From contig NZ_JAMGBA010000001.1 in NCBI RefSeq assembly GCF_023516455.1, positions 248,001 to 312,000 on the forward strand: a stretch of 64,000 bases of DNA. Direction: 5' to 3'. Both the position numbers and the translations under genes were made by a program. Positions 1-64,000 of this stretch are shown here, in pieces. Source of the stretch: Sphingomonas caseinilytica. GTDB lineage: Bacteria; Pseudomonadota; Alphaproteobacteria; Sphingomonadales; Sphingomonadaceae. The notes beneath the pieces were generated by a model. The model saw only the letters and a list, made by a program, of their open reading frames with translations, did no database searches and was not told where the DNA came from. Within the stretch, counting starts at the first letter, position 1. Each line of letters starts with the position of its first letter.

Positions 1-984
1 CAGCTCGTCGGCATCAAGGCCGGCGACGAGAAGCAGATCAACGTCACCTTCCCGGAAGATTACCCCTCCGAGAACCTCAAGGGTGCGGCCGCAACCTTCG
101 ACATCAGCGCCAAGGCGGTGAAGGTTGCCGGAGAGACCAAGCTGGACGATGATTTCGCCAAGCAGCTCGGCCTCAACGACATCGACCAGCTCAAGGGCCT
201 GCTTCGCGATCAGCAGCAGCAGGAACTGAACGGCCTTACGCGCACACACATGAAGCGCCGCCTGCTCGACCAGTTGGCCGCGGATCATGACTTCGACGTT
301 CCGCCGTCGATGGTCGAAGCGGAATATCAGAACATCATGGCCCAGCTTCGCCACGAAGCGAGCCATGAGGCCGATCCGGAAGCGGCGCTGAAGGAAATCG
401 AAGGCGACGCCGAAGAATATCGCGGTATCGCCGTTCGCCGCGTCCGCCTCGGCCTGCTGCTGAGCGAGATCGGCGGCGCCAACAACATCGACGTGACGCA
501 GCAGGAAATGAACCGGCTGATCGGCCAGGCTGCTGCGCAATATCAGCCGAAGGACCGCGAGGCTTTCGTCCGCTACATCCAGCAAAATGCGATGGCGGCA
601 GCTCAGCTGCGCGCTCCGCTTTACGAGGACAAGGTCGTCGACTTCCTCTTCTCGAAGGCGGAAATCTCCGAGCGTTCGGTCAAGCGGGCGGAGCTCGAGG
701 CAGACCTCGAAAGCGAAGAGATGCATGTTCATGGCCCCGGCTGTGGCCATGACCATCACGACGAAGTGAAGCCGAAGAAGGCCGCAGCCAAGAAGCCAGC
801 AGCCAAGAAGGAAGCTGCTCCGGCCAAGACCGAAAAGGCTCCGGCCAAGAAGGAAGCGGCCCCCGCCAAGGCCGAAGCCAAGAAGCCGGCAGCCAAGAAG
901 GAAGCAGCTCCCGCCAAGGCTGAGAAGGCTCCGGCCAAGGCCGAAAAGGCTCCAGCGAAGAAGGCTCCGCCGAAGAAAAAATAA
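1..984 (+). CDS. tig: Trigger factor (ribosome-associated chaperone), 3' part, cut by window edge
   Basis: The frame is open from base 1, so the start lies outside the window and 327 C-terminal residues are visible. The first residues (VTFPEDYPSENLKG) are the end of the FKBP-like peptidyl-prolyl isomerase domain. They are followed by the helical C-terminal chaperone domain. Trigger factor binds the ribosome exit tunnel and holds nascent chains. The tail is unusual: a His/Cys-rich patch (HVHGPGCGHDHH, bases 724-759) is followed by about 70 residues of Lys/Ala/Pro repeats of the AAPAKAEKAPAKK kind. Such extended tails occur in some alphaproteobacterial trigger factors, and their role is unknown. 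It lies upstream of clpP and clpX, the classical neighbours. Confidence 0.95.
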   Translation, partial: QLVGIKAGDEKQINVTFPEDYPSENLKGAAATFDISAKAVKVAGETKLDDDFAKQLGLNDIDQLKGLLRDQQQQELNGLTRTHMKRRLLDQLAADHDFDVPPSMVEAEYQNIMAQLRHEASHEADPEAALKEIEGDAEEYRGIAVRRVRLGLLLSEIGGANNIDVTQQEMNRLIGQAAAQYQPKDREAFVRYIQQNAMAAAQLRAPLYEDKVVDFLFSKAEISERSVKRAELEADLESEEMHVHGPGCGHDHHDEVKPKKAAAKKPAAKKEAAPAKTEKAPAKKEAAPAKAEAKKPAAKKEAAPAKAEKAPAKAEKAPAKKAPPKKK

Positions 985-986
985 TC

Positions 987-1073
987 CGTTCGTCCTGAGC
1001 TTGTCGAAGGACTGTCCTTTTCTCTACTCTCGTGGGAAGAAGGGCAGGGCTTCGACTTCGCTCAGCCCGAACG
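987..1073. repeat. REP-like imperfect palindrome, family B
   Basis: The left arm cgttcgtcctgagcttgtcg (988 onward) and the right arm ending at 1073 (cttcgctcagcccgaacg) are imperfect inverted copies, so the RNA or single strand could fold into one long hairpin. The 'cctgagcttgtcgaagg' core is a familiar intergenic repeat of sphingomonad genomes. It fills the gap between tig and the glycosyltransferase gene. Confidence 0.7.
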
Positions 1074-1089
1074 TGGTTGGGGGGTAAGT

Positions 1090-2040
1090 TTGGACAGCCT
1101 GCGGATTGCCGTCATCCTGCCCTGCTACAATGAGGAAGCGGCGATCGCGGAGACGGTCGCCGGTTTTCGTGCCGCGCTTCCTGAAGCCGACATCTACGTT
1201 TACGACAACAACAGCAAGGACCGCACCGCCGAGATAGCTCGCGCGTCCGGTGCGGTCGTCAGGACCGAGCGACAGCAGGGCAAGGGCCATGTCGTCCGTC
1301 GAATGTTCGCGGATGTGGATGCCGACATCTACGTCATGGCGGATGGCGACCTGACCTATGACCCGGCTTCGGCACCCGAAATGGTCCGGATGCTCATCGA
1401 CGATCAGCTCGATATGGTCGTGGGGACCCGGCAGCATGAGGTGGCCGAGGCCTATCGCGGCGGCCATGTCATCGGGAACCGCCTGTTCACGGGGCTGTTA
1501 GCCGGTCTCTTCGGCCGCAGCTTCACCGATATATTCTCCGGCTATCGCGTCTTTTCGCGGCGTTTCGTCAAAAGCTTTCCGGCACTCTCGCAGGGTTTCG
1601 AAATCGAAACGGAGATCAGCGTCCATGCGCTGGAACTCCGAATGCCGGTCGGCGAGCTCGCTACAGCCTATGGCGCGCGGCCTGAGGGATCGGCTTCGAA
1701 ACTTTCCACCTATCGTGATGGCTGGCGGATCCTGACCACGATCGGAACCTTGTACCGCATTGAGCGACCCGTGCTTTTCTACGGCTTGATCGCCGCCATT
1801 CTGATGCTGGTCGCGGTCGTCATCTCGGTACCGCTGTTGCTCACTTACCTCGAAACCGGACTGGTGCCGCGTTTCCCCACGGCCATCCTGGCGACAGGCC
1901 TGGCGATTGTCGCAGTGCTGAGCTTCTTTGCGGGATTGATCCTCGACACGGTGACTCGGGGCCGGAGGGAGATGCGGCGATTGGCCTACCTCTCCCAACC
2001 AGCCGTTTGTGGCAGAAAAGCTACAGTTCTTTCGGATTAG
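1090..2040 (+). CDS. Family 2 glycosyltransferase, membrane-anchored (DPM1/GtrB-like)
   Basis: A 316-residue protein with an N-terminal GT-A domain. The nucleotide-binding strand and loop are seen in AVILPCYNEEAAI (residues 7-19), a DNNSKDRT segment follows, and the metal-binding region reads MADGDLTYD. Two hydrophobic helices at about residues 231-256 and 264-288 anchor the C-terminus in the membrane, ending in a basic tail. This layout is that of polyprenyl-phosphate glycosyltransferases such as DPM1 and GtrB, which move a sugar from a nucleotide donor to a lipid carrier. The substrate cannot be told from sequence. The start is TTG preceded by a G-rich stretch. It stands alone between tig and a TonB receptor gene. 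Confidence 0.85.
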   Translation: MDSLRIAVILPCYNEEAAIAETVAGFRAALPEADIYVYDNNSKDRTAEIARASGAVVRTERQQGKGHVVRRMFADVDADIYVMADGDLTYDPASAPEMVRMLIDDQLDMVVGTRQHEVAEAYRGGHVIGNRLFTGLLAGLFGRSFTDIFSGYRVFSRRFVKSFPALSQGFEIETEISVHALELRMPVGELATAYGARPEGSASKLSTYRDGWRILTTIGTLYRIERPVLFYGLIAAILMLVAVVISVPLLLTYLETGLVPRFPTAILATGLAIVAVLSFFAGLILDTVTRGRREMRRLAYLSQPAVCGRKATVLSD

Positions 2041-2133
2041 ACGAACGGCATATTCGCCGAAACAACTAGATTTGTTACTCTCCCGTTCTAGCGGATGTCG
2101 TTAACACTACTTCGCTTAACAGGGAGATAATCT

Positions 2134-4977
2134 ATGGGCCGAGTACCGACGGGGCTTCGCTGCGGAGCTGGCTTGCTCGCATTGGTCGTTGGCAGCGCTG
2201 CCGGTGCGCAAAGCACCTTGCCGCCGCCCGACATATCCCAGGCTCCATCAAGCGCGTCGGAACCGACGCAGGGCGGCGATATCGTCGTCACCGGTTCGCG
2301 CATTCGCCGCGATCCCCTGGCTCAAGACGCGCCAATCGTATTCGTCGACCAGGACGACATCGCCAAGACCGGCCTCAACTCGGTCAACGACGTGCTGCAG
2401 CGGCTGCCTAGCGCTGCCGGCGGTCTCAACAGCAAGTTCAACAACAGCGGTAACTTCGGCAATCCGCCAGACGGCGGCGGCGTAGGTGCCGGTGCGGCCG
2501 AAATCGACCTGCGCTATCTCGGATCGAAGCGGACCCTGGTGCTGGTTGACGGCCTCCGGTTCGTCAATGCCGCTTCGGCTTCCGGCGTTCCCGGATCGGT
2601 CGATTTGAACGCCATCCCGGAAAGCATGATCGAACGGGTCGAAGTGCTTCAGGACGGCGCTTCGGCGATTTACGGTTCGGACGCGATCGCCGGGGTCGTC
2701 AACATCATCACGAAGCGGAGCCAGAAGGGCCTGAATGCGGTTGTCCAGCTCGGCATCAATGAAGAAGGCGACGGAAACACCCAGAATTACCAGATCAGCT
2801 GGGGTAACGGCGACGATGGGCCGCTTCAGTTCGTGGTCGGCGGTAACTTCGTAAAGCAGGGCTCGATCAGCTCAGGCGATCGCGACATTTCGCTGTTCCC
2901 GACGCCTGGGGCGACCGCGTGCGACGGTGCTTGCAGCTCCGGTACGCCAAAGGGCCGGTTCATCGTGCTGGGTCAGGACCTGACCCTCATCGATCCGCTG
3001 CCTGCCGGCGAAATACCGACTCTGGCCGATTATCGCGCCTGGGCCGGTGCATCGGACCGGTTCAACTTCGCCCCGTATAACTTCATCCAGACGCCGCTGA
3101 AGCGTTACGGCGTTTTTGCCAACCTCCGGTATGAAGTCGCCGACAACATCAACTTCTCGGCGAAGGGTGTCTGGAACGAGCGCAAGTCCAAGAACCAGGC
3201 GGCGCCGTTGCCGCTGTTCGTCGGCCCTGATGCCGGCAATGGCAATTTGCTCGACACCATCAGGATCGACGCCAGCAACCCGTTCAACCCGTTCGGTACG
3301 CTACGCGCCGACGATCCGCTAACCCCTGCGTTCGACCCGACCTATGCCTTTATCGGCCGTCGCGTCGTCGAGGGCGGTCCGCGTCGTTACAACCAGTCGG
3401 TCGAGACCTGGTACGGCACGGCCACGCTGGACGGCAGCTTCGGTATGTTCGGCCGCGATTGGTATTGGGACGTCAACGGCGTCTATGGTCACAACAAGGC
3501 CAAGCAGACGATGTTCGGCAACGTCAATGCCGCCAACCTGCAGCTGGCCTTGGGGCCGATCGCCAACTGCACGGGCGCATGCGTCCCATTCAACATTTTC
3601 GGCGGTGAAGGGTCTATCACCCAGGCGATGCTGGACTTCGTCGGGTTCGAGCAAAACGATAGCAGCAAGCAAGAGTTGTGGACCTTCAGCGCCAACCTGT
3701 CGGGTGGAATCCTCGACCTTCCGGGCGGCGAGCTGGGCTTGGCGATCGGTTATGAGCACCGCGATTATAGTGGCCGGTTCGATCCTGATCCGATCGTAGC
3801 CGCAGGCCTTGGGTCGGATATTCCCGCACTACCCACCAAGGGCGGCTATGACGTCGACGAGCTCTATGCCGAGCTTCGCGCGCCCATATTCGCGGATCGT
3901 CCGGGCCTCCAGTTGCTCGAGCTCGAAGGCGCAGTGCGCTTCTCCGACTATTCCAGCTCGGGCTCCACGACGACCTTCAAGGGCGGGATCAACTGGAAAC
4001 CCATCGTCGACCTGAGGCTCCGCGGATCCTATTCCGAAGGTTTCCGTGCCCCGTCGATCGGTGAATTGTTCGGAACGCCGTCCCGGTTCGACCAGGAAAT
4101 CGACGATCCCTGCAACTTCGATGCGACGCCGCCGACTGGCCAGACACTAGCGAACTGCACGGCACAGGGCGTCCCGCCCGGCTACGTCCAGAACAATCCC
4201 CAGATTTCCGTCATCACCGGCGGCAATCCGGATCTGGATGCGGAATCGTCGAAGGGTTGGGTGCTGGGCGCGGTCTACAGCCCGTCCTACATCCCGCGCT
4301 TCTCGATCGAAGCCAACTGGTACAAGATCAAGGTCGACGACGCGATCCAGGCGGTTAATGCCAACACCACCCTGGAGCAGTGCGTTCTCAACAACGACGC
4401 ATTGGCCTGTGCCAACGTCACCCGCACGGGGACGGGCCAGATCGCCAACATCCAGGGCCTGTTGCAGAATATCGCAAGCATCAAGACGGAAGGGTTGGAC
4501 GTAAACCTGGCGTACCGGACCGACCAGACGAGCATCGGGCGGTTCGGCTTCACCTGGAACAATACCTTCTTGTTCAATTATGACGTCTTCGTGCCGTCGG
4601 TTGACGGGACGGAAAAGATCAGTCGCGAAGGAACGGAACAAGGTAGCCCCGATCAGGCCTTCCCGAAGTGGAAAGCCGTCGGCATTCTCGACTGGGACCT
4701 GGAGGACTTCGGGGCGTCGCTGACCGGCCGTTACATCAAGGCAGTCAAGGAAACACTGGCGGCCGATAACAAGCTCGGCAGCCGCTTCTACGTCGACATG
4801 CAGCTGCGTTGGCAGTCGCCGAGCTTCGCCAACAATTTCGACTTCGCTCTCGGCGTCAACAACCTGTTCGACAAGGATCCTCCGGGCTGCATCAGCTGCG
4901 GCCTCAACAACTTCGATCCAACGACCTACGATGTTCCGGGCCGCTATCTCTACGCCCGGGCGAGCGTGAAGATGTAA
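2134..4977 (+). CDS. TonB-dependent outer membrane receptor
   Basis: A 947-residue protein with a signal peptide of about 25 residues (cleavage near AGA-QS). A TonB-box-like [11 protein letters not shown] is at residues 49-59, and the plug domain contains [10 protein letters not shown] and [17 protein letters not shown] long C-terminal 22-strand barrel ends in [11 protein letters not shown]. Such receptors import siderophores, vitamin B12 or, in sphingomonads, often plant or carbohydrate oligomers using energy from TonB-ExbBD. The Asn- and Gly-rich plug and the Cys pairs in extracellular loops (for example near CDGAC) are typical of the large sphingomonad expansion. The substrate is not predictable from context. 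An agggaga Shine-Dalgarno lies 6 bases before the ATG. Confidence 0.93.
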
Positions 4978-5008
4978 CCGGCGGCCTCCTAGGGGCTGTC
5001 AAAGGGGG

Positions 5009-5045
5009 AAGGGCGGTCAGTCTTCGGATTGACCGCCCTTTTGCT
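5009..5045 (+). terminator. Rho-independent terminator after the TonB receptor
   Basis: A perfect 11-bp stem (aagggcggtca at 5009-5019, tgaccgccctt at 5030-5040) with a 10-base loop is followed by ttgctttg. It ends the receptor transcript before clpP. Confidence 0.85.
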
Positions 5046-5125
5046 TTGTTGAGCGAAGGCGGCTTGAACATTGGCGCGAACCTGCCGATGTAGGGTCCGA
5101 CACAAGCCAAGGACCCGTTCTTCCC

Positions 5126-5779
5126 ATGGATCATCAAGACATCGTTTCCGGCCTCGTCCCAATCGTCATCGAGCAATCGAACCGGGGTGAGCGCAGCTTC
5201 GACATTTATTCCCGACTGCTGCGGGAAAGGATTGTCTTCATCACCGGGCCGATCGAGGACCATATGGCCTCGCTGATCACCGCCCAGCTGCTCTTCCTCG
5301 AGTCAGAGAACCCGAAGAAGGACATCTTCATGTACATCAATTCGCCGGGCGGCGTGGTGACCGCAGGCCTCGCGATCCATGACACGATGCAATACATCCG
5401 TCCGAAGATCGGCACGGTGTGTATCGGCCAGGCAGCGTCGATGGGCAGCTTCCTGCTGGCAGCTGGCGAACCCGGAATGCGCGTGGCGCTGACCAACAGC
5501 CGCATCATGGTTCACCAGCCCTCTGGCGGCGCGCAGGGCATGGCGTCCGATATCGAGATCCAGGCGCGCGAAATCCTTCGCATGCGCACCCGGCTCAATT
5601 CGCTTTATGCCAAGTACACAGGGCAGGACATTGAGGCGATCGAGGCAGCAATGGACCGCGACAAGTTCCTTGAGGCCGACGAGGCCAAGGAATTCGGCCT
5701 CATCGACGAAGTCTTCGATCGGCGTCCAGACTTGGGCGATGGCGATTCTACCGGTGCGGCGGACGTAACGCCGGCTTAA
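5126..5779 (+). CDS. clpP: ATP-dependent Clp protease proteolytic subunit
   Basis: A 217-residue serine peptidase of the S14 family. The catalytic triad is visible as Ser105 (GQAASMGS), His130 (MVHQPSGG) and Asp179 (MDRDKF), each shifted by 8 from E. coli Ser97/His122/Asp171. ClpP forms a 14-mer chamber in the cytosol and degrades proteins unfolded by ClpX or ClpA. clpX lies 1.2 kb downstream, separated by an opposite-strand gene. ClpP here therefore has its own transcript rather than the common clpP-clpX operon. Confidence 0.97.
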
Positions 5780-5810
5780 AGCGCGGCGCAGGCGTCAGGC
5801 GCCGAGCGCT
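5780..5810. terminator. Stem-loop between convergent genes (clpP and 5795-6700)
   Basis: The arms agcgc/ggcgc (5780-5789) and gcgcc/gagcgct (5799-5810) pair with a small bulge, right after the clpP stop. It overlaps the end of the convergent gene and could end transcripts from both sides. There is no long T tract, so this call is moderate. Confidence 0.45.
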
Positions 5811-6700
5811 TTCAAGATTTCGGCCTCGGCAAGGTTCGGGTCGGCGAGCGGATGCGCCTGAACCTGCATCTGCCAGGCTTTTTCGATCTTGGGTGCGGGC
5901 CGTGAGAAGCGGATCCAGTCGACGTCCATCACCATGTCGACGGGCAGACTCCGCTCGACGCTGCGATTCGAAACCGCGGCATTTTCCGGAACCGGCTTCG
6001 CGTCCGGACTGGTCGTATAGGCGATGAGGCCGACCTGCATGAAGGGCGAGGGCTCCATTCGGTAGAAGCGGTCACGGACTTCCCACGATCCGTTGGGGTC
6101 GGTCCTGGCCAGTGCGAACAGGGTCATCCCAACGCGGACGAGCCGCAGTTCCACCCAGCCAGGCTCGACCGGCCGCAGCTTCAGAGAGCTGTAGCTGTTG
6201 TAGGTGCCCTTGGTTTCGATGCGTGGCTCGCCCGGCTCCAGCCCGACGCCAGTCGTGATGAAGTGCCAATTCTCGCGGCGCGGCTCCCAATCTTTTTCGG
6301 TGAGACCGTTGGGAACCCGCGCCATCAGGCCGCCCAGGGACCAGGTTCCGGCGGCGATCGGGCCCTTGCCTGACCTAACCCGGACGCGCGCGCGCACGTC
6401 GAAATCGCCGTGGATTCGCTGGAACAGGAAAGGGGCCTGCACATCGCGGACCCAGGCGCTGTCATAGGGTTGGAGGTTGAGCGCGCCCTGTACGGTTCGG
6501 CCGACGTCGATCGACTTCAGCTTGTCCGGCCAGCCAAATTCCTTGTCGAAGCGGACCCATTTGGAATCCAGGCTCGGGCCATCGAATTCATCGCTTAGCT
6601 CGATGAGGGCCGAATTAGGATCTGGCGGGGTGACTTGGCCGGAGGCCGGTGCTGAGGCGATGAGGAATGCCGAAAAACCAAGAAGAACGACTGGCTTCAT
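5795..6700 (-). CDS. Secreted concanavalin A-like domain protein (DUF1349-like)
   Basis: A 301-residue protein when started at the ATG at 6700, which gives a good signal peptide (MKPVVLLGFSAFLIASAPASGQ). A longer open frame to 6805 lacks a signal sequence at its start. The mature part begins with ELSDEFDGPSLDSKWVR, then alternating beta-strand segments (GDFDVRARVRV, WVELRLVRVG), and ends in DVDWIRFSRP. This pattern is that of jelly-roll (concanavalin A/LamG-like) sugar-binding domains such as DUF1349. An enzymatic or carbohydrate-binding periplasmic role is inferred, and no catalytic motif was recognised. It is convergent with clpP. Confidence 0.7.
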   Translation of the reverse strand: MKPVVLLGFSAFLIASAPASGQVTPPDPNSALIELSDEFDGPSLDSKWVRFDKEFGWPDKLKSIDVGRTVQGALNLQPYDSAWVRDVQAPFLFQRIHGDFDVRARVRVRSGKGPIAAGTWSLGGLMARVPNGLTEKDWEPRRENWHFITTGVGLEPGEPRIETKGTYNSYSSLKLRPVEPGWVELRLVRVGMTLFALARTDPNGSWEVRDRFYRMEPSPFMQVGLIAYTTSPDAKPVPENAAVSNRSVERSLPVDMVMDVDWIRFSRPAPKIEKAWQMQVQAHPLADPNLAEAEILKALGA

Positions 6701-6904
6701 GAGGAAGTCCCTTTCCGAGGAGCAGCCGAAGCTCTGCTGGTCAGGACTGTCACAATCTTTAGTAATTCGACCAGCCGACAGGCGGTTCGACGGATTGCGA
6801 AGCACTTATCAAAGGTTCGCCTCGGGCCTTGCCGCTTCCGTCTCGACGTTCCATATTTGGGACAGGCACTTACCGGCGTGGGGCACGTTAACCCATCTGC
6901 CAGT

Positions 6905-6932
6905 TTGATTGTGCGATAAACCGGGTTAGCAT
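6905..6932 (+). promoter_or_regulatory. Putative clpX promoter
   Basis: TTGATT (6905-6910), a 16-base spacer and TAGCAT (6927-6932) resemble a vegetative promoter 45 bases upstream of the clpX start. The -10 sits in a small inverted repeat (ccgggt/acccgg). This is prediction by eye. Confidence 0.4.
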
Positions 6933-6976
6933 ACCCGGGCGGCAGCGCGGGCAGCCGTGTGAAGACAAGGGAATAT

Positions 6977-8254
<1,278 letters not shown>

Positions 8255-8257
8255 GGC

Positions 8258-8776
8258 GTGGCAACCTCTCAGCCGGTGCCGGCTTCGGGCCGGCTGTTCG
8301 ATGACAGCTTCCTGAGGTTCTTTCCGGCGACGATGCGCGAGCCAAGGCGTGCCTGGCTCGCGATCCTGACCGGGTGGGCGTTCAGCATCGTCGGAAGCAT
8401 TGCGCTAGCGGCGATTTCCGGAGCCATCGCGCCGGCCTTGGCGACGCCGGAGTTTCCAATGAAGGGCCCGATGGCCTTCTTCATGCTGGTCGTGTTCGCA
8501 CCATTCGTCGAAACCTTGATCATGGCGGGCCTGCTGTCGCTGCTGCTCCGCTTCTTTTCGCCGTCCGCTTCGGTCTTGATCAGCGCCCTGGCCTGGGGTG
8601 CGGCCCATTCGTCAATGGCCTTGGGCTGGGGCCTGGTCATCTGGTGGCCCTTCCTGATCTTCTCGACACTCTATGTCGTTTGGCGCCAGCGCGGCTTCTG
8701 GGCTGCGGTCGGAATCGCCGCCACCACCCATGCGCTGCAGAATATGGCGCCCGGCCTCATAGTGGCGTTCGGCTGA
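8258..8776 (+). CDS. CPBP-family (Abi-like) integral membrane protein, possibly an inactive intramembrane protease
   Basis: A 172-residue membrane protein with about five hydrophobic segments. The arrangement APFVETLI, then WGAAHS, then THALQN near the C-terminus matches the order of CPBP glutamic-type protease motifs (EExxxR, FxxxH, HxxxN). The first motif is degenerate, with only one Glu and no Arg, so activity is doubtful. It starts with GTG 3 bases after the clpX stop, so it is probably co-transcribed with clpX. It lies just before lon, in a protease neighbourhood. Confidence 0.65.
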   Translation: MATSQPVPASGRLFDDSFLRFFPATMREPRRAWLAILTGWAFSIVGSIALAAISGAIAPALATPEFPMKGPMAFFMLVVFAPFVETLIMAGLLSLLLRFFSPSASVLISALAWGAAHSSMALGWGLVIWWPFLIFSTLYVVWRQRGFWAAVGIAATTHALQNMAPGLIVAFG

Positions 8777-8783
8777 TCCTTCA

Positions 8784-8812
8784 TTGCGCTGGCGGACAGG
8801 GCCGCCCATATA
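8784..8812 (+). promoter_or_regulatory. Putative lon promoter placed for a leaderless or near-leaderless transcript
   Basis: TTGCGC (8784-8789), a 17-base spacer and CATATA (8807-8812) make a plausible promoter. The lon ATG begins only 6 bases after the -10. If this promoter is used, transcription would begin at or next to the start codon. A short AGGA at 8812-8815 could alternatively act as a ribosome binding site on a longer clpX-derived message. Confidence 0.35.
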
Positions 8813-8818
8813 GGATTT

Positions 8819-11221
8819 ATGACTAAACAGACGCTTCCCGTACTGCCTCTTCGTGACATCGTAGTATTCCCTCACCGCATCGTGCCGCTGTTCGTCGGGC
8901 GCGAGAAGTCGGTTGCGGCGCTTGAGGCCGCAATGGGGACCGACAAGCAATTGTTCCTCGTGGCTCAGCTCGATCCCGCCGAGGACGATCCGGACCGTGA
9001 CGCGCTCTACGACCTCGGTGTAATTGCGACGGCCATGCAGCTCCTGAAGCTGCCCGATGGAACCGTCCGGGTTCTGGTCGAAGGCGCACAGCGCGCACGC
9101 CTTGTCGGTCTCAACGATGCGGACGGCTATCAGCAGGCGGAAGTCGAGCTGGTCGATGAGGAGATGGCCGAAGGTCCCGAGGCCGCGGCTTTGATGCGGT
9201 CGGTCATCGATCAGTTTGAAAATTACGCGAAGCTCAACAAAAGGCTTCCAGCCGAAACGTCGATGCAGCTCGGCGAGATCGACAATCCTTCCATACTCGC
9301 CGATGCCGTGGCCTCGAACCTGTCTATCAAGGTCGCCGACAAGCAGGCGCTGCTTGGCGAGCTCAATCCGGCGCGCCGCCTGGAAATGGTCTTTGCCTTC
9401 ATGGAAGGCGAATTGGGCGTCCTCCAGGTCGAGAAGAAGATCCGCAGCCGCGTTAAGCGGCAAATGGAGAAGACTCAGCGCGAATATTATCTCAACGAGC
9501 AGCTGAAGGCGATCCAGCGCGAGCTCGGCAATGAGGCCGAGGACGGCGGCGACGAGCTCAATGAGCTGGCCGCCAAGATCCGCAAGACACGCCTCAGCAA
9601 GGAAGCACGCAACCGTGCCAATGCGGAGCTTAAGAAGCTTCGCGCCATGGCTCCGATGAGCGCGGAGGCGACCGTTGCGCGCAATTATCTCGATGTGCTG
9701 CTCGGCCTGCCGTGGGGCAAGAAGTCCCGCCTCAAGCGCGACATTGCCGAAGCCCAGCGCGTCCTTGATGAAGACCATTATGGCCTTGAGAAGGTCAAGG
9801 AACGGATCGTCGAGTATCTCGCGGTCCAGGCTCGCACCAACCGCCTCAAGGGTCCGATCCTTTGCCTGGTAGGCCCGCCGGGTGTCGGCAAGACCTCGCT
9901 CGGCCGCTCGATTGCTCGCGCCACGGGCCGCGAGTTCGCTCGCCAGTCGCTTGGCGGTGTTCGTGACGAGGCCGAGATCCGTGGCCATCGTCGCACCTAT
10001 ATCGGCTCGCTTCCCGGCAAGATTGTCGCCAATCTCAAGAAGGCAGGGACCAGCAATCCGCTGTTCCTGCTCGATGAGATCGACAAGCTTGGGCAGGACT
10101 TCCGCGGCGACCCCGCTTCGGCGCTTCTGGAGGTGCTCGACCCCGAACAGAACAGCCGCTTCCAGGACCATTATCTGGAAATCGACTATGATCTTTCGGA
10201 CGTGATGTTCGTCACGACCGCCAATTCGCTCGATATGCCACAGCCACTGCTCGACCGAATGGAGATCATCCGCCTCGAAGGCTACACCGAGGATGAGAAG
10301 GTGGAGATTGCCAAGCGCCATCTCATCCCCAAGCAGATCGAGGCGCACGGCCTGAAGGACGGCGAACTAATCTTCACGGATGAGGGCCTGCGCTCGATCA
10401 TCCGCCATTACACGCGCGAAGCCGGCGTCCGGACCTTGGAACGGGAACTGGCCAAGATTTCGCGCAAGGCACTTCGGCAGATTCTTGAAAGCAAGACCGA
10501 AAAGGCCACGCTCGAGGCAGACAATGTTGGCGATTATCTTGGCGTCCGCAAGTTTCGCTACGGCGTTGGCGAGGAAGAGGATCAAGTTGGTGCGGTTACC
10601 GGCCTCGCATGGACCGAGGTTGGCGGTGAGCTGCTGACGATTGAAGCTGTCACTGTCCCGGGCAAGGGCCAGATCAAGACGACCGGCAAGCTCGGCGAGG
10701 TGATGCAGGAATCGATCCAGGCGGCGATGAGCTTCGTCAAGGCGCGCGCTCCGGTCTATGGCGTCAAGCCGTCGATCTTCAGCACCAAGGACATCCACGT
10801 CCACTTGCCTGAAGGCGCTGTTCCCAAGGACGGCCCGTCCGCGGGTATCGGCATGGTGACGGCGATGATCTCTACGCTGACGGGAATTCCAGTCCGCCGC
10901 GATATCGCCATGACCGGCGAGGTCACGTTGCGCGGCCGCGTCCTTCCGATCGGCGGCCTGAAGGAAAAGCTGCTCGCGGCATTGCGGGGCGGAATTCGCA
11001 TCGTGCTGATCCCGGCGGAGAACGAAAAGGATCTGGCCGAGATCCCTGCGACCGTGAAGGAAGCACTCGAGATTATTCCGGTCAGCCATGTCGATGAGGT
11101 GCTGGCAAAGGCGCTGACCCAAGCCATGACGCCGATTGAGTGGACCGATGCTGACGAGCAGGCGACCCAGCCCATGGTTCCACCTGCAGTCGGTGGGGAC
11201 GGGGCCACCGTTCGTCATTAG
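8819..11221 (+). CDS. lon: ATP-dependent protease Lon
   Basis: An 800-residue Lon protease. It has an N-terminal substrate-binding domain (starting [13 protein letters not shown]), a AAA+ module with Walker A GPPGVGKT, and a C-terminal Ser-Lys protease domain. The catalytic pair is visible as Ser674 in [10 protein letters not shown] and Lys717 in GGLKEK, 43 residues apart as in E. coli. It degrades misfolded and regulatory proteins in the cytosol. The gene sits between a CPBP-like membrane protein and hupB, the usual lon-hup order. Confidence 0.98.
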
Positions 11222-11225
11222 GCCT

Positions 11226-11263
11226 TTGACTTGGGGCCAGGAAATTGCCTTAAGTCAATTTTT
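11226..11263 (+). terminator. Rho-independent terminator of lon
   Basis: A 12-bp stem (ttgacttggggc at 11226-11237, gccttaagtcaa at 11247-11258, with two G-U pairs) is followed directly by five T. It separates lon from hupB. Confidence 0.8.
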
Positions 11264-11307
11264 CTCGGTTTTCCGAGTCTCGTGCGGTTAATGCGGGAGC
11301 GTAAAAG

Positions 11308-11580
11308 ATGAACAAGCAGGAATTGATCGGCCAGGTTGCCGAACGTGCGGGATTGTCACGGAATGACGCCAGCCGGGCCGTCGAAACCATGCTTGAGCTG
11401 ATCACGTCGACGCTGAAGCGCGGGGATGAAGTCCGCCTTGTCGGATTCGGCAATTTCTCCGTCACCCGCCGCAAGGCTTCGACCGGCCGCAACCCGCGGA
11501 CCGGCGAGCCGATGCAGATCAAGGCGACGTCCCAACCCAAGTTCCGTCCGGGCAAGGTCCTGAAGGACGCTGTTCAATAA
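11308..11580 (+). CDS. hupB: DNA-binding protein HU
   Basis: A 90-residue HU/IHF-type protein starting MNKQELIGQVAE. It has the DNA-embracing arm containing RNPRTGEPMQI and a C-terminus of PGKVLKDAV. HU bends and compacts chromosomal DNA as a dimer. It lies directly downstream of lon behind a terminator, so it has its own promoter in the 86-base gap. A gggag Shine-Dalgarno precedes the ATG. Confidence 0.96.
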   Translation: MNKQELIGQVAERAGLSRNDASRAVETMLELITSTLKRGDEVRLVGFGNFSVTRRKASTGRNPRTGEPMQIKATSQPKFRPGKVLKDAVQ

Positions 11581-11694
11581 GGTCCCGGCGCAGCTTGTCT
11601 GGGAGACAAGCGAGCAAGGGCCTCGTTTCTAGAGAGGTTTGACGTCTGGACAGAGGTTCGGCCCTCGCTTAAGGGCCGCTCACATTCCAGGCAT

Positions 11695-11769
11695 GGGCGC
11701 GTAGCTCAGCGGTAGAGCACACCCTTCACACGGGTGGGGTCACAGGTTCAATCCCTGTCGCGCCCACCA
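11695..11769 (+). tRNA. tRNA-Val (anticodon CAC)
   Basis: The acceptor arms gggcgcg and cgcgccc pair fully. The D arm is gctc/gagc, the anticodon arm CACCC-TTCACAC-GGGTG shows anticodon CAC, the T arm is acagg-ttcaatc-cctgt, and the 3' CCA is encoded. It is 75 nt long. Confidence 0.96.
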
Positions 11770-11799
11770 TGCCTGTAGTCGGACACTGAGCGCATACAG

Positions 11800-11835
11800 A
11801 AAAGCCCGCTCAAGCATAGGCTTGGCGGGCTTTTG
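11800..11835. terminator. Bidirectional terminator between tRNA-Val and the Crp/Fnr gene
   Basis: The arms aaagcccgctcaagc (ending 11815) and gcttggcgggcttt (from 11820) form a strong stem with one bulge. There is a T run on the plus side and an A run on the minus-reading side. It can end both the tRNA transcript and the convergent regulator gene. Confidence 0.8.
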
Positions 11836-11854
11836 TGTGATGGCATCCTAGGTT

Positions 11855-12571
11855 TTAGCGCAGATAACCCGGCTGGAACCCGCCGACGCGGCGAAGTTCT
11901 TCCCAATCCGTGAATTCCAACTCGCGTCCGCGGCGATGGATCAAGCCCTGCCGCTCCAGGTCGGCGAAGACGCGGTTCACATTGACCGACGTCTGGCCGG
12001 TAATGTCCGCGATCTGCTGCTGGGTGAATGGATTGATCATGCGCTGCGTGGTCGGGTCGATCCGCATCCGGGTGACCGTCTCGCACAGCAAGTGCGCGAC
12101 GCGCGCCGTGGAATCGCGCCTGCCTGTATTGACCAGCCACTCATATCCGATCGCATTCTGGCGCTGGACGAGTTTCCAGAAGAAGCGTGCGACTTCGGGA
12201 TTGGCATTGACGATCGCATCGAAATCGTCGGCCTTTCCGACCAGCACTTCGCTTCGTACGATCGCCTGGATCCCATAGTCGGCCGAACCGTCGTGCGGCA
12301 GGATGCCTTCTCCGGGAAAGCGCAGGGACACGATCTGCCGCCGGCCGCTGCCGTCGCTTTTGAACTTCGCGAGCAGGCCGGAACGGACCAGCATGACCTC
12401 GTCGCGCGGGACACCAGGTTCGCGGAACGACCGCCGCGGTTCAGCCTGCATGACCTTATGCGGCATGTTCAGAAACAGGTCGGCAAGTTTTGTGTCCAGT
12501 CCGGCCTGGACAAGTCTATCGCGCACGGTCACGCCGGAATCATCCGGGGCGCGCGCCCGTCGAATCGTCAT
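11855..12571 (-). CDS. Crp/Fnr family transcriptional regulator
   Basis: A 238-residue protein with an N-terminal cyclic-nucleotide-binding-like beta-roll (VMLVRSGLLAKFK, SLRFPGEGILP) and a C-terminal winged helix containing FTQQQIADITGQTSVNVNR. No FNR-type cysteine cluster is visible at the N-terminus. This subfamily is abundant in sphingomonads and the ligand is unknown. The ATG at 12571 is chosen because a ggggagat Shine-Dalgarno lies just upstream. The frame stays open to 12664 but without support. A truncated relative lies at 25985-26509. Confidence 0.85.
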   Translation of the reverse strand: MTIRRARAPDDSGVTVRDRLVQAGLDTKLADLFLNMPHKVMQAEPRRSFREPGVPRDEVMLVRSGLLAKFKSDGSGRRQIVSLRFPGEGILPHDGSADYGIQAIVRSEVLVGKADDFDAIVNANPEVARFFWKLVQRQNAIGYEWLVNTGRRDSTARVAHLLCETVTRMRIDPTTQRMINPFTQQQIADITGQTSVNVNRVFADLERQGLIHRRGRELEFTDWEELRRVGGFQPGYLR

Positions 12572-12653
12572 TTCAATCTCCCCTGCCGGGACGCATGCTC
12601 TGCTTGCCGGGGTCGTGCAAGGATAATCCATTACGGGCGCGCATAAAATTAGG

Positions 12654-13094
12654 TTAGTTTTCAATAAGCCATGTCTGGGAAATGCGATTTCTTAACTGCT
12701 CATTGTCCTCCGGTGTCAGTTCTATAGCCGACTTAAGGTCCGGTTGGCCGGGCCAGCCTGCGTCGCTAAAGTCCAGTCCATTAAAGCTTTTTGAGCCCGA
12801 ATACCGCGGCAAGACATGAAAGTGGACATGAGGATCCACCATCATCAGCATGAGATAGTTGATTTTTTCGTAGCCAAGACCGGTAAGCAAAGTCGCTTCA
12901 AGGTCCTTGGTTACCGTGGCGAGTTCCGCATGGGCTCCGGGCGGCAATTGGCCGAATGCCGTCGCATCGCCTTTGGCGGCCAGGATCAGCGAGCCGAGCG
13001 TCACCTGGGCGGGCCGAAGCAGCACCACCCAATGTTCATATTCGCGGATCAGACTGTCCGGATATCCGAACCTCAGCATCGTATCATTGGCCAC
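12654..13094 (-). CDS. HIT family protein (nucleotide hydrolase/transferase)
   Basis: A 146-residue protein with the histidine triad HVHFHVL at residues 89-95, whose middle His is the nucleophile in the family. HIT proteins hydrolyse or transfer nucleotidyl groups, for example AMP-lysine or dinucleoside polyphosphates. The precise substrate cannot be assigned. It starts with GTG (ATG would remove five residues), with aaaggac upstream. It may be co-transcribed with the downstream Crp/Fnr gene on the same strand. Confidence 0.85.
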   Translation of the reverse strand: MANDTMLRFGYPDSLIREYEHWVVLLRPAQVTLGSLILAAKGDATAFGQLPPGAHAELATVTKDLEATLLTGLGYEKINYLMLMMVDPHVHFHVLPRYSGSKSFNGLDFSDAGWPGQPDLKSAIELTPEDNEQLRNRISQTWLIEN

Positions 13095-13173
13095 GGGCCG
13101 GTCCTTTCGCTATCGCTTGCCAAGCTGGAGGCGCTTCCTTAAGGGGGCGGCGCGTCCCTTCAAGGCGCTATAT

Positions 13174-13251
13174 GGCGATCGTAGCTCAGTTGGTTAGAGC
13201 ACCGGTTTGTGGTACCGGGGGTCGCGGGTTCAAGTCCCGTCGATCGCCCCA
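13174..13251 (+). tRNA. tRNA-His (anticodon GTG)
   Basis: An eight-base-pair acceptor stem (ggcgatcg with cgatcgcc) includes the extra G-1:C73 pair that marks tRNA-His. The anticodon arm CCGGT-TTGTGGT-ACCGG gives GTG. The T arm is gcggg-ttcaagt-cccgt, and the CCA end is encoded. Confidence 0.97.
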
Positions 13252-13341
13252 TTAATTCAGGCACTTAGCCTAAAAACAGACAATTGCTCCGACCGTTCGC
13301 GCTGAACCGGCTGGAGCGCGATCAGGCGGATGCATTTTCCC

Positions 13342-14391
13342 ATGAACACTCCTTGGGGCTACCCCGACTTCGATGCGCATGAAGCGCTGCACTTCGTTAA
13401 CGATGAGTCGACCGGTCTTCGTGCGATAATCGCCATGCACTCGACCCATCTGGGACCGGCCGCTGGCGGCACCCGTTTCTGGCACTATGCCGACGATGCC
13501 GAGGCGCTGACAGACGCGCTGCGCCTGTCCCGGGGCATGAGCTACAAGAACGCGATGGCCGGCCTCCCCTTGGGCGGCGGCAAGGCGGTCGTGCTTGCCA
13601 ACAAGTCGCGCACCAAGACGCCGGAAATGCTTGCTGCCTTCGGTGCGGCGGTGAACGGCCTGTGCGGAAAATATGTGACCGCCGAGGACGTCGGCATGTC
13701 GGTCGCCGACATGATCGAAATCTCGAAGCAGACGAAGTTCGTTGCCGGCCTGCCTGTCGAAGGCGGCGCGGTTGGCGGGGATCCCGGTCCGCACACCTCG
13801 CTTGGCGTGTTCCTCGGCATCAAGGCTGCGGTGAAGCGCGCGCTGGGCAAGGACAGCCTCAATGGCCTCCACATCGCATTGCAGGGCGCTGGAAGCGTGG
13901 CCGGCGGCGTCGCGCGCCAGGCGGCCGCCGAAGGCGCGAAGCTGTCGATCGCCGACGTTGACCGGACCCGCGCCGAGAATCTCGCCGCGGAAACCGGCGG
14001 TTCGGTCGTGACTCCGGATGACATCCTGTTCCTTGAAGCGGACGTAGTCAGCCCCTGTGCGCTGGGCGCGATCCTGACCGAACAGTCGATTGCACGGCTA
14101 AACAGCCCGATCGTCGCCGGCGGCGCAAACAATCAGCTGGCAACGGCCGAGGACGGTCGCCGTCTGCAGGCGCGGGGCATCCTTTATGCGCCGGACTATG
14201 TCATCAACGCCGGCGGAATCATCAACGTGTCGACCGAATATCTTGGCGATGGTGGTCCCGACCTTGTCCGTTCGCGCGTGGAAGCAATTCCAGGCCGTCT
14301 CGAGCAGATCTGGTCGGAGAGCGCAGCGTCGCAGCAGGACCCGGCATCGGTGGCCGATGCAATGGCGCAAAAGCTGATCGGCCGCCGCTGA
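13342..14391 (+). CDS. Leucine/valine-type (Glu/Leu/Phe/Val family) dehydrogenase
   Basis: About 349 residues. The N-terminal catalytic domain contains the lysine-rich motif YKNAMAGLPLGGGKAV, whose lysines bind and deprotonate the amino acid. The C-terminal Rossmann domain has LQGAGSVAGGVA for NAD. Its short length (350-360) fits the leucine dehydrogenase branch rather than the 420-residue glutamate dehydrogenases. It converts branched-chain amino acids and NAD+ to 2-oxo acids, ammonia and NADH. The ATG at 13342 is preferred because aggcgg lies upstream. The ATG at 13330 (4 more residues) is also possible. Confidence 0.85.
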   Translation: MNTPWGYPDFDAHEALHFVNDESTGLRAIIAMHSTHLGPAAGGTRFWHYADDAEALTDALRLSRGMSYKNAMAGLPLGGGKAVVLANKSRTKTPEMLAAFGAAVNGLCGKYVTAEDVGMSVADMIEISKQTKFVAGLPVEGGAVGGDPGPHTSLGVFLGIKAAVKRALGKDSLNGLHIALQGAGSVAGGVARQAAAEGAKLSIADVDRTRAENLAAETGGSVVTPDDILFLEADVVSPCALGAILTEQSIARLNSPIVAGGANNQLATAEDGRRLQARGILYAPDYVINAGGIINVSTEYLGDGGPDLVRSRVEAIPGRLEQIWSESAASQQDPASVADAMAQKLIGRR

Positions 14392-14404
14392 TAGATATCG
14401 TGAA

Positions 14405-14473
14405 CGTCATTGCGAGCCCAGCGAAGCAATCCAGCAACTTGGATTGCCGCGTCGCTTCGCTCCTCGCAATGAC
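14405..14473 (-). repeat. REP-like palindrome, family A, copy 1 (inverted)
   Basis: A 69-bp imperfect palindrome with ends cgtcattgcgag and ctcgcaatgac. It is the reverse orientation of the copies at 22666 and 33430, sharing the 'gacgcggcaatcca' and 'ggattgcttcgct' blocks. It lies between the dehydrogenase gene and ccmC. Confidence 0.85.
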
Positions 14474-14503
14474 AAGCATGTTTGGCTAGAGACGCCCTAC
14501 GCC

Positions 14504-15223
14504 ATGCACGGTTACGCCAACCCCACCCGCTTCCTGAAGATCGCACGGCCCGCAACCGCGTGGCTGTTTGGCATCGGCTTGCTGCTGCTGGTGGCAGGAG
14601 CGTGGGGCGGGCTGACGATGACCCCGCCCGACTATCTGCAGGGCGATACGGTGCGCATCCTCTACATCCACGTGCCAGCGGCTTGGCTCGGCATGGCGGG
14701 GTGGGCGTCGATCGCCGCTGCCTCGATCAGCCAGCTTGTCTGGCGGCACCCGCTTGCCGCCGTCGCAGGCCGGGCCATCGCGCCGGCGGGCGCGACATTC
14801 GCGGCGCTATGCCTTGCGACCGGATCGATCTGGGGCCGTCCGACATGGGGCACCTGGTGGGAGTGGGACGGGCGCCTGACCTCCATGCTGATCCTTTTCT
14901 TCCTATACCTGGGCTACATCGCGCTTGCATCGGCGGAGCGGGAGCGGGGCGGCGATGGCCGCATGGCCGCGCTGTTCGGCGTGGTCGGGGCGATCAACTT
15001 GCCGATCATCCATTATTCGGTCCTGTGGTGGAGGACGCTGCACCAGGGCCAGTCGATCAGCATCGCGCAAGGATCGTCCATCGCGCCCGAACTGCTGTGG
15101 CCGCTGCCGCTGACCATGCTCGGATTCACCGCCCTGTTCGCCGCGGTCGCGCTGATGCGGATGCGGGCGGAACTCGCACGGCAGAAGGTCGAGGCCCGGT
15201 TGCGTCGGAGCATGGCTGAATGA
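14504..15223 (+). CDS. ccmC: Heme exporter/chaperone-loading protein CcmC
   Basis: A 239-residue protein with six membrane segments and the tryptophan-rich heme-handling signature (WGTWWEWDGRLTS) flanked by periplasmic histidines (IHVPAAW, IHYSVLWW). CcmC with CcmA, B and D loads heme onto CcmE in the periplasm. The ATG at 14504 is chosen because the upstream part of the open frame is the REP element. It ends in ATGA, overlapping ccmD. It is the first gene of the ccm operon in this window. Confidence 0.94.
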   Translation: MHGYANPTRFLKIARPATAWLFGIGLLLLVAGAWGGLTMTPPDYLQGDTVRILYIHVPAAWLGMAGWASIAAASISQLVWRHPLAAVAGRAIAPAGATFAALCLATGSIWGRPTWGTWWEWDGRLTSMLILFFLYLGYIALASAERERGGDGRMAALFGVVGAINLPIIHYSVLWWRTLHQGQSISIAQGSSIAPELLWPLPLTMLGFTALFAAVALMRMRAELARQKVEARLRRSMAE

Positions 15224-15351
15224 ACCAGTGGGCGTTTGTAGTTGCGGCGTACGGCGTGACAATTGTCGCGACGGTCGGGCTGTTGGCCTGGGCATTCCTG
15301 TCGATGCGGACAGCCGAGGCGGAAGCCGACGCGCTGAAGCGCCGCCAATGA
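15220..15351 (+). CDS. ccmD: Heme exporter protein CcmD
   Basis: A 43-residue single-pass membrane protein (MNQWAFVVAAYGVTIVATVG) with a charged C-terminal tail (AEADALKRRQ), exactly the size and layout of CcmD. It overlaps the ccmC stop and the ccmE start by ATGA on both sides, so translation is probably coupled. CcmD helps release heme-loaded CcmE from the CcmABC complex. Confidence 0.88.
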   Translation: MNQWAFVVAAYGVTIVATVGLLAWAFLSMRTAEAEADALKRRQ

Positions 15352-15773
15352 AGGTAAAGCCAAAGCATCAACGGCTGGTCCTGGTTGTCCTCGCCGCGGC
15401 GGCGATGATCGGTGCGGTCCTGCTCGCCATGTGGGGCCTTCAGGACCGGGCGGCCTATTTCGTCACGCCTTCGGATATTGCCGCCGGAAAGGCTGCGCCG
15501 GACAAGGCCATGCGCCTCGGCGGGATGGTCGAGAAAGGATCGCTGAAGCGCGATCCGGATGGCGTGACCGTCCGCTTCACGGTTAGCGATGGAAAGTCCG
15601 AAACCCCCGTCGTGTTCCGCGGCATAACGCCCGACCTGTTCAAGGAAGGAAGCGGCGTCGTCGCCGAAGGACGGCTCGATCCCAACGGCCTGTTCGTTGC
15701 CGACAATATCCTCGCCAAGCATGACGAGCGCTACATGCCGCCGCAAATGGCGAATGAGGTGGCTGCACGGTGA
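15348..15773 (+). CDS. ccmE: Cytochrome c maturation heme chaperone CcmE
   Basis: A 141-residue protein with an N-terminal signal anchor (residues 10-30) and a periplasmic OB-fold. The covalent heme-binding His125 and Tyr129 sit in KHDERYMP. CcmE carries heme from CcmC to CcmF/H. The ATG overlaps the ccmD stop. Confidence 0.96.
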   Translation: MKVKPKHQRLVLVVLAAAAMIGAVLLAMWGLQDRAAYFVTPSDIAAGKAAPDKAMRLGGMVEKGSLKRDPDGVTVRFTVSDGKSETPVVFRGITPDLFKEGSGVVAEGRLDPNGLFVADNILAKHDERYMPPQMANEVAAR

Positions 15774-15783
15774 CACCCTTATC

Positions 15784-15869
15784 CGTCATGCTGAACGCGT
15801 TTCAGCATCCATACTTCCATGCTCACCGGGCTTCTCGAGGATGGACCCTGAAACGAGTTCAGGGTGACG
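15784..15869. repeat. REP-like element, family C (two small hairpins)
   Basis: Two hairpins, tgctgaacgcgtttcagca and accctgaaacgagttcagggt, are separated by about 30 bp. The outer ends cgtcatg and gtgacg are the usual borders of a common sphingomonad intergenic repeat. It interrupts the otherwise overlapping ccm operon between ccmE and ccmF. Confidence 0.75.
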
Positions 15870-15888
15870 TTCCTGGGAGCGGCGCTAA

Positions 15889-17811
15889 ATGATCGCTGAG
15901 GCAGGCCTCGCTGCACTGTGGCTTGCAGCCGCGCTTTCCGCGCTTCAGCTGGCCTTGGCGTTCGGTCTCGGAGGCGAGCAGGGGCGTTCGCTGCCAACCA
16001 TCCGCAGTGTCGCACTTGCTCAGGGCCTGCTTACGCTGCTCGCGTTCGGCGCCTTGATCGCGGTGTTCCTCAATAGCGATATGAGCGTGCTTCTGGTCGC
16101 CGAGAACAGCCACAGCGAGAAGCCCTGGCTCTATAAGTTCGCCGGTGCCTGGGGAAATCACGAAGGTTCGATGCTGCTGTGGGTGGCTGTGCTGGCGCTG
16201 TCCGGCGCGGTTGTCGCACTGTTCGAACATCGGCTCGACGAGCGTACATTGGGCGCCACCTTGGGAGCGCAGGCGGCGTTGGCCCTGGGTTTCTTCGCTT
16301 TCCTGCTGTTCGCTTCAAACCCGTTCGAACGGCTGGATCCGGCGCCGCTTGACGGCCGCGGGCTCAATCCGCTCCTCCAGGACCCCGGTCTCGCCTTCCA
16401 TCCGCCGACGCTTTACCTCGGCTATGTCGGGCTGTCGGTCGCATTCAGCCTTGCCGTGGGCGGGCTGGTCCGAGGCAATTTCGGCCCGGCGATCGCTCGC
16501 GCAATGCGGCCGTGGGTCCTCGCGGCCTGGGTCCTGCTGACGCTAGGGATCACCGCCGGCAGCTACTGGGCCTATTATGAGCTCGGCTGGGGCGGCTGGT
16601 GGTTCTGGGACCCGGTCGAAAATGCCTCGCTGATGCCATGGCTCGCCGCCACCGCGCTGTTGCACAGCGTCAACGTGCTGGCGGCAAGGGGCGGCCTTCG
16701 CGCGTGGACGATGATGCTGGCCCTCATTGCCTTTTCGATGTCGATGGTCGGGACCTTCCTGGTGCGGTCGGGCATCCTGACGTCGGTTCACTCCTTCGCC
16801 GTCGACCCGACCCGGGGAACCTTCATCCTCGCCTTGCTGGCGATCTACATCGGCGGCGCCCTGACGTTGTTCGCGTTTCGCATTGCCCATGTGAAGGAAG
16901 GTTCGCCGTTCGAAGTGGTGAGCAGGGAAGGCGGTCTCGTCGCCAACAACCTCATCCTCTCTGTCATCCTCGGAGTGGTGTTCGTCGGAACGCTCTATCC
17001 GCTGCTCGCCGAGGCGCTGTCCGGCGAGAAATTGTCGGTCGGGCCGCCCTATTTCGATAGCGTCGCAAGTCCGATGGCGCTGGTTCTTGCCGTACTGATG
17101 ATGATCGCTCCTCAGTTGAAATGGCGCCGCGATGCCGCGCCGATACTGCCAAGGGTGGCACCGGGGCTGCTGGTAGCCGTCGCCGTCCTGATCGCGTCCG
17201 TCATCCTTGCTCCGAACATCGGCATGTTGCCGCGCTTCGGTTTGGCAATCGGTGCCGGTTTGCTTCCTGCCAGCCTGCTGCCCTTGTTCGGCCGCTCCTT
17301 GAAGCGGACCCCGCTCGCCATCTGGGGAATGGCGATCGCGCATCTCGGGGTTGCCGTTGCGATCTTGGGCATGGCTTCGGACAGCGCATTCACGGAGGAA
17401 AGACTGGCTGCCGCGCGTCCGGGAGAAACCATCTCGATCGGCCCCTGGCTGGTCGAGTTCCGCAACGTCATGCCGGTTGCCGGGCCCAACTGGACGGCGC
17501 TGGAAGCGGAGCTTCGCGCATCCAAAGGCTCGGGCGCGCTCGTGCTCAACCCGCAAAGCCGCTTCTTCCCGTCGCCGCCGACGACCACCAATGAAGCAGC
17601 GATCGATACCAGCTGGAATGGCCAGCTCTACGCCGTCCTCGGCGAGCGCGACGAGCAGGGCCGATGGCAGCTTCGGCTGTGGTGGAAGCCGTTCGTCACC
17701 CTGATCTGGCTCGGCGGTATCCTGATCGCACTCGGCGGTGCCCTTGCGCTGGTCGGGCGGATGGTCCGGGAAAGGCGGCAGCGGATCCGGGGCGAAGAGG
17801 CATTCCTGTGA
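15889..17811 (+). CDS. ccmF: Heme lyase subunit CcmF
   Basis: A 640-residue membrane protein with about 14 helices. The WWD-type heme-binding region reads GWGGWWFWDPVENASLMPW, with conserved histidines nearby (for example LLHSVNVLA). CcmF with CcmH/I transfers heme from CcmE to apocytochrome c at the periplasmic face. The ATG follows a REP element. The stop overlaps the GTG of ccmG. Confidence 0.96.
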   Translation: MIAEAGLAALWLAAALSALQLALAFGLGGEQGRSLPTIRSVALAQGLLTLLAFGALIAVFLNSDMSVLLVAENSHSEKPWLYKFAGAWGNHEGSMLLWVAVLALSGAVVALFEHRLDERTLGATLGAQAALALGFFAFLLFASNPFERLDPAPLDGRGLNPLLQDPGLAFHPPTLYLGYVGLSVAFSLAVGGLVRGNFGPAIARAMRPWVLAAWVLLTLGITAGSYWAYYELGWGGWWFWDPVENASLMPWLAATALLHSVNVLAARGGLRAWTMMLALIAFSMSMVGTFLVRSGILTSVHSFAVDPTRGTFILALLAIYIGGALTLFAFRIAHVKEGSPFEVVSREGGLVANNLILSVILGVVFVGTLYPLLAEALSGEKLSVGPPYFDSVASPMALVLAVLMMIAPQLKWRRDAAPILPRVAPGLLVAVAVLIASVILAPNIGMLPRFGLAIGAGLLPASLLPLFGRSLKRTPLAIWGMAIAHLGVAVAILGMASDSAFTEERLAAARPGETISIGPWLVEFRNVMPVAGPNWTALEAELRASKGSGALVLNPQSRFFPSPPTTTNEAAIDTSWNGQLYAVLGERDEQGRWQLRLWWKPFVTLIWLGGILIALGGALALVGRMVRERRQRIRGEEAFL

Positions 17812-18335
17812 GCCGCCTGCTTCGCTTCTTGCCGCTTCTGGTCCTCGCTGCCTTCGTCGCGGCTGTCGCCTGGCGTTTGGGCAAGCCCGCCGAGGAAGAG
17901 ATCCGATCCCAGCTCGTCGGACAACCAGTGCCGGCATTCGCACTGGCTCCGGCTTTACCAGGCAGGGCAGCGCTCGCCTCTTCGGATCTCGCTTCCGGCC
18001 AGCCGCGCATGATCAATGTCTTCGCCAGCTGGTGTGTGCCCTGCATTGCCGAGGCGCCCTTGCTGATGGAGTTGAAGCGGCAGGGCGTCACCATCGACGC
18101 GGTGGCCGTGCGGGACCGTCCGGAGGATATCGCGGCATTCCTCGCTCGTCACGGCGATCCGTTCGACCGGATTGGGTCGGACCCTGAAAGCCGTCTGCAG
18201 CTTGCGCTAGGATCGTCGGGTGTCCCGGAAAGCTTCATCGTCGATGGTCGCGGCATTATCCGCTACCAGCATATGGGCCCGATCGAGCCGGACGATCTGC
18301 CGGCAATCATGCGCGAGTGGGAGGCGGCAAGGTGA
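17808..18335 (+). CDS. ccmG: Periplasmic thiol:disulfide interchange protein CcmG/DsbE
   Basis: A 175-residue protein with an N-terminal signal anchor and a thioredoxin fold whose active site is WCVPC. It reduces apocytochrome c cysteines before heme attachment. The GTG start at 17808 overlaps the ccmF stop as GTGA and sits in front of the signal anchor MSRLLRFLPLLVL. An upstream extension in this frame would lie inside ccmF. Confidence 0.94.
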   Translation: MSRLLRFLPLLVLAAFVAAVAWRLGKPAEEEIRSQLVGQPVPAFALAPALPGRAALASSDLASGQPRMINVFASWCVPCIAEAPLLMELKRQGVTIDAVAVRDRPEDIAAFLARHGDPFDRIGSDPESRLQLALGSSGVPESFIVDGRGIIRYQHMGPIEPDDLPAIMREWEAAR

Positions 18336-18799
18336 CCAACCACTCGTCATTCCCGCGCAGGCGGGAACCTAGATTCTTGTTGGGCTGGGTCCCCGCCTGC
18401 GCGGGGATGACGATCTGTCTGTTACTAGCTTCACCTACGTTCGCCGACAGCGACCTGCCCGCCGCACGCTGGGCCAACCAGCAGCTGCCCGACGCTCGCC
18501 AGGAAGCACAGGCGAAGGCCCTGATGGAGGAGCTTCGCTGCCTCGTCTGCCAGGGGCAATCGATCGCCGACAGCGATGCCGAGCTTGCCGGCGACATGCG
18601 CGCCTTGGTCCGGCAGCGGATCGCCGCCGGCGAGCGGCCCGAGCAAGTCCGGAGCTGGCTGATCGAGCGTTACGGCAATTGGGTCAGCTATCGTCCGCCG
18701 GTCGAGCCGGTGACCTGGCCGCTGTGGCTGGCGCCGATCCTGCTCCTGCTTGCCGGTGGGTGGCTGCTGCGCAAGCGCCTGGTCCGGAGGCGCGGATGA
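18332..18799 (+). CDS. ccmH: Cytochrome c maturation protein CcmH (CXXC thiol-reductase subunit), REP-derived signal peptide
   Basis: A 155-residue protein. The mature part has the CcmH/CycL active site RCLVCQGQS, then IADSDAELAGDMR, and a C-terminal helix (WPLWLAPILLLLAGG). It reduces the apocytochrome heme motif together with CcmG. The start is GTG overlapping the ccmG stop (GTGA). Residues 5-27 are encoded by a REP element (18345-18412), which supplies the basic and hydrophobic part of the signal peptide. The peptide is completed by TICLLLASPTFA. A later in-frame ATG at 18407 would give a signal peptide without basic residues. Confidence 0.88.
   Translation: MTNHSSFPRRREPRFLLGWVPACAGMTICLLLASPTFADSDLPAARWANQQLPDARQEAQAKALMEELRCLVCQGQSIADSDAELAGDMRALVRQRIAAGERPEQVRSWLIERYGNWVSYRPPVEPVTWPLWLAPILLLLAGGWLLRKRLVRRRG
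18345..18412 (+). repeat. REP-like palindrome, family D, inside the ccmH coding region
   Basis: The ends are cgtcattcccgcgcaggcgg and cccgcctgcgcggggatgacg, an imperfect 68-bp palindrome typical of intergenic repeats in this group. Here it is read in frame within ccmH and encodes SSFPRRREP...VPACAGMT. Confidence 0.85.
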
Positions 18800-19437
18800 G
18801 CGGCTATCTTCTGCTCGCGCTGCTCGCTTTGGGGGCTATTGGCCTGTTCTGGCTGATGAAGCTTCGTGGGCCGATGCTGACCCTGGTCGGCGCGGCCCTT
18901 GCCTTCGGCTCTGCGGGATATGCGCTGCAAGGAAGTCCGGGCCTAAGCGGCCAGCCGCGGGTTGCGGACAAGCGCGCCCCGCCGATGCCGCTCACCGGCG
19001 CGCGTCAAGCGATGACCGGCCGCTTCGATTATGCCGACACATGGCTCAACATGGCCGATGCGCTCGCCTCCCGGGGCAATACCGAGGACGCCGCCAAGCT
19101 GCTGCAGTCGCAGGTAGAGAGGCATCCGGGCGATTATAAATTGTGGGTTGGGCTGGGGAATGCGCTGACCGATCATGCCCGAACCATCACGCCGGCAGGG
19201 CGTCTGGCCTTCGAACGGGCTGCCGAGCTCGCGCCCGGCTACCCCGCACCACCGTTTTTCCTCGGTCTTGCCGAAGCGCGCTCCGGCAATCCGGAAGCAG
19301 CAATAAAGCTATGGCAGCAGATCCTCGCGGACGCGCCGGCCGATGCCAGCTGGCGTCCGATAGTCGAGGACGGGTTGCTGTTGATGCGGGGAGGGGCGGC
19401 ACCGCCGCCCCCCGTTCGCCCTCAGGCGGGTTCGTAA
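18796..19437 (+). CDS. TPR protein, CcmI/NrfG-like (cytochrome c maturation)
   Basis: A 213-residue protein with two N-terminal hydrophobic segments (YLLLALLALGAIGLFWL and a second near 32-50). TPR-like helices follow (DTWLNMADALASRGNTEDAAKLL, AIKLWQQILADAP). It is shorter than full CcmI proteins, which present apocytochrome c to the lyase. The ATG overlaps the ccmH stop. The 3' end overlaps the convergent alanine dehydrogenase gene by 16 bases. The role is inferred from operon position and TPR content. Confidence 0.8.
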   Translation: MSGYLLLALLALGAIGLFWLMKLRGPMLTLVGAALAFGSAGYALQGSPGLSGQPRVADKRAPPMPLTGARQAMTGRFDYADTWLNMADALASRGNTEDAAKLLQSQVERHPGDYKLWVGLGNALTDHARTITPAGRLAFERAAELAPGYPAPPFFLGLAEARSGNPEAAIKLWQQILADAPADASWRPIVEDGLLLMRGGAAPPPPVRPQAGS

Positions 19438-20522
19438 GGAAGGTCGAGCGCCTCGGCGACCGCCTCATGGCGGATCTTGCCGCCCGAGACGTTGAGACCG
19501 TTGGCCAGATGCGGATCCTGCCGCATCGCCTCTTCTGCGCCAAGGTTCGCAAGCTTGATCGCGAAGGGCAGGGTCGCATTGTTGAGCGCGAAGGCCGAGG
19601 TACGGGCGACCGCGCCCGGCATGTTCGCGACGCAATAATGGATGACACCGTCGACCTCATAAACCGGGTCCGAATGGGTCGTCGCATGGCTGGTTTCAAA
19701 GCAGCCGCCCTGATCGATCGCGATGTCGACCAGCACCGAACCGCGCTTCATCGTCTTCAGCATGTCGCGGGTAACCAGCTTCGGCGCAGCCGCGCCCGGC
19801 ACCAGCACCGCGCCAATGACCAGTTCGGCCTCATCGACCGCGCGGGCGATCGCATCGCGCGACGCATAGGCCGTCTTGATCTGGGATCCGAAGAACATGT
19901 CCAGCTCGGCCAGGCGTTCGTTCGAGATGTCGTAGATGGTGACGTCGGCGCGCATTCCGACCGCCATCTGCGCCGCGTTCACGCCGGCGACACCGCCGCC
20001 GAGGATTGCGACGCGCGCAGGGGCAACACCAGGGACGCCGCCCAGAAGCACGCCACGTCCGCCCGGTTCCTTTTCGAGGTAATGGGCGCCGACCTGGATC
20101 GACATGCGGCCCGCGACTTCGCTCATCGGCTTCAGGAGCGGGAGCGCGCCCGTGCGCGACGTCACCGTTTCATAGGCGATGCAGGTCGCGCCCGACTTCA
20201 TCAGTCCCTCGGCCTGCGGCTTGTCGGCGGCGAGGTGGAGATAGGTGAACAGCAGGTGCCGCGACTCCAGCATCGCGATTTCCTGCGGCCGCGGCTCCTT
20301 CACCTTCACGATCATGTCGCTCTTGGCGAAGACATCCGCCGCGGTCGGCAGGATGGTCGCGCCGGCCTTTTGATAGGCGGCGTCCGGGCAGTCGATTCCC
20401 GAACCGGCCTTGGTCTCGACGAACACTTCATGACCGTGGGCGACCAGTTCGGCCACCGAGGCGGGAGTGAGGCCCACGCGATATTCATGAACCTTGATTT
20501 CTTTCGGCACTCCGACGCGCAT
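19422..20522 (-). CDS. ald: Alanine dehydrogenase
   Basis: A 366-residue protein of the AlaDH/PNT family. The catalytic Lys75 (IVKVKEP) and His96 (TYLHLA) are at the family positions, and the NAD-binding loop AILGGGVAGVNAAQMA is present. It interconverts L-alanine and pyruvate plus ammonia with NAD. The start ATG is followed by the invariant VGVPKEIK. It is a single gene divergent from kup and convergent with the ccm operon. Confidence 0.96.
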   Translation of the reverse strand: MRVGVPKEIKVHEYRVGLTPASVAELVAHGHEVFVETKAGSGIDCPDAAYQKAGATILPTAADVFAKSDMIVKVKEPRPQEIAMLESRHLLFTYLHLAADKPQAEGLMKSGATCIAYETVTSRTGALPLLKPMSEVAGRMSIQVGAHYLEKEPGGRGVLLGGVPGVAPARVAILGGGVAGVNAAQMAVGMRADVTIYDISNERLAELDMFFGSQIKTAYASRDAIARAVDEAELVIGAVLVPGAAAPKLVTRDMLKTMKRGSVLVDIAIDQGGCFETSHATTHSDPVYEVDGVIHYCVANMPGAVARTSAFALNNATLPFAIKLANLGAEEAMRQDPHLANGLNVSGGKIRHEAVAEALDLPYEPA

Positions 20523-20709
20523 GATGAGTTAGCTCCAATGAGGGAAAGTTTGCGGCCCTATAGCGGCGGCTGGGAATGATTGCAGCGCCTTTTTACGGGA
20601 CAGGCCCGGGGCGGGCTATTGATTCCTGCTGCAGGCCAGTTGAGCCTGAAACGATCAAGGTCTAAGGCGGCGCGCCGCGCCCGCTCGGTGTCGTGAGGAT
20701 CGAAACTGT

Positions 20710-22659
20710 ATGAATAGCTCCGCCGCCGGGACTGCAGAGACCGCAACCGGCGATCAAGTCCTTGGACATGGACATGCTCAGGGGTCGCTAGCCAAGATGA
20801 TGGTCGGCGCCGTCGGCATCGTGTTCGGCGACATCGGTACCTCGCCGATCTACGCCTTCCGCGAGACTTTCGCTGGTCACCATACGCTCCGGCCCGACGT
20901 CCTCCACATCTACGGCGTGCTCAGCCTCATCTTCTGGTCGATGCTGATCATCGTGGCGCTGAAATATGTCACGATCATCATGCGCGCGGACAATAAGGGC
21001 GAGGGCGGAAGCCTTGCGCTGCTGGCGCTGATCAACCGATCCGCCGCCGAGGGCGAGAAGAAGAAATGGACGGTCGGCATTGTCATGCTCGGCGTCTTCG
21101 CGACCGCCCTGTTCTACGGCGACAGCATGATCACTCCGGCCATCTCGGTCCTGTCGGCGGTCGAGGGCCTGACAACCGTCCAGGCCGGCTTTGAGCCCTA
21201 TGTCGTCCCGACCGCGATCGGTATCCTGGTGGGGCTTTTCGCGATCCAGTCCCATGGCACGGCCCGTGTGGGCGCGCTGTTCGGGCCGATCATGCTGATC
21301 TACTTTCTGACCCTGGCGATGCTCGGCGGCATGCACATCGTGAAGCACCCGCAGGTGTTCTACGAGATGTTCAATCCGCTGAACGCCCTGCAATTCTACC
21401 TGGCCGAGCCGCTACCCGCGTTCATCGCGATGGGCAGCGTCGTCCTTTCGGTGACCGGCGCTGAAGCGCTTTACGCGGACATGGGCCATTTCGGACGCCG
21501 GCCGATCAAGTTCAGCTGGCTATACTTCGTCATGCCGGCGCTGCTCCTCAACTATATGGGGCAGGGCGCCTTGCTCCTGTCGCAGGACCCGGCCGAAGCA
21601 CTTGAAACGGTCAAGAACCCATTCTTCTTCCTTGCGCCCGAAGGCTTGCGACTGCCGCTGGTCATCCTGGCCACCATGGCCACGATCATCGCCAGCCAGG
21701 CGGTCATTTCCGGCGCCTTCTCGGTCACCCAGCAGGCGATCCAACTGGGCTTTATCCCGCGCCTGCGCATCACCCACACCAGCGAGCATGCCGCCGGCCA
21801 GATCTACATCCCGGTCGTCAATTGGGCGCTGATGATCATGGTCATCCTGCTGGTCCTGATGTTCGGCTCCTCGTCGAACCTCGCCGCTGCCTATGGCATC
21901 GCGGTGACCGGCGCGATGCTGATCGACGGCGTGCTGATCACGGTGGTGCTGATCACCTTGTGGAAATGGCCGTCGTGGAAGGCGATCCCGCTGCTTGTGA
22001 TCTTCTTCACGATCGACATTCTCTACTTCGGCGCGAACCTCCTGAAGGTCCCGGATGGAGGCTGGTTCCCGCTCCTGATCGGCGCGATCGCCTTCACGTT
22101 GCTCACCACATGGGCCAAGGGCCGCAAGCTGATGATCGACCGCATGGCCGAAGCCAGCTTGCCCATCGAAGTGTTCATCAAGTCCGCCGCCACCAGCGCG
22201 GCGCGCGTTCCCGGGACCGCGGTGTTCATGACCACCTCGATGACCGGCGTTCCGCACGCGCTGCTCCACAATCTGAAGCACAACAAGGTGCTTCACGAGC
22301 GGGTGATGCTGCTCACCGTCAGGATCGAGGACGTTCCCTTCGTCGGCGGACAGCGGCGCATCGAAACCAAGGATTATGGCGCCGGCTTCTACCGGATCAT
22401 CATCCGCTACGGCTTCATGGAGGAAATCGACGTCCCCGCGGCGCTTGCCCAGGTCAAGGCATGCGGCCCGCAATTCAAGATGATGGACACCAGCTTCTTC
22501 CTCGCCCGCCAGACCCTAATCGCCTCGGCCCGGCCCGGCATGGCCATCTGGCGCGAAAAGCTGTTCGCCTGGATGCTCCGAAACGCCGAAAGCGCGATGG
22601 AGTTCTTCAAGCTGCCGACGAACCGCGTGGTGGAATTGGGTTCGCAGGTAGAGATCTAA
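20710..22659 (+). CDS. kup: KUP-type low-affinity potassium transporter
   Basis: A 649-residue protein with about 12 membrane helices and a cytoplasmic C-terminal domain. The signature [15 protein letters not shown] is near residue 38, and [14 protein letters not shown] follows. Kup proteins are K+/H+ symporters of the inner membrane. A REP element lies 6 bases after the stop. Confidence 0.95.
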
Positions 22660-22665
22660 ATCATG

Positions 22666-22734
22666 TCGTCATTGCGAGGAGCGCAGCGACGCGGCAATCC
22701 AGCCTGGATTGCTTCGCTTCGCTCGCAATGACGA
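22666..22734 (+). repeat. REP-like palindrome, family A, copy 2
   Basis: The symmetric ends tcgtcattgcga and tcgcaatgacga enclose the gcggcaatcc/ggattgcttc core. It is nearly identical to the copy at 33430 and inverted relative to 14405. It ends 6 bases before the next start codon. Confidence 0.9.
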
Positions 22735-22740
22735 ACTGAC

Positions 22741-23250
22741 ATGGCAGGTCCCCTCATCGTCACCGCGCAATTCGCAAAGGACGATCATGCCTGGCTCGAA
22801 GGGCTCAGGCGCGCGCATTACCCCTTCGACCAGAACCGCGTCCCGGTCCATCTCACCATGTTCCAGGGCCTGCCGCCCTCGGCTGAGGAGGAGGTTCGAC
22901 ATCAGCTGGCGCTCCATGTCGCCGCGCCGCCGCCACGCGCCTCGATCGAGGGCCTGATGAACCTCAGCAGCGGAGTAGCCTACCGCGTGGTTTCCGACGA
23001 GCTCGAATCGATCCGCGATTCCATCGCCGATCATTTCCACGGAATGCTGTGCGCTCCGGACGCCGGCGGCTGGCGCCCGCACATCACCATCCAGAACAAG
23101 GTTTCCGCCCGCGAGGCAAAGGCGCTGCTCGATAAGCTGGAACGCGATTTCAGGCCGCGTCCGCTCGGCATTTCCGGGCTGTTGCTTCACCGCTATCGCG
23201 GCGGTCCGTGGGAAACGCTTGCGACCTACAAGTTTCGCGGCGCTAGCTGA
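22741..23250 (+). CDS. 2'-5' RNA ligase superfamily protein (2H phosphoesterase-like)
   Basis: A 169-residue protein with the two HxT motifs that define the 2H family: HLTM at residue 37 and HITI at residue 114. Members ligate or hydrolyse 2',3'-cyclic phosphates on RNA or nucleotides, and the substrate here is unknown. No clear Shine-Dalgarno is seen because a REP element ends 6 bases upstream. The 3' end overlaps the convergent DUF3775 gene by 8 bases. Confidence 0.82.
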   Translation: MAGPLIVTAQFAKDDHAWLEGLRRAHYPFDQNRVPVHLTMFQGLPPSAEEEVRHQLALHVAAPPPRASIEGLMNLSSGVAYRVVSDELESIRDSIADHFHGMLCAPDAGGWRPHITIQNKVSAREAKALLDKLERDFRPRPLGISGLLLHRYRGGPWETLATYKFRGAS

Positions 23251-23653
23251 GGTCGCCGACTCCGTTGCAGCTCAGGTCGAACGCCGCCATCCCGGCCTCC
23301 AGCACCGACGCCAGCATCGGCATTTCAAGGAGCTCCTCGGAGACATTGCCGACGGCGGATGCTTCCTCGATCGCTTCGTCCCAATCTGCCGCGTCATAGG
23401 TGCCCTGGCCGACCCAGGCGAAGGCGAGCAGTTCGGCCTGCTGATCCTCGGCGAGGTCGTCGATTGCCGCGGTCAGCTCTTCCTCGACCCCGGTGTTGAT
23501 CGAATCGTCGAGGACTGAAAGCGTGCCTTCACCTTCGTCGTCGACATTTTCCGGTGCTTCGTTGCCGTCATAATCGGACGGAACCTGCGCTTCATATTCG
23601 CGGGCGCGAAGGATGATCCGGCAAAGGGTTTCCAAAGGAGTAAGCGGTTCCAT
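23243..23653 (-). CDS. DUF3775 family acidic protein
   Basis: A 136-residue very acidic protein starting MEPLTPLETLCRIILRARE, with LAEDQQAELLAFAWVGQG in the middle. This is the DUF3775 pattern (function unknown). The ATG at 23653 follows a ggagg Shine-Dalgarno. The upstream open frame to 23764 is unsupported. It is convergent with and slightly overlaps the RNA ligase-like gene. Confidence 0.78.
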   Translation of the reverse strand: MEPLTPLETLCRIILRAREYEAQVPSDYDGNEAPENVDDEGEGTLSVLDDSINTGVEEELTAAIDDLAEDQQAELLAFAWVGQGTYDAADWDEAIEEASAVGNVSEELLEMPMLASVLEAGMAAFDLSCNGVGDLS

Positions 23654-23783
23654 CGAGTCACAGGCCTCCAGTTCCTCGCCCTTGAACGAGGGGAGGGGTG
23701 GGCGGTTCCCACCCTCTTGTTGACGCCCAAAACTATGCCACCTATAGGCTCGCCGCGCCCCCAAAGGGCAAGCCTTTTTCAGG

Positions 23784-23860
23784 GGCGGAGTAGCTCAGCT
23801 GGTTAGAGCAGCGGAATCATAATCCGCGTGTCGGGGGTTCAAGTCCCTCCTCCGCTACCA
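23784..23860 (+). tRNA. tRNA-Met (elongator, anticodon CAT)
   Basis: The acceptor ggcggag pairs with ctccgct (G-U first pair). The anticodon arm GCGGA-ATCATAA-TCCGC gives CAT, the T arm is ggggg-ttcaagt-ccctc, and CCA is encoded. The G1-U72 acceptor end and overall sequence match alphaproteobacterial elongator Met tRNA rather than initiator (C1-A72) or Ile2. Confidence 0.93.
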
Positions 23861-23872
23861 TTTCCCACATGG

Positions 23873-24538
23873 TCACTCGGATTTTTCGAAAAGTGACCTT
23901 CCGACCAAGGCACCCACTGCCGCTCCGGCAAATTGGGCGAAAATAAACATCGGCACATTGGCCGGTGCGATGCCGGCGAAGCTGTTACTGAGGCTGCGGA
24001 CGATGGTGATCGCCGGATTGGCGAAACTGGTCGACGACGTGAACCAGTAGGCGGCCGTAATATACAGCGCGACAGACGCGGGAACGGCATTCGGCCGGTG
24101 CCGCACCGTGCCGATAATGGTGAGGATCAGGCCGAACGTGGCTACCATTTCGCCCGTCCATTGGCCGATTCCTGACCGCGCCTTCACCGACGCCTGCAGG
24201 ATCGGCAAATCGAACATGAGTTGGGCGGCGAAAGCGCCAAGCAATCCACCGGCAAGCTGAGCGGCCACATAGGGCAGGACGTCACGCCACGGCAGCTCCC
24301 GACGCTGGGCCATGACCACCGTAACCGCCGGATTGAAGTGGGCGCCCGACACCGGCCCAATCATGGCGATCAGCACGAACAATATCGCGCCGGTCGCGAG
24401 GGTATTGCCCAGGAGCGCTATCGCGACATTCCCGCCCGACAGTGCCTCGGCCATGATGCCCGAGCCGATCACCGTCCCGAACAGGATGAAGGAACCGACG
24501 GCTTCCGCGGCAAGGCGGCGCCCAAGCGTCTCAGCCAA
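23873..24538 (-). CDS. AqpS-like aquaglyceroporin of the ars operon
   Basis: About 221 residues, six helices and two NPA boxes (HFNPAVTV and FANPAITI). The second NPA is followed by Ile rather than the Arg of the usual selectivity filter, as in the wide-pore arsenite channels of the AqpS type. It is the third gene of arsR-arsC-aqpS, so it most likely lets arsenite leave the cell down its gradient. The start is uncertain: a TTG at 24538 overlaps the arsC stop and has aaggg 8 bases upstream. An in-frame TTG at 24604 would add 22 residues and overlap arsC by 74 bases. Confidence 0.85.
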   Translation of the reverse strand: MAETLGRRLAAEAVGSFILFGTVIGSGIMAEALSGGNVAIALLGNTLATGAILFVLIAMIGPVSGAHFNPAVTVVMAQRRELPWRDVLPYVAAQLAGGLLGAFAAQLMFDLPILQASVKARSGIGQWTGEMVATFGLILTIIGTVRHRPNAVPASVALYITAAYWFTSSTSFANPAITIVRSLSNSFAGIAPANVPMFIFAQFAGAAVGALVGRSLFEKSE

Positions 24539-25043
24539 CGGTCGACCCTTGGTCCGCCGTCTTTCCAATTTCCTTGATCCGGTTCCGAAGGCTGAGTTCG
24601 TCAATGTCCTCGATCGGCAGCGCGAGGAACAGCTGGATGCGCCGTTGGAGCTGCTGAAAGGCGTTCCAGAAGGCCTGCTCCTGCCTGGCGCCTTCGACTG
24701 CCGCCGGATCCTCGATGCCCCAATGCGCCGTCATCGGTTGGCCCGGCCAGATCGGGCAAACCTCGCCGGCGGCGTTGTCGCAAACGGTGAATACGAAATC
24801 GAGTGCTGGCGCTCCCGGCCTGGCAAACTCGTCCCAGCTTTTGGATCGAAGCCCGTCGGTTTCATATTCCAGCTCGTTGAGCAGCTCGATCGCTGCTGGA
24901 TGAACCTGGCCTTTGGGAAGACTCCCTGCCGAATATGCATGAAAGCGTCCCATGCCTTGGCTGTTCAGGATCGCTTCGGCCAAGATTGATCGAGCCGAGT
25001 TTCCAGTACAAAGGAACAGGACATTGTAGGGCGGCTTGGTCAT
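24531..25043 (-). CDS. arsC: Arsenate reductase ArsC (low-molecular-weight phosphatase type)
   Basis: A 170-residue protein with the P-loop CTGNSARS (Cys12-X5-Arg18). A Cys pair in VFTVCDNAAGEVCPIW fits a redox relay. It reduces arsenate to arsenite. The ATG at 25043 overlaps the arsR stop (ATGA) and has gaggat upstream, so it is coupled to arsR. The 3' end overlaps the aquaporin start. A longer open frame to 25103 would run into arsR and is rejected. Confidence 0.93.
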   Translation of the reverse strand: MTKPPYNVLFLCTGNSARSILAEAILNSQGMGRFHAYSAGSLPKGQVHPAAIELLNELEYETDGLRSKSWDEFARPGAPALDFVFTVCDNAAGEVCPIWPGQPMTAHWGIEDPAAVEGARQEQAFWNAFQQLQRRIQLFLALPIEDIDELSLRNRIKEIGKTADQGSTVG

Positions 25044-25390
25044 GCGGATATCCTCGGACTGGACCGTTCTTCGGAAGTCGAACAATCGGCCCCGCCGCAG
25101 CAATTTTCGGTCAGGAAGCCGATCAGCCGGTTCATCGAGCTGAAGTTGGCGGAATAGATGATCGATCGGCTCTCGCGGCGCTGGTCGATCAGCCCGGCGC
25201 GATTAAGATGGGCGAGATGGAAGCTCAGCGAGCTATTGGGAACTCCGAGGGCTTCAGCCAACGCCCCAGCGGCCAGGCCGGATGGGCCTGCTTGCACAAG
25301 CAAGCGGAATAATTCCAATCGGTGCGCTTGCGCCAAGCTAGCCAATGCAGCGACGGCCTCGTCGGGTGAGGGCAAGCGATTCGTTTCCAT
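25040..25390 (-). CDS. arsR: ArsR-family arsenic-responsive repressor
   Basis: A 116-residue winged-helix protein with the recognition region PNSSLSFHLAHLNRAGLI. A C-terminal cysteine cluster (Cys97, Cys98, Cys103 in NCCGGADC) resembles the As(III)-binding site of the Acidithiobacillus-type ArsR. It represses the arsR-arsC-aqpS operon until arsenite binds. The ATG at 25390 lies inside a perfect palindrome (25383-25410), the likely operator. A TTG at 25420 would add 10 residues. Confidence 0.9.
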   Translation of the reverse strand: METNRLPSPDEAVAALASLAQAHRLELFRLLVQAGPSGLAAGALAEALGVPNSSLSFHLAHLNRAGLIDQRRESRSIIYSANFSSMNRLIGFLTENCCGGADCSTSEERSSPRISA

Positions 25391-25410
25391 ATTTCGACTA
25401 ATATGGAAAC
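25383..25410. promoter_or_regulatory. Perfect inverted repeat over the arsR start, likely ArsR operator
   Basis: The arms gtttccatatt (25383-25393) and aatatggaaac (25400-25410) are perfect 11-bp inverted copies around a 6-base spacer (tcgact). The repeat includes the arsR start codon. AT-rich dyads of this kind at the head of ars operons are ArsR binding sites. Confidence 0.7.
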
Positions 25411-25543
25411 ATTGGTCCAAAGCAAACGCATTCGAAGCTCGTCAGCCAGAAGCTTGCGAGCCCGATATTCGGGGCTTTCCCCGATGGCTGCCGAACCCAA
25501 CGTCGTGAAAAACTGCCTCACTCACTTCTGGGGGTGAGCCGCG

Positions 25544-25984
25544 ATGAGAGTTTTCAAAAGCCTTCTTGTGTCGCTCATCGGGTTTACGGCCCTGATGTAC
25601 GCGCTTCAGAATGTCGGGCATGTCGGCGAGATACGTAAGCAGATGGACGTGGCGCCTTCTGCCGCCGTTTCCCCGGCGATAAACTGGACCGGGTTCGTCC
25701 TCATTACCCTTTGCCAGCTGGCGATCGCTGCAACCGCCTTCAAAGGCGCCTGGGACCTGCTTGCCGCACGGAAGGGCACGGCGGACGAGTTCAGGGAAGC
25801 CAAGTCCATCCCGGTGTGGGCCGGCGGCCTGTCGCTCCTGTCCTGGTTCGCCCTCTCGCTGATGGTCGGCGCCGGGCTGTTCCAGTGGGGCACCGACTTC
25901 GGCGCCGCCGCGCTGGCCAAGTCCTTCGCGCTGGGCACGACCTCGGCCCTCACCATCCTCTTCGTATGGGGAACCAGGGATTAG
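25544..25984 (+). CDS. DUF2165 family small integral membrane protein
   Basis: A 146-residue protein with four hydrophobic helices, starting MRVFKSLLVSLIGFTALMYALQNV, as in the DUF2165 family (function unknown). A gggggtgag Shine-Dalgarno precedes the ATG. The stop is directly followed, in the same frame, by the remnant of a Crp/Fnr gene, suggesting a deletion joined the two. Confidence 0.75.
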   Translation: MRVFKSLLVSLIGFTALMYALQNVGHVGEIRKQMDVAPSAAVSPAINWTGFVLITLCQLAIAATAFKGAWDLLAARKGTADEFREAKSIPVWAGGLSLLSWFALSLMVGAGLFQWGTDFGAAALAKSFALGTTSALTILFVWGTRD

Positions 25985-26509
25985 GCGAAGCCGGCGGGAA
26001 AACGACCTAACCTGCATCATCAAGCGGAACGTTGGCCGCCCGCGAACGATACGTCTCCATGCCGATGTTCCGAATTGCAGGTGCCGCATGCGTCGCTCCG
26101 CCAGCTGGCAACGCATTTTCCCAACATCGGCGAAGCATTCTGGCGGCACTGCGTGGTCGATGCAGGCATATTGATGGAATGGGTGGTGAATGTCGGAAGA
26201 CGCGATGCCCGGAAAAGAATGGCGCATTTCTTCTGCGAATTGGCGACCAGGGCGGTCGGCGGAACTCCCGGCAACGGGACGGTCATTCCGTTCCCCATCA
26301 CCCAGTTCCAGCTGAGCGACATCCTCAGCCTTACAGCCGTGCACATCAATCGAACGCTTCAGGTGTTGCGTCAGGCTGGGTTGTTGGAAATCGCCGATCG
26401 ATCCACGCACCGTATACTCGACTGGAATGGGCTGGCGCGCATCGGGGAATTCGATCCGACCTACTTGCAGCTTGGGCCCAGATCGCTTGATGAAGTTACA
26501 TACGCATAA
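25985..26509 (+). pseudogene. Truncated Crp/Fnr regulator (N-terminal half missing)
   Basis: The frame after the DUF2165 stop reads homologously to the end of a Crp/Fnr sensor domain (LHHQ, then CRCSELQVPHASLRQLA) and through the dimer helix (FWRHCVVDAGILMEWVVNVGRRDA). It then enters the winged helix (PITQFQLSDILSLTAVHINRTLQ). The first 80 or so residues of the beta-roll are absent and no ATG start is present before the helix (a TTG lies at 26075). Either it is a 5'-deleted pseudogene or a short protein made from TTG/GTG starts. It is related to the intact gene at 11855-12571. Confidence 0.65.
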
Positions 26510-26532
26510 CCGCTGACTCGAGCGGGACGCTG

Positions 26533-26579
26533 GACAATGAAGTCAGTTCTTGGGCGCCAGGCCCTTTGACTTCATTGTC
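26533..26579. repeat. Perfect 13-bp inverted repeat at the end of the small-gene cluster
   Basis: gacaatgaagtca (26533-26545) and tgacttcattgtc (26567-26579) are exact inverse copies with a 21-base loop that can itself pair (gggc/gccc). The stop of the 38-residue gene lies in the left arm. There is no T tract, so it is a possible Rho-assisted or protective 3' hairpin rather than a classic terminator. Confidence 0.6.
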
Positions 26580-26659
26580 GGTAGGGGCGCGTTGCTTTTC
26601 GGCGCGCTGGTTTTGGGTTTCCTGATTTCACGAATGCCGCACTTCTGGCCCTTGGCCAT
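26543..26659 (-). CDS. Small basic protein, 38 residues
   Basis: Starts MAKGQKCGIREIRKPKTSAP and ends GLAPKN, with many Lys and Arg. The MAKGQ...REIRKPK pattern resembles short basic proteins that recur in sphingomonads. That is recollection, not a search. It lies 14 bases downstream of the 44-residue gene on the same strand, last in a cspA-led string. The weak Shine-Dalgarno makes it less certain. Function unknown. Confidence 0.5.
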   Translation of the reverse strand: MAKGQKCGIREIRKPKTSAPKSNAPLPTMKSKGLAPKN

Positions 26660-26673
26660 GGTGCGGATCCGCT

Positions 26674-26808
26674 TTAGCCGAGCGCCTTCGCGGCGGCGGC
26701 GTAGGCAATCGGGTCGCGCGCGGACAAGGTCGGCTTCACGGAAGTGCGTTCCGCCCGAGTGATCCTCGTCGCGGCAACCGCGTTGGATGTGCCTGATCTA
26801 TTCGTCAT
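26674..26808 (-). CDS. Small protein, 44 residues, overlapping the upstream gene
   Basis: Begins MTNRSGTSNAVAATRITRAE and ends AYAAAAKALG. The ATG overlaps the TGA of the 68-residue gene by four bases (ATGA), so translational coupling is likely and supports a real gene. No domain is recognised. It is basic in its first half and Ala-rich at the end. Confidence 0.5.
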   Translation of the reverse strand: MTNRSGTSNAVAATRITRAERTSVKPTLSARDPIAYAAAAKALG

Positions 26809-27011
26809 TGTTGATCTGTTTCTATTGGTTTTGTCTGGTCTTGCTGGACGCGGCCCTCCAGGGCCCGTGCTGCTTTCTGGGCCAGGCTCGACCAGGCTGC
26901 TTCGGAACGGTGACAACGCTCTCGCACGTGCGAGAGCGTTGCCGCCTTTGCTTCCTGGCGCGCCTGTTCCGCTCGGTCGAGATAGAACTGAAGCGTGTTG
27001 GAATTTGCCAT
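26805..27011 (-). CDS. Small hypothetical protein, 68 residues
   Basis: Starts MANSNTLQFYLDRAEQARQE and continues KAATLSHVRERCHRSEAAW. It is an amphipathic helical protein of a kind seen in many sphingomonads (function unknown). It lies 10 bases downstream of the cold-shock gene and is presumably on its message. A perfect 28-bp palindrome (26914-26941) sits inside the coding sequence and encodes the TLSHVRER part. Confidence 0.7.
   Translation of the reverse strand: MANSNTLQFYLDRAEQARQEAKAATLSHVRERCHRSEAAWSSLAQKAARALEGRVQQDQTKPIETDQQ
26914..26941. repeat. Perfect 28-bp palindrome inside a coding gene
   Basis: caacgctctcgcac followed immediately by gtgcgagagcgttg: all 14 pairs match with no spacer. 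It lies within the 68-residue gene. Confidence 0.85.
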
Positions 27012-27021
27012 TTGGAACGAG

Positions 27022-27252
27022 TTACTGCGCGTTCGGCGCGGTCTGGTCGTCCAACTTCAGGTTCACGGCCTGCATCTTGCCGCGGCGGTCTTCCTCGAGG
27101 TCGTAGCTGACCCGCTGTTCCTGCTGGAGCGAACGCAGGCCCGATCGTTCGAGCGAAGTAATGTGGACGAATGCGTCCGTTCCGCCATCATCGGGCTGGA
27201 TGAAGCCGAAGCCCTTGGCGTCGTTGAAAAATTTTACGGTGCCGACTGGCAT
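27022..27252 (-). CDS. Cold-shock domain protein (CspA family)
   Basis: A 76-residue protein with RNP1 KGFGFIQ and RNP2 DAFVHI in a five-strand OB fold. It binds single-stranded RNA and acts as an RNA chaperone. Upstream on the minus strand, an aagga Shine-Dalgarno and a 9-bp hairpin (27271-27291) lie in the presumed leader. It is first in a string of four small genes (27252 down to 26543). Confidence 0.93.
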   Translation of the reverse strand: MPVGTVKFFNDAKGFGFIQPDDGGTDAFVHITSLERSGLRSLQQEQRVSYDLEEDRRGKMQAVNLKLDDQTAPNAQ

Positions 27253-27270
27253 ATCAATTTCCTTCGGTTG

Positions 27271-27291
27271 GGAAGCCGAGCGTCGGCTTCC
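27271..27291 (-). promoter_or_regulatory. Hairpin in the presumed cspA leader
   Basis: ggaagccga (27271-27279) and tcggcttcc (27283-27291) pair perfectly around a 3-base loop, 18 bases before the start codon. It is close to the Shine-Dalgarno, so it may affect translation. The 291-base gap between cspA and 27544 holds nothing else recognised apart from AT-rich promoter-like sequence. Confidence 0.5.
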
Positions 27292-27543
27292 TTGTTGCTA
27301 AGAGCAGCGAGATAGAAGGAAAAAGGAGCCGCAAAGCGCCATAAAACCGTCAATTTGCGACCAGTAGCGGGCCTTACATAGGCTAATAATCGACGAATTG
27401 CCATATCATAAGTAATAATTCATCGATTAGGTTGAATCTGAAAACTTGTGCTAAACGGGTCATATCGCGTCCTTTTTATTCGTAGGCATCACGCGACCGA
27501 GAGACAAATATTGTGCTCGCGCTTACAAACCGGAGCCGATTTT

Positions 27544-27702
27544 ATGGATCTCAACTATCTTTATGAGCGCTACGCTGTGTCGCTGCAGATGTCGGAAAGC
27601 GCCGCATGCGACAGCTCTCGCATCGTCCACCGCAAGCTGGCCGAGGCCTATGCGGCCCAGATTGCCCAGGCGAAGATCCATGGCTCGCTGAGTCCGGCCT
27701 GA
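27544..27702 (+). CDS. Small hypothetical protein, 52 residues
   Basis: MDLNYLYERYAVSLQMSESA, then ACDSSRIVHRKLAEAYAAQI, is a short helical protein with a conserved-looking N-terminus found next to small genes in sphingomonads. A ggag Shine-Dalgarno lies 8 bases before the ATG. The upstream extension to 27448 is unsupported. Function unknown. Confidence 0.7.
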   Translation: MDLNYLYERYAVSLQMSESAACDSSRIVHRKLAEAYAAQIAQAKIHGSLSPA

Positions 27703-27736
27703 TGAACCGGCTGTTCCCTCCAGAAGGCGATTGTCG

Positions 27737-27913
27737 ATGATCTATGGAGCACCGGGCATCATCGAACGCGCGTTCCAGCTCGCGGCGTCGTCGCTCAACG
27801 TGGAACACATCCGGTCGCAGCTTCGCAAGGAAGGCTATTCCAATGTCGACGCGCATCTGTCCGGCGCGAAGATCCGATCGGAACTGAGCAAGTCCATCAA
27901 GCAGCGGGACTAG
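27737..27913 (+). CDS. Small hypothetical protein, 58 residues
   Basis: MIYGAPGIIERAFQLAASS, ending with SELSKSIKQRD; helical and basic. HIRSQLRKEGYSNVDAHLSG resembles a short helix-turn-helix-like unit, but this is weak. It follows the 52-residue gene by 34 bases with gaagg before the ATG, so the two are probably co-transcribed. Confidence 0.65.
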   Translation: MIYGAPGIIERAFQLAASSLNVEHIRSQLRKEGYSNVDAHLSGAKIRSELSKSIKQRD

Positions 27914-27936
27914 GACGGGTTAATTGCGCTTGTGCT

Positions 27937-29634
27937 TCAAGCGTTCTGGGACGACGAAATCTCGATTATCGGCGGCTGCTTTCCCAGGATCGCGGCCATT
28001 TCCTCGCGGATCAGGAATTTCTGCACCTTGCCGGTGACCGTCATCGGGAAGGCATCGACGAAGCGGATGAAGCGCGGGATCTTGTAGTGCGCGATCTGGT
28101 CACGGCAGAATTCGCGTATCTCTTCCTCTGACGCCTCTTGCCCCGCGCTCAGTCGGATCCAGGCGCAGACCTCCTCGCCATATCGCTCGTCGGGCAGGCC
28201 GACGACGGCGACATCCTCGATCTTCGGATGGTCGATCAGGAACTCCTCGATCTCCTTGGGATAGATATTCTCGCCGCCGCGGATGATCATGTCCTTGATG
28301 CGGCCGACGATCTCTCCGAAGCCCTCCTCGTCGAACACCGCGATGTCGCCGCTGTGCATGAAGCCGTCGGAATCGATCGCGTCGGCGGTTTTCTTCGGCT
28401 CGTCCCAATAGCCGAGCATCACCGAATAGCCCCGCGTGCAAAGCTCACCGGGCGTGCCCACCGGCACAGTCTCGCCATTCTCGTCGACCAGCTTGCATTC
28501 CAGATGAGGCTGGACCCGGCCGACTGTCGATACGCGGCGGATCAGGGGATCGTCGGGTGAGGTCTGGAAGCTGATCGGGCTAGTCTCCGTCATCCCATAG
28601 GCGATGGTGACTTCGCTCATATGCATCCGCTCGATGACTTCCCGCATGACCGGTTCGGGACAGATTGCCCCGGCCATGATTCCAGTTCGGAGCGAGCTAA
28701 GGTCGAAGCTCTCGCGATCCAGCTGCTCCAGCTCGGCGATGAACATGGTCGGCACGCCGTAAAGCGCCGTGCAGCGCTCCTTCTCGATCGCCTTCAGGAC
28801 CAGCCGGGGATCGAATGAGTCGTTCGGCAGGACCATCGCTGCCCCATGGGTTAGGCAGCCAAGATTGCCCATCACCATTCCGAAGCAATGATAGAGCGGG
28901 ACGGGAATGCAGAGGCGGTCCGCTGGCCCGAAACGCAATGTAATCCCCAGGAAATATCCATTGTTGAGGATGTTGTGGTGGGAAAGGGTGGCCCCCTTGG
29001 GCGAACCCGTCGTGCCGCTCGTAAACTGGATGTTGATGGCGTCATGCTGGTCGAGCGATGCAGCTCGACTTGCCAGCTCGCTACGATCCGCCGGCCGCGT
29101 CGCGATATCGTCGAACTGTAGCCAGCCGGGACGGTCGGCACCGCCGATCTTGATCGCAATCTCAAGGCTCGGAAGCTTGGCGGCCTTTAGTCGCCCGGGA
29201 GCGGAGGTGATGAGCTCCGGCGCCAGCGCCTCGACCATGGCGGGATAGTCGCTCGTCTTGAACTTGTCGGCCACGACCAGCGCCCGAAGGCCGACCTTGT
29301 TGAACGTATATTCCGCCTCATGCAGCCGATAGGCGGGGTTGATGGTCACGAAGACCAGCCCGACGCGGGCCGCGGCGAACTGGGTCAGCACCCATTCCGC
29401 GCAATTGGGCGCCCAGATGCCGATCCGGTCGCCCTTCTCAAGGCCGAGCGCGATCAAATTGCTTGCCAGCTGGTCCACTTGTTCAAGCAATTGCGAATAG
29501 GTGAAGCGCAAATCCTGGTGGACGGAGACCAGTGCGTCACGTTCGCCCCATCGCTCGGCGGCGGAGACCAAGGCTTCGCCGATTGTCGATTGGAGTTGCG
29601 GGGGTTCGGTCGGACCTTTGAACTGACTCAGCAT
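27937..29634 (-). CDS. Acyl-CoA synthetase (AMP-binding, medium/long-chain fatty acid ligase-like)
   Basis: About 565 residues. The adenylate-forming motifs are in order: [17 protein letters not shown] (P-loop), [27 protein letters not shown], then [17 protein letters not shown] and [13 protein letters not shown] with the C-terminal lysine. It activates a carboxylic acid with ATP and CoA in two steps. The closest shape is the ACSF2/FadD-type acyl-CoA ligases, and chain length is not predictable. The ATG at 29634 has ggagg 5 bases upstream. The ATG at 29655 (7 more residues) is an alternative. Confidence 0.9.
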
Positions 29635-29655
29635 CGTCGCCTCCGTCGAGGCCAT

Positions 29656-30190
29656 TCATGCGCCCAACCAAATTCAAATGCCAGTTTCCGGCATGGGTTG
29701 GCGTTTTCTGCTGTCCTACAAGCTGTCAGACATGGCAGAGTTGCCGGCGGCTGACAGGCTGCCGGCTCTTTCGCTTCGTGAACAATCTCGGTTGGATCTC
29801 GCTAAAGTCACTAAAGTCGCACGAAAAGGCGCCGCACCTTGAGACTTTTGGGACGTTAGGGCGTCCGGGCGGCCCAAAAAGCAAAACGCCCGGGCACTAG
29901 TCCCGGGCGTCCTTGCGTGACGATCGCTCGTCAGCCCCCTTGGAAGTAGTTCGACGCCTCGCGCCCCCTGACCTGCGCTTGGCATCCTCCCCGGACTTCC
30001 GGCCTGACGACCGCGTCCGAGGCGCATCGCTACGCCCGCCGCGACCGGCTTGTCACGTCAGAATCGGCAGAAGCGACACATTCTCTATCAGTATGTGGCA
30101 CCTGTGCCACAGGCTGTCCGCGATTGCCTTGGGCGGGGGCGCCCACTAGGACAACGCGCAATCACCATCATCCAATCAGGATCAATCACC
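29656..30190. other. 535-base gap without a recognised gene
   Basis: It holds the upstream region of the acyl-CoA ligase gene, a short direct repeat (ctaaagtc twice near 29808), a minus-strand terminator (29876-29910) and the proS upstream region. Minus-strand frames read through Arg/Ser-rich sequence, but none has a convincing start codon with a ribosome site. No tRNA, SRP RNA or tmRNA signature was seen. Confidence 0.6.
29876..29910 (-). terminator. Rho-independent terminator reading leftward, orphan
   Basis: acgcccggg (29886-29894) and cccgggcgt (29902-29910) form a perfect 9-bp stem. On the minus strand the stem is followed by TTTTGCTTTTT. The transcript it ends must begin to the right (29911 or beyond), where no coding gene is recognised. 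Confidence 0.75.
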
Positions 30191-31513
30191 TTGCGCGTCT
30201 CCCGATCGTTTCTCCCGGTCCTCAAGGAAAGCCCGACCGATGCCCAGATCGTCAGCCATAAACTGATGCTTCGCGCCGGGCTGGTCCGGCAGACCGCCGC
30301 CGGCATTTATGCCTGGCTGCCCATCGGCTTCCGCGTCCTCAAGAAGATCGAGCAGATCGTCCGCGAGGAACAGGACCGGGCCAGCGCGATCGAGCTTTTG
30401 ATGCCGACGCTCCAGTCTGCCGACCTGTGGCGCCAATCGGGCCGCTACGACGCCTACGGACCGGAGATGCTGCGCATCAAGGATCGGCATGAGCGCGAGA
30501 TGCTCTACGGTCCGACCAATGAGGAGATGATCACCTCGCTCTTCCGGGACGAGGTGAAGAGCTACCGCGACCTGCCGCGTACCCTCTACCACATCCAGTG
30601 GAAGTTCCGGGACGAGGTCCGCCCCCGGTTCGGCGTCATGCGCGGCCGCGAATTCCTGATGAAGGATGCCTATAGCTTCGACCTCGACGAGGCGGGCGCC
30701 CGGCAAAGCTATTACACCCAGCTGCTGGCCTATCTCCGAACCTTCCAGCGCATGGGCATCCGCGCTGTGCCGATGAAGGCCGCGTCCGGCCCGATCGGCG
30801 GTGACCTCAGCCACGAATTCATCGTCCTCGCACCCACGGGCGAAAGCGAGGTCTTCTACGATGCCTCGTTCGAGGAGTTCGACTGGCACCAGGACGAACT
30901 TCGCTACGGCGATGCCGAGGGCCTGCGGGGCCTGTTCGACAAGGTCAGCTCGACCTACGCCGCGACCGACGAGACCCATGACGAGGCGCGCTGGGCCGAG
31001 GTTCCGGCCGACCGCCAGCGGCAGGGCCGGGGCATCGAGGTCGGCCATATCTTCTACTTCGGCACCAAATATTCCGCCTCGCTGGGCCTCAAGGTTTCCG
31101 GGGCCGATGGTTCGATGGTGACCCCAGAAATGGGCAGCTACGGCATCGGCGTATCGCGCCTCGTCGGCGCGATCATCGAGGCCAGCCATGACGACAACGG
31201 TATCATCTGGCCGGAAGCGGTTGCGCCATGGAAGGTTGGTCTCGTCACCATGCGCGGGGACGATGCGGCATCGGTTACAGCTGCCGACGACATCTATGCG
31301 AAGCTCACCGCCGCTGGCGTCGAAACCCTCTACGACGACCGTGACGAGCGGGGCGGGGTCAAGCTCGGCTCGATGGACCTCATCGGCCTGCCGTGGCAGC
31401 TGATCATTGGCCCGCGCGGCCTTGCCGCCGGAGTGGTCGAGTTGAAGAACCGTCGCACCGGCGAGCGCGAGGAACTTTCGATCGATTCCGCGCTTGAGCG
31501 CCTGACCGCATGA
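30191..31513 (+). CDS. proS: Prolyl-tRNA synthetase (short alphaproteobacterial type)
   Basis: A 440-residue class II synthetase without the long editing insertion, the type of alphaproteobacteria. Motif 2 region [25 protein letters not shown] and motif 3 [13 protein letters not shown] are visible, and the anticodon-binding domain includes [20 protein letters not shown]. It charges tRNA-Pro. The start is TTG (LRVSRSFLP), with aggatc upstream. The upstream open frame is unsupported. Its stop overlaps the lolC/E ATG (ATGA). Confidence 0.94.
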
Positions 31514-32760
31514 TCCTCAACGCCCACGAAAAGATGATTGCCAAGCGCTACCTCGTCCCGGTCAAGGGCGAGCGCTTCATCTTTGTCGTCGCCGGCTTCT
31601 CCGTCGGCGCGGTAGCTCTTGGAGTTGCGGCGCTGATCATCGTCATGAGCGTGATGAACGGCTTCCGAGCGGAGCTATTCGACAAGATCGTCGGGTTGAA
31701 TGGCCATGCCATCGTGCAGGGCTACGACGGCCGCCTCGCCAACTGGGAGCAGATCGCCGATGCGGCGCGGAAGACGCCCGGCGTCCAGTCCGCGACCCCG
31801 CTGATCGAACAGCCGCTGATGGCGTCGGCCAATGGCCGGGTCGAAGGCGTGCTCGTCCGGGGCAACACGCTGGAGGACATCCGCACCAACCCGATCCTCA
31901 ACGGCAAGGTAATCGCCGGGGACCTGAAGACGATTGTGCCGGGCAGCGGCCGCGTCGCCATCGGTGCCAGGCTTGCCGAAACGCTCGGCGCTTATCCCGG
32001 ATCGGAGATTTCGCTGATCAGCCCAGACGGCCGCTCGACACCCGTGGGAACCGTCCCGCGCATCGTTACCTATACGGTCGGCGCCATCTTCGAGGTCGGC
32101 ATCTTCGAATATGACAAGGCGTTCGTCATCATGCCGATGCAGGACGCGCAAACCTTGCTGCTGCTCGGCGACGGAGTCGGCATGGTCGAAGTGCAGGTCG
32201 ACGACCCGGACAAGGTCGCCGAAACGCTTGCGCCGCTCCAGCCGCTGGTCCGGGGCAAGGGCATCGTCGTCGACTGGAAGCAGATGAACTCGGCGCTGTT
32301 CGAAGCACTGGAGGTGGAGCGCATCGCCATGTTCGTCGTGTTGTGCATCATCATCCTGGTCGCGGCGTTCAACATCGCCTCCTCGCTGATCATGCTGGTA
32401 CGAGCCAAAACCCGCGACATCGCCATCCTCCGCACCATGGGTGCGAGCCGCCGCTCGCTCCTCAAGATCTTCATGACGGTGGGGCTCAGTATCGGCCTGA
32501 TCGGGATCATCACCGGCTCGATCCTCGGCGCGGTCTTCCTCTTCTTCCGGCAGCAGGTGGTGAACGTCATCCAGCTGGTGACCGGCCAGAACCTGTGGGA
32601 CCCTTCGGTCCGTTTCCTGACCGAACTGCCTTCGCGGACCGACCCGTTCGAAGTGGTTGCAATCGTCGCGGTCACGCTGGTGCTGACCTATGTCGCCACG
32701 CTGTTCCCGGCGCGAAATGCTGCCAACACCGATCCAGTCCAGGTGCTTCGCTATGAGTGA
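31510..32760 (+). CDS. Lipoprotein-releasing ABC transporter permease (LolC/LolE family)
   Basis: A 416-residue protein with one N-terminal helix ([30 protein letters not shown]), a large periplasmic domain and three C-terminal helices, closing with [17 protein letters not shown] as in LolC/LolE. A single such permease probably forms a homodimer (LolF-like) with LolD to pull lipoproteins out of the inner membrane for LolA. The gene overlaps proS upstream and lolD downstream. Confidence 0.93.
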
Positions 32761-33427
32761 TGCGGTTCTTGCGACGCGCGGGCTGAAGCGCAGCTTCACG
32801 CAAGGCGACGTCACCATCGAGGTGCTTCGAGGCGTCGACCTTGAGGTTCGACCCGGCGAGATCGTTGCGCTCCTCGGCCCTTCCGGTTCGGGCAAGTCGA
32901 CCTTGCTCCAGGCGGTCGGGCTGCTGGAAGGCGGCTTTGAAGGATCAATCCGGATTGCCGGGCAAGAGGCTTCGGCGCTCGACGATGATGGCCGAACCGC
33001 CCTTCGCCGCGATGCGTTGGGCTTTGTCTACCAATTCCACCACCTGCTGCCCGACTTCGATGCGCTGGAAAATGTCCTCTTGCCGCAGATCATTCATGGC
33101 GCAGAAGCCGGCACCGCCCGTTCGCGTGCCGAGGAATTGCTCGGCAAACTTGGCCTGTCGCAGCGCCTCGATCACCGTCCGTCAAAGCTGTCAGGCGGGG
33201 AGCAGCAGCGGGTAGCGGTGGCACGCGCGCTTGCTAACCGGCCGCCGCTGGTCCTTGCCGACGAGCCGACCGGCAATCTTGACGAGGCAACTGCCGATCG
33301 CGTCCTCGGCGAGTTCCTGGCCCTGGTCCGGGGCGAGGGCAGCGCGGCACTGGTCGCCACCCACAATGAGCGGCTTGCCGCAAAGATGGACCGCGTTGTC
33401 CGCTTGCACGATGGGCACCTCAGCTAA
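32753..33427 (+). CDS. lolD: Lipoprotein-releasing system ATP-binding protein
   Basis: A 224-residue ABC ATPase with Walker A GPSGSGKS, signature LSGGEQQR and Walker B LVLADEP, followed by the switch histidine (ATHNE). It powers the adjacent LolC/E permease. The ATG lies 8 bases inside the permease gene, so translation is coupled. Confidence 0.94.
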
Positions 33428-33429
33428 TT

Positions 33430-33496
33430 CGTCATTGCGAGGAGCGTAGCGACGCGGCAATCCAGTCTGGATTGCTTCGCTGCGCTCGCAATGACG
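33430..33496 (+). repeat. REP-like palindrome, family A, copy 3
   Basis: cgtcattgcgag...ctcgcaatgacg, same orientation and almost the same sequence as the copy at 22666. It lies 2 bases after the lolD stop, and its end abuts the Shine-Dalgarno ggagagg of the next gene. Confidence 0.9.
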
Positions 33497-33503
33497 GAGA
33501 GGA

Positions 33504-33989
33504 ATGATGGCCAACGACCTCACTAGCATCCCGGTGACCAAGGCAGATGGATCGACCGCGGACCTTTCCGATCACAAGGGCGAGGTCATGTTGATCGTAA
33601 ACGTTGCCTCGCAATGCGGATTCACGCCGCAATATGAGGGGCTGGAGGCGCTTCAACGCAAGTATGACGGCAAGGGCTTTTCCGTGCTTGGCTTCCCCTG
33701 CAACCAGTTCGGTGCCCAGGAACCGGGCAACGCGGAGGAAATCGCCAGTTTCTGCAAGCTCAACTACGACGTCAGCTTCCCGCTTTACGGCAAGATCGAC
33801 GTCAACGGCGACAATGCCGCGCCGATCTACAAGCATCTCAAGGACGAGGCCCCAGGATTGCTCGGCTCGAAGTCGATCAAGTGGAACTTCACCAAATTCC
33901 TGGTCGATCGTTCGGGCAAGGTGGTGAAACGCTATCCGCCGCAGGCCAAGCCGGAAGACCTCGCCCGAGACGTCGAGGCGCTACTCTAG
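33504..33989 (+). CDS. Glutathione peroxidase family protein (thiol peroxidase)
   Basis: A 161-residue thioredoxin-fold peroxidase. The peroxidatic Cys38 is in NVASQCGFTPQY, the second conserved block is GFPCNQFGAQEPG, and the Trp/Asn of the active site is in KWNFTKFLVD. It reduces hydroperoxides; the cysteine form usually takes electrons from thioredoxin. The start may be the second ATG (33507), which is better spaced from ggagagg. Confidence 0.92.
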   Translation: MMANDLTSIPVTKADGSTADLSDHKGEVMLIVNVASQCGFTPQYEGLEALQRKYDGKGFSVLGFPCNQFGAQEPGNAEEIASFCKLNYDVSFPLYGKIDVNGDNAAPIYKHLKDEAPGLLGSKSIKWNFTKFLVDRSGKVVKRYPPQAKPEDLARDVEALL

Positions 33990-34061
33990 CCTCAGCATAA
34001 ACTGGGGATAAGTCGGCAGCTTGTGCTGGCGACTCACGGCCGCATTGCCCATAGTCTTTGG

Positions 34062-37000
34062 ATGTCCGTGCCGTACGTCCCGCTGCGTGTTTTTTCCTCG
34101 TTCACGATGCTCGAAGGCGCGATCGAGCCCAAGCTTATCGCGAAGCATGCAGCCAAGCTCGGATTTCCTGCCGTTGGGCTTAATGATCGCAACGGACTTT
34201 ACGCCGCAATGGCCTTTGGCGAGGCCTGTCAGGATGCCGGCGTTCAGCCGGTTGTCGGCGCCATGCTCGGGGTGGCTCGGCCCGCCGATATCGGTCCAGC
34301 GAATTCCATCGATTGGCTGGTTCTGCTGGCGCAGGACGAGACGGGTTATGACAACCTCTGCCGTTTGGTATCGGCGGCCCATCTCGATCGCCCCGTCCAC
34401 GAGGATCCTCATGTGTCGATGGAGGCGCTGGAGGGTGCGACCGACGGGCTCATCTGCCTGACGGCGGGTGGGGAGGGCGCACTCGCCCGGCTGTTCTCCG
34501 ATGGTCAGTCGGACAAGGCCGGGAGCTACGCCGGACGGCTGAAGGCATTGTTCCCGAACCGCCTTTATTTCGAACTGTCACGACGGGGCGACGCAGTCGA
34601 AGAAGCGGCCGAAGCGCAGCTGATCGACCTCGCATATGCGCTCGACGTCCCGATCGTCGCGACCAATCCGGCCCAATATGCCGAGCCGGATTTCCACGCG
34701 GCGCATGACGCGATGATGTGCATCGCCGGATCGACCTATGTCGAAAATGACGACCGGCCGCGCAGTTCGTCCGAGGCTTGGCTCAAGCCCGCGCCGGTAA
34801 TGGAGCAGCTATTCGCCGACTTGCCCGAGGCCATCGCAAACACGGCCGTGATTGCCCAGCGTTGCGCCGTTTCCGCGCCTAAGCGGCGGCCGATCCTTCC
34901 GAGGCTGAGCGACGATGAGGATGAAACGCTTCGCCGCGATGCGCATGCCGGCCTCGACAAAAGGATCGAGGGGAAAACGGAAGAGGAAAAGACCGCGTAT
35001 CGTGAGCGGCTCGACTTCGAGATCGACGTCATCACGCGCATGGGCTTCGCGGGTTACTTCCTGATCGTCGCCGACTTCATTCAGTGGGCCAAGGCGAATG
35101 ATATTCCGGTTGGCCCGGGACGTGGTTCGGGCGCCGGAAGCGTTGTCGCCTGGGCGCTGACAATCACGGATCTCGACCCCATTGAACTGAACCTGCTGTT
35201 CGAACGCTTCCTGAACCCGGAACGCGTTTCGATGCCGGACTTCGACATCGACTTCTGCGAAACGCATCGCGACAAGGTCATCGCCTACGTCCAGCAGAAA
35301 TATGGGCGCGACAAGGTCGCCCAGATCATCACTTTCGGCCGTCTGAAGGCGCGCGCCGTGCTGAAGGACACGGGCCGCGTGCTCCAGATGAGCTACGGCC
35401 AAGTCGACCGGTTGGCGAAGCTGGTGCCCAACCATCCCACTGACCCCTGGACGCTCGAACGCAGCCTCAACGGCGTTGGGGAGCTGGAGAAGGAATATCG
35501 CTCCGACCCCGACGTGAAGCGGCTGTTCGATCTGGCGATGAAGCTGGAGGGCCTGCCGCGCCACAGCTCGACCCACGCCGCCGGCGTCGTCATCGGCGAC
35601 CGACCGCTGTCGGAACTGGTGCCCCTGTACCGCGACCCGCGGTCGGACATGCCGGTCACCCAGTTCGACATGAAATATGTCGAAGGTGCCGGCCTGGTGA
35701 AGTTCGACTTCCTTGGCTTGAAGACGCTGTCGGTGTTGAAGGAAGGCCAGCGGTTGCTCGCCCAGCGCGGGATCGAGGTAGATTTCGCGTCGCTGCAATG
35801 GGACGACCCCGCCGTTTATGAGCTGCTCCAGCGCGGCGACACGGTCGGCGTGTTCCAGCTGGAATCGGAAGGCATGCGGCGCACGCTCGCTGCTGTCCGG
35901 CCCACCAATTTCGGCGATATCATCGCGCTTGTTTCGCTCTACCGGCCCGGCCCGATGGACAACATCCCGCTGTTCGGCGACCGCAAGAACGGCCGCGTTC
36001 CGATCGCCTATCCGCATCCGATGCTGGAAGAGGTGCTGAAGGAAACCTACGGCATCTTCGTCTACCAGGAACAGGTGATGGAGGCCGCAAAAGTGCTGGC
36101 CGGCTACAGCCTCGGCGAAGCGGACTTGCTGCGCCGTGCCATGGGCAAGAAAATCCAGTCGGAGATGAACGAACAGCGCGCCCGCTTCATCGAGGGCGCA
36201 GCGAAGAATGACATCGGTCCGGCCAAGGCCAACGAGCTGTTCGATTTGATCGACAAGTTCGCAGGCTACGGTTTCAACAAGAGCCACGCCGCCGCTTATG
36301 CGCTGGTTGCCTACCACACGGCCTGGCTGAAGGCGCATCATGCACCGGAATTCTTCGCTGCCTCGATGAGCTTCGACATGGCGCAGACCGACAAGCTCTC
36401 ATTGTTCGTGGAGGATATGCGGCGGAGCGAGGTCGATTGCCTTGGGCCGGATGTTAATTCCAGCCAGGCGGATTTCTCCGTCGAGGAGGCGCCAAAGGGG
36501 CTTAGCGTGCGATATGCCCTCGGTGCTCTCAAGGGCGTGGGCGAGAAGGCCATGGAGGCCCTTGTTGCCGAGCGTTCAGCCAATGGGCCTTTCAAGGACC
36601 TCGATCAATTCTCCGAGCGGATCGATCCCAAGCTGCTCAACCGGCGGCAGTTGGAGAGTTTGGCCGGCGCGGGCGCATTCGATGGACTCAATCCGGACCG
36701 CGCTTCGGTCCATGCCGGAGCGGACACCATTCTGGCCCATGCAGCTTCCGCCCACGACCAACGGACCAGCGGCCAGCATGGCCTGTTCGGGGGCGGAGCG
36801 AGCAGCGGCGTTGCTCCGATCCGGCTTCCGAAAGATGCCAGCTGGAATTTGGCCGAGCGAATGGCTGCCGAGCGCGACGCGTTTGGTTTCTACTTCTCGG
36901 CGCACCCCGTCGATGCGCAACGACATGTCCTTGCAGCGCATAAGGTGCGGAGTTTCGCGGAACTGGCGGCAATGCCGGGACCTCCCGAAGGAGGGAGGTC

Positions 37001-37523
37001 ATCGTCGATGCTCGCCGGTCTCATCGAAGGCGCACGCTGGAGGGTGTCGGCAAGGGGTCGCAGATTTCTCACCGCAACCATCTCGGACGCCAGCGGACAA
37101 TATGAAGCGACCGCCTTCGACGACGAGCCATGTGCCGACCTGGAAGCCGCTGCTAAGTCCGCTTCATGCGGCCTGATGACTGTCGAGCTGGACCGCAGGC
37201 CAGGCGACGACATGCCGCGAGTGACGGTGAAGAAATTCCAGCCGCTCGATAGCCTGGCGAAAAGATCGCGGCTGATGCTTTCCGTAAAGATCGCCGACGC
37301 TTCGCTTCTGCCCGCCATTGGCCGGGAACTCAGCGAAGCTCGCGGCGGAAATGGCGTGGTTCGGGCAATCCTCCCGATCAGCGATGGGCGGCAGGCAACA
37401 TTGGTGCTTGGCCGCGACTATTCACTGGATGCCGATCTCGCTGCCCGCCTCACTCGAATCCTGGGTGAGGGGGCGGTCGAGCTTAGCGCACAAGAACCCC
37501 CGAGGCTGGCACTCGTCGGCTAG
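34062..37523 (+). CDS. dnaE: DNA polymerase III alpha subunit (PHP metal site degenerate)
   Basis: A 1153-residue replicative polymerase. The polymerase core includes GRGSGAGSVVAWAL and the catalytic aspartates of PDFDIDFCE (about residue 393). It also has a helix-hairpin-helix region and a C-terminal OB-fold (MLAGLIEGARWRVSARGRRF). The N-terminus reads PLRVFSSFTMLEGAI where active PHP domains have HLHVHSxYSLLDG. The metal-binding histidines are thus lost and the PHP domain is probably structural only. The ATG at 34062 matches the family. The GTG at 34023 is unsupported. Confidence 0.95.
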   Translation: MSVPYVPLRVFSSFTMLEGAIEPKLIAKHAAKLGFPAVGLNDRNGLYAAMAFGEACQDAGVQPVVGAMLGVARPADIGPANSIDWLVLLAQDETGYDNLCRLVSAAHLDRPVHEDPHVSMEALEGATDGLICLTAGGEGALARLFSDGQSDKAGSYAGRLKALFPNRLYFELSRRGDAVEEAAEAQLIDLAYALDVPIVATNPAQYAEPDFHAAHDAMMCIAGSTYVENDDRPRSSSEAWLKPAPVMEQLFADLPEAIANTAVIAQRCAVSAPKRRPILPRLSDDEDETLRRDAHAGLDKRIEGKTEEEKTAYRERLDFEIDVITRMGFAGYFLIVADFIQWAKANDIPVGPGRGSGAGSVVAWALTITDLDPIELNLLFERFLNPERVSMPDFDIDFCETHRDKVIAYVQQKYGRDKVAQIITFGRLKARAVLKDTGRVLQMSYGQVDRLAKLVPNHPTDPWTLERSLNGVGELEKEYRSDPDVKRLFDLAMKLEGLPRHSSTHAAGVVIGDRPLSELVPLYRDPRSDMPVTQFDMKYVEGAGLVKFDFLGLKTLSVLKEGQRLLAQRGIEVDFASLQWDDPAVYELLQRGDTVGVFQLESEGMRRTLAAVRPTNFGDIIALVSLYRPGPMDNIPLFGDRKNGRVPIAYPHPMLEEVLKETYGIFVYQEQVMEAAKVLAGYSLGEADLLRRAMGKKIQSEMNEQRARFIEGAAKNDIGPAKANELFDLIDKFAGYGFNKSHAAAYALVAYHTAWLKAHHAPEFFAASMSFDMAQTDKLSLFVEDMRRSEVDCLGPDVNSSQADFSVEEAPKGLSVRYALGALKGVGEKAMEALVAERSANGPFKDLDQFSERIDPKLLNRRQLESLAGAGAFDGLNPDRASVHAGADTILAHAASAHDQRTSGQHGLFGGGASSGVAPIRLPKDASWNLAERMAAERDAFGFYFSAHPVDAQRHVLAAHKVRSFAELAAMPGPPEGGRSSSMLAGLIEGARWRVSARGRRFLTATISDASGQYEATAFDDEPCADLEAAAKSASCGLMTVELDRRPGDDMPRVTVKKFQPLDSLAKRSRLMLSVKIADASLLPAIGRELSEARGGNGVVRAILPISDGRQATLVLGRDYSLDADLAARLTRILGEGAVELSAQEPPRLALVG

Positions 37524-38503
37524 TTATGGGCTGGCGATTCTGTCGGCGGAGGAGCTGTTGGCTCCTCTACCGGAGGGCTGGCTACCGGCTCATCCGGCAC
37601 CAGGTCGGGCGTTGCTTCCACCCCGTTTGCGTCAGTCGTAACCGTCGGCTCCTCGATCGCCGGGGTATCGACCGTTGCTTCCGGTGGCGGAGGCGTCGCC
37701 GTCTCATACTCCGATCCCGGCAGCTCGCGCGGCGCCTTGCTCGGCGGGGGTGTCTTGTCCTTCGGTACGGTGGCGCCTTGGTAGACGCAGGCGTCCAGAC
37801 CATCGCGTCGAACCTGTCCGATCCGCGCCGAAATGGTGTTGCCGTAGCGCCGGGTGAAACCCTTGGGAGCGACCGCACCGCGCTTCTTGGGAAGCGGAAG
37901 GACGGCGGCGATCCGTGCAGCCTCGGTCGCGCTCAGCGCGCTCGCGTCGTGTCCGAAATAGCGCTGTGCTCCGGCATTGGCGCCGTAAGTGCCGATCCCC
38001 GTCTCCGCGACGTTGAGGTAAACCTCCATGATGCGCCGCTTGCCCCAGATCTGCTCGATCAGGAAGGTGAAGTAGGCCTCGACGCCCTTTCGGACATAGC
38101 CGCCGCCCTGCCACAGAAACGCGTTCTTGGCGGTCTGCTGGCTGATCGTCGATCCGCCGCGAATCCGTCCGCCCGAGGCATTGCGCTTCATGGCGTCCTC
38201 GATCGCCTCGAAGTCGAAGCCATTGTGTTGGCAGAATTTGCCGTCTTCCGCCGCGATGGCTGCGCGCACCATGTCGCGATCCATCTCGTCGAGACTCATC
38301 CAGTCCTTGTCGAGCCCGCGTCCTCCGACCAGATCGCCGATCATCGTCGCGGTGATGGGCGGCGGGACGAAGCGATAGGCGACGACCCAAAGGATACTGA
38401 ACAGAAACAGCCCCAGCACGATGCGCCACAGCCAGCCAAGGAATCCGCGGCGGCCCTTACGCTTACGTTGGTAGGTCGGAATGCTGCTCTTACGCTTGGC
38501 CAT
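37520..38503 (-). CDS. mtgA: Monofunctional biosynthetic peptidoglycan transglycosylase, long Pro-rich tail
   Basis: A 327-residue protein. A basic N-terminus precedes one membrane helix (residues 25-43), then comes the GT51 domain with the catalytic Glu in AAEDGKFCQHNGFD, followed by RIRGGSTISQQTAKN and RRIMEVYLNVAETG. It polymerises lipid II into glycan strands in the periplasm. The usual length is about 230-240 residues. Here a 90-residue Pro/Glu/Thr-rich tail follows. It is convergent with dnaE, overlapping by four bases. Confidence 0.92.
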   Translation of the reverse strand: MAKRKSSIPTYQRKRKGRRGFLGWLWRIVLGLFLFSILWVVAYRFVPPPITATMIGDLVGGRGLDKDWMSLDEMDRDMVRAAIAAEDGKFCQHNGFDFEAIEDAMKRNASGGRIRGGSTISQQTAKNAFLWQGGGYVRKGVEAYFTFLIEQIWGKRRIMEVYLNVAETGIGTYGANAGAQRYFGHDASALSATEAARIAAVLPLPKKRGAVAPKGFTRRYGNTISARIGQVRRDGLDACVYQGATVPKDKTPPPSKAPRELPGSEYETATPPPPEATVDTPAIEEPTVTTDANGVEATPDLVPDEPVASPPVEEPTAPPPTESPAHN

Positions 38504-38705
38504 GGCGCTTTGTGTCCGGCCCGCCGTGAAAAGGAAAGAGCGCCAATCGACCGGGCGAACATGAACCTCAAATTACGCAGGGTTGAGCCGCCCCGCTGCC
38601 GCGATCAGTCGAGCAGGATCGGGGCCCGGTTCATCCGGCGCACAGGCACAATTCCTACTCTAGGCGGTTGATATTCATAACTTTCAATTGAGCGAGGAGG
38701 TTGTA

Positions 38706-40325
38706 ATGACTCGCAAGTTTTTCCTGATTGCTGGTGTCGCCGCAGTGGCGCTGACCAGCCCGGTAAGTGCCGAACGTAGAAACAATGATCGTGAGGGCCG
38801 TACCCAAACGAGCCAGAGTAGCGAACGCAAGGCCCAGCGTGCCCAACGTGCCGAACGTCCGCAACGCGCGGAGCGACAGAGCGTCCAACGTGCCGAACGC
38901 TCTCAACGTGCTGAGCGTCAGCGCGTCCAGCGGGCAGAACGCCCTCAACGGGTCGAGCGCCAGTCTATCCAGCGCGCCGAACGTCCACAACGTGTGGAAC
39001 GCCAACGTATCCAGCGCGCCGAACGCCCGCAGCGCGTCGAACGCCAGAGCGTTCAACGTACGCAGCGTCCACAGCGCGCCGAGCGTCAGCAAATTCAGCG
39101 GGCTGAGCGTCCACAGCGCGTCGAGCGTCAGGCTACTCAGAGCGTCGAGCGCCCGCAGCGAGTTGAGCGCCAGCGCATCGAGCGCGCCGAACGGCCGCAG
39201 CGCGTTGAGCGCCAACGTGTCCGGCAGGCCGAGCGCAAGACCGTCGATCGGATCGATCGCCAGTCATTCGCCCGTCAGGAGCGGAACAGCATCGACCGTG
39301 TTAACTTGCGGCGCGAGACCCGCCGGGAGCTCCCGGCCCGGTTCGTGGCTCGCGACGACCGGCAGCTGGCGCGCATCTTCAATGATCGCCCGATGCGCAC
39401 AATGAAGATCAGGGACGACCGGCGCATCATTGCGATCGGTGACCGGATCGATCCGGCGCGCTTCTCGAGCAGCATCCCGCTCGTCTATCGGACGCGCTAC
39501 TATGACACGCCGGACTATTATTATCGCTACGATGACGACCTGGGCTATCTGTACCAGATCGACCGTGGCGATGATTTCGTCCGGGGTCTGATCCCGCTGT
39601 TTGGCGGCTATGGCATCGGCGATCCGTGGCCGAACACCTATTACAGCAGCTATGTGCCGGTCGGCTATCGTTCGCTCTACTACGATACGCCCGACTATTA
39701 TTATCGATCGGACGGCTACGGCATCTACCGGGTTAATGCCGGAACGCAGTTGATCGCAGGCCTCGTCGCGTTGCTCGGCGGCCAGGGCTTCGGCGTTGGT
39801 CAGATGCTCCCAGCCAGCTACGGCGCCTATAATGTGCCGATGGCCTATCGTTCGACCTATTATGATCGAAACGATGCCTGGTACCGCTATGGCGACGGGT
39901 TCATCTATCAGGTCGACCCGTACAGCCGCCGGATCGATGCGCGATATCCGCTCTACGGAGCGGGCTACGACTATTCGATAGGGCAGCAATGGCCGGTCGC
40001 CTATCCGGGCTACAATGTGCCGCTGGCCTATCAGCCGCTTTATTACGATACGCCGCAGTATCAGTATCGCTATGCCAACGGCGGGATCTACCAGGTCGAC
40101 CCGACCACCCAGGTGATCCAGGCGCTGGTAGCGCTGGTGAGCGGGCAGCCGATGGCAATCGGGCAGCCGCTGCCGGGAGGCTATGGCACCTACAATGTGC
40201 CGCTCGCCTATCGCGACCGCTACTATGACACCAACGATAGCTGGTACCGCTACGCGGACGGCTATGTTTACGAGGTCGACCCGAGGAGCGGGCTGATCGA
40301 GGAATCCTTCCCGATCTACGCTTAG
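38706..40325 (+). CDS. Secreted protein of two tandem-repeat regions (RAERPQR repeats and 60-residue YDTP repeats)
   Basis: 539 residues with a signal peptide (MTRKFFLIAGVAAVALTSPVSA) after a gaggagg Shine-Dalgarno. Residues 48-173 are nine copies of a 14-residue unit (consensus RAERPQRVERQSIQ), very basic. Residues 257-539 are five copies of a Tyr-rich unit of 60-61 residues (VPLAYRxxYYDTxDYYYRY, then GYIYQVDPxT, then hydrophobic xxLVALLGG), the last one partial. No domain family is recognised. An exported structural, DNA- or cell wall-binding role is possible but unproven. Confidence 0.85.
   Translation: MTRKFFLIAGVAAVALTSPVSAERRNNDREGRTQTSQSSERKAQRAQRAERPQRAERQSVQRAERSQRAERQRVQRAERPQRVERQSIQRAERPQRVERQRIQRAERPQRVERQSVQRTQRPQRAERQQIQRAERPQRVERQATQSVERPQRVERQRIERAERPQRVERQRVRQAERKTVDRIDRQSFARQERNSIDRVNLRRETRRELPARFVARDDRQLARIFNDRPMRTMKIRDDRRIIAIGDRIDPARFSSSIPLVYRTRYYDTPDYYYRYDDDLGYLYQIDRGDDFVRGLIPLFGGYGIGDPWPNTYYSSYVPVGYRSLYYDTPDYYYRSDGYGIYRVNAGTQLIAGLVALLGGQGFGVGQMLPASYGAYNVPMAYRSTYYDRNDAWYRYGDGFIYQVDPYSRRIDARYPLYGAGYDYSIGQQWPVAYPGYNVPLAYQPLYYDTPQYQYRYANGGIYQVDPTTQVIQALVALVSGQPMAIGQPLPGGYGTYNVPLAYRDRYYDTNDSWYRYADGYVYEVDPRSGLIEESFPIYA
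38847..39224 (+). repeat. Nine tandem 42-bp units inside a coding gene
   Basis: Units begin at 38847, 38889, 38931, 38973, 39015, 39057, 39099, 39141 and 39183, each coding a RAERPQR-type 14-residue block. Copies differ mostly by single bases, a pattern expected for recent expansion and slippage. Confidence 0.85.
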
Positions 40326-40340
40326 TCAGAAATTGAACAA

Positions 40341-40383
40341 GGCAATGGGCAGCGGTGTGCATTTTGCGCGCCGCTGCCTTGCC
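40341..40383 (+). terminator. Stem-loop after the repeat protein gene
   Basis: ggcaa...ggcagcgg (40341-40355) pairs with ccgctgcc...ttgcc (40371-40383), with a 2-base bulge. A short T run (atgttt) follows. Confidence 0.5.
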
Positions 40384-40433
40384 ATGTTTGAACCGCTTGG
40401 CCATTCCAGCCGCGAAGAATGGCGGGGAGGGGC

Positions 40434-41285
40434 ATGCACGTTCTGGTCACCGGCGCGGCAGGGCTGATCGGCAGTGGTGTAGCCGCGCGCCTGAGGGAAG
40501 ATCATGACGTCACCGGCCTTGATCTTGTAGCCGGTGAGCAGGTTCAGGTCATCGGCGACTGCTTTGACGTGGCGGACTGGCGTCATCGGGCCGGAAAGAT
40601 CGACGCGGTCGTCCATGTCGCTGCCCTGCACGCTCCTCATGTCGGACAGCGGAGTGAGGCCGATTTCCGCCAAGCCAACGTCAAGGCAACGTCGCGGCTC
40701 CTGGATTTTGCAGTCGGAGCTGGTGCGTGCAGTTTCGTCCTTACCAGCACCACCTCGCTTTACGGTCATGCTCTGATGCCGAGTGGCGGTGCTGTTTGGA
40801 TTGACGAACAGCTTCAGCCCCAGCCCCGCGACATCTACGACGAAACCAAGCTATTGGCCGAAGAGCTTGTCGCGTCCGCAAGCAACGCGCTCAATGTGAC
40901 GTCACTTCGGATGTCGCGATGCTTCCCCGAGCCGGCTGACGTCATGGCTTGGTATCGCCTGCATCGCGGCATCGACCGGCGTGATGTGGCGGAGGCGCAT
41001 GCACTGGCACTCAGTCGAAAGGGACCCGCCGCGACTTACGTCATCAGCGCAGCGACACCATTTCACCGGGATGATTGCGGTGACTTGTCCCTCGATGCCC
41101 CATCGGCGATCGAGCGGCGCTGCCCGGGACTCATCGCGCGCACCGCCCAACAAGGTTGGATGCCACCCAACTCGATCGATCGGGTCTATGATGCCAGCCT
41201 CGCCGCGCGCGAACTTGGCTTTGCGCCTCGTTTTGGCATTGAAGCCTGCCTCGCGGCCGACTGGGATCCGCTTCCGTCGGCCTGA
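40434..41285 (+). CDS. NAD-dependent epimerase/dehydratase (extended SDR)
   Basis: A 283-residue Rossmann protein with GAAGLIGSG at the N-terminus, STTSLYG for the catalytic Ser/Thr, and YDETK as the Tyr-x-x-x-Lys pair. Extended SDRs of this type modify nucleotide-sugars or reduce carbonyls; the substrate is unknown. The ATG at 40434 directly follows a ggggagggg Shine-Dalgarno. The ATG at 40419 is less likely. Confidence 0.83.
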   Translation: MHVLVTGAAGLIGSGVAARLREDHDVTGLDLVAGEQVQVIGDCFDVADWRHRAGKIDAVVHVAALHAPHVGQRSEADFRQANVKATSRLLDFAVGAGACSFVLTSTTSLYGHALMPSGGAVWIDEQLQPQPRDIYDETKLLAEELVASASNALNVTSLRMSRCFPEPADVMAWYRLHRGIDRRDVAEAHALALSRKGPAATYVISAATPFHRDDCGDLSLDAPSAIERRCPGLIARTAQQGWMPPNSIDRVYDASLAARELGFAPRFGIEACLAADWDPLPSA

Positions 41286-41330
41286 AGCCACGTCTTGCCG
41301 CAATGCAGCAAGGAACGTATCTGCCACCTC

Positions 41331-43985
41331 ATGACATCGATGAACGACATCCGCCGCAGCTTCCTCGACTATTTCGAGAAGAATGGACACGCGCGCGTGC
41401 AATCGGCTCCGCTGGTTCCGCACAACGACCCGACGTTGATGTTCGTCAATGCCGGCATGGTGCCGTTCAAGAATGTGTTCACGGGGCTGGAAACGCGCCC
41501 CTATTCGACCGCGGTCAGCAGCCAGAAGTGCGTCCGTGCCGGTGGCAAGCATAATGACCTCGACAATGTCGGCTACACTGCGCGCCACCATACTTTCTTC
41601 GAAATGCTGGGGAATTTTTCCTTCGGCGACTATTTCAAGGAACAGGCAATCCACCATGCCTGGACACTGATCACCAAGGAATGGGGACTACCGGCCGACC
41701 GGCTGATAGCCACGGTCTACCACACGGACGACGAGGCGTTCGACCTGTGGAAGAAGGTCGCCGGCCTGCCCGAAAGCCGCATCATCCGCATTCCGACAAA
41801 GGATAATTTCTGGGCAATGGGCGATGATGGTCCCTGCGGCCCCTGTTCGGAGATCTTCTTCGATCACGGCGACCACATCCCGGGAGGCCCGCCGGGCTCC
41901 CCCGACGAGGACGGAGATCGCTTCGTCGAGATCTGGAACCTGGTGTTCATGCAGTTCGAGCAGGCGGCAGGCGAAATCGTATCCGAACTGCCGAAGAAGA
42001 GCATCGACACCGGCATGGGCCTGGAACGCGTCGCGGCCGTCCTTCAGGGCGTCCACGACAACTACGACACCGACACGTTCAAGGCGCTGATCGCCGCCAG
42101 CGAGGAGCTGACCAAGACCCGCGCCGAAGGAGCCCAGCAGGCGAGCCATCGCGTCATTGCCGATCACCTTCGTGCCTCAGGATTCCTGGTCGCGGACGGC
42201 GTGCTGCCGGCCAATGAGGGCAGGGGCTATGTCCTCCGCCGCATCATGCGCCGCGCCATGCGGCACGCCCACTTGCTCGGTGCGAAGGAGCCGTTGATGT
42301 GGCGGCTCGTGCCGGAACTGGTCTCGGAAATGGGCAGCGCCTATCCCGAACTGGTCCGCGCGCAGCCGCTGATCGAGGCGACGCTGCTTCAGGAAGAAAC
42401 CCGCTTCCGCCAGACGCTGGCGAACGGCCTCAAGCTTCTCGACGAAGCGACCTCAGAGCTTTCCGAAGGCGGTACGCTTCCGGGCGCGATGGCGTTCAAG
42501 CTCTACGACACCTTCGGTTTCCCCTACGACCTGACCGAGGACGCTTTGCGCGCTCGCGGACTGACGGTCGATCGCGCCGGTTTCGATGCATCGATGGCCG
42601 AGCAGAAGGCGCAGGCTCGCGCCGCCTGGAAGGGATCGGGCGAGAAGGCGTCCGACGAACTTTGGTTCGACCTTGCCGAAGAGCTCGGGTCGACCGAATT
42701 CATTGGCTATTCCAGCCATGAGGGCGAGGGCGTGGTCCTGGCGATCCTCAAGGACGGACAGCGCGTCGAAGATGGCAACCAGGGCGAAACCGTCACCATC
42801 CTGATGAACCAGACCCCTTTCTATGGGGAAAGCGGCGGGCAGGTCGGCGATGCCGGAAAACTTACTTCGCTCAATGGCTTTGTCGGTGAAGTTGAGGATA
42901 CGTCAAAGCCGCTGGGCAAGCTACATGCGCTCCGGACCAAGGTATCGAAGGGGCAAGTCAGCGTCGGCAATACGCTTCACCAGATAGTGGACATCGAACG
43001 GAGGACGCAGATCCGCGCGAACCATAGTGCCACGCACTTGCTGCACGCGGCGCTGCGCGAGCGGCTCGGCGGACATGTGACGCAAAAGGGCAGCCTGGTA
43101 GCTCCCGATCGGCTGCGCTTCGACTTTTCACATCCCAAGGCCCTGACGCCAGAAGAAATCGCAGCCATTGAAGGCGATGTGAACGCCGAAATCCGCGCCA
43201 ACGAGCCGGTGTCGACCCGACTCATGACGCCGGACGAGGCAGTAAATGCCGGTGCCCTGGCTCTGTTCGGCGAGAAATATGGCGACGAGGTTCGTGTCCT
43301 CAGCATGGGGCGCGGCGATCAGCGCAGCTATTCGGTCGAACTATGCGGTGGAACCCACGTCACGGCCACCGGCGATATTCAGCTGTTGAAGATCATCAGC
43401 GAAAGCGCAGTTTCGTCTGGCGTTCGTCGCATCGAAGCGCTGACTGGCGAAGCCGCACGCCAATGGCTCAATCATCGCGACGAGACACTCAAGGAAGCGG
43501 CATCGGCGTTGAAGGCCTCGCCAGACGAAGTTCCGGCTCGCGTCGCAGCGCTGGTCGAGGAACGGCGCCGGCTCGAGCGTGAGCTGGCGGATGCCAAGAA
43601 AGCGCTGGCGATGGGCGGTGGAGGGAAGGCCGAAGCTGCCGGGCCGGAACAAGTTGGGGGACATGCCTTCCTTGGTCAGGTTGTAGATGGTCTGGATCCT
43701 AAGGGCCTTCGCGGCGAGGTCGACGGGATGAAGGAGCGCCTCGGAAGCGGAATCGCTGCCCTCATCGCGATCAACGAAGGCCGTGCGAGCGTTGCCGTCG
43801 GCGTAACCGGTGATCTGTCAGGGCAGGTGAGCGCGGTCGATCTCGTCAAGGCGGCAGTCGCGGCCTTGGGCGGGCAGGGCGGCGGCGGCCGACCCGACAT
43901 GGCGCAGGGCGGCGGTCCGGATGGTTCGAAGGCCAATGACGCTCTCCAGGCGGTCCGCGAAGCATTGGAGAAGGTCGCGGCATAG
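41331..43985 (+). CDS. alaS: Alanyl-tRNA synthetase
   Basis: An 884-residue class II synthetase starting (MTS)[17 protein letters not shown]. The catalytic domain includes [11 protein letters not shown] and [18 protein letters not shown]. The editing domain has the zinc-type [12 protein letters not shown] and [12 protein letters not shown], and the C-Ala domain contains a Gly-rich end ([16 protein letters not shown]). It charges and proofreads tRNA-Ala. The ATG at 41331 or 41340 is possible. Confidence 0.97.
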
Positions 43986-44422
43986 TGGATCTGACGTCAT
44001 CCGAACCGGTGACCCTCAATGGCAGCTGCCACTGCGGCTCAGTCCGATTTCGGGTGACTCTAACCGAGGGCTTTGCTTCGGTGCGGCGATGTACCTGCAG
44101 CATCTGCAGGATGCGCGGCGCGGTTGCGGTGACGTCAACGCCCGGGGAGTTCGAACTGCTGGAAGGCGCGGACCTCCTGGCGACCTACCGGTTCAATACA
44201 ATGACCGCCGAGCATCATTTCTGCGGCAATTGCGGCATCTACACCCATCACAAGCGACGATCGAACCCCAATCAGCTTGGCGTCAATGTCGCTTGCCTGG
44301 AAGGCGTCTCGCCCTTCGATTTTCGTGAGATCAAGGTCTACGACGGGTCTCGTCATCCTGCCGACAATGCGGACCACAAGACCTACCTCGCCGGAACGCT
44401 GACCTTCACGCCTGCGGTTTAG
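43985..44422 (+). CDS. GFA/CENP-V family zinc protein
   Basis: A 145-residue protein with the zinc-binding cysteines CHCGSVRF, CTCSICRM and HFCGNCGIYTHH, the hallmark of the glutathione-dependent formaldehyde-activating (GFA) family. Many members act on small thiol adducts, and this one's substrate is unknown. The GTG start shares a base with the alaS stop, so the two are co-transcribed. The 3' end overlaps the convergent antiporter gene by 17 bases. Confidence 0.85.
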   Translation: MDLTSSEPVTLNGSCHCGSVRFRVTLTEGFASVRRCTCSICRMRGAVAVTSTPGEFELLEGADLLATYRFNTMTAEHHFCGNCGIYTHHKRRSNPNQLGVNVACLEGVSPFDFREIKVYDGSRHPADNADHKTYLAGTLTFTPAV

Positions 44423-46172
44423 CAGAGTCCCTTAGCCGGCGCCTGCCGAGGCTCGGTTCAACGTCGAGATGCCCAGCTTCCATGATCGATGCACGAAGCT
44501 CGCTTCGTTTTTCGTGGATCGACGCGATGACGGGCCCCATTGCCACCCCAATGTCGACCAGGACAGCCTCGCTGAGCTGCAACGATGCCTCCAGGGCCTC
44601 GGGCACGGCATCGGTGACCCCGGCCCGATAGAGCGCGGCCGCATGGTCGGTATCGCGGGCCCGGGCAATGATGGGGAGGGCGGGAAATTCCTGCCGCAGA
44701 CGCTTGGCAAGGCGTGCGGTCAGAACGGGATCGTCCATGGTCAGCACCACCGCGAGCGCATGGTCCAGCTGCAACTTCTCGATGAGTTCTTTTCTCGAAA
44801 CATCGCCGTAAAGTACGGAATAGCCGGCCTTTCTTGCATCAGCAAAGCCGTCGATGTCGCTGTCGACCGCAAGGTAGGGGCGCCGATGCTCTTGCAACAT
44901 GTCGGCCACCATCCTTCCGACGCGTCCGAAACCGAAAATAACGGTCTTGCCGGTCGAGATGGTGATCTCCTCTTCTTGCAAGTCGGTCTGTCTGACCCTG
45001 TTGGCCATGAAGCGCCCGAAGCTGGCCAGCAATGGCGTCATCGTCAGACCGATGGCCGTTGCCGCGGACCAGAAGCCGACCGTTTCCGAACTGAGGATCC
45101 CGGCCAGGCCCGCTGCGCCCAGCACAATCAGCGTCGTTTCTGACGGGCTTGCCATTAGAATGCCGGTCTCGCGCGCGACCGACGCAGGTGCTCCGGCCAT
45201 TTTCAGAAGCGCGCCCGTAACGATTGCCTTGATTAGTATAACTCCAGCAAGCGCGCTCAGCAGCAACAGCCAATCGTCGAGCAGGCCTCCGACATCGATG
45301 CTCATACCCACGGTGATCAGGAAGACACCGAGCGCCAACCCCTTGAACGGCTCAATCACCATCTGGACTTCGTTGCGATATTCGGTCTCGGCGATAATCA
45401 GGCCGGCAACGAGCGCCCCCATGATCGTTGAAAGCCCTGCGGAGGCCGTAAGCGCGGCCGACAGGATCACCACGAGCAGCGTGATTGCCAGGAAAAGTTC
45501 TGGCTTCTTTGATCGCGCCGCCTGGGCGAACAGCGCTGGCAGGATGAAGCGCCCGACAACCAAGATTGCGATTACAACTAGCGCACCCTGAAGCGCTATC
45601 TCGCCAAGGCCACTTGCCGCCTTTCCGGCGGCGCCGACCAGGAACAGCATTGGCACCAGTGCCAGGTCCTCGAACAGCAACATGGCGAGTGCGGCGCGCC
45701 CGACCTGGCTCTGGGTTCCGGAAATCGGCAGCACCAGCGCGGTCGACGACATCGCCAGGGCCAGCGCCAGCCACATTGCCGGCTCGACATTCCAGCCAAA
45801 CAGGACCAGCGCGCCGCCGATCAAAAGCGCCGTGCCGAGCAGTTCGGCCGCGCCGATGCCGAAGACCATTCTTCGCATCGCCACGAGGCGCCTGAAACTG
45901 AGCTCCAGGCCGATCGAGAATAGCAGGAAGATGATCCCGAGCTCGGCGAATGGCTCGATTGCCTCGGTGTCCGTAATGCTGAACGACCGGAGCCATGGAT
46001 GCTCACTGGCCAGCGCACCGAGCCCGAACGGCCCGGCGACGATGCCCACCAGGATGAAGCCGATGACCGGGTTGATCTTGAAGCGGGCGAAGGCCGGAAT
46101 GACGATTCCCGCGGCGCCGAGGATCACAAGCGTGTTGGCCAGTGCGGGGGAAACGACCATTTCCGTTGTCAT
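44406..46172 (-). CDS. CPA2-family K+/H+ (or Na+/H+) antiporter with TrkA-N domain, KefB-like
   Basis: 588 residues. About 12-13 helices of the Na+/H+ exchanger fold (GFILVGIVAGPFGLG, LFSIGLELSF) are followed by an NAD-binding RCK/TrkA-N domain (KTVIFGFGRVGRMVADML). KefB/C-type systems exchange K+ for H+ under electrophile or pH stress. It is divergent from a paralogous antiporter with only 79 bases between the two starts. Confidence 0.9.
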   Translation of the reverse strand: MTTEMVVSPALANTLVILGAAGIVIPAFARFKINPVIGFILVGIVAGPFGLGALASEHPWLRSFSITDTEAIEPFAELGIIFLLFSIGLELSFRRLVAMRRMVFGIGAAELLGTALLIGGALVLFGWNVEPAMWLALALAMSSTALVLPISGTQSQVGRAALAMLLFEDLALVPMLFLVGAAGKAASGLGEIALQGALVVIAILVVGRFILPALFAQAARSKKPELFLAITLLVVILSAALTASAGLSTIMGALVAGLIIAETEYRNEVQMVIEPFKGLALGVFLITVGMSIDVGGLLDDWLLLLSALAGVILIKAIVTGALLKMAGAPASVARETGILMASPSETTLIVLGAAGLAGILSSETVGFWSAATAIGLTMTPLLASFGRFMANRVRQTDLQEEEITISTGKTVIFGFGRVGRMVADMLQEHRRPYLAVDSDIDGFADARKAGYSVLYGDVSRKELIEKLQLDHALAVVLTMDDPVLTARLAKRLRQEFPALPIIARARDTDHAAALYRAGVTDAVPEALEASLQLSEAVLVDIGVAMGPVIASIHEKRSELRASIMEAGHLDVEPSLGRRRLRDSAKPQA

Positions 46173-46251
46173 GGCCTTTCATTGCGGCTTTGTTGGATGA
46201 AAGCCAGCCCGCTTGCTATCGCCCGAACGAACTTAACGACATGGAGAGACT

Positions 46252-47856
46252 GTGCCGCATCTGACCCCGCTTATTGGAACCATGGTTGCGGGTCTCGTAA
46301 TCGCTTTCCTGTTCGGCATGGCGGCACATCGCCTGAAACTGCCGCCGATTGTCGGCTATCTTCTTGCCGGGGTGATCGTCGGACCGTTCACGCCCGGCTA
46401 TGTCGCCGACCAGAAGATCGCGACGGAACTCGCCGAGCTGGGTGTCATCCTGCTGATGTTCGGGGTGGGCCTTCATTTCTCATTACGAGATCTTTTGTCG
46501 GTCCGATCGATCGCGGTTCCTGGAGCGGTCGTTCAAATCGGCGTCGCCGTGGTCCTCGGTTGGCTGCTCGCCATGGCCCTGGGGTGGAGCCACGGCGCCG
46601 GACTGACGTTCGGCTTGGCCCTTTCAGTTGCATCTACGGTGGTGCTGCTTCGCGCCATGCAGGAGCGGCGCCTGTTGGAAACCGACAGAGGGAAAATCGC
46701 GGTCGGCTGGCTGATCGTCGAAGATGTGGCGATGGTGCTCGCACTGGTGCTTCTGCCGGTCATGGCGGCCAGCGCCACGCCTGCGGAGATGGCGGGGGCG
46801 ATCGGCATTACCCTGCTCAAGGTTGGGGGATTCGTGGCCGCGATGCTGATTGTCGGTCGCCGTGCCATTCCCTGGCTGCTCCATGTCGTCGCTCATAGCG
46901 GTTCGAGGGAGCTGTTCCGGCTGGCGGTGCTGGCAATCGCGCTAGGCGTAGCTCTTGGGGCGGCCTTGCTGTTCGGCGTCAGCTTTGCGCTGGGCGCCTT
47001 CTTTGCGGGCATGATCCTTGCGGAATCGCCGTTCAGCCAACGCGCCGGTGAAGAAACGCTGCCGCTTCGCGATGCATTCGCGGTGCTGTTCTTCGTCTCG
47101 GTCGGCATGTTGTTCAACCCGTCGGTTCTGGTCGAGGCACCGCTGGCGCTGGCAGGTACCGTCCTGATCATCGTCGTCGGCAAATCGATTGCCGCCTACT
47201 TCATCGTCCGGGCCTTTGGCCGTGACCATCGCGTTGCGCTGACCATCGCTGCCAGCCTCGCCCAGATCGGCGAATTCTCGTTCATCCTCGCAACGCTCGG
47301 CAGCGAAGGAGGCTTGATCGAGCCGATGGCGCGGGACCTGATCCTGGCGGGCGCGATCATTTCGATCCTGATCAACCCCTTGGTCTTTGCATTGGCTGGG
47401 CGGCGCGAAGAGGCCGTAATCAAACCTTCTTCCGCGAAGGAATCGCGCGAAGCCGCAGTCGTGCTGATTGGCCATGGCCGGGTTGGCAGCCGCATCGCCA
47501 ACGAACTGCTGGCAGCGGGTCAAAGGGTGACGCTGATCGAATCCAGTAGTGACATAGGGTTGCCGGAGGAGAGCGAACGACTCGACTTGATCATCGGCAA
47601 TGCGGCGTCACCCCTGGTCTTGGCGGAGGCTGCGATTGAAGATGCACGCATGTTGATGGTCGCGATCCCGGAGACCTTCGAGGCCGGCCAGATCATCGAG
47701 CAGGCGCGGCGGCTCAATCCGGGAATTCAGATTATCGCCCGCGCCCATAGCGACGCCGAGGTCGAGTATCTCACTGGGCGAGGTGCCAACCGGACGATCA
47801 TGGGCGAGGAAGAAATCGCCAGGCGCATGAGCAACCTGGCACTCGCCGTGCGCTAA
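46252..47856 (+). CDS. CPA2-family antiporter with TrkA-N domain, YbaL-like
   Basis: A 534-residue protein: exchanger domain (GYLLAGVIVGPFTPGYV, LLMFGVGLHFSLRDL) and C-terminal RCK domain (AAVVLIGHGRVGSRIANEL). It shares the YbaL pattern of GxHFSxxDL and ends soon after the RCK domain. It probably exchanges a cation for protons. The GTG start has ggagag upstream. The shared upstream region with the KefB-like gene suggests joint control. Confidence 0.9.
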   Translation: MPHLTPLIGTMVAGLVIAFLFGMAAHRLKLPPIVGYLLAGVIVGPFTPGYVADQKIATELAELGVILLMFGVGLHFSLRDLLSVRSIAVPGAVVQIGVAVVLGWLLAMALGWSHGAGLTFGLALSVASTVVLLRAMQERRLLETDRGKIAVGWLIVEDVAMVLALVLLPVMAASATPAEMAGAIGITLLKVGGFVAAMLIVGRRAIPWLLHVVAHSGSRELFRLAVLAIALGVALGAALLFGVSFALGAFFAGMILAESPFSQRAGEETLPLRDAFAVLFFVSVGMLFNPSVLVEAPLALAGTVLIIVVGKSIAAYFIVRAFGRDHRVALTIAASLAQIGEFSFILATLGSEGGLIEPMARDLILAGAIISILINPLVFALAGRREEAVIKPSSAKESREAAVVLIGHGRVGSRIANELLAAGQRVTLIESSSDIGLPEESERLDLIIGNAASPLVLAEAAIEDARMLMVAIPETFEAGQIIEQARRLNPGIQIIARAHSDAEVEYLTGRGANRTIMGEEEIARRMSNLALAVR

Positions 47857-47857
47857 T

Positions 47858-47891
47858 AGCGGCGGGTGACGTCATGGCGCCACCCGCCGCT
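47858..47891. terminator. Stem-loop between the convergent antiporter and icd genes
   Basis: The arms agcggcgggtg (47858-47868) and cacccgccgct (47881-47891) pair perfectly for 11 bp around a 12-base loop. It starts one base after the antiporter stop and ends 7 bases from the icd stop, so it can serve both genes. Confidence 0.7.
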
Positions 47892-47897
47892 CTCTAA

Positions 47898-49127
47898 TTA
47901 GGCGGCGATACCCTCGTCAGCCATTGCGGCTTCGAGGTTTTCACGGATGGCTTCGAAGAATTGCTCCGTGGTCATCCAGGCCTGTTCCGGGCCGACCAGC
48001 AGCGCGAGATCCTTGGTCATTTTGCCGCTTTCGACGGTCTCGATGCAAACGCGCTCGAGCGTCTCGGCGAACCGGACGACTTCCGGCGTATCGTCGAGGC
48101 GGCCGCGGAACTTGAGGCCGCCGGTCCAGGCAAAGATCGATGCGATCGGGTTGGTGGAGGTCGCCTTGCCCTGCTGATGCTGGCGATAGTGGCGGGTGAC
48201 GGTGCCGTGCGCTGCTTCCGCTTCGACCGTCTTTCCGTCCGGGGTCATCAGGACCGAGGTCATAAGCCCGAGCGAGCCGAAGCCCTGCGCGACCTGGTCG
48301 GATTGGACGTCGCCGTCGTAATTCTTGCAGGCCCAGACGAACTTGCCGCTCCACTTGAGAGCAGACGCGACCATGTCGTCGATCAGGCGGTGCTCGTAGA
48401 CGATGCCGGCTGCTTCGAACGCCGACTTGAATTCGGCGTCGTAGATTTCCTGGAAAATGTCCTTGAAGCGCCCGTCATAGGCCTTGAGGATGGTGTTCTT
48501 GGTCGACAGATAGACCGGCCAGCCGCGCTGCAGGCCATAGTTGAGGCTCGCCCGGGCGAAGTCGCGGATCGATGCATCGAGATTGTACATGCCCATGGCG
48601 ACGCCGGCTTCCGGGAAGTCGAACACTTCATGTTCGATCACTTCGCCGTCTTCGCCGACCCACTTGATGCTTAGCTTGCCCTTGCCCGGCACCCTGAAAT
48701 CGGTCGCCTTGTACTGGTCGCCGAACGCGTGACGGCCGACGACGATCGGGTCGGTCCAGCCAGGAATGAGCCGCGGCACGTTCTGGATGACGATAGGTTC
48801 GCGGAAGATAGTGCCGCCGAGGATGTTGCGGATGGTGCCGTTGGGCGATTTCCACATCTTCTTGAGGCCGAATTCCTCGACCCGCTGCTCGTCCGGAGTG
48901 ATCGTGGCGCATTTGACGCCGACGCCATATTGCTTGATCGCCTCGGCCGCTTCGACCGTGATCTTGTCTTCCGTTTCGTCGCGCTTCTCGACGCCAAGAT
49001 CATAATATTTAAGGTCGATATCGAGGTAGGGCAGGATCAGCTTTTCGCGAATCCACTGCCAGATGATGCGGGTCATCTCGTCGCCGTCGAGTTCGACGAC
49101 CGGGTTCTTCACCTTGATCTTGGCCAT
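47898..49127 (-). CDS. icd: Isocitrate dehydrogenase, NADP-dependent
   Basis: A 409-residue enzyme of the eukaryote-like NADP type ([21 protein letters not shown]). Features are [17 protein letters not shown], the NDVQSD-like stretch [18 protein letters not shown] for metal binding, and [10 protein letters not shown]. It oxidises isocitrate to 2-oxoglutarate in the TCA cycle, producing NADPH. It is a single gene with its own promoter in the gap to psd. Confidence 0.97.
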
Positions 49128-49239
49128 TTTGCTTTCCTGTGCCGGGATTTGTTGTTGGCGCGGCGCTTAGGACGTCGTTTCGCGATAGGCAACCATCGCG
49201 CATTGCCCCTCGTTCAGCTTGTCCTTAAGGAACGGCGCC

Positions 49240-49968
49240 ATGTCTCAGCTTCAGAACCCCGATAGCCAGCTGACTGCAGTCAAATGGCGATTTCCGTCGG
49301 TCCACCCCGAAGGCCGCAAGTTCACCCTGATCGCCGGTTTTCTGGCGCTGATCGGTTTTCAGGGGCCGGATGTCTTTGGATGGTTGCTGGTAGGTCTGAC
49401 GATCTGGGTCGCGGCATTCTTTCGCGATCCGGTTCGCACTACGCCCGCCGATCCCAAGTTGATTGTCGCGCCAGCAGACGGGTTGGTGACGATGATCAAA
49501 CGGGTGCCAGCGCCGCTGGAGCTGGCAGGCGAGGGCGGGCTTTCCGGTGAGTTCACCCGAGTTTCCATTTTCATGAGCGTGTTCGACGTCCACATCAATC
49601 GCTCGCCGATCGCGGGCACGGTACGCCGCATCGCCTATGTTCCGGGCAAGTTCCTCAATGCCGACCTCGACAAGGCGAGCGAGGACAATGAGCGGCAGCA
49701 TTTCCTGGTCGAACGCGAGGACGGCGTCGCAATCGGCTTCACCCAGATCGCGGGCCTGGTCGCTCGCCGCATCATGTCCTTTGTCAAGGAAGGCGACCGT
49801 GTCGAGGCCGGAGAGCGTATCGGCCTGATCCGCTTCGGCAGCCGCGTCGACGTTTTCCTGCCCGCGGGCACCGGGTCGCAGGTTCTACTCGGCCAACGGA
49901 CGATCGCCGGCGAGACGATCCTGGGTGAACTTGGATCGGATCCGCAGCGCGGCGGGGTCAGCCAGTGA
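49240..49968 (+). CDS. psd: Phosphatidylserine decarboxylase proenzyme (short type)
   Basis: A 242-residue protein with one or two N-terminal membrane segments ([26 protein letters not shown]), [14 protein letters not shown], and the self-cleavage region [11 protein letters not shown], where the Ser becomes the pyruvoyl cofactor. It makes phosphatidylethanolamine from phosphatidylserine at the inner membrane. The ATG at 49240 has aagga upstream. It overlaps pssA by GTGA. Confidence 0.94.
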
Positions 49969-50759
49969 ACGACCGGGGCAGGGGCGGCTTTCCCATCCGG
50001 GCTTTTGTGCCCAATGCAATTACCGCACTCGCCCTCTGCTTCGGCCTGACCGGCGTTCGCTTCGGAATCACCGGCGAATGGCCGCAGGCACTGGCCTGCA
50101 TCGTTGGGGCAGGCGTGCTCGATGGTTTTGACGGACGGATCGCGCGACTTTTGCGGGCGCAGAGCAAGTTCGGAGCCGAGCTCGACAGCCTGTCTGACAA
50201 TATCGCATTCGGTACGGCGCCCGCACTGATCATCTTCCTGTGGTCGCTTCAGGAAGCACCCAGGTTCGGCTGGATCGCCGCGCTGGCACTGGCCGTTTGC
50301 TGCGCTCTGCGTCTTGCACGGTACAATGCCGGCATCGATGCCGATTTCCAGCCGCACAAGTCTGCCGGCTTCAACACCGGCGTTCCAGCGCCGGTTGGGG
50401 CGGGGCTGGCGTTCGTTCCGATCTACCTTTGGCTGATCAGCGGAAACGAGCTGTTTCGCGGCTGGGCACTCGTTCTTCCCTGGACGCTGTTCATTGCACT
50501 GCTGATGATTTCGAACGTCCCCACCTATACCTGGGGCTCGATCCGTATCCGCCGTGGTTGGCGATTGTTCGCTCTTGCCGGCGTGGCCTTGCTTGGCGCA
50601 GCATTGCTCAACGCGCCGTGGATGACGCTGCTGGCGATTTCCGTCATTTACCTTGCACTTCTTCCGTTCAGCATCGCCAGCTATGCCGGGGTCAAGCGGC
50701 GGCGCGCAGCGCAGGCTCCCACAGCGGCTCCAGTTCCACCTCCGTACGCCGCGGATTGA
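49965..50759 (+). CDS. pssA: CDP-diacylglycerol--serine O-phosphatidyltransferase
   Basis: A 264-residue multi-helix CDP-alcohol phosphatidyltransferase. The signature [10 protein letters not shown]...[10 protein letters not shown] carries the conserved aspartates (DG-x2-AR-x8-G-x3-D-x3-D). It makes phosphatidylserine from CDP-diacylglycerol and serine. It is operonic with psd through a GTGA overlap. Its 3' end overlaps the antisense small gene (50692-50913) by 68 bases. Confidence 0.95.
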
Positions 50760-50913
50760 AGCGGATCGTGACGGGCCGGCCTTCGGTCGGTCCTGCCTTC
50801 CAGCTATGTCCTTCAAGCGCCGCGATGACTTTGCCGCCGTCACGTCGAATGACGTCGATAACCAGCGTCAGAATGAAGCCAAACAGTGCGATCGTGAGAG
50901 CGATACCGACCAT
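50692..50913 (-). CDS. Small single-pass membrane protein, 73 residues, apparently LexA-controlled
   Basis: MVGIALTIALFGFILTLVID is an N-terminal membrane helix without a cleavage site. A soluble tail follows: VIRRDGGKVIAALEGHSWKA, then [16 protein letters not shown] clear aaggga Shine-Dalgarno lies 7 bases before the ATG, which supports a real gene although it overlaps the pssA end. About 27 bases upstream is a promoter flanked and covered by two LexA boxes (50949-50998). Small membrane proteins under SOS control often block cell division (SidA/DidA in Caulobacter, YneA in Bacillus), and such a role is inferred only. Confidence 0.7.
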   Translation of the reverse strand: MVGIALTIALFGFILTLVIDVIRRDGGKVIAALEGHSWKAGPTEGRPVTIRFNPRRTEVELEPLWEPALRAAA

Positions 50914-50946
50914 TGAACTATCCCTTCAAACCATCGATTGATTGTT

Positions 50947-50975
50947 ATGTTCTTTAAATGTTCCGCATTCGTCAA
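50947..50975 (-). promoter_or_regulatory. Promoter of the 73-residue membrane protein gene
   Basis: On the minus strand, TTGACG (50975-50970), a 17-base spacer and GAACAT (50952-50947). The -10 hexamer and spacer lie within the first LexA box. The predicted start of transcription is about 50940. Confidence 0.5.
50949..50963. promoter_or_regulatory. LexA box 1 (GTTC-N7-GTTC)
   Basis: GTTCTTTAAATGTTC matches the alphaproteobacterial SOS box exactly. It covers the spacer and -10 of the minus-strand promoter. Confidence 0.75.
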
Positions 50976-50983
50976 GCGAAATT

Positions 50984-50998
50984 GTTCTCTTAATGTTC
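50984..50998. promoter_or_regulatory. LexA box 2 (GTTC-N7-GTTC)
   Basis: GTTCTCTTAATGTTC is a second exact match, 35 bases from box 1, just upstream of the minus-strand -35. The other direction leads to rpsB, 140 bases away. Confidence 0.7.
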
Positions 50999-51039
50999 TT
51001 ATTTGAGCCAACCGCTTGATATCTCACGTTTCATCTTGT

Positions 51040-51120
51040 AGGGGCCCCCGCATCCCACAGGTGGAACCACCATACCGGTGCCGGCCAATTGGCCGGTGAC
51101 ACGGTTCCACCGAGGCATAA
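51040..51120 (+). promoter_or_regulatory. Structured leader of rpsB, probable S2 autoregulation site
   Basis: An outer stem ggtggaacc (51060-51068) with ggttccacc (51103-51111) encloses the perfect palindrome ccggccaattggccgg (51081-51096). Ribosomal protein operons commonly carry such leaders, and rpsB-tsf is autoregulated by S2 in E. coli. A possible promoter is TTGATA (51016-51021), with a poor -10. Confidence 0.55.
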
Positions 51121-51137
51121 CCGGAGGAGATATCCCT

Positions 51138-51893
51138 ATGGCGACCAATGTCGTCACGATGCAGCAATTGCTCGAAGCTGGCGCCCATTTCGGCCACCAG
51201 ACCCACCGCTGGAATCCGCGGATGAAGCCGTACATTTTCGGCGACCGCAACGGCGTTCACATCATCGACTTGTCGCAGAGCGTTCCGCTGTTCGCCCGCG
51301 CGCTCGACTTCGTTCAGCAGACCGTCGCTCGCGGCGGCAAGGTGCTGTTCGTCGGCACCAAGCGCCAGGCGCAGGACGCGGTTGCCGAAGCGGCCCGCAC
51401 CTCGGGCCAGCATTTCGTCAACCACCGCTGGCTCGGCGGCATGCTGACCAACTGGAAGACCATTTCCAACTCCATCAAGCGCTTCAAGAGCCTTGAAGAG
51501 CAGCTGTCGGGCGACACCGCCGGCCTCACCAAGAAGGAAGTGCTCCAGCTGACCCGCGAGCGCGACAAGCTTGAGAACTCGCTCGGCGGTATCCGCGACA
51601 TGGGCGGTCTGCCCGACGTCATGTTCGTCATCGACACGAACAAGGAAGAGCTGGCGATCAAGGAAGCGAACGTCCTGGGTATCCCGGTAATCGCGATCCT
51701 CGACAGCAATTCGAACCCGCAGGGCATCGCTTTCCCGGTCCCGGGCAACGACGACGCCAGCCGCGCGATCCGTCTCTACTGCGAGGCGATCGCCAATGCT
51801 GCCAACACCGGCAAGTCCGGTGGCGCTGCGGCTCGCGGTGAAGACATCGGTGCGATGGCTGAGCCGCCGGCGGAAGCCGCGCTCGAGGCTTAA
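51138..51893 (+). CDS. rpsB: 30S ribosomal protein S2
   Basis: 251 residues: [26 protein letters not shown] at the N-terminus (split here from the family pattern LLEAGxHFGHQ), [10 protein letters not shown] and [12 protein letters not shown]. It binds 16S rRNA in the small subunit. The ATG at 51138 follows ggaggag. The upstream extension is leader RNA. An intercistronic hairpin separates it from tsf. Confidence 0.98.
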
Positions 51894-51918
51894 GCCCTTA
51901 CGCGAACGAAATTCGGGG

Positions 51919-51952
51919 CGCGTCGCGGAGGGCTTGGGCTTTCCGCGACGCG
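51919..51952 (+). terminator. Hairpin between rpsB and tsf
   Basis: cgcgtcgcgga (51919-51929) and tccgcgacgcg (51942-51952) pair perfectly for 11 bp. No T run follows, so it may be a partial attenuator or an mRNA processing and stability element rather than a full stop. Confidence 0.55.
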
Positions 51953-51980
51953 TCCCATATTCCCATTTGGAGGATTTAAC

Positions 51981-52925
51981 ATGGCTGAGATCACCGCCGC
52001 TTCGGTGAAAGAACTGCGCGAGCGCACTGGCGCCGGCATGATGGATTGCAAGAAGGCCTTGGCCGAAAACAACGGCGACATGGAAGCGTCGGTCGACTGG
52101 CTGCGCGCCAAGGGCCTCGCTGCCGCAGCCAAAAAGGCCGGCCGCACCGCTGCAGAAGGCCTCGTCGGCGTCGCCGTGGAAGGAACCAAGGGCGCGGTTG
52201 TCGAGATCAACTCGGAAACCGACTTCGTCGCCAAGAACGAGCAGTTCCAGGACTTCGTCCGCAACGTTTCGACCCTGGCCCTGCAGGCCAACGGCGACGT
52301 CGAGGCGCTGAAGTCGGCTGGCTACCCGACCGGCGGCACCGTCGAAGAAAAGCTGACTGAAAACATTGCCACCATCGGCGAGAATCAGTCGCTGCGTCGC
52401 ACTGCCCTGCTGCAGGTCAGCGAAGGCGTAGTGGTCAGCTATGTCCACAATGCGGTTGCACCGGGCATGGGCAAGATCGGCGTTCTGGTCGCTCTTGAGA
52501 GCGCCACTTCGGCCGACGCCCTTCAGACGCTCGGCAAGCAGATTGCCATGCACATAGCCGCCGCCAACCCGCTGGCGCTGGACGCCGACGGCCTTGATCC
52601 TGCGATGCTCGAGCGTGAGCGCGCGATCGCGATCGAAAAGGCGAAGGAAAGCGGCAAGCCGGACAACATCGTCGAAAAGATGGTCGAAGGCGCGATGGCC
52701 AAGTTCCGCAAGGAAAATGCCCTGTTGAGCCAGCTGTTCGTCATGGACAACAAGACGCCGGTCGCTGATGTCGTTTCCCAGGCTGGCAAGGAAGCCGGTT
52801 CGCCGATCACGCTGAAGGCGTTCGAACGCTTCCAGCTGGGCGAAGGCATCGAGAAGGCCGAAAGCGACTTCGCCGCCGAGGTGGCCGCCGCCGCCGGCGT
52901 CAAGAAGGACGAGCCGGTCGCCTAA
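51981..52925 (+). CDS. tsf: Elongation factor Ts
   Basis: 314 residues: the N-terminal UBA-like domain [20 protein letters not shown], then [12 protein letters not shown] of the core. It exchanges GDP for GTP on EF-Tu. Shine-Dalgarno ggagg precedes the ATG. It is a classical partner of rpsB. Confidence 0.98.
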
Positions 52926-52962
52926 TTGCGACGCCTGCCGCATTCAAAGGCGGTTGGCAGAG

Positions 52963-52997
52963 AGGCGGGTGCGCCGTAAGAGCGCATCCGCCTTTCG
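52963..52997 (+). terminator. Terminator-like hairpin after tsf
   Basis: aggcgggtgcgc (52963-52974) pairs with gcgcatccgcct (52982-52993), with one G-U pair, followed by a short ttcgc. It may weaken transcription into pyrH. Confidence 0.5.
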
Positions 52998-53030
52998 CAT
53001 ATCTGGCGTAGTTGAAGGAACGACCTGCCC

Positions 53031-53753
53031 ATGACCCGACCCCGCTTTCACCGCATCCTGCTGAAGCTGTCCGGTGAGGCGTTAATGGGTCCCAACCAGT
53101 TCGGGATCGACCCTGCAACCGTTGCGAGCATGGCGGCGGAAGTGGCAGCGGCCAAGGAAGCGGGTCACGAACTTTGCCTGGTCGTTGGTGGCGGCAATAT
53201 CTTCCGCGGGATTGCAGGGGCAGCCCAAGGCTTCGACCGGGCGACTGGCGATTACATGGGCATGCTGGCGACCGTCATGAACGCGCTGGCCGTTCAGAAC
53301 GCCCTCGAAAAGATCGGCGTCGACACCCGCGTATTGTCCGCCATCCCGATGGCCAGCGTTTGCGAGCCCTACATCCGCCGCCGCGCAATCCGTCATATGG
53401 AAAAGGGCCGGATCGTTATTTTCGCCGCCGGAACTGGCAATCCGTTCTTCACGACTGACACTGCCGCGGCTCTTCGTGCCGCGGAAATGGGGTGTCATGC
53501 GCTGTTCAAGGGCACCAGCGTCGACGGCGTCTACAATGCCGATCCCAAGAAGGTCAGCGAGGCCAAGCGCTATGAAACGCTTGGCTTCAATCGCGTCCTC
53601 GCCGACAATTTGAGGGTCATGGACGCAAGTGCCGTGGCGCTCTGCCGAGACAATAATATTCCGATCGTTGTTTTTAATATTCGCCAGCCAGGCAACCTTT
53701 CCGAGGTCTTGGCCGGGCGTGGAACGGCGACGATCGTCCAGAACGAGGAGTAA
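53031..53753 (+). CDS. pyrH: UMP kinase
   Basis: A 240-residue hexameric UMP kinase of the amino acid kinase fold: [22 protein letters not shown] and [14 protein letters not shown]. It phosphorylates UMP to UDP. It is followed after 4 bases by frr, the usual pair. Confidence 0.97.
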
Positions 53754-53757
53754 GAGG

Positions 53758-54315
53758 ATGCCCGCTTACAGTAAGAGTGACCTGGACCGCCGCATGCACG
53801 GCGCGCTTGACGTGTTCAAACACGACCTGGCCGGTCTTCGCACCGGGCGCGCTTCAACGGCCTTGCTCGATCCCATCCAGGTCGAGGTTTATGGCGCGAA
53901 CATGCCGATCAACCAGGTTGCCACCGTTTCGGTGCCAGAGCCGCGGCTCCTCTCCGTGCAAGTCTGGGATCGCAGCAACATCGGGCCGGTCGAAAAGGCC
54001 ATCCGCAACGCGGGTCTGGGGATCAATCCGATCGTCGACGGGCAGGTCATTCGCCTGCCAATTCCCGATCTGACCGAGGAACGCCGCAAGGAATTGGCCA
54101 AGCTGGCCGGTCAATATGCGGAAAAGGCGCGGGTTGCCGTCCGCAACGTCCGCCGGGATGGCATGGATGCCCTCAAGACCGACGAAAAGAAGCATGAGAT
54201 CAGCGAGGACGAGCACAAGCGGCTTTCCGTCGAGGTCCAGAAGATGACCGACGCTGTGATCGCCGACATCGATGCTGCCGCGCACAGCAAGGAACAGGAA
54301 ATTCTCGGTAAGTGA
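53758..54315 (+). CDS. frr: Ribosome recycling factor
   Basis: A 185-residue [22 protein letters not shown] and the hinge [20 protein letters not shown]. With EF-G it splits post-termination ribosomes. The ATG is 4 bases after the pyrH stop, with agagga upstream. The stop overlaps the uppS GTG. Confidence 0.97.
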
Positions 54316-55058
54316 GCCCAGCTCCGGCCCCGGCTGAAGGGGCGACTTCCGCCGGCCAGGGCGGGGCGCCTCGTCACGTCGCCATCATCATGGACGGCAA
54401 CGGCCGCTGGGCCGAAAAGCGTGGTTTGCCGCGTGCGGCGGGTCATCGGGCTGGTGCTGAAGCGGTCCGCCGCATCCTCAAGGCAGCGGTCAAGCAAGGC
54501 GTCGAGGTCCTCACGCTCTATGCTTTTTCGTCGGAGAATTGGCGACGGTCGGAAGACGAGATCAGCGACCTCAAGGGCCTTATGGCCTATTATCTGGAGC
54601 GCGAACTCGACGAGCTGGCCCGCAACGGCGTTCAGATCCGGTTGATAGGCGACCATAAGGCATTTGGTCCACAATTGGTGGAACGGCTGGAACGAGCGGT
54701 CGAACGGACCGCTAAGAATGACCGCCTGATACTGGTTGTTGCGCTGAACTATGGGGCGAGGGATGAGATCGCGGCCGCGGCCAAGCGGCTTGCGGAAAAA
54801 TCCGTGTCGGGCGAACTGGACCCGGCTTCCATCGACGAAAAGCGACTGGAATCAGAGCTGTCCACCGATGGCTTGCCCGTTTTGGACCTCGTCATCCGGA
54901 CGTCGGGTGAGAAACGGCTATCGAATTTCCTGCTGTGGCAGGCGGCCTATGCCGAGCTAATATTCGTCGACACGCTCTGGCCGGATTTCGGAGAAGAAGA
55001 GTTTGCGGCGGCCCTAACGGAATTTGCAGGCCGCCAGCGGCGGTTCGGAGGTCGATGA
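54312..55058 (+). CDS. uppS: Undecaprenyl diphosphate synthase
   Basis: A 248-residue cis-prenyltransferase. The catalytic Asp28 is in [10 protein letters not shown], and the C-terminal [15 protein letters not shown] block binds the substrate. It makes the C55 carrier lipid for peptidoglycan. The GTG start overlaps the frr stop and the end overlaps cdsA. Confidence 0.95.
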
Positions 55059-55702
55059 GCGAGCTTGCCACGAGAACTGCGGTCGGGATCATCCTGATCG
55101 GTATAGCGCTTGCCTCGGCACTCTTCGGCGGCACGGTGTTCGCCGTGCTCGTCGCCCTGATTGCCACGGTCATGTACGTCGAATGGACGCGCATCGTGGA
55201 TACCTGGGGTCTTGGTTGGAAGATCCTGGGCTTCTTCTACTGCCTCTTGCCCGCGGTTTCCCTGCTTTGGATCCGCGAGCGTGCGGAGTATGGGGGCGTC
55301 GGTACCGGTTTCGACCTTCTGATCTGGGTATTTCTGGTGGTTTGGGCGACGGACATTGGCGCATATTTTGCGGGTCGCGCGATCGGCGGACCCAAGCTTG
55401 CGCCTTCGATCAGTCCGAACAAGACCGTTGCCGGCCTGATCGGCGGCGTGATCTGCGCTGGCCTATTGGCTGGAGCCTGGGTCTATTGCGTAGGATTGCC
55501 CGCCAAGCTGCTGTGGCTCGCAGTAATTTTCGGAGCGGCCGCGCAATTGGGCGATCTGTTCGAAAGCGGGCTGAAGCGGAAGGCGGGGGTCAAGGATAGC
55601 GGGACCTGGTTGCCGGGCCACGGCGGCTTGCTCGACCGATTGGACGGCTTGGTGCCGGTAGCCATCCTGACCGCGGCATTGCTCGTACTGGGCGCGCTGT
55701 GA
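55055..55702 (+). CDS. cdsA: Phosphatidate cytidylyltransferase
   Basis: A 215-residue membrane enzyme with about six helices. It ends with the CDP-diacylglycerol synthase signature region DSGTWLPGHGGLLDRLDGL. It activates phosphatidic acid with CTP and so feeds pssA. The ATG overlaps the uppS stop, preceded by cggagg. Confidence 0.94.
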   Translation: MSELATRTAVGIILIGIALASALFGGTVFAVLVALIATVMYVEWTRIVDTWGLGWKILGFFYCLLPAVSLLWIRERAEYGGVGTGFDLLIWVFLVVWATDIGAYFAGRAIGGPKLAPSISPNKTVAGLIGGVICAGLLAGAWVYCVGLPAKLLWLAVIFGAAAQLGDLFESGLKRKAGVKDSGTWLPGHGGLLDRLDGLVPVAILTAALLVLGAL

Positions 55703-56862
55703 CCCGAAAGACCATCTCCATCCTCGGTGCAACCGGGTCGGTAGGCAGCTCGACGCTGGACTTGGTCGAGCGGAATCCGGACCGCTTCGAAGTGGTGGCG
55801 CTGACCGCGGCCAAGAATGTTGTTTCCTTGGCTGATGCAGCCTTGCGGACTGGCGCCAAGCTGGCGGTTATCGGGGACCCGGCACTGCTTCCGGAGCTGA
55901 ATGACCGCCTCGCCGGCAGCACTTGCCGTGCCGCGACCGGGTCGGATGCGCTGGCGGAGGCCGCAAGCGGCGAAGCAGAGCTGGTGATGGCCGCGATCGT
56001 GGGGTGTGCCGGCCTGGAGCCGGTGATGGCAGCAATTGAGGCCGGGCGGACGGTAGCGCTTGCCAACAAGGAATCGCTGGTGACGGCTGGCGAGTTGATG
56101 ACGACCGCTGCGGAAACCCACGGCGCGACGATACTGCCTGTCGACAGCGAGCATAATGCAATTTTTCAATGCCTTGCCGGCAATCATGCATCCGACATCT
56201 CAAGATTGGTGTTGACAGCGAGCGGCGGACCATTTCGCAGCTTGAGCCGGGATCAGATGGCTGGTGCTTCCCCGGACCAGGCCGTCGCCCACCCGAACTG
56301 GTCGATGGGTGCCAAGATCAGCGTCGATTCAGCGACGATGATGAACAAGGGCCTGGAACTGATCGAGGCACATCATCTATTCGGCTTGCCCAGCGGGCGG
56401 CTCGATGTTCTCATCCATCCTCAATCCGTCATCCATTCCATGGTCGAATTTGTCGATGGATCGGTATTGGCCCAACTGGGTACTCCCGACATGCGTATTC
56501 CGATCGCATATGCCCTCGCATGGCCTGAGCGGATGGAAACGCCGGCAGAAAAGCTTGATCTGGCGCGGATCGGCAATTTGAACTTCGAGCAACCCGACCT
56601 GACCAGATTCCCGGCGCTAGACGTTGCACGGCAGGCAATGGAAGCGGGGGCAGCAGCACCCGTTGTTCTTAATGCCGCCAACGAAGTAGCCGTCGCGGCA
56701 TTTCTCGAAGGCAGGATCGGTTTCCTGGCAATCGTCGACACGGTGAAGGAAGCGTTGGCTCGCATGGACCTGCCCAAGCCTCAATCTATCGCGGACGTGA
56801 TCGACATCGACCGTCGAACGCGAGCATTGGCAAATGACCTCATGAGCGAGATGGCCGCCTGA
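55699..56862 (+). CDS. dxr: 1-deoxy-D-xylulose 5-phosphate reductoisomerase
   Basis: A 387-residue MEP-pathway enzyme: NADPH loop GATGSVGSSTL, the metal and substrate site PVDSEHNAIFQ, and VHPQS-like LIHPQSVIHSMVEF. It makes MEP for the isoprenoids used by UppS. The GTG start overlaps cdsA (GTGA). The stop shares one base with rseP (TGATG). Confidence 0.96.
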   Translation: MTRKTISILGATGSVGSSTLDLVERNPDRFEVVALTAAKNVVSLADAALRTGAKLAVIGDPALLPELNDRLAGSTCRAATGSDALAEAASGEAELVMAAIVGCAGLEPVMAAIEAGRTVALANKESLVTAGELMTTAAETHGATILPVDSEHNAIFQCLAGNHASDISRLVLTASGGPFRSLSRDQMAGASPDQAVAHPNWSMGAKISVDSATMMNKGLELIEAHHLFGLPSGRLDVLIHPQSVIHSMVEFVDGSVLAQLGTPDMRIPIAYALAWPERMETPAEKLDLARIGNLNFEQPDLTRFPALDVARQAMEAGAAAPVVLNAANEVAVAAFLEGRIGFLAIVDTVKEALARMDLPKPQSIADVIDIDRRTRALANDLMSEMAA

Positions 56863-57971
56863 TGTTTGACCAGCCACCGCTATGGTTCATCCTTATCGCC
56901 TTTCTTCTGGCGATCGGCCCGCTCGTCTTCTTCCATGAGCTTGGCCATTATTGGGTGGCACGCATGTTCGGTGTGGGTGCCGAGCAGTTCTCGATCGGGT
57001 TCGGGCGTGAAATCGCTGGCTGGACGGACAAGCGCGGCACGCGCTGGAAGGTCGGCTGGCTGCCTCTTGGCGGATATGTTCGCTTCGTCGGGGACATGAA
57101 CCCCGCCAGCCAGCCGGACACGACGAAGGACGTGGCGCCGGAGCTTCGGGACATCTCCTTTCACCATAAGCCATGGTGGCAGCGTTTCCTGATCGTTCTG
57201 GCCGGGCCAGTCGCCAATTTCCTGCTCGCAATTGCCATTTTCGCGGCGTTTTTCGCTGTGTTCGGAATGCCACGCACTCCGGCGCTCGTAGGGCAGGTTC
57301 AGCCCGGTAGCGTCGCCGCATCGATCAAGCTGCAGCCCGGAGACCGAATCGAATCGATTGCTGGCCAGGATGTCCGATCGTTCGAAGACATGCGCCGCGT
57401 CGTGTCGCTACGACCTGGGGAGCGGGTAACGATCGCGTTCGAACGAGCTGGCAGCCGTCAGGAAGTCGAGGCACGGCTGGGCGAGCAAGTGGTGACCGAC
57501 GAGTTCGGTCAAGAATTCCGGATTGGCCTGCTCGGCGTACTCGGGGGCGATCGGGTACTCGAAAAGGTACCTGTCCTTCGCATAATTCCGGAAGCGACCA
57601 GCTATACGTTCGCATTGACCCGTTCGATGATCGACGGATTGGTCCAGATCGTAACGGGTCGTCGATCGACGAAGGATTTGGGCGGGCCGCTCAAGATGGC
57701 TCAGATCGCCGGACAACAAGCCAGCCTCGGCGCATTTGCGTTCATCCAGCTGATCGCGCTCTTCTCCATAAATCTCGGGTTCATCAATCTCTTGCCAGTC
57801 CCCATGCTCGATGGCGGACATCTCGTATTCTATGTCGCGGAGGGAATCCGGCGCCGCCCAGTCAGCGAACGGGCCCAGGATTGGGCGTTTCGCGGCGGTC
57901 TCGCACTCCTTCTGGCACTTCTCTTGTTCACCACAGTCAACGACTTGGCCTCTTTTGGCCTGTTCGGATGA
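56862..57971 (+). CDS. rseP: RIP metalloprotease (RseP/site-2 protease)
   Basis: 369 residues: zinc site HELGH (His25, Glu26, His29) in the first helix, a periplasmic PDZ domain (LVGQVQPGSVAASIKLQPGD), and the third zinc ligand in PMLDGGHLVFY. It cleaves anti-sigma factors and signal-peptide remnants within the membrane. It is the immediate neighbour of bamA, as in most proteobacteria. Confidence 0.95.
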   Translation: MFDQPPLWFILIAFLLAIGPLVFFHELGHYWVARMFGVGAEQFSIGFGREIAGWTDKRGTRWKVGWLPLGGYVRFVGDMNPASQPDTTKDVAPELRDISFHHKPWWQRFLIVLAGPVANFLLAIAIFAAFFAVFGMPRTPALVGQVQPGSVAASIKLQPGDRIESIAGQDVRSFEDMRRVVSLRPGERVTIAFERAGSRQEVEARLGEQVVTDEFGQEFRIGLLGVLGGDRVLEKVPVLRIIPEATSYTFALTRSMIDGLVQIVTGRRSTKDLGGPLKMAQIAGQQASLGAFAFIQLIALFSINLGFINLLPVPMLDGGHLVFYVAEGIRRRPVSERAQDWAFRGGLALLLALLLFTTVNDLASFGLFG

Positions 57972-58068
57972 CGTGGACGCTTGATTGGATAGAGCGGTTG
58001 GGGCAGGGCTAGGCATCATCTGCGGCGCCGCGGGCAGCGGGTCGCTCAGCAACAGTAGGCGGGGAAGC

Positions 58069-60813
58069 GTGAGTTCCAGCAGCACTCAATTTACCAAGCG
58101 GATGGCCGGCGTATTGTTGGTCGGGACGGTCATCGGCGGTTGGACCTCGCCTGCCTGGGCGCAAGAGGCGCAACCGGCACCGGCACAGCAGCCTCCCGCG
58201 ACGCAGCCGCCGGCGACTCAGCCGGCGCCTACCGCACCTGTGGCTACCGCCGCGGTTGAAGGCGTTATCCGATCCATTCGCGTCGCGGGCTCAGAGCGAT
58301 TGGAGCCCGAAACGGTTCGTAGCTATGCGAACCTCAGTCCCGGGCAGGAGTATAACGCCGAGACGCTCGATCAGGCGTTGAAGGACCTGTACGCGACCGA
58401 ACTGTTCGCCGACGTTGTGATCACAGGAGCCGACACCGGCAATCTGGTCATCACCGTGCGCGAGAACCCGGTGATCAACCGCATTGTCCTGGAGGGCAAT
58501 AAGCGGATCAAGAACGACAAGATCACGCCGGAAATCAAGCTTGCTCCGCGGCAGATCTACACGCGTTCCAAGGTCCGCGCGGACGTGGACCGGATTATCG
58601 AACTGTACCGGCGCCAGGGCCGGTTTGCCGCCACGGTCGAGCCGAAGATCGTGGAACTGGACCAGAACCGAGTCGACCTGATCTTCGAGATTACCGAAGG
58701 CGACAAGTCCAAGGTCCAGGCGATCAACATCATCGGCAACGAAGAATATTCCGATGGCCGGCTCCGGAAGGAAATGTTCACCAAGGAAGCGGGCGGCCTC
58801 CTGGGCTTCTTCAAGTCGAACGACAGTTACGACCCGGATCGCCTCGCCGCTGACCAGCAGAAGCTCCGCGCCTTCTATCTGACTGAGGGATATGCGGATT
58901 TCCGCGTTGTTTCTGCATTGGCCGAACTGACGCCGGACCGCCGGGACTTCATCATTACATATGTCATCGAAGAAGGTCCGCGCTTCAAATTCGGAACCGT
59001 CGACGCGGAAAGCGAACTTCGGGATTTCGACGCCGAATATGTAAAATCGCTACTCAAGATGAAACCGGGCGACTGGTTCAACGCGAAGCTGGTTGAGGAT
59101 ACGGTGACGGGCCTCAATGAGGTTGCCGGCGCTCGTGGCTACGCCTTTGCTGACGTCTCGCCGAACTTCGAGCGCGATGCCGAAGCCAAGACGATGAGCA
59201 TCACGTTCCAGGTTGGAGAAACGCCGCGCGTCTACGTCGAGCGAATCAATATCCAAGGCAACACGGTGACCCGCGACAAGGTCATCCGCCGCGAATTCCG
59301 TTTGAATGAGGGCGATGCGTTCAATGCGTTCAAGGTCAAGCGAAGCCAGGACCGCATCCAGAACCTTGGTTTCTTCCAGGAGAATCTTGAGATCAAGCAG
59401 GTCCAGGGTTCGCAGAACGATCGTGTCGTCCTGAACCTTGACGTCGAGGAAAAATCGACTGGCGAACTCCAGTTGTCGGCTGGCTATTCGAGCCTTGAGA
59501 AATTTATCATTTCCAGTTCGATCGCGCAGCGCAACTTCATGGGCAAGGGCCAGATCCTGCAGGCAGGCGTAAACTGGTCACGCTATTCGCGGGGCGTTTC
59601 GGCGGGCTTCACTGAGCCTTACCTCTTCGACAAGAACATCCTGCTTGGCGGCGAGCTATTCTACCGCGACTTCAACTCGTTCGTTTATGACGAGAACGAC
59701 GACCGCGATGAAACCTATGGGCAGAAATCTCTGGGTGGCGTCCTCCGCCTGGGCTTCCCGGTCACCGAATATGTCACCTTCGGCACTCGCTATTCGCTTA
59801 TCCAGGACGATATCACGCTCGACGAGGACATCTATTTCACCAATCCCGCCGACCCCGACGGCGATGGTCCGCTGCCGGATCCGCCTGCTTTCTGCGATCC
59901 GTTGAAGGCCGGTCGTTATCTTTGCGATGAGCTTGGCAAGAATCTGACGTCGGCGATCGGCGCGACGGTGGCATTCGACAATACGAATGGGATACGCGCG
60001 ACGCGCGGTCATCGGATTATCGCAAGCCAGGACTTCGCCGGGCTTGGCGGCGACGTGAAATATCTGCGCAGCCGCCTCGATGCGACCAAATATTGGGGTC
60101 TGCCGGCCGGATTCGTGCTCTCAGTGCACGGAGAAGGCGGCTACATCCACCCGCTGGAAGACGCGGAAAATCCGGACCAGGATGCCGTCCGCCTGACGGA
60201 TCGCTTCTTCGGCCCCACCATGCGCGGCTTCGACATTCGCGGCATTGGCCCGCGCGTCGTGCGCTTGCCCTATATCGCCGGGGATCCTGCAACCGGGGCG
60301 CCGGTTGTCGACGAAGACGCCGATTTCCTGCTCAGCGACGCGCTGGGTGGCCGTGCCTACTACATGGGACGTATCGAAGTTGAGTTTCCGACCAGCTCGT
60401 CGCTCCGCAGCATGGGGCTGAGGCCGTCGGCGTTCGTAGACATCGGTTCGGTGTTCAAGCTGAAGCAGCCCGATCTCGTCAATTTCCCAGGCAGCTGCAC
60501 CGGCGACGACGGATCTGACGAGGGCACTCTTCCGGATTCGATCACGCTCAACCCGCTGGTCGATGGACAAACCTGCCTTCAGGCCGCCACGGCACAGGGC
60601 AAGACCAACCCAAGTAGTTTCGTCTATAATTCGGGATCCGGCTTCAGGGAGCTGTTCCTGGGGAACTCGGCAAAGCCGCGTCTTTCGGTCGGCATCGGCG
60701 TCAATTGGGTGTCGCCGTTCGGCCCGCTGCGTATCGATATCGCCAAGGCTCTGATGAAGCAGGATGGCGATGAAACCAAATTGTTCTCATTCAACGTAGG
60801 AACCCAATTCTAA
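58069..60813 (+). CDS. bamA: Outer membrane protein assembly factor BamA
   Basis: 914 residues from the GTG at 58069 (ggggaag upstream). A signal peptide (cleaved near AWAQ) is followed by a Pro/Ala/Gln linker, five POTRA repeats (about residues 65-400), then a 16-strand barrel ending in FSFNVGTQF. BamA inserts beta-barrel proteins into the outer membrane. Two Cys pairs lie in long extracellular loops (PAFCDP...YLCDE and GSCTGDD...GQTCLQ). The upstream TTG at 57985 would spoil the signal peptide. Confidence 0.94.
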   Translation: MSSSSTQFTKRMAGVLLVGTVIGGWTSPAWAQEAQPAPAQQPPATQPPATQPAPTAPVATAAVEGVIRSIRVAGSERLEPETVRSYANLSPGQEYNAETLDQALKDLYATELFADVVITGADTGNLVITVRENPVINRIVLEGNKRIKNDKITPEIKLAPRQIYTRSKVRADVDRIIELYRRQGRFAATVEPKIVELDQNRVDLIFEITEGDKSKVQAINIIGNEEYSDGRLRKEMFTKEAGGLLGFFKSNDSYDPDRLAADQQKLRAFYLTEGYADFRVVSALAELTPDRRDFIITYVIEEGPRFKFGTVDAESELRDFDAEYVKSLLKMKPGDWFNAKLVEDTVTGLNEVAGARGYAFADVSPNFERDAEAKTMSITFQVGETPRVYVERINIQGNTVTRDKVIRREFRLNEGDAFNAFKVKRSQDRIQNLGFFQENLEIKQVQGSQNDRVVLNLDVEEKSTGELQLSAGYSSLEKFIISSSIAQRNFMGKGQILQAGVNWSRYSRGVSAGFTEPYLFDKNILLGGELFYRDFNSFVYDENDDRDETYGQKSLGGVLRLGFPVTEYVTFGTRYSLIQDDITLDEDIYFTNPADPDGDGPLPDPPAFCDPLKAGRYLCDELGKNLTSAIGATVAFDNTNGIRATRGHRIIASQDFAGLGGDVKYLRSRLDATKYWGLPAGFVLSVHGEGGYIHPLEDAENPDQDAVRLTDRFFGPTMRGFDIRGIGPRVVRLPYIAGDPATGAPVVDEDADFLLSDALGGRAYYMGRIEVEFPTSSSLRSMGLRPSAFVDIGSVFKLKQPDLVNFPGSCTGDDGSDEGTLPDSITLNPLVDGQTCLQAATAQGKTNPSSFVYNSGSGFRELFLGNSAKPRLSVGIGVNWVSPFGPLRIDIAKALMKQDGDETKLFSFNVGTQF

Positions 60814-61406
60814 TGAAGACTCGTATTGCTGCCGCCCTTATCGCGGCTACTGCCCTTGCTGCTCCGGCGATGGCGCAGCGCGCACCTGCTACGGTTGCCA
60901 TCGTGATCAACACCGATCGCATCTACCGCGATTGCAACGCCTGCCGGACCGCGCAGACCCAGCTGCAGTCCCAGGTTACCGCACTCCGTACCCGTCAGCA
61001 GACGCTGGAAGGCCAGCTTCGCCCTGAAGGCCAGGCGATCCAGACGGCTGTAAACGCACTGGCTGGTAAGCAGCCCGACGCGGCGCTTCAGAACCGCGTG
61101 AAGGCGTTCCAGCAAAAGCAGGACCAGGCCAATCAGGAACTGCAACGCGGCCAGCAGAACATCCAGTCGATCCAGGCGAACGTCGTTCGCCAGATCAACG
61201 AGCGGCTTCAGCCGGTGATCAACCAGGTCATGACCCAGAAGGGCGCGAACCTAGCCGTCGACGAGGGTTCGACCCTGGCTCATTCACAGGCGACGGACGC
61301 CACCAACGACGTTCTGGCCGCGCTGAACACTGCACTGCCCGCGGTCAGCCTGACGCCGCTTCCGCAGCAGGCTCAGCCGCAGCAGCAGACCCCGCAGGGT
61401 CGGTGA
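60813..61406 (+). CDS. skp: OmpH/Skp family periplasmic chaperone
   Basis: 197 residues: signal peptide [21 protein letters not shown], then helical Gln-rich coiled-coil arms ([39 protein letters not shown]). It holds unfolded outer-membrane proteins for BamA. It overlaps bamA by one base and fabZ by four. lpxD, its usual downstream neighbour in LPS-making bacteria, is missing. Confidence 0.88.
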
Positions 61407-61879
61407 GCGAGGAATCGCCTAAAGCCGCCATTGGCCCGCTAGATATCAAGCGGGTGATGGCGGCCCTGCCGCATCGCTATCCGATGCTGCTGGTTGACCG
61501 CGTCGAGCAAATTGTCCCCGACCAGTCGATCACTGCCATCAAGGCGGTGAGCATGAATGAGGAGTTCTTCCAGGGGCACTTCCCTGGTCGGCCGATCATG
61601 CCCGGCGTGCTCCAGGTTGAGGCTTTGGCGCAGGCTGCGGGCGTGTTGGCCGTGGAAAGCCTGGGTCTCGCTGGGTCGGGCAAGCTGGTCTATTTCATGT
61701 CGATCGATGGCGTGAAGTTCAGGAAGCCCGTTGAGCCGGGTTGCCTGCTTCGACTGGAAGTCGAGTTCATTCAGAAGCGCTCGCGGGTTTGCAAGTTCGC
61801 TGGTCGTGCAATGCTCGATGGCGAAATAGCCACCGAGTGCGAATTCACGGCAATGATCGCGGATCCGCCGGCTTCCTGA
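61403..61879 (+). CDS. fabZ: 3-hydroxyacyl-ACP dehydratase FabZ
   Basis: A 158-residue hot-dog fold enzyme with catalytic His59 in [12 protein letters not shown] and Glu73 in QVEALAQ. It removes water in each fatty acid elongation cycle. The GTG start overlaps skp (GTGA). No lpxA or lpxB follows. The end overlaps the convergent ABC ATPase gene by 35 bases. Confidence 0.96.
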
Positions 61880-62570
61880 TTGCCCATCGGCCATTTGCCG
61901 AACTGATCCGGAATATTTCTTCGAAGCGCTCGCTAGCCACCAGCTTAGCGGGCGTTTCGTCCATCTGGATTCGGCCGTCGGCGATCAGCAGTGCTCGGCT
62001 AAATCGGTCGAGTTGAGAAAGATCGTGCAACGCTGCGAGCACCATATGGCCGGCCTCTGCAGCGGCTTCAAAGATCTCAAGAAAGTGGAGGACCCAGTAG
62101 GGGTCGAGGTTCGATAGCGGCTCGTCGAGTAGGAGTAGCTTCGGATTTCCTACAAGCGCCCTGGCCGCCAGGACCCGGGCCCGCTCTCCGGTCGACAATT
62201 GGTTGACCGGTCGGTCGGCCAGCCGGCCCAGCTCGAACAGCGACACCATTTCCTCGATGCGCTTCTCGTCATCGCGGTCGAGGCCGAGCCTGATGACGTC
62301 ACGGGCCGAGATCGGCCAGGTCACATCGCGCGAGGCGGGGAGGAAGGAGAGCAGCTGCCGCCGGCGCGCCATCGGTGCTTCGTCGATATCCTCGCCATCG
62401 ACGGCCACGACACCAGAAGCGCCCTCGATGCGGGCCAGAGCGCGGAGCAGGCTGGTCTTGCCGCCGCCGTTAGGGCCGATCAGCGCCACCAGCTCGCCGG
62501 CCTGGACGTCCAGCGCTGTCGGGTGAAGGCGGTTATGTATCGCCAGGTCGCGGGCGGACAGCAGGGTCAT
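61845..62570 (-). CDS. ABC transporter ATP-binding protein (BtuD/FhuC-like)
   Basis: A 241-residue ABC ATPase with [11 protein letters not shown] (Walker A), LSTGERAR (signature), [13 protein letters not shown] (Walker B) and ALHDLSQ (switch His). It drives the FecCD-type permease next to it, which fits import of cobalamin, heme or iron-siderophore. The ATG at 62570 overlaps the permease stop (ATGA). The longer frame to 62606 is not used. Confidence 0.9.
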
Positions 62571-63523
62571 GCCGTGACCCTCCGGCGCATTGTCACGACG
62601 AGCCACAGGAAGAGCGGCGTACCGAACAGGGCGGTTATGACCCCGACGGGGATTGGCCGATCCAGCGGTATGGCGCGGACGACCAGGTCGGCGATCGTCA
62701 GAAGCAGCGCCCCGATGAGGGCCGAAGGGACGAGTGCTTTACCCGGATGGCCGCGGGAGACCTGGCGGCCGAATACGGGCGCGACCAGTCCGACAAAGCC
62801 GATCGCGCCGGCGACGGCTACGCAGGCGCCGACGGCAATCGCGGACAAGGCGATGATCTCCATCGCCAATCGCCGGGGCCGAATCCCCAGCGACGCGGCG
62901 ACGTCGTCGCCTAGTGCGATGAGGTCGAGCGCTCGTGAGCGCCTGAGAAGAAGCAGCGTGGCAATGCCTGCGGGGACTAGTGCCGCAACAGCCTGGGACA
63001 TGCTGCGGTCGGTGAAGCTGCCCATCAGCCAGTCGAAAGCGTCGTAGAAGGCGAAGGGCGAGGGGGCGAGGGCGAGGGCGAGGCTGGTCGCAGCGCCCGC
63101 TGCGAGTGCAATAGCGAGGCCGGCGAGCAGGAGGGTGGCGGTATCGGCCTTGCGACCTGCCAGCGTGACGAGGAGCGCCAATGTCCCAAGAGCGCCGGCC
63201 GCGCCGCAGGCGGCGAGTAGCAGGGGTTGGGTCAGGCCGAGCCAATAGCCGCCCACGACCGCGCCCAGCGCAGCTCCGCTCGATGCGCCGCTGATATCCG
63301 GCGAGGCGAGAGGATTGGCGAAGATCGCCTGCAATGCCGCTCCGCTGACGCCTAGCGCCGCGCCATAGCCGAGAACTAGCATCGTTCTTGGCAGCCGCAA
63401 CTCGATCAGGATCAGGTCGGCCAGGCCGGGATCGATCGCCTGGGCCTCGCGCAAGGGCGTCAGCGGCAAGAGCAGGTGCGCCGCAGCGCCCAGAACCAGC
63501 AAGGCGACGAGGAGCAATCTCAC
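62567..63523 (-). CDS. FecCD/BtuC-family ABC importer permease
   Basis: A 318-residue protein with about 10 helices: LRLPRTMLVLGYGAALGVSG, ANPLASPDISGASSGAALG, and ending with IPVGVITALFGTPLFLWLV, the FecCD signature. It brings cobalamin or chelated iron into the cytosol. The GTG at 63523 overlaps the binding-protein stop (GTGA), with aggag 6 bases upstream. The longer open frame to 63778 runs into the binding-protein gene and is rejected. Confidence 0.9.
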   Translation of the reverse strand: MRLLLVALLVLGAAAHLLLPLTPLREAQAIDPGLADLILIELRLPRTMLVLGYGAALGVSGAALQAIFANPLASPDISGASSGAALGAVVGGYWLGLTQPLLLAACGAAGALGTLALLVTLAGRKADTATLLLAGLAIALAAGAATSLALALAPSPFAFYDAFDWLMGSFTDRSMSQAVAALVPAGIATLLLLRRSRALDLIALGDDVAASLGIRPRRLAMEIIALSAIAVGACVAVAGAIGFVGLVAPVFGRQVSRGHPGKALVPSALIGALLLTIADLVVRAIPLDRPIPVGVITALFGTPLFLWLVVTMRRRVTA

Positions 63524-64000
63524 AACATTCTCCTCAGGCGCTCGACCTCGCCCAGCATCAGGGGGCCCGCGCAGGTCCAAGGGCGGCCGTCGACTTCCAC
63601 GATGCGAGAGGATTTGGGGCGGGCGAGGGGATGTTCGAGCCAGGTCTGGCCGATGGATCGTTCGGAACGGCGGTAGGTAGATCGAAGCAAGATCTGCGGC
63701 GGGCGAGTTGCTAGCAGTTCCAGGCTTGCCCGACCGGCTGGAAGCGAGCGCTGCCTTAGGCCGGCTAGCCGCATCCATTCGGCCTCCACCGATTGGGCGC
63801 CGACGCTGTTGCCGCCAGCACCGAGGAAAATTGCGTCCTTTTCAGTGTGGCCCGTGCGACGCAGGCCCGCCAGGCGCCGGTTCCACGCTTCAGCACGGCG
63901 TGGTTCGCCGAGCGCCGCCGCGACCGTCGACAAGTTTCGCGCGACATCGTCAATTGTCATGGGGAAGGGGAGGTCGACAGTCTTGAGGCCCATGCGCTGG
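63520..64000 (-). CDS. Periplasmic substrate-binding protein (BtuF/helical-backbone type), 5' part cut by window edge
   Basis: The frame is open to the window's right end, so the start and N-terminal lobe are missing. The visible 159 residues include TVDLPFPMTIDDVARNLSTVAAALG (shown split in family form as LPFPMTIDDVA), LGAGGNSVGAQSV and RPPQILLRST, the C-terminal lobe of class III binding proteins. It captures cobalamin or iron complexes for the permease. Its stop overlaps the permease start. Confidence 0.85.
   Translation of the reverse strand, partial: QRMGLKTVDLPFPMTIDDVARNLSTVAAALGEPRRAEAWNRRLAGLRRTGHTEKDAIFLGAGGNSVGAQSVEAEWMRLAGLRQRSLPAGRASLELLATRPPQILLRSTYRRSERSIGQTWLEHPLARPKSSRIVEVDGRPWTCAGPLMLGEVERLRRML

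Follow-up and report, generated by a model that had tools for sequence, protein, structure and literature searches.

A candidate SOS-induced small membrane protein encoded between pssA and rpsB in Sphingomonadaceae

Results

The locus and its promoter

The window, that is the whole 64,000-nucleotide stretch of Sphingomonas caseinilytica DNA analysed here, contains a 73-codon open reading frame (ORF) on the minus strand at 50692-50913. According to the ORF listing its ATG lies at 50913-50911, and a ribosome-site-like AAGGGA (50921-50926, minus strand) is found 7 nt before this codon. The small gene is flanked by two genes of the plus strand. The convergent neighbour, pssA, encodes a CDP-alcohol phosphatidyltransferase (49965-50759; PF01066, E 4.5e-21), and in the ORF listing its 3' end overlaps the 3' end of the small gene in antisense by 68 bp (50692-50759). 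The divergent neighbour, rpsB, encodes ribosomal protein S2 (51138-51893; PF00318, E 1.7e-93); its ORF is listed from 51078 and the ATG used was that at 51138.

The sequence upstream of the small gene contains a promoter on the minus strand (50947-50975), formed by TTGACG (50975-50970), a 17-nt spacer and GAACAT (50952-50947). Two exact GTTC-N7-GTTC boxes of the LexA type were observed there. The near box, GTTCTTTAAATGTTC (50949-50963), spans 11 nt of the spacer plus four bases of the -10 element, and the far box, GTTCTCTTAATGTTC (50984-50998), stands on the upstream side of the -35 element, 8 nt away from it. Read along the minus strand, the order is thus far box, 8 nt, TTGACG, 17-nt spacer and GAACAT; the near box covers part of the last two elements. 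A preliminary description of this DNA had proposed both boxes, the TTGACG between them and an overlap with spacer and -10, and each was found where it had been placed. A generic sigma-70 scan called no promoter at the small gene, because GAACAT is far from TATAAT.

The window holds five exact matches to the motif, compared with a mean of 1.92 after shuffling, and five were reached in 2 of 100 shuffles. The three other matches lie at 35202-35216, 49639-49653 and 58654-58668, where about two are expected by chance; that at 49639 sits within a long ORF. A count over the whole genome gave 88 exact matches and 78 to the reversed pattern, hence no enrichment, so that a lone box proves little. The evidential weight lies instead in the presence of two boxes in one promoter and in the conservation of boxes in relatives.

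Eighteen stretches were inspected out of the 88 genome matches, with a choice favouring AT-rich boxes. Exact boxes were observed at, or a short way before, the starts of lexA, recA, uvrA, radA, rmuC, a radical-SAM gene of the PA0069 type and a gene for a glutathione transferase, and several of the 18 stretches showed no evident SOS gene. Another box adjoins what we take to be an imuA-like gene, a name given from reading the sequence, which had no family at 1e-10. GTTC-N7-GTTC is the LexA operator of this genome, and the small gene shares it, over its promoter, with lexA and recA. Two boxes of this genome may mark unusual members of the response, one just before the glutathione-transferase-like gene (L060, 1500-1514) and one just before a gene whose product we read as a VOC/glyoxalase protein (L059, 1469-1483). 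Another precedes an ORF read as a metallophosphatase, possibly a further damage-response gene (L057, 1534-1548).

The predicted protein

In alignments the protein comprises an N-terminal membrane helix, a short juxtamembrane helix region (K-x-x-A-A-L-x-G), a basic tail and a C-terminus ending ...LRAAA. The structure predicted with AlphaFold for the 73 residues consists of one N-terminal helix (residues 2-33) and a loose tail, with pLDDT of 87-97 over residues 1-30 and 60-72 thereafter (mean pLDDT 77.8, pTM 0.42). The ORF, the AAGGGA site and the predicted helix agree with the 73-residue single-pass membrane protein with a ribosome site that had been described from the DNA. In this prediction the protein has the size and the single membrane helix of the known class of SOS division inhibitors to which SidA, YneA, SosA and ChiZ belong.

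By the positive-inside rule, the distribution of lysine and arginine on either side of a membrane stretch is an established basis for reading topology. With start codons assigned across loci by a simple rule, no Lys or Arg precedes the hydrophobic stretch in any of 128 loci, more Lys/Arg follow it in 123 of them, and the tail is basic, with a mean net charge of +5.9 over the same 128. Because these residues are absent before and enriched after the stretch, the protein is predicted to be single-pass and N-out/C-in, with a cytoplasmic tail.

Outside the pssA overlap, 15 hand-picked rather than random pairs of relatives gave a pooled pS of 0.394 and a pN of 0.144, which supports a reading of the ORF as protein-coding and under purifying selection.

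The window protein had no match in Pfam, NCBIfam or PADLOC. A profile search of the PDB gave none. No Pfam match was obtained for 41 members of the family or for 13 members of a second branch (see below). In PHROGs, one of the 41 matched an undescribed phrog (E 0.001). A match of one of the 13 second-branch members to an NCBIfam permease model, at 0.0054, was discounted.

Distribution in Sphingomonadaceae

A search with the single sequence found homologues in 19 of 61 genomes (the source genome included), all of them among the 37 genomes of the genus, and in none of the 24 genomes from other families of the order. The other 18 proteins are only 29-48% identical to the window protein. A search of 147 genomes of the order, an unstated share of them from this family, gave 19 matches, all within the family.

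Profiles extended this range considerably. One built from the 19 proteins matched 48 of 397 genomes of the same family, in 14 of 96 genera, and one built from 41 proteins (hereafter the first profile) matched 134 of the 397, in 35 of the 96 genera. A second profile was built from 13 proteins that had been found by their position beside rpsB in genomes missed by the first, and it matched 132 of the 397 genomes, in 41 of the 96 genera. Together the two profiles match 264 of the 397 genomes, a few of them probably falsely, so that the 73-residue frame, which had been expected to recur in relatives, does so. The probable false matches include two weak ones from the 130 genomes compared below, which lie without either neighbour (L213 and L215), and some from the second profile, where genome G169 has its first-profile locus elsewhere. 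A profile-profile comparison of the two branches gave a moderate match (probability 86, 38 columns), and their kinship therefore rests mainly on locus and operator.

The arrangement was seen in one named relative. In Sphingomonas parapaucimobilis YK209 the order is isocitrate dehydrogenase, phosphatidylserine decarboxylase, pssA, a hypothetical protein on the opposite strand, rpsB, tsf, pyrH and frr, the same gene order as in the window. The product annotated as hypothetical (WP_347091504.1; L289, 1896-2375) ends RRRVAA and is matched by the profile with E 1.6e-8 for one sequence. Its annotated start precedes both the promoter and the LexA box of the gene and was probably mis-called by some 80 codons.

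Conservation of the operator and neighbours

For comparison of loci, a set of 130 genomes (131 loci) was assembled from 116 of the 134 first-profile matches and 14 further members of the genus from the single-sequence search; for the second branch, the 30 best-scoring of the 132 matches were examined. In 126 of the 130 genomes and 32 of 34 genera the 260 bp before the small gene contain an exact box, against 3 of 130 for the reversed control pattern. The box is present in all 19 homologues from the single-sequence search, the window gene included. In the second branch the box was observed in 30 of 30 loci and the control in one of 30; the seeds of that profile had been picked from loci already having a box, and only 17 of the 30 loci, those that were not seeds, are independent. 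Among the exceptions in the 130-genome set, locus L168 has no box even at one mismatch, and every box of L085 carries one mismatch. A single box is the rule; loci with two or more, as in the window, are a minority (31 of the 130), and their boxes are most often spaced by 25, 34 or 35 bp. In five loci (L008, L009, L010, L011 and L012) an extra exact GAAC-N7-GAAC box was seen about 20 bp before the ATG, over the likely ribosome site; it follows the promoter box by 85 bp and may be a second LexA site or a chance match kept by descent.

The box is also oriented within a promoter. A TTGAC within 16 nt of it points toward the small gene in 94 of the 126 box-bearing genomes and toward rpsB in one; when one mismatch to TTGACA was allowed, these counts were 95 and six. 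With boxes lying over the promoter, the same motif at lexA and recA, and conservation well beyond the genus, the LexA-repressed arrangement and its persistence with the gene in other Sphingomonadaceae, both suggested in the preliminary description, have held up, and LexA control of the small gene is strongly supported at the level of sequence.

Synteny between pssA and rpsB had likewise been anticipated, and it proved to be usual well beyond the genus. The gene pssA lies tail-to-tail with the small gene in 127 of the 130 genomes, with an overlap of at least 15 bp in 114 of the 127, and a divergent rpsB is found no more than 700 bp away in 105 of the 130. Of the 25 genomes in which no rpsB was seen within that distance, four carry it at 728-1556 bp and two run into the end of the contig before it. 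The box is retained in 22 of these 25, which indicates that it goes with the small gene, and it is still present in genome G110, where rpsB is more than 400 kb away. In the genus g28 no pssA was found adjoining the small gene, and both ORF and box remain; in the three loci read, the small gene is followed by an ORF which, by reading, we take to resemble the phosphatidylserine decarboxylase of the window. In seven loci of the genus g72 (L089, L090, L092, L126, L146, L149 and L152) the box and the gene have opposite orientations, no rpsB is in view beside the gene and the ORF overlaps pssA barely or not at all.

The arrangement of pssA, small gene and rpsB is not universal in the family. Among 20 family genomes picked from the 119 without a first-profile match, an exact box was observed in 14 and pssA was in view in 15; neither box nor pssA lay beside rpsB in four, and in two a membrane ORF occurred without an exact box. 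Outside the family, no box was found upstream of rpsB in any of 22 loci from other families of the order (24 genomes searched, 441-1500 bp in view). The small gene is kept in place and in regulation more than in sequence, and the sequences are too diverged to reveal a conserved contact surface.

The C-terminus

The C-terminal end is the most constant part of the protein. It is Ala-Ala in 116 of 127 loci and another end in 11. Alanine makes up 20% of residues in the family, for which a chance frequency of about 4% would be expected for Ala-Ala, and related loci are not independent. The coding sequence of this end is antisense to pssA in 114 loci, 103 of which end in Ala-Ala, and the antisense overlap may impose the alanine run in part in most loci. 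That the run is wholly a by-product of the overlap is disfavoured: Ala-Ala is also found in all 13 loci, from three genera, whose overlap with pssA is at most 4 bp, and in all six g28 loci. The ssrA (tmRNA) tag of the source genome ends ...AIAA. In Caulobacter, changes to the C-terminal alanines stabilise CtrA, a ClpXP substrate, according to the available part of one report (PMC4433202). We infer that the Ala-Ala end of the small protein may be a signal of the ClpXP type.

Discussion

The features described above can be assembled into a proposal in which the small protein would be a LexA-repressed division inhibitor that serves as a checkpoint, working like SidA, DidA or YneA and cleared by a cytoplasmic protease. 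We would give this reading about an even chance of being right. LexA bound to the boxes would block the promoter of the small gene; DNA damage would lead to RecA-driven cleavage of LexA and release of the promoter, and a small bitopic inner-membrane protein would be made. This protein would hold back division through the late septal machinery (FtsW, FtsI or FtsN), with contact made within the membrane. After repair LexA would again repress the gene, and a cytoplasmic AAA+ protease, most likely ClpXP, would read the C-terminal Ala-Ala and remove the protein. In this scheme we infer the induction by damage, the block of division, its target and the protease. The division reading draws support from precedent, since small membrane proteins made under SOS control that halt division at a late stage form a known class. 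A SulA-family gene (PF03846) was found in none of 41 genomes, 25 of them of the same genus, in a search that matched the E. coli positive control, and the window protein, having no Pfam match, has no SulA domain.

Comparison with known systems shows both likenesses and differences. SidA of Caulobacter crescentus is, like the product of the window gene, an alphaproteobacterial, LexA-controlled and very small inner-membrane protein; it differs in having 29 residues rather than 73, and it acts through FtsW. DidA of the same species is likewise small, with 71 residues, one membrane helix and an ORF that overlaps the end of a neighbouring annotated ORF, but in the accessible descriptions it is induced independently of SOS by DriD, whereas the window gene has LexA boxes and a predicted inside tail. 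SidA interacts with FtsW and DidA with FtsN, as stated in the available portion of one study (PMC4211646). YneA of Bacillus subtilis and SosA of Staphylococcus aureus (77 residues) are described, in the sections consulted, as SOS-induced small proteins with a single helix near the N-terminus and proteolytic turnover. YneA binds the seventh transmembrane segment of FtsW (PMC13396833), and SosA works through an extracellular tail (PMC6851548), both from partial texts. The two differ from the window protein in having, by these same accounts, an extracellular C-terminal part (a LysM domain in YneA) that is removed by membrane proteases such as CtpA, whereas the tail of the window protein is predicted to be cytoplasmic and has an ssrA-like Ala-Ala end. 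No LysM domain of the YneA/ChiZ type was matched by Pfam in the window protein or in 41 relatives, and the tail is predicted inside. Since the activity of SosA and YneA needs the extracellular part, the predicted inside tail would count against the checkpoint reading.

A more specific form of the proposal is put forward tentatively, as possible but on balance doubtful: the small gene would encode a core SOS checkpoint of Sphingomonadaceae, fast-evolving at a fixed locus, with its tail inside and an ssrA-like Ala-Ala end, so that arrest would be ended by a cytoplasmic protease (ClpXP) rather than a membrane or periplasmic one.

Many SOS genes have roles other than division control. The protein could accordingly be an SOS-induced membrane protein with another job, such as a regulator of an envelope enzyme, transporter or membrane protease, or a tether of the nucleoid or the membrane acting through the tail, whose mean net charge of +5.9 over 128 loci would suit such a role. 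The fixed LexA control suits a checkpoint at least as well, and we regard this explanation as unlikely, though deserving of real weight.

Somewhat more improbable is a membrane peptide of the DinQ/TisB type, which would alter the membrane potential or membrane-bound processes and slow growth with no specific inhibition of the divisome. The precedents in Escherichia coli are likewise SOS-induced single-helix inner-membrane peptides, and both the size class and the hydrophobic helix fit; overproduced DinQ depolarises the membrane, so that other modes of SOS action exist (PMC3567139, in the part available). In the partial descriptions at hand, however, DinQ and TisB are set in a toxin-antitoxin arrangement with antisense RNA, and no Rfam family matched at gathering thresholds in 50600-51200 of the window, a search that an undescribed RNA would escape. 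The conserved basic tail and Ala-Ala end would also suggest more than a bare pore-forming helix.

It is very improbable that the SOS transcript rather than the protein acts, by covering the 3' end of pssA in antisense and so lowering the synthesis of phosphatidylserine and then phosphatidylethanolamine. The tail-to-tail pssA in 127 of 130 genomes, overlapping by at least 15 bp in 114, would allow for this, as would the lack of any terminator-like site on the minus strand across 50100-51200, but the ORF appears to be under purifying selection as a protein outside the overlap, the overlap is 4 bp or less in 13 loci, and g28 keeps ORF and box without an adjoining pssA. More improbable still is a role of the boxes in control of the divergent rpsB operon, with the small ORF as a bystander: rpsB is indeed divergent and no more than 700 bp away in 105 of 130 genomes, but the box persists in 22 of the 25 where it was not seen so near and in G110, the -35 beside the box faces the small gene in 94 of 126 genomes and rpsB in one, and none of the 22 rpsB loci of other families has a box.

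In the open literature on SOS and LexA in sphingomonads and alphaproteobacteria, as far as its texts were available and with preprints and most subscription journals outside the search, apparently no report deals with this small gene. A transcriptome of Sphingopyxis during anaerobic growth names lexA, recA, radA, dinG and imuAB-dnaE2 among the induced SOS genes, and the SOS list in the available part of that paper includes no such small protein (PMC6472365).

The reading of the small protein as a checkpoint that inhibits division bears on a general difficulty, in that SOS division inhibitors have short sequences that show no relationship from one group to another and are hence difficult to detect by similarity searches. 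In this case comparative genomics gives a strong candidate for a family without a described example in the open literature searched, as far as its texts were available. The nearly fixed locus makes deletion or induction feasible in many species, the highly diverged natural versions offer a means of mapping the features that such a protein cannot lose, and the Ala-Ala end gives a clear, testable idea of how arrest would be lifted. The small protein may be a missing brake on division after DNA damage in sphingomonads.
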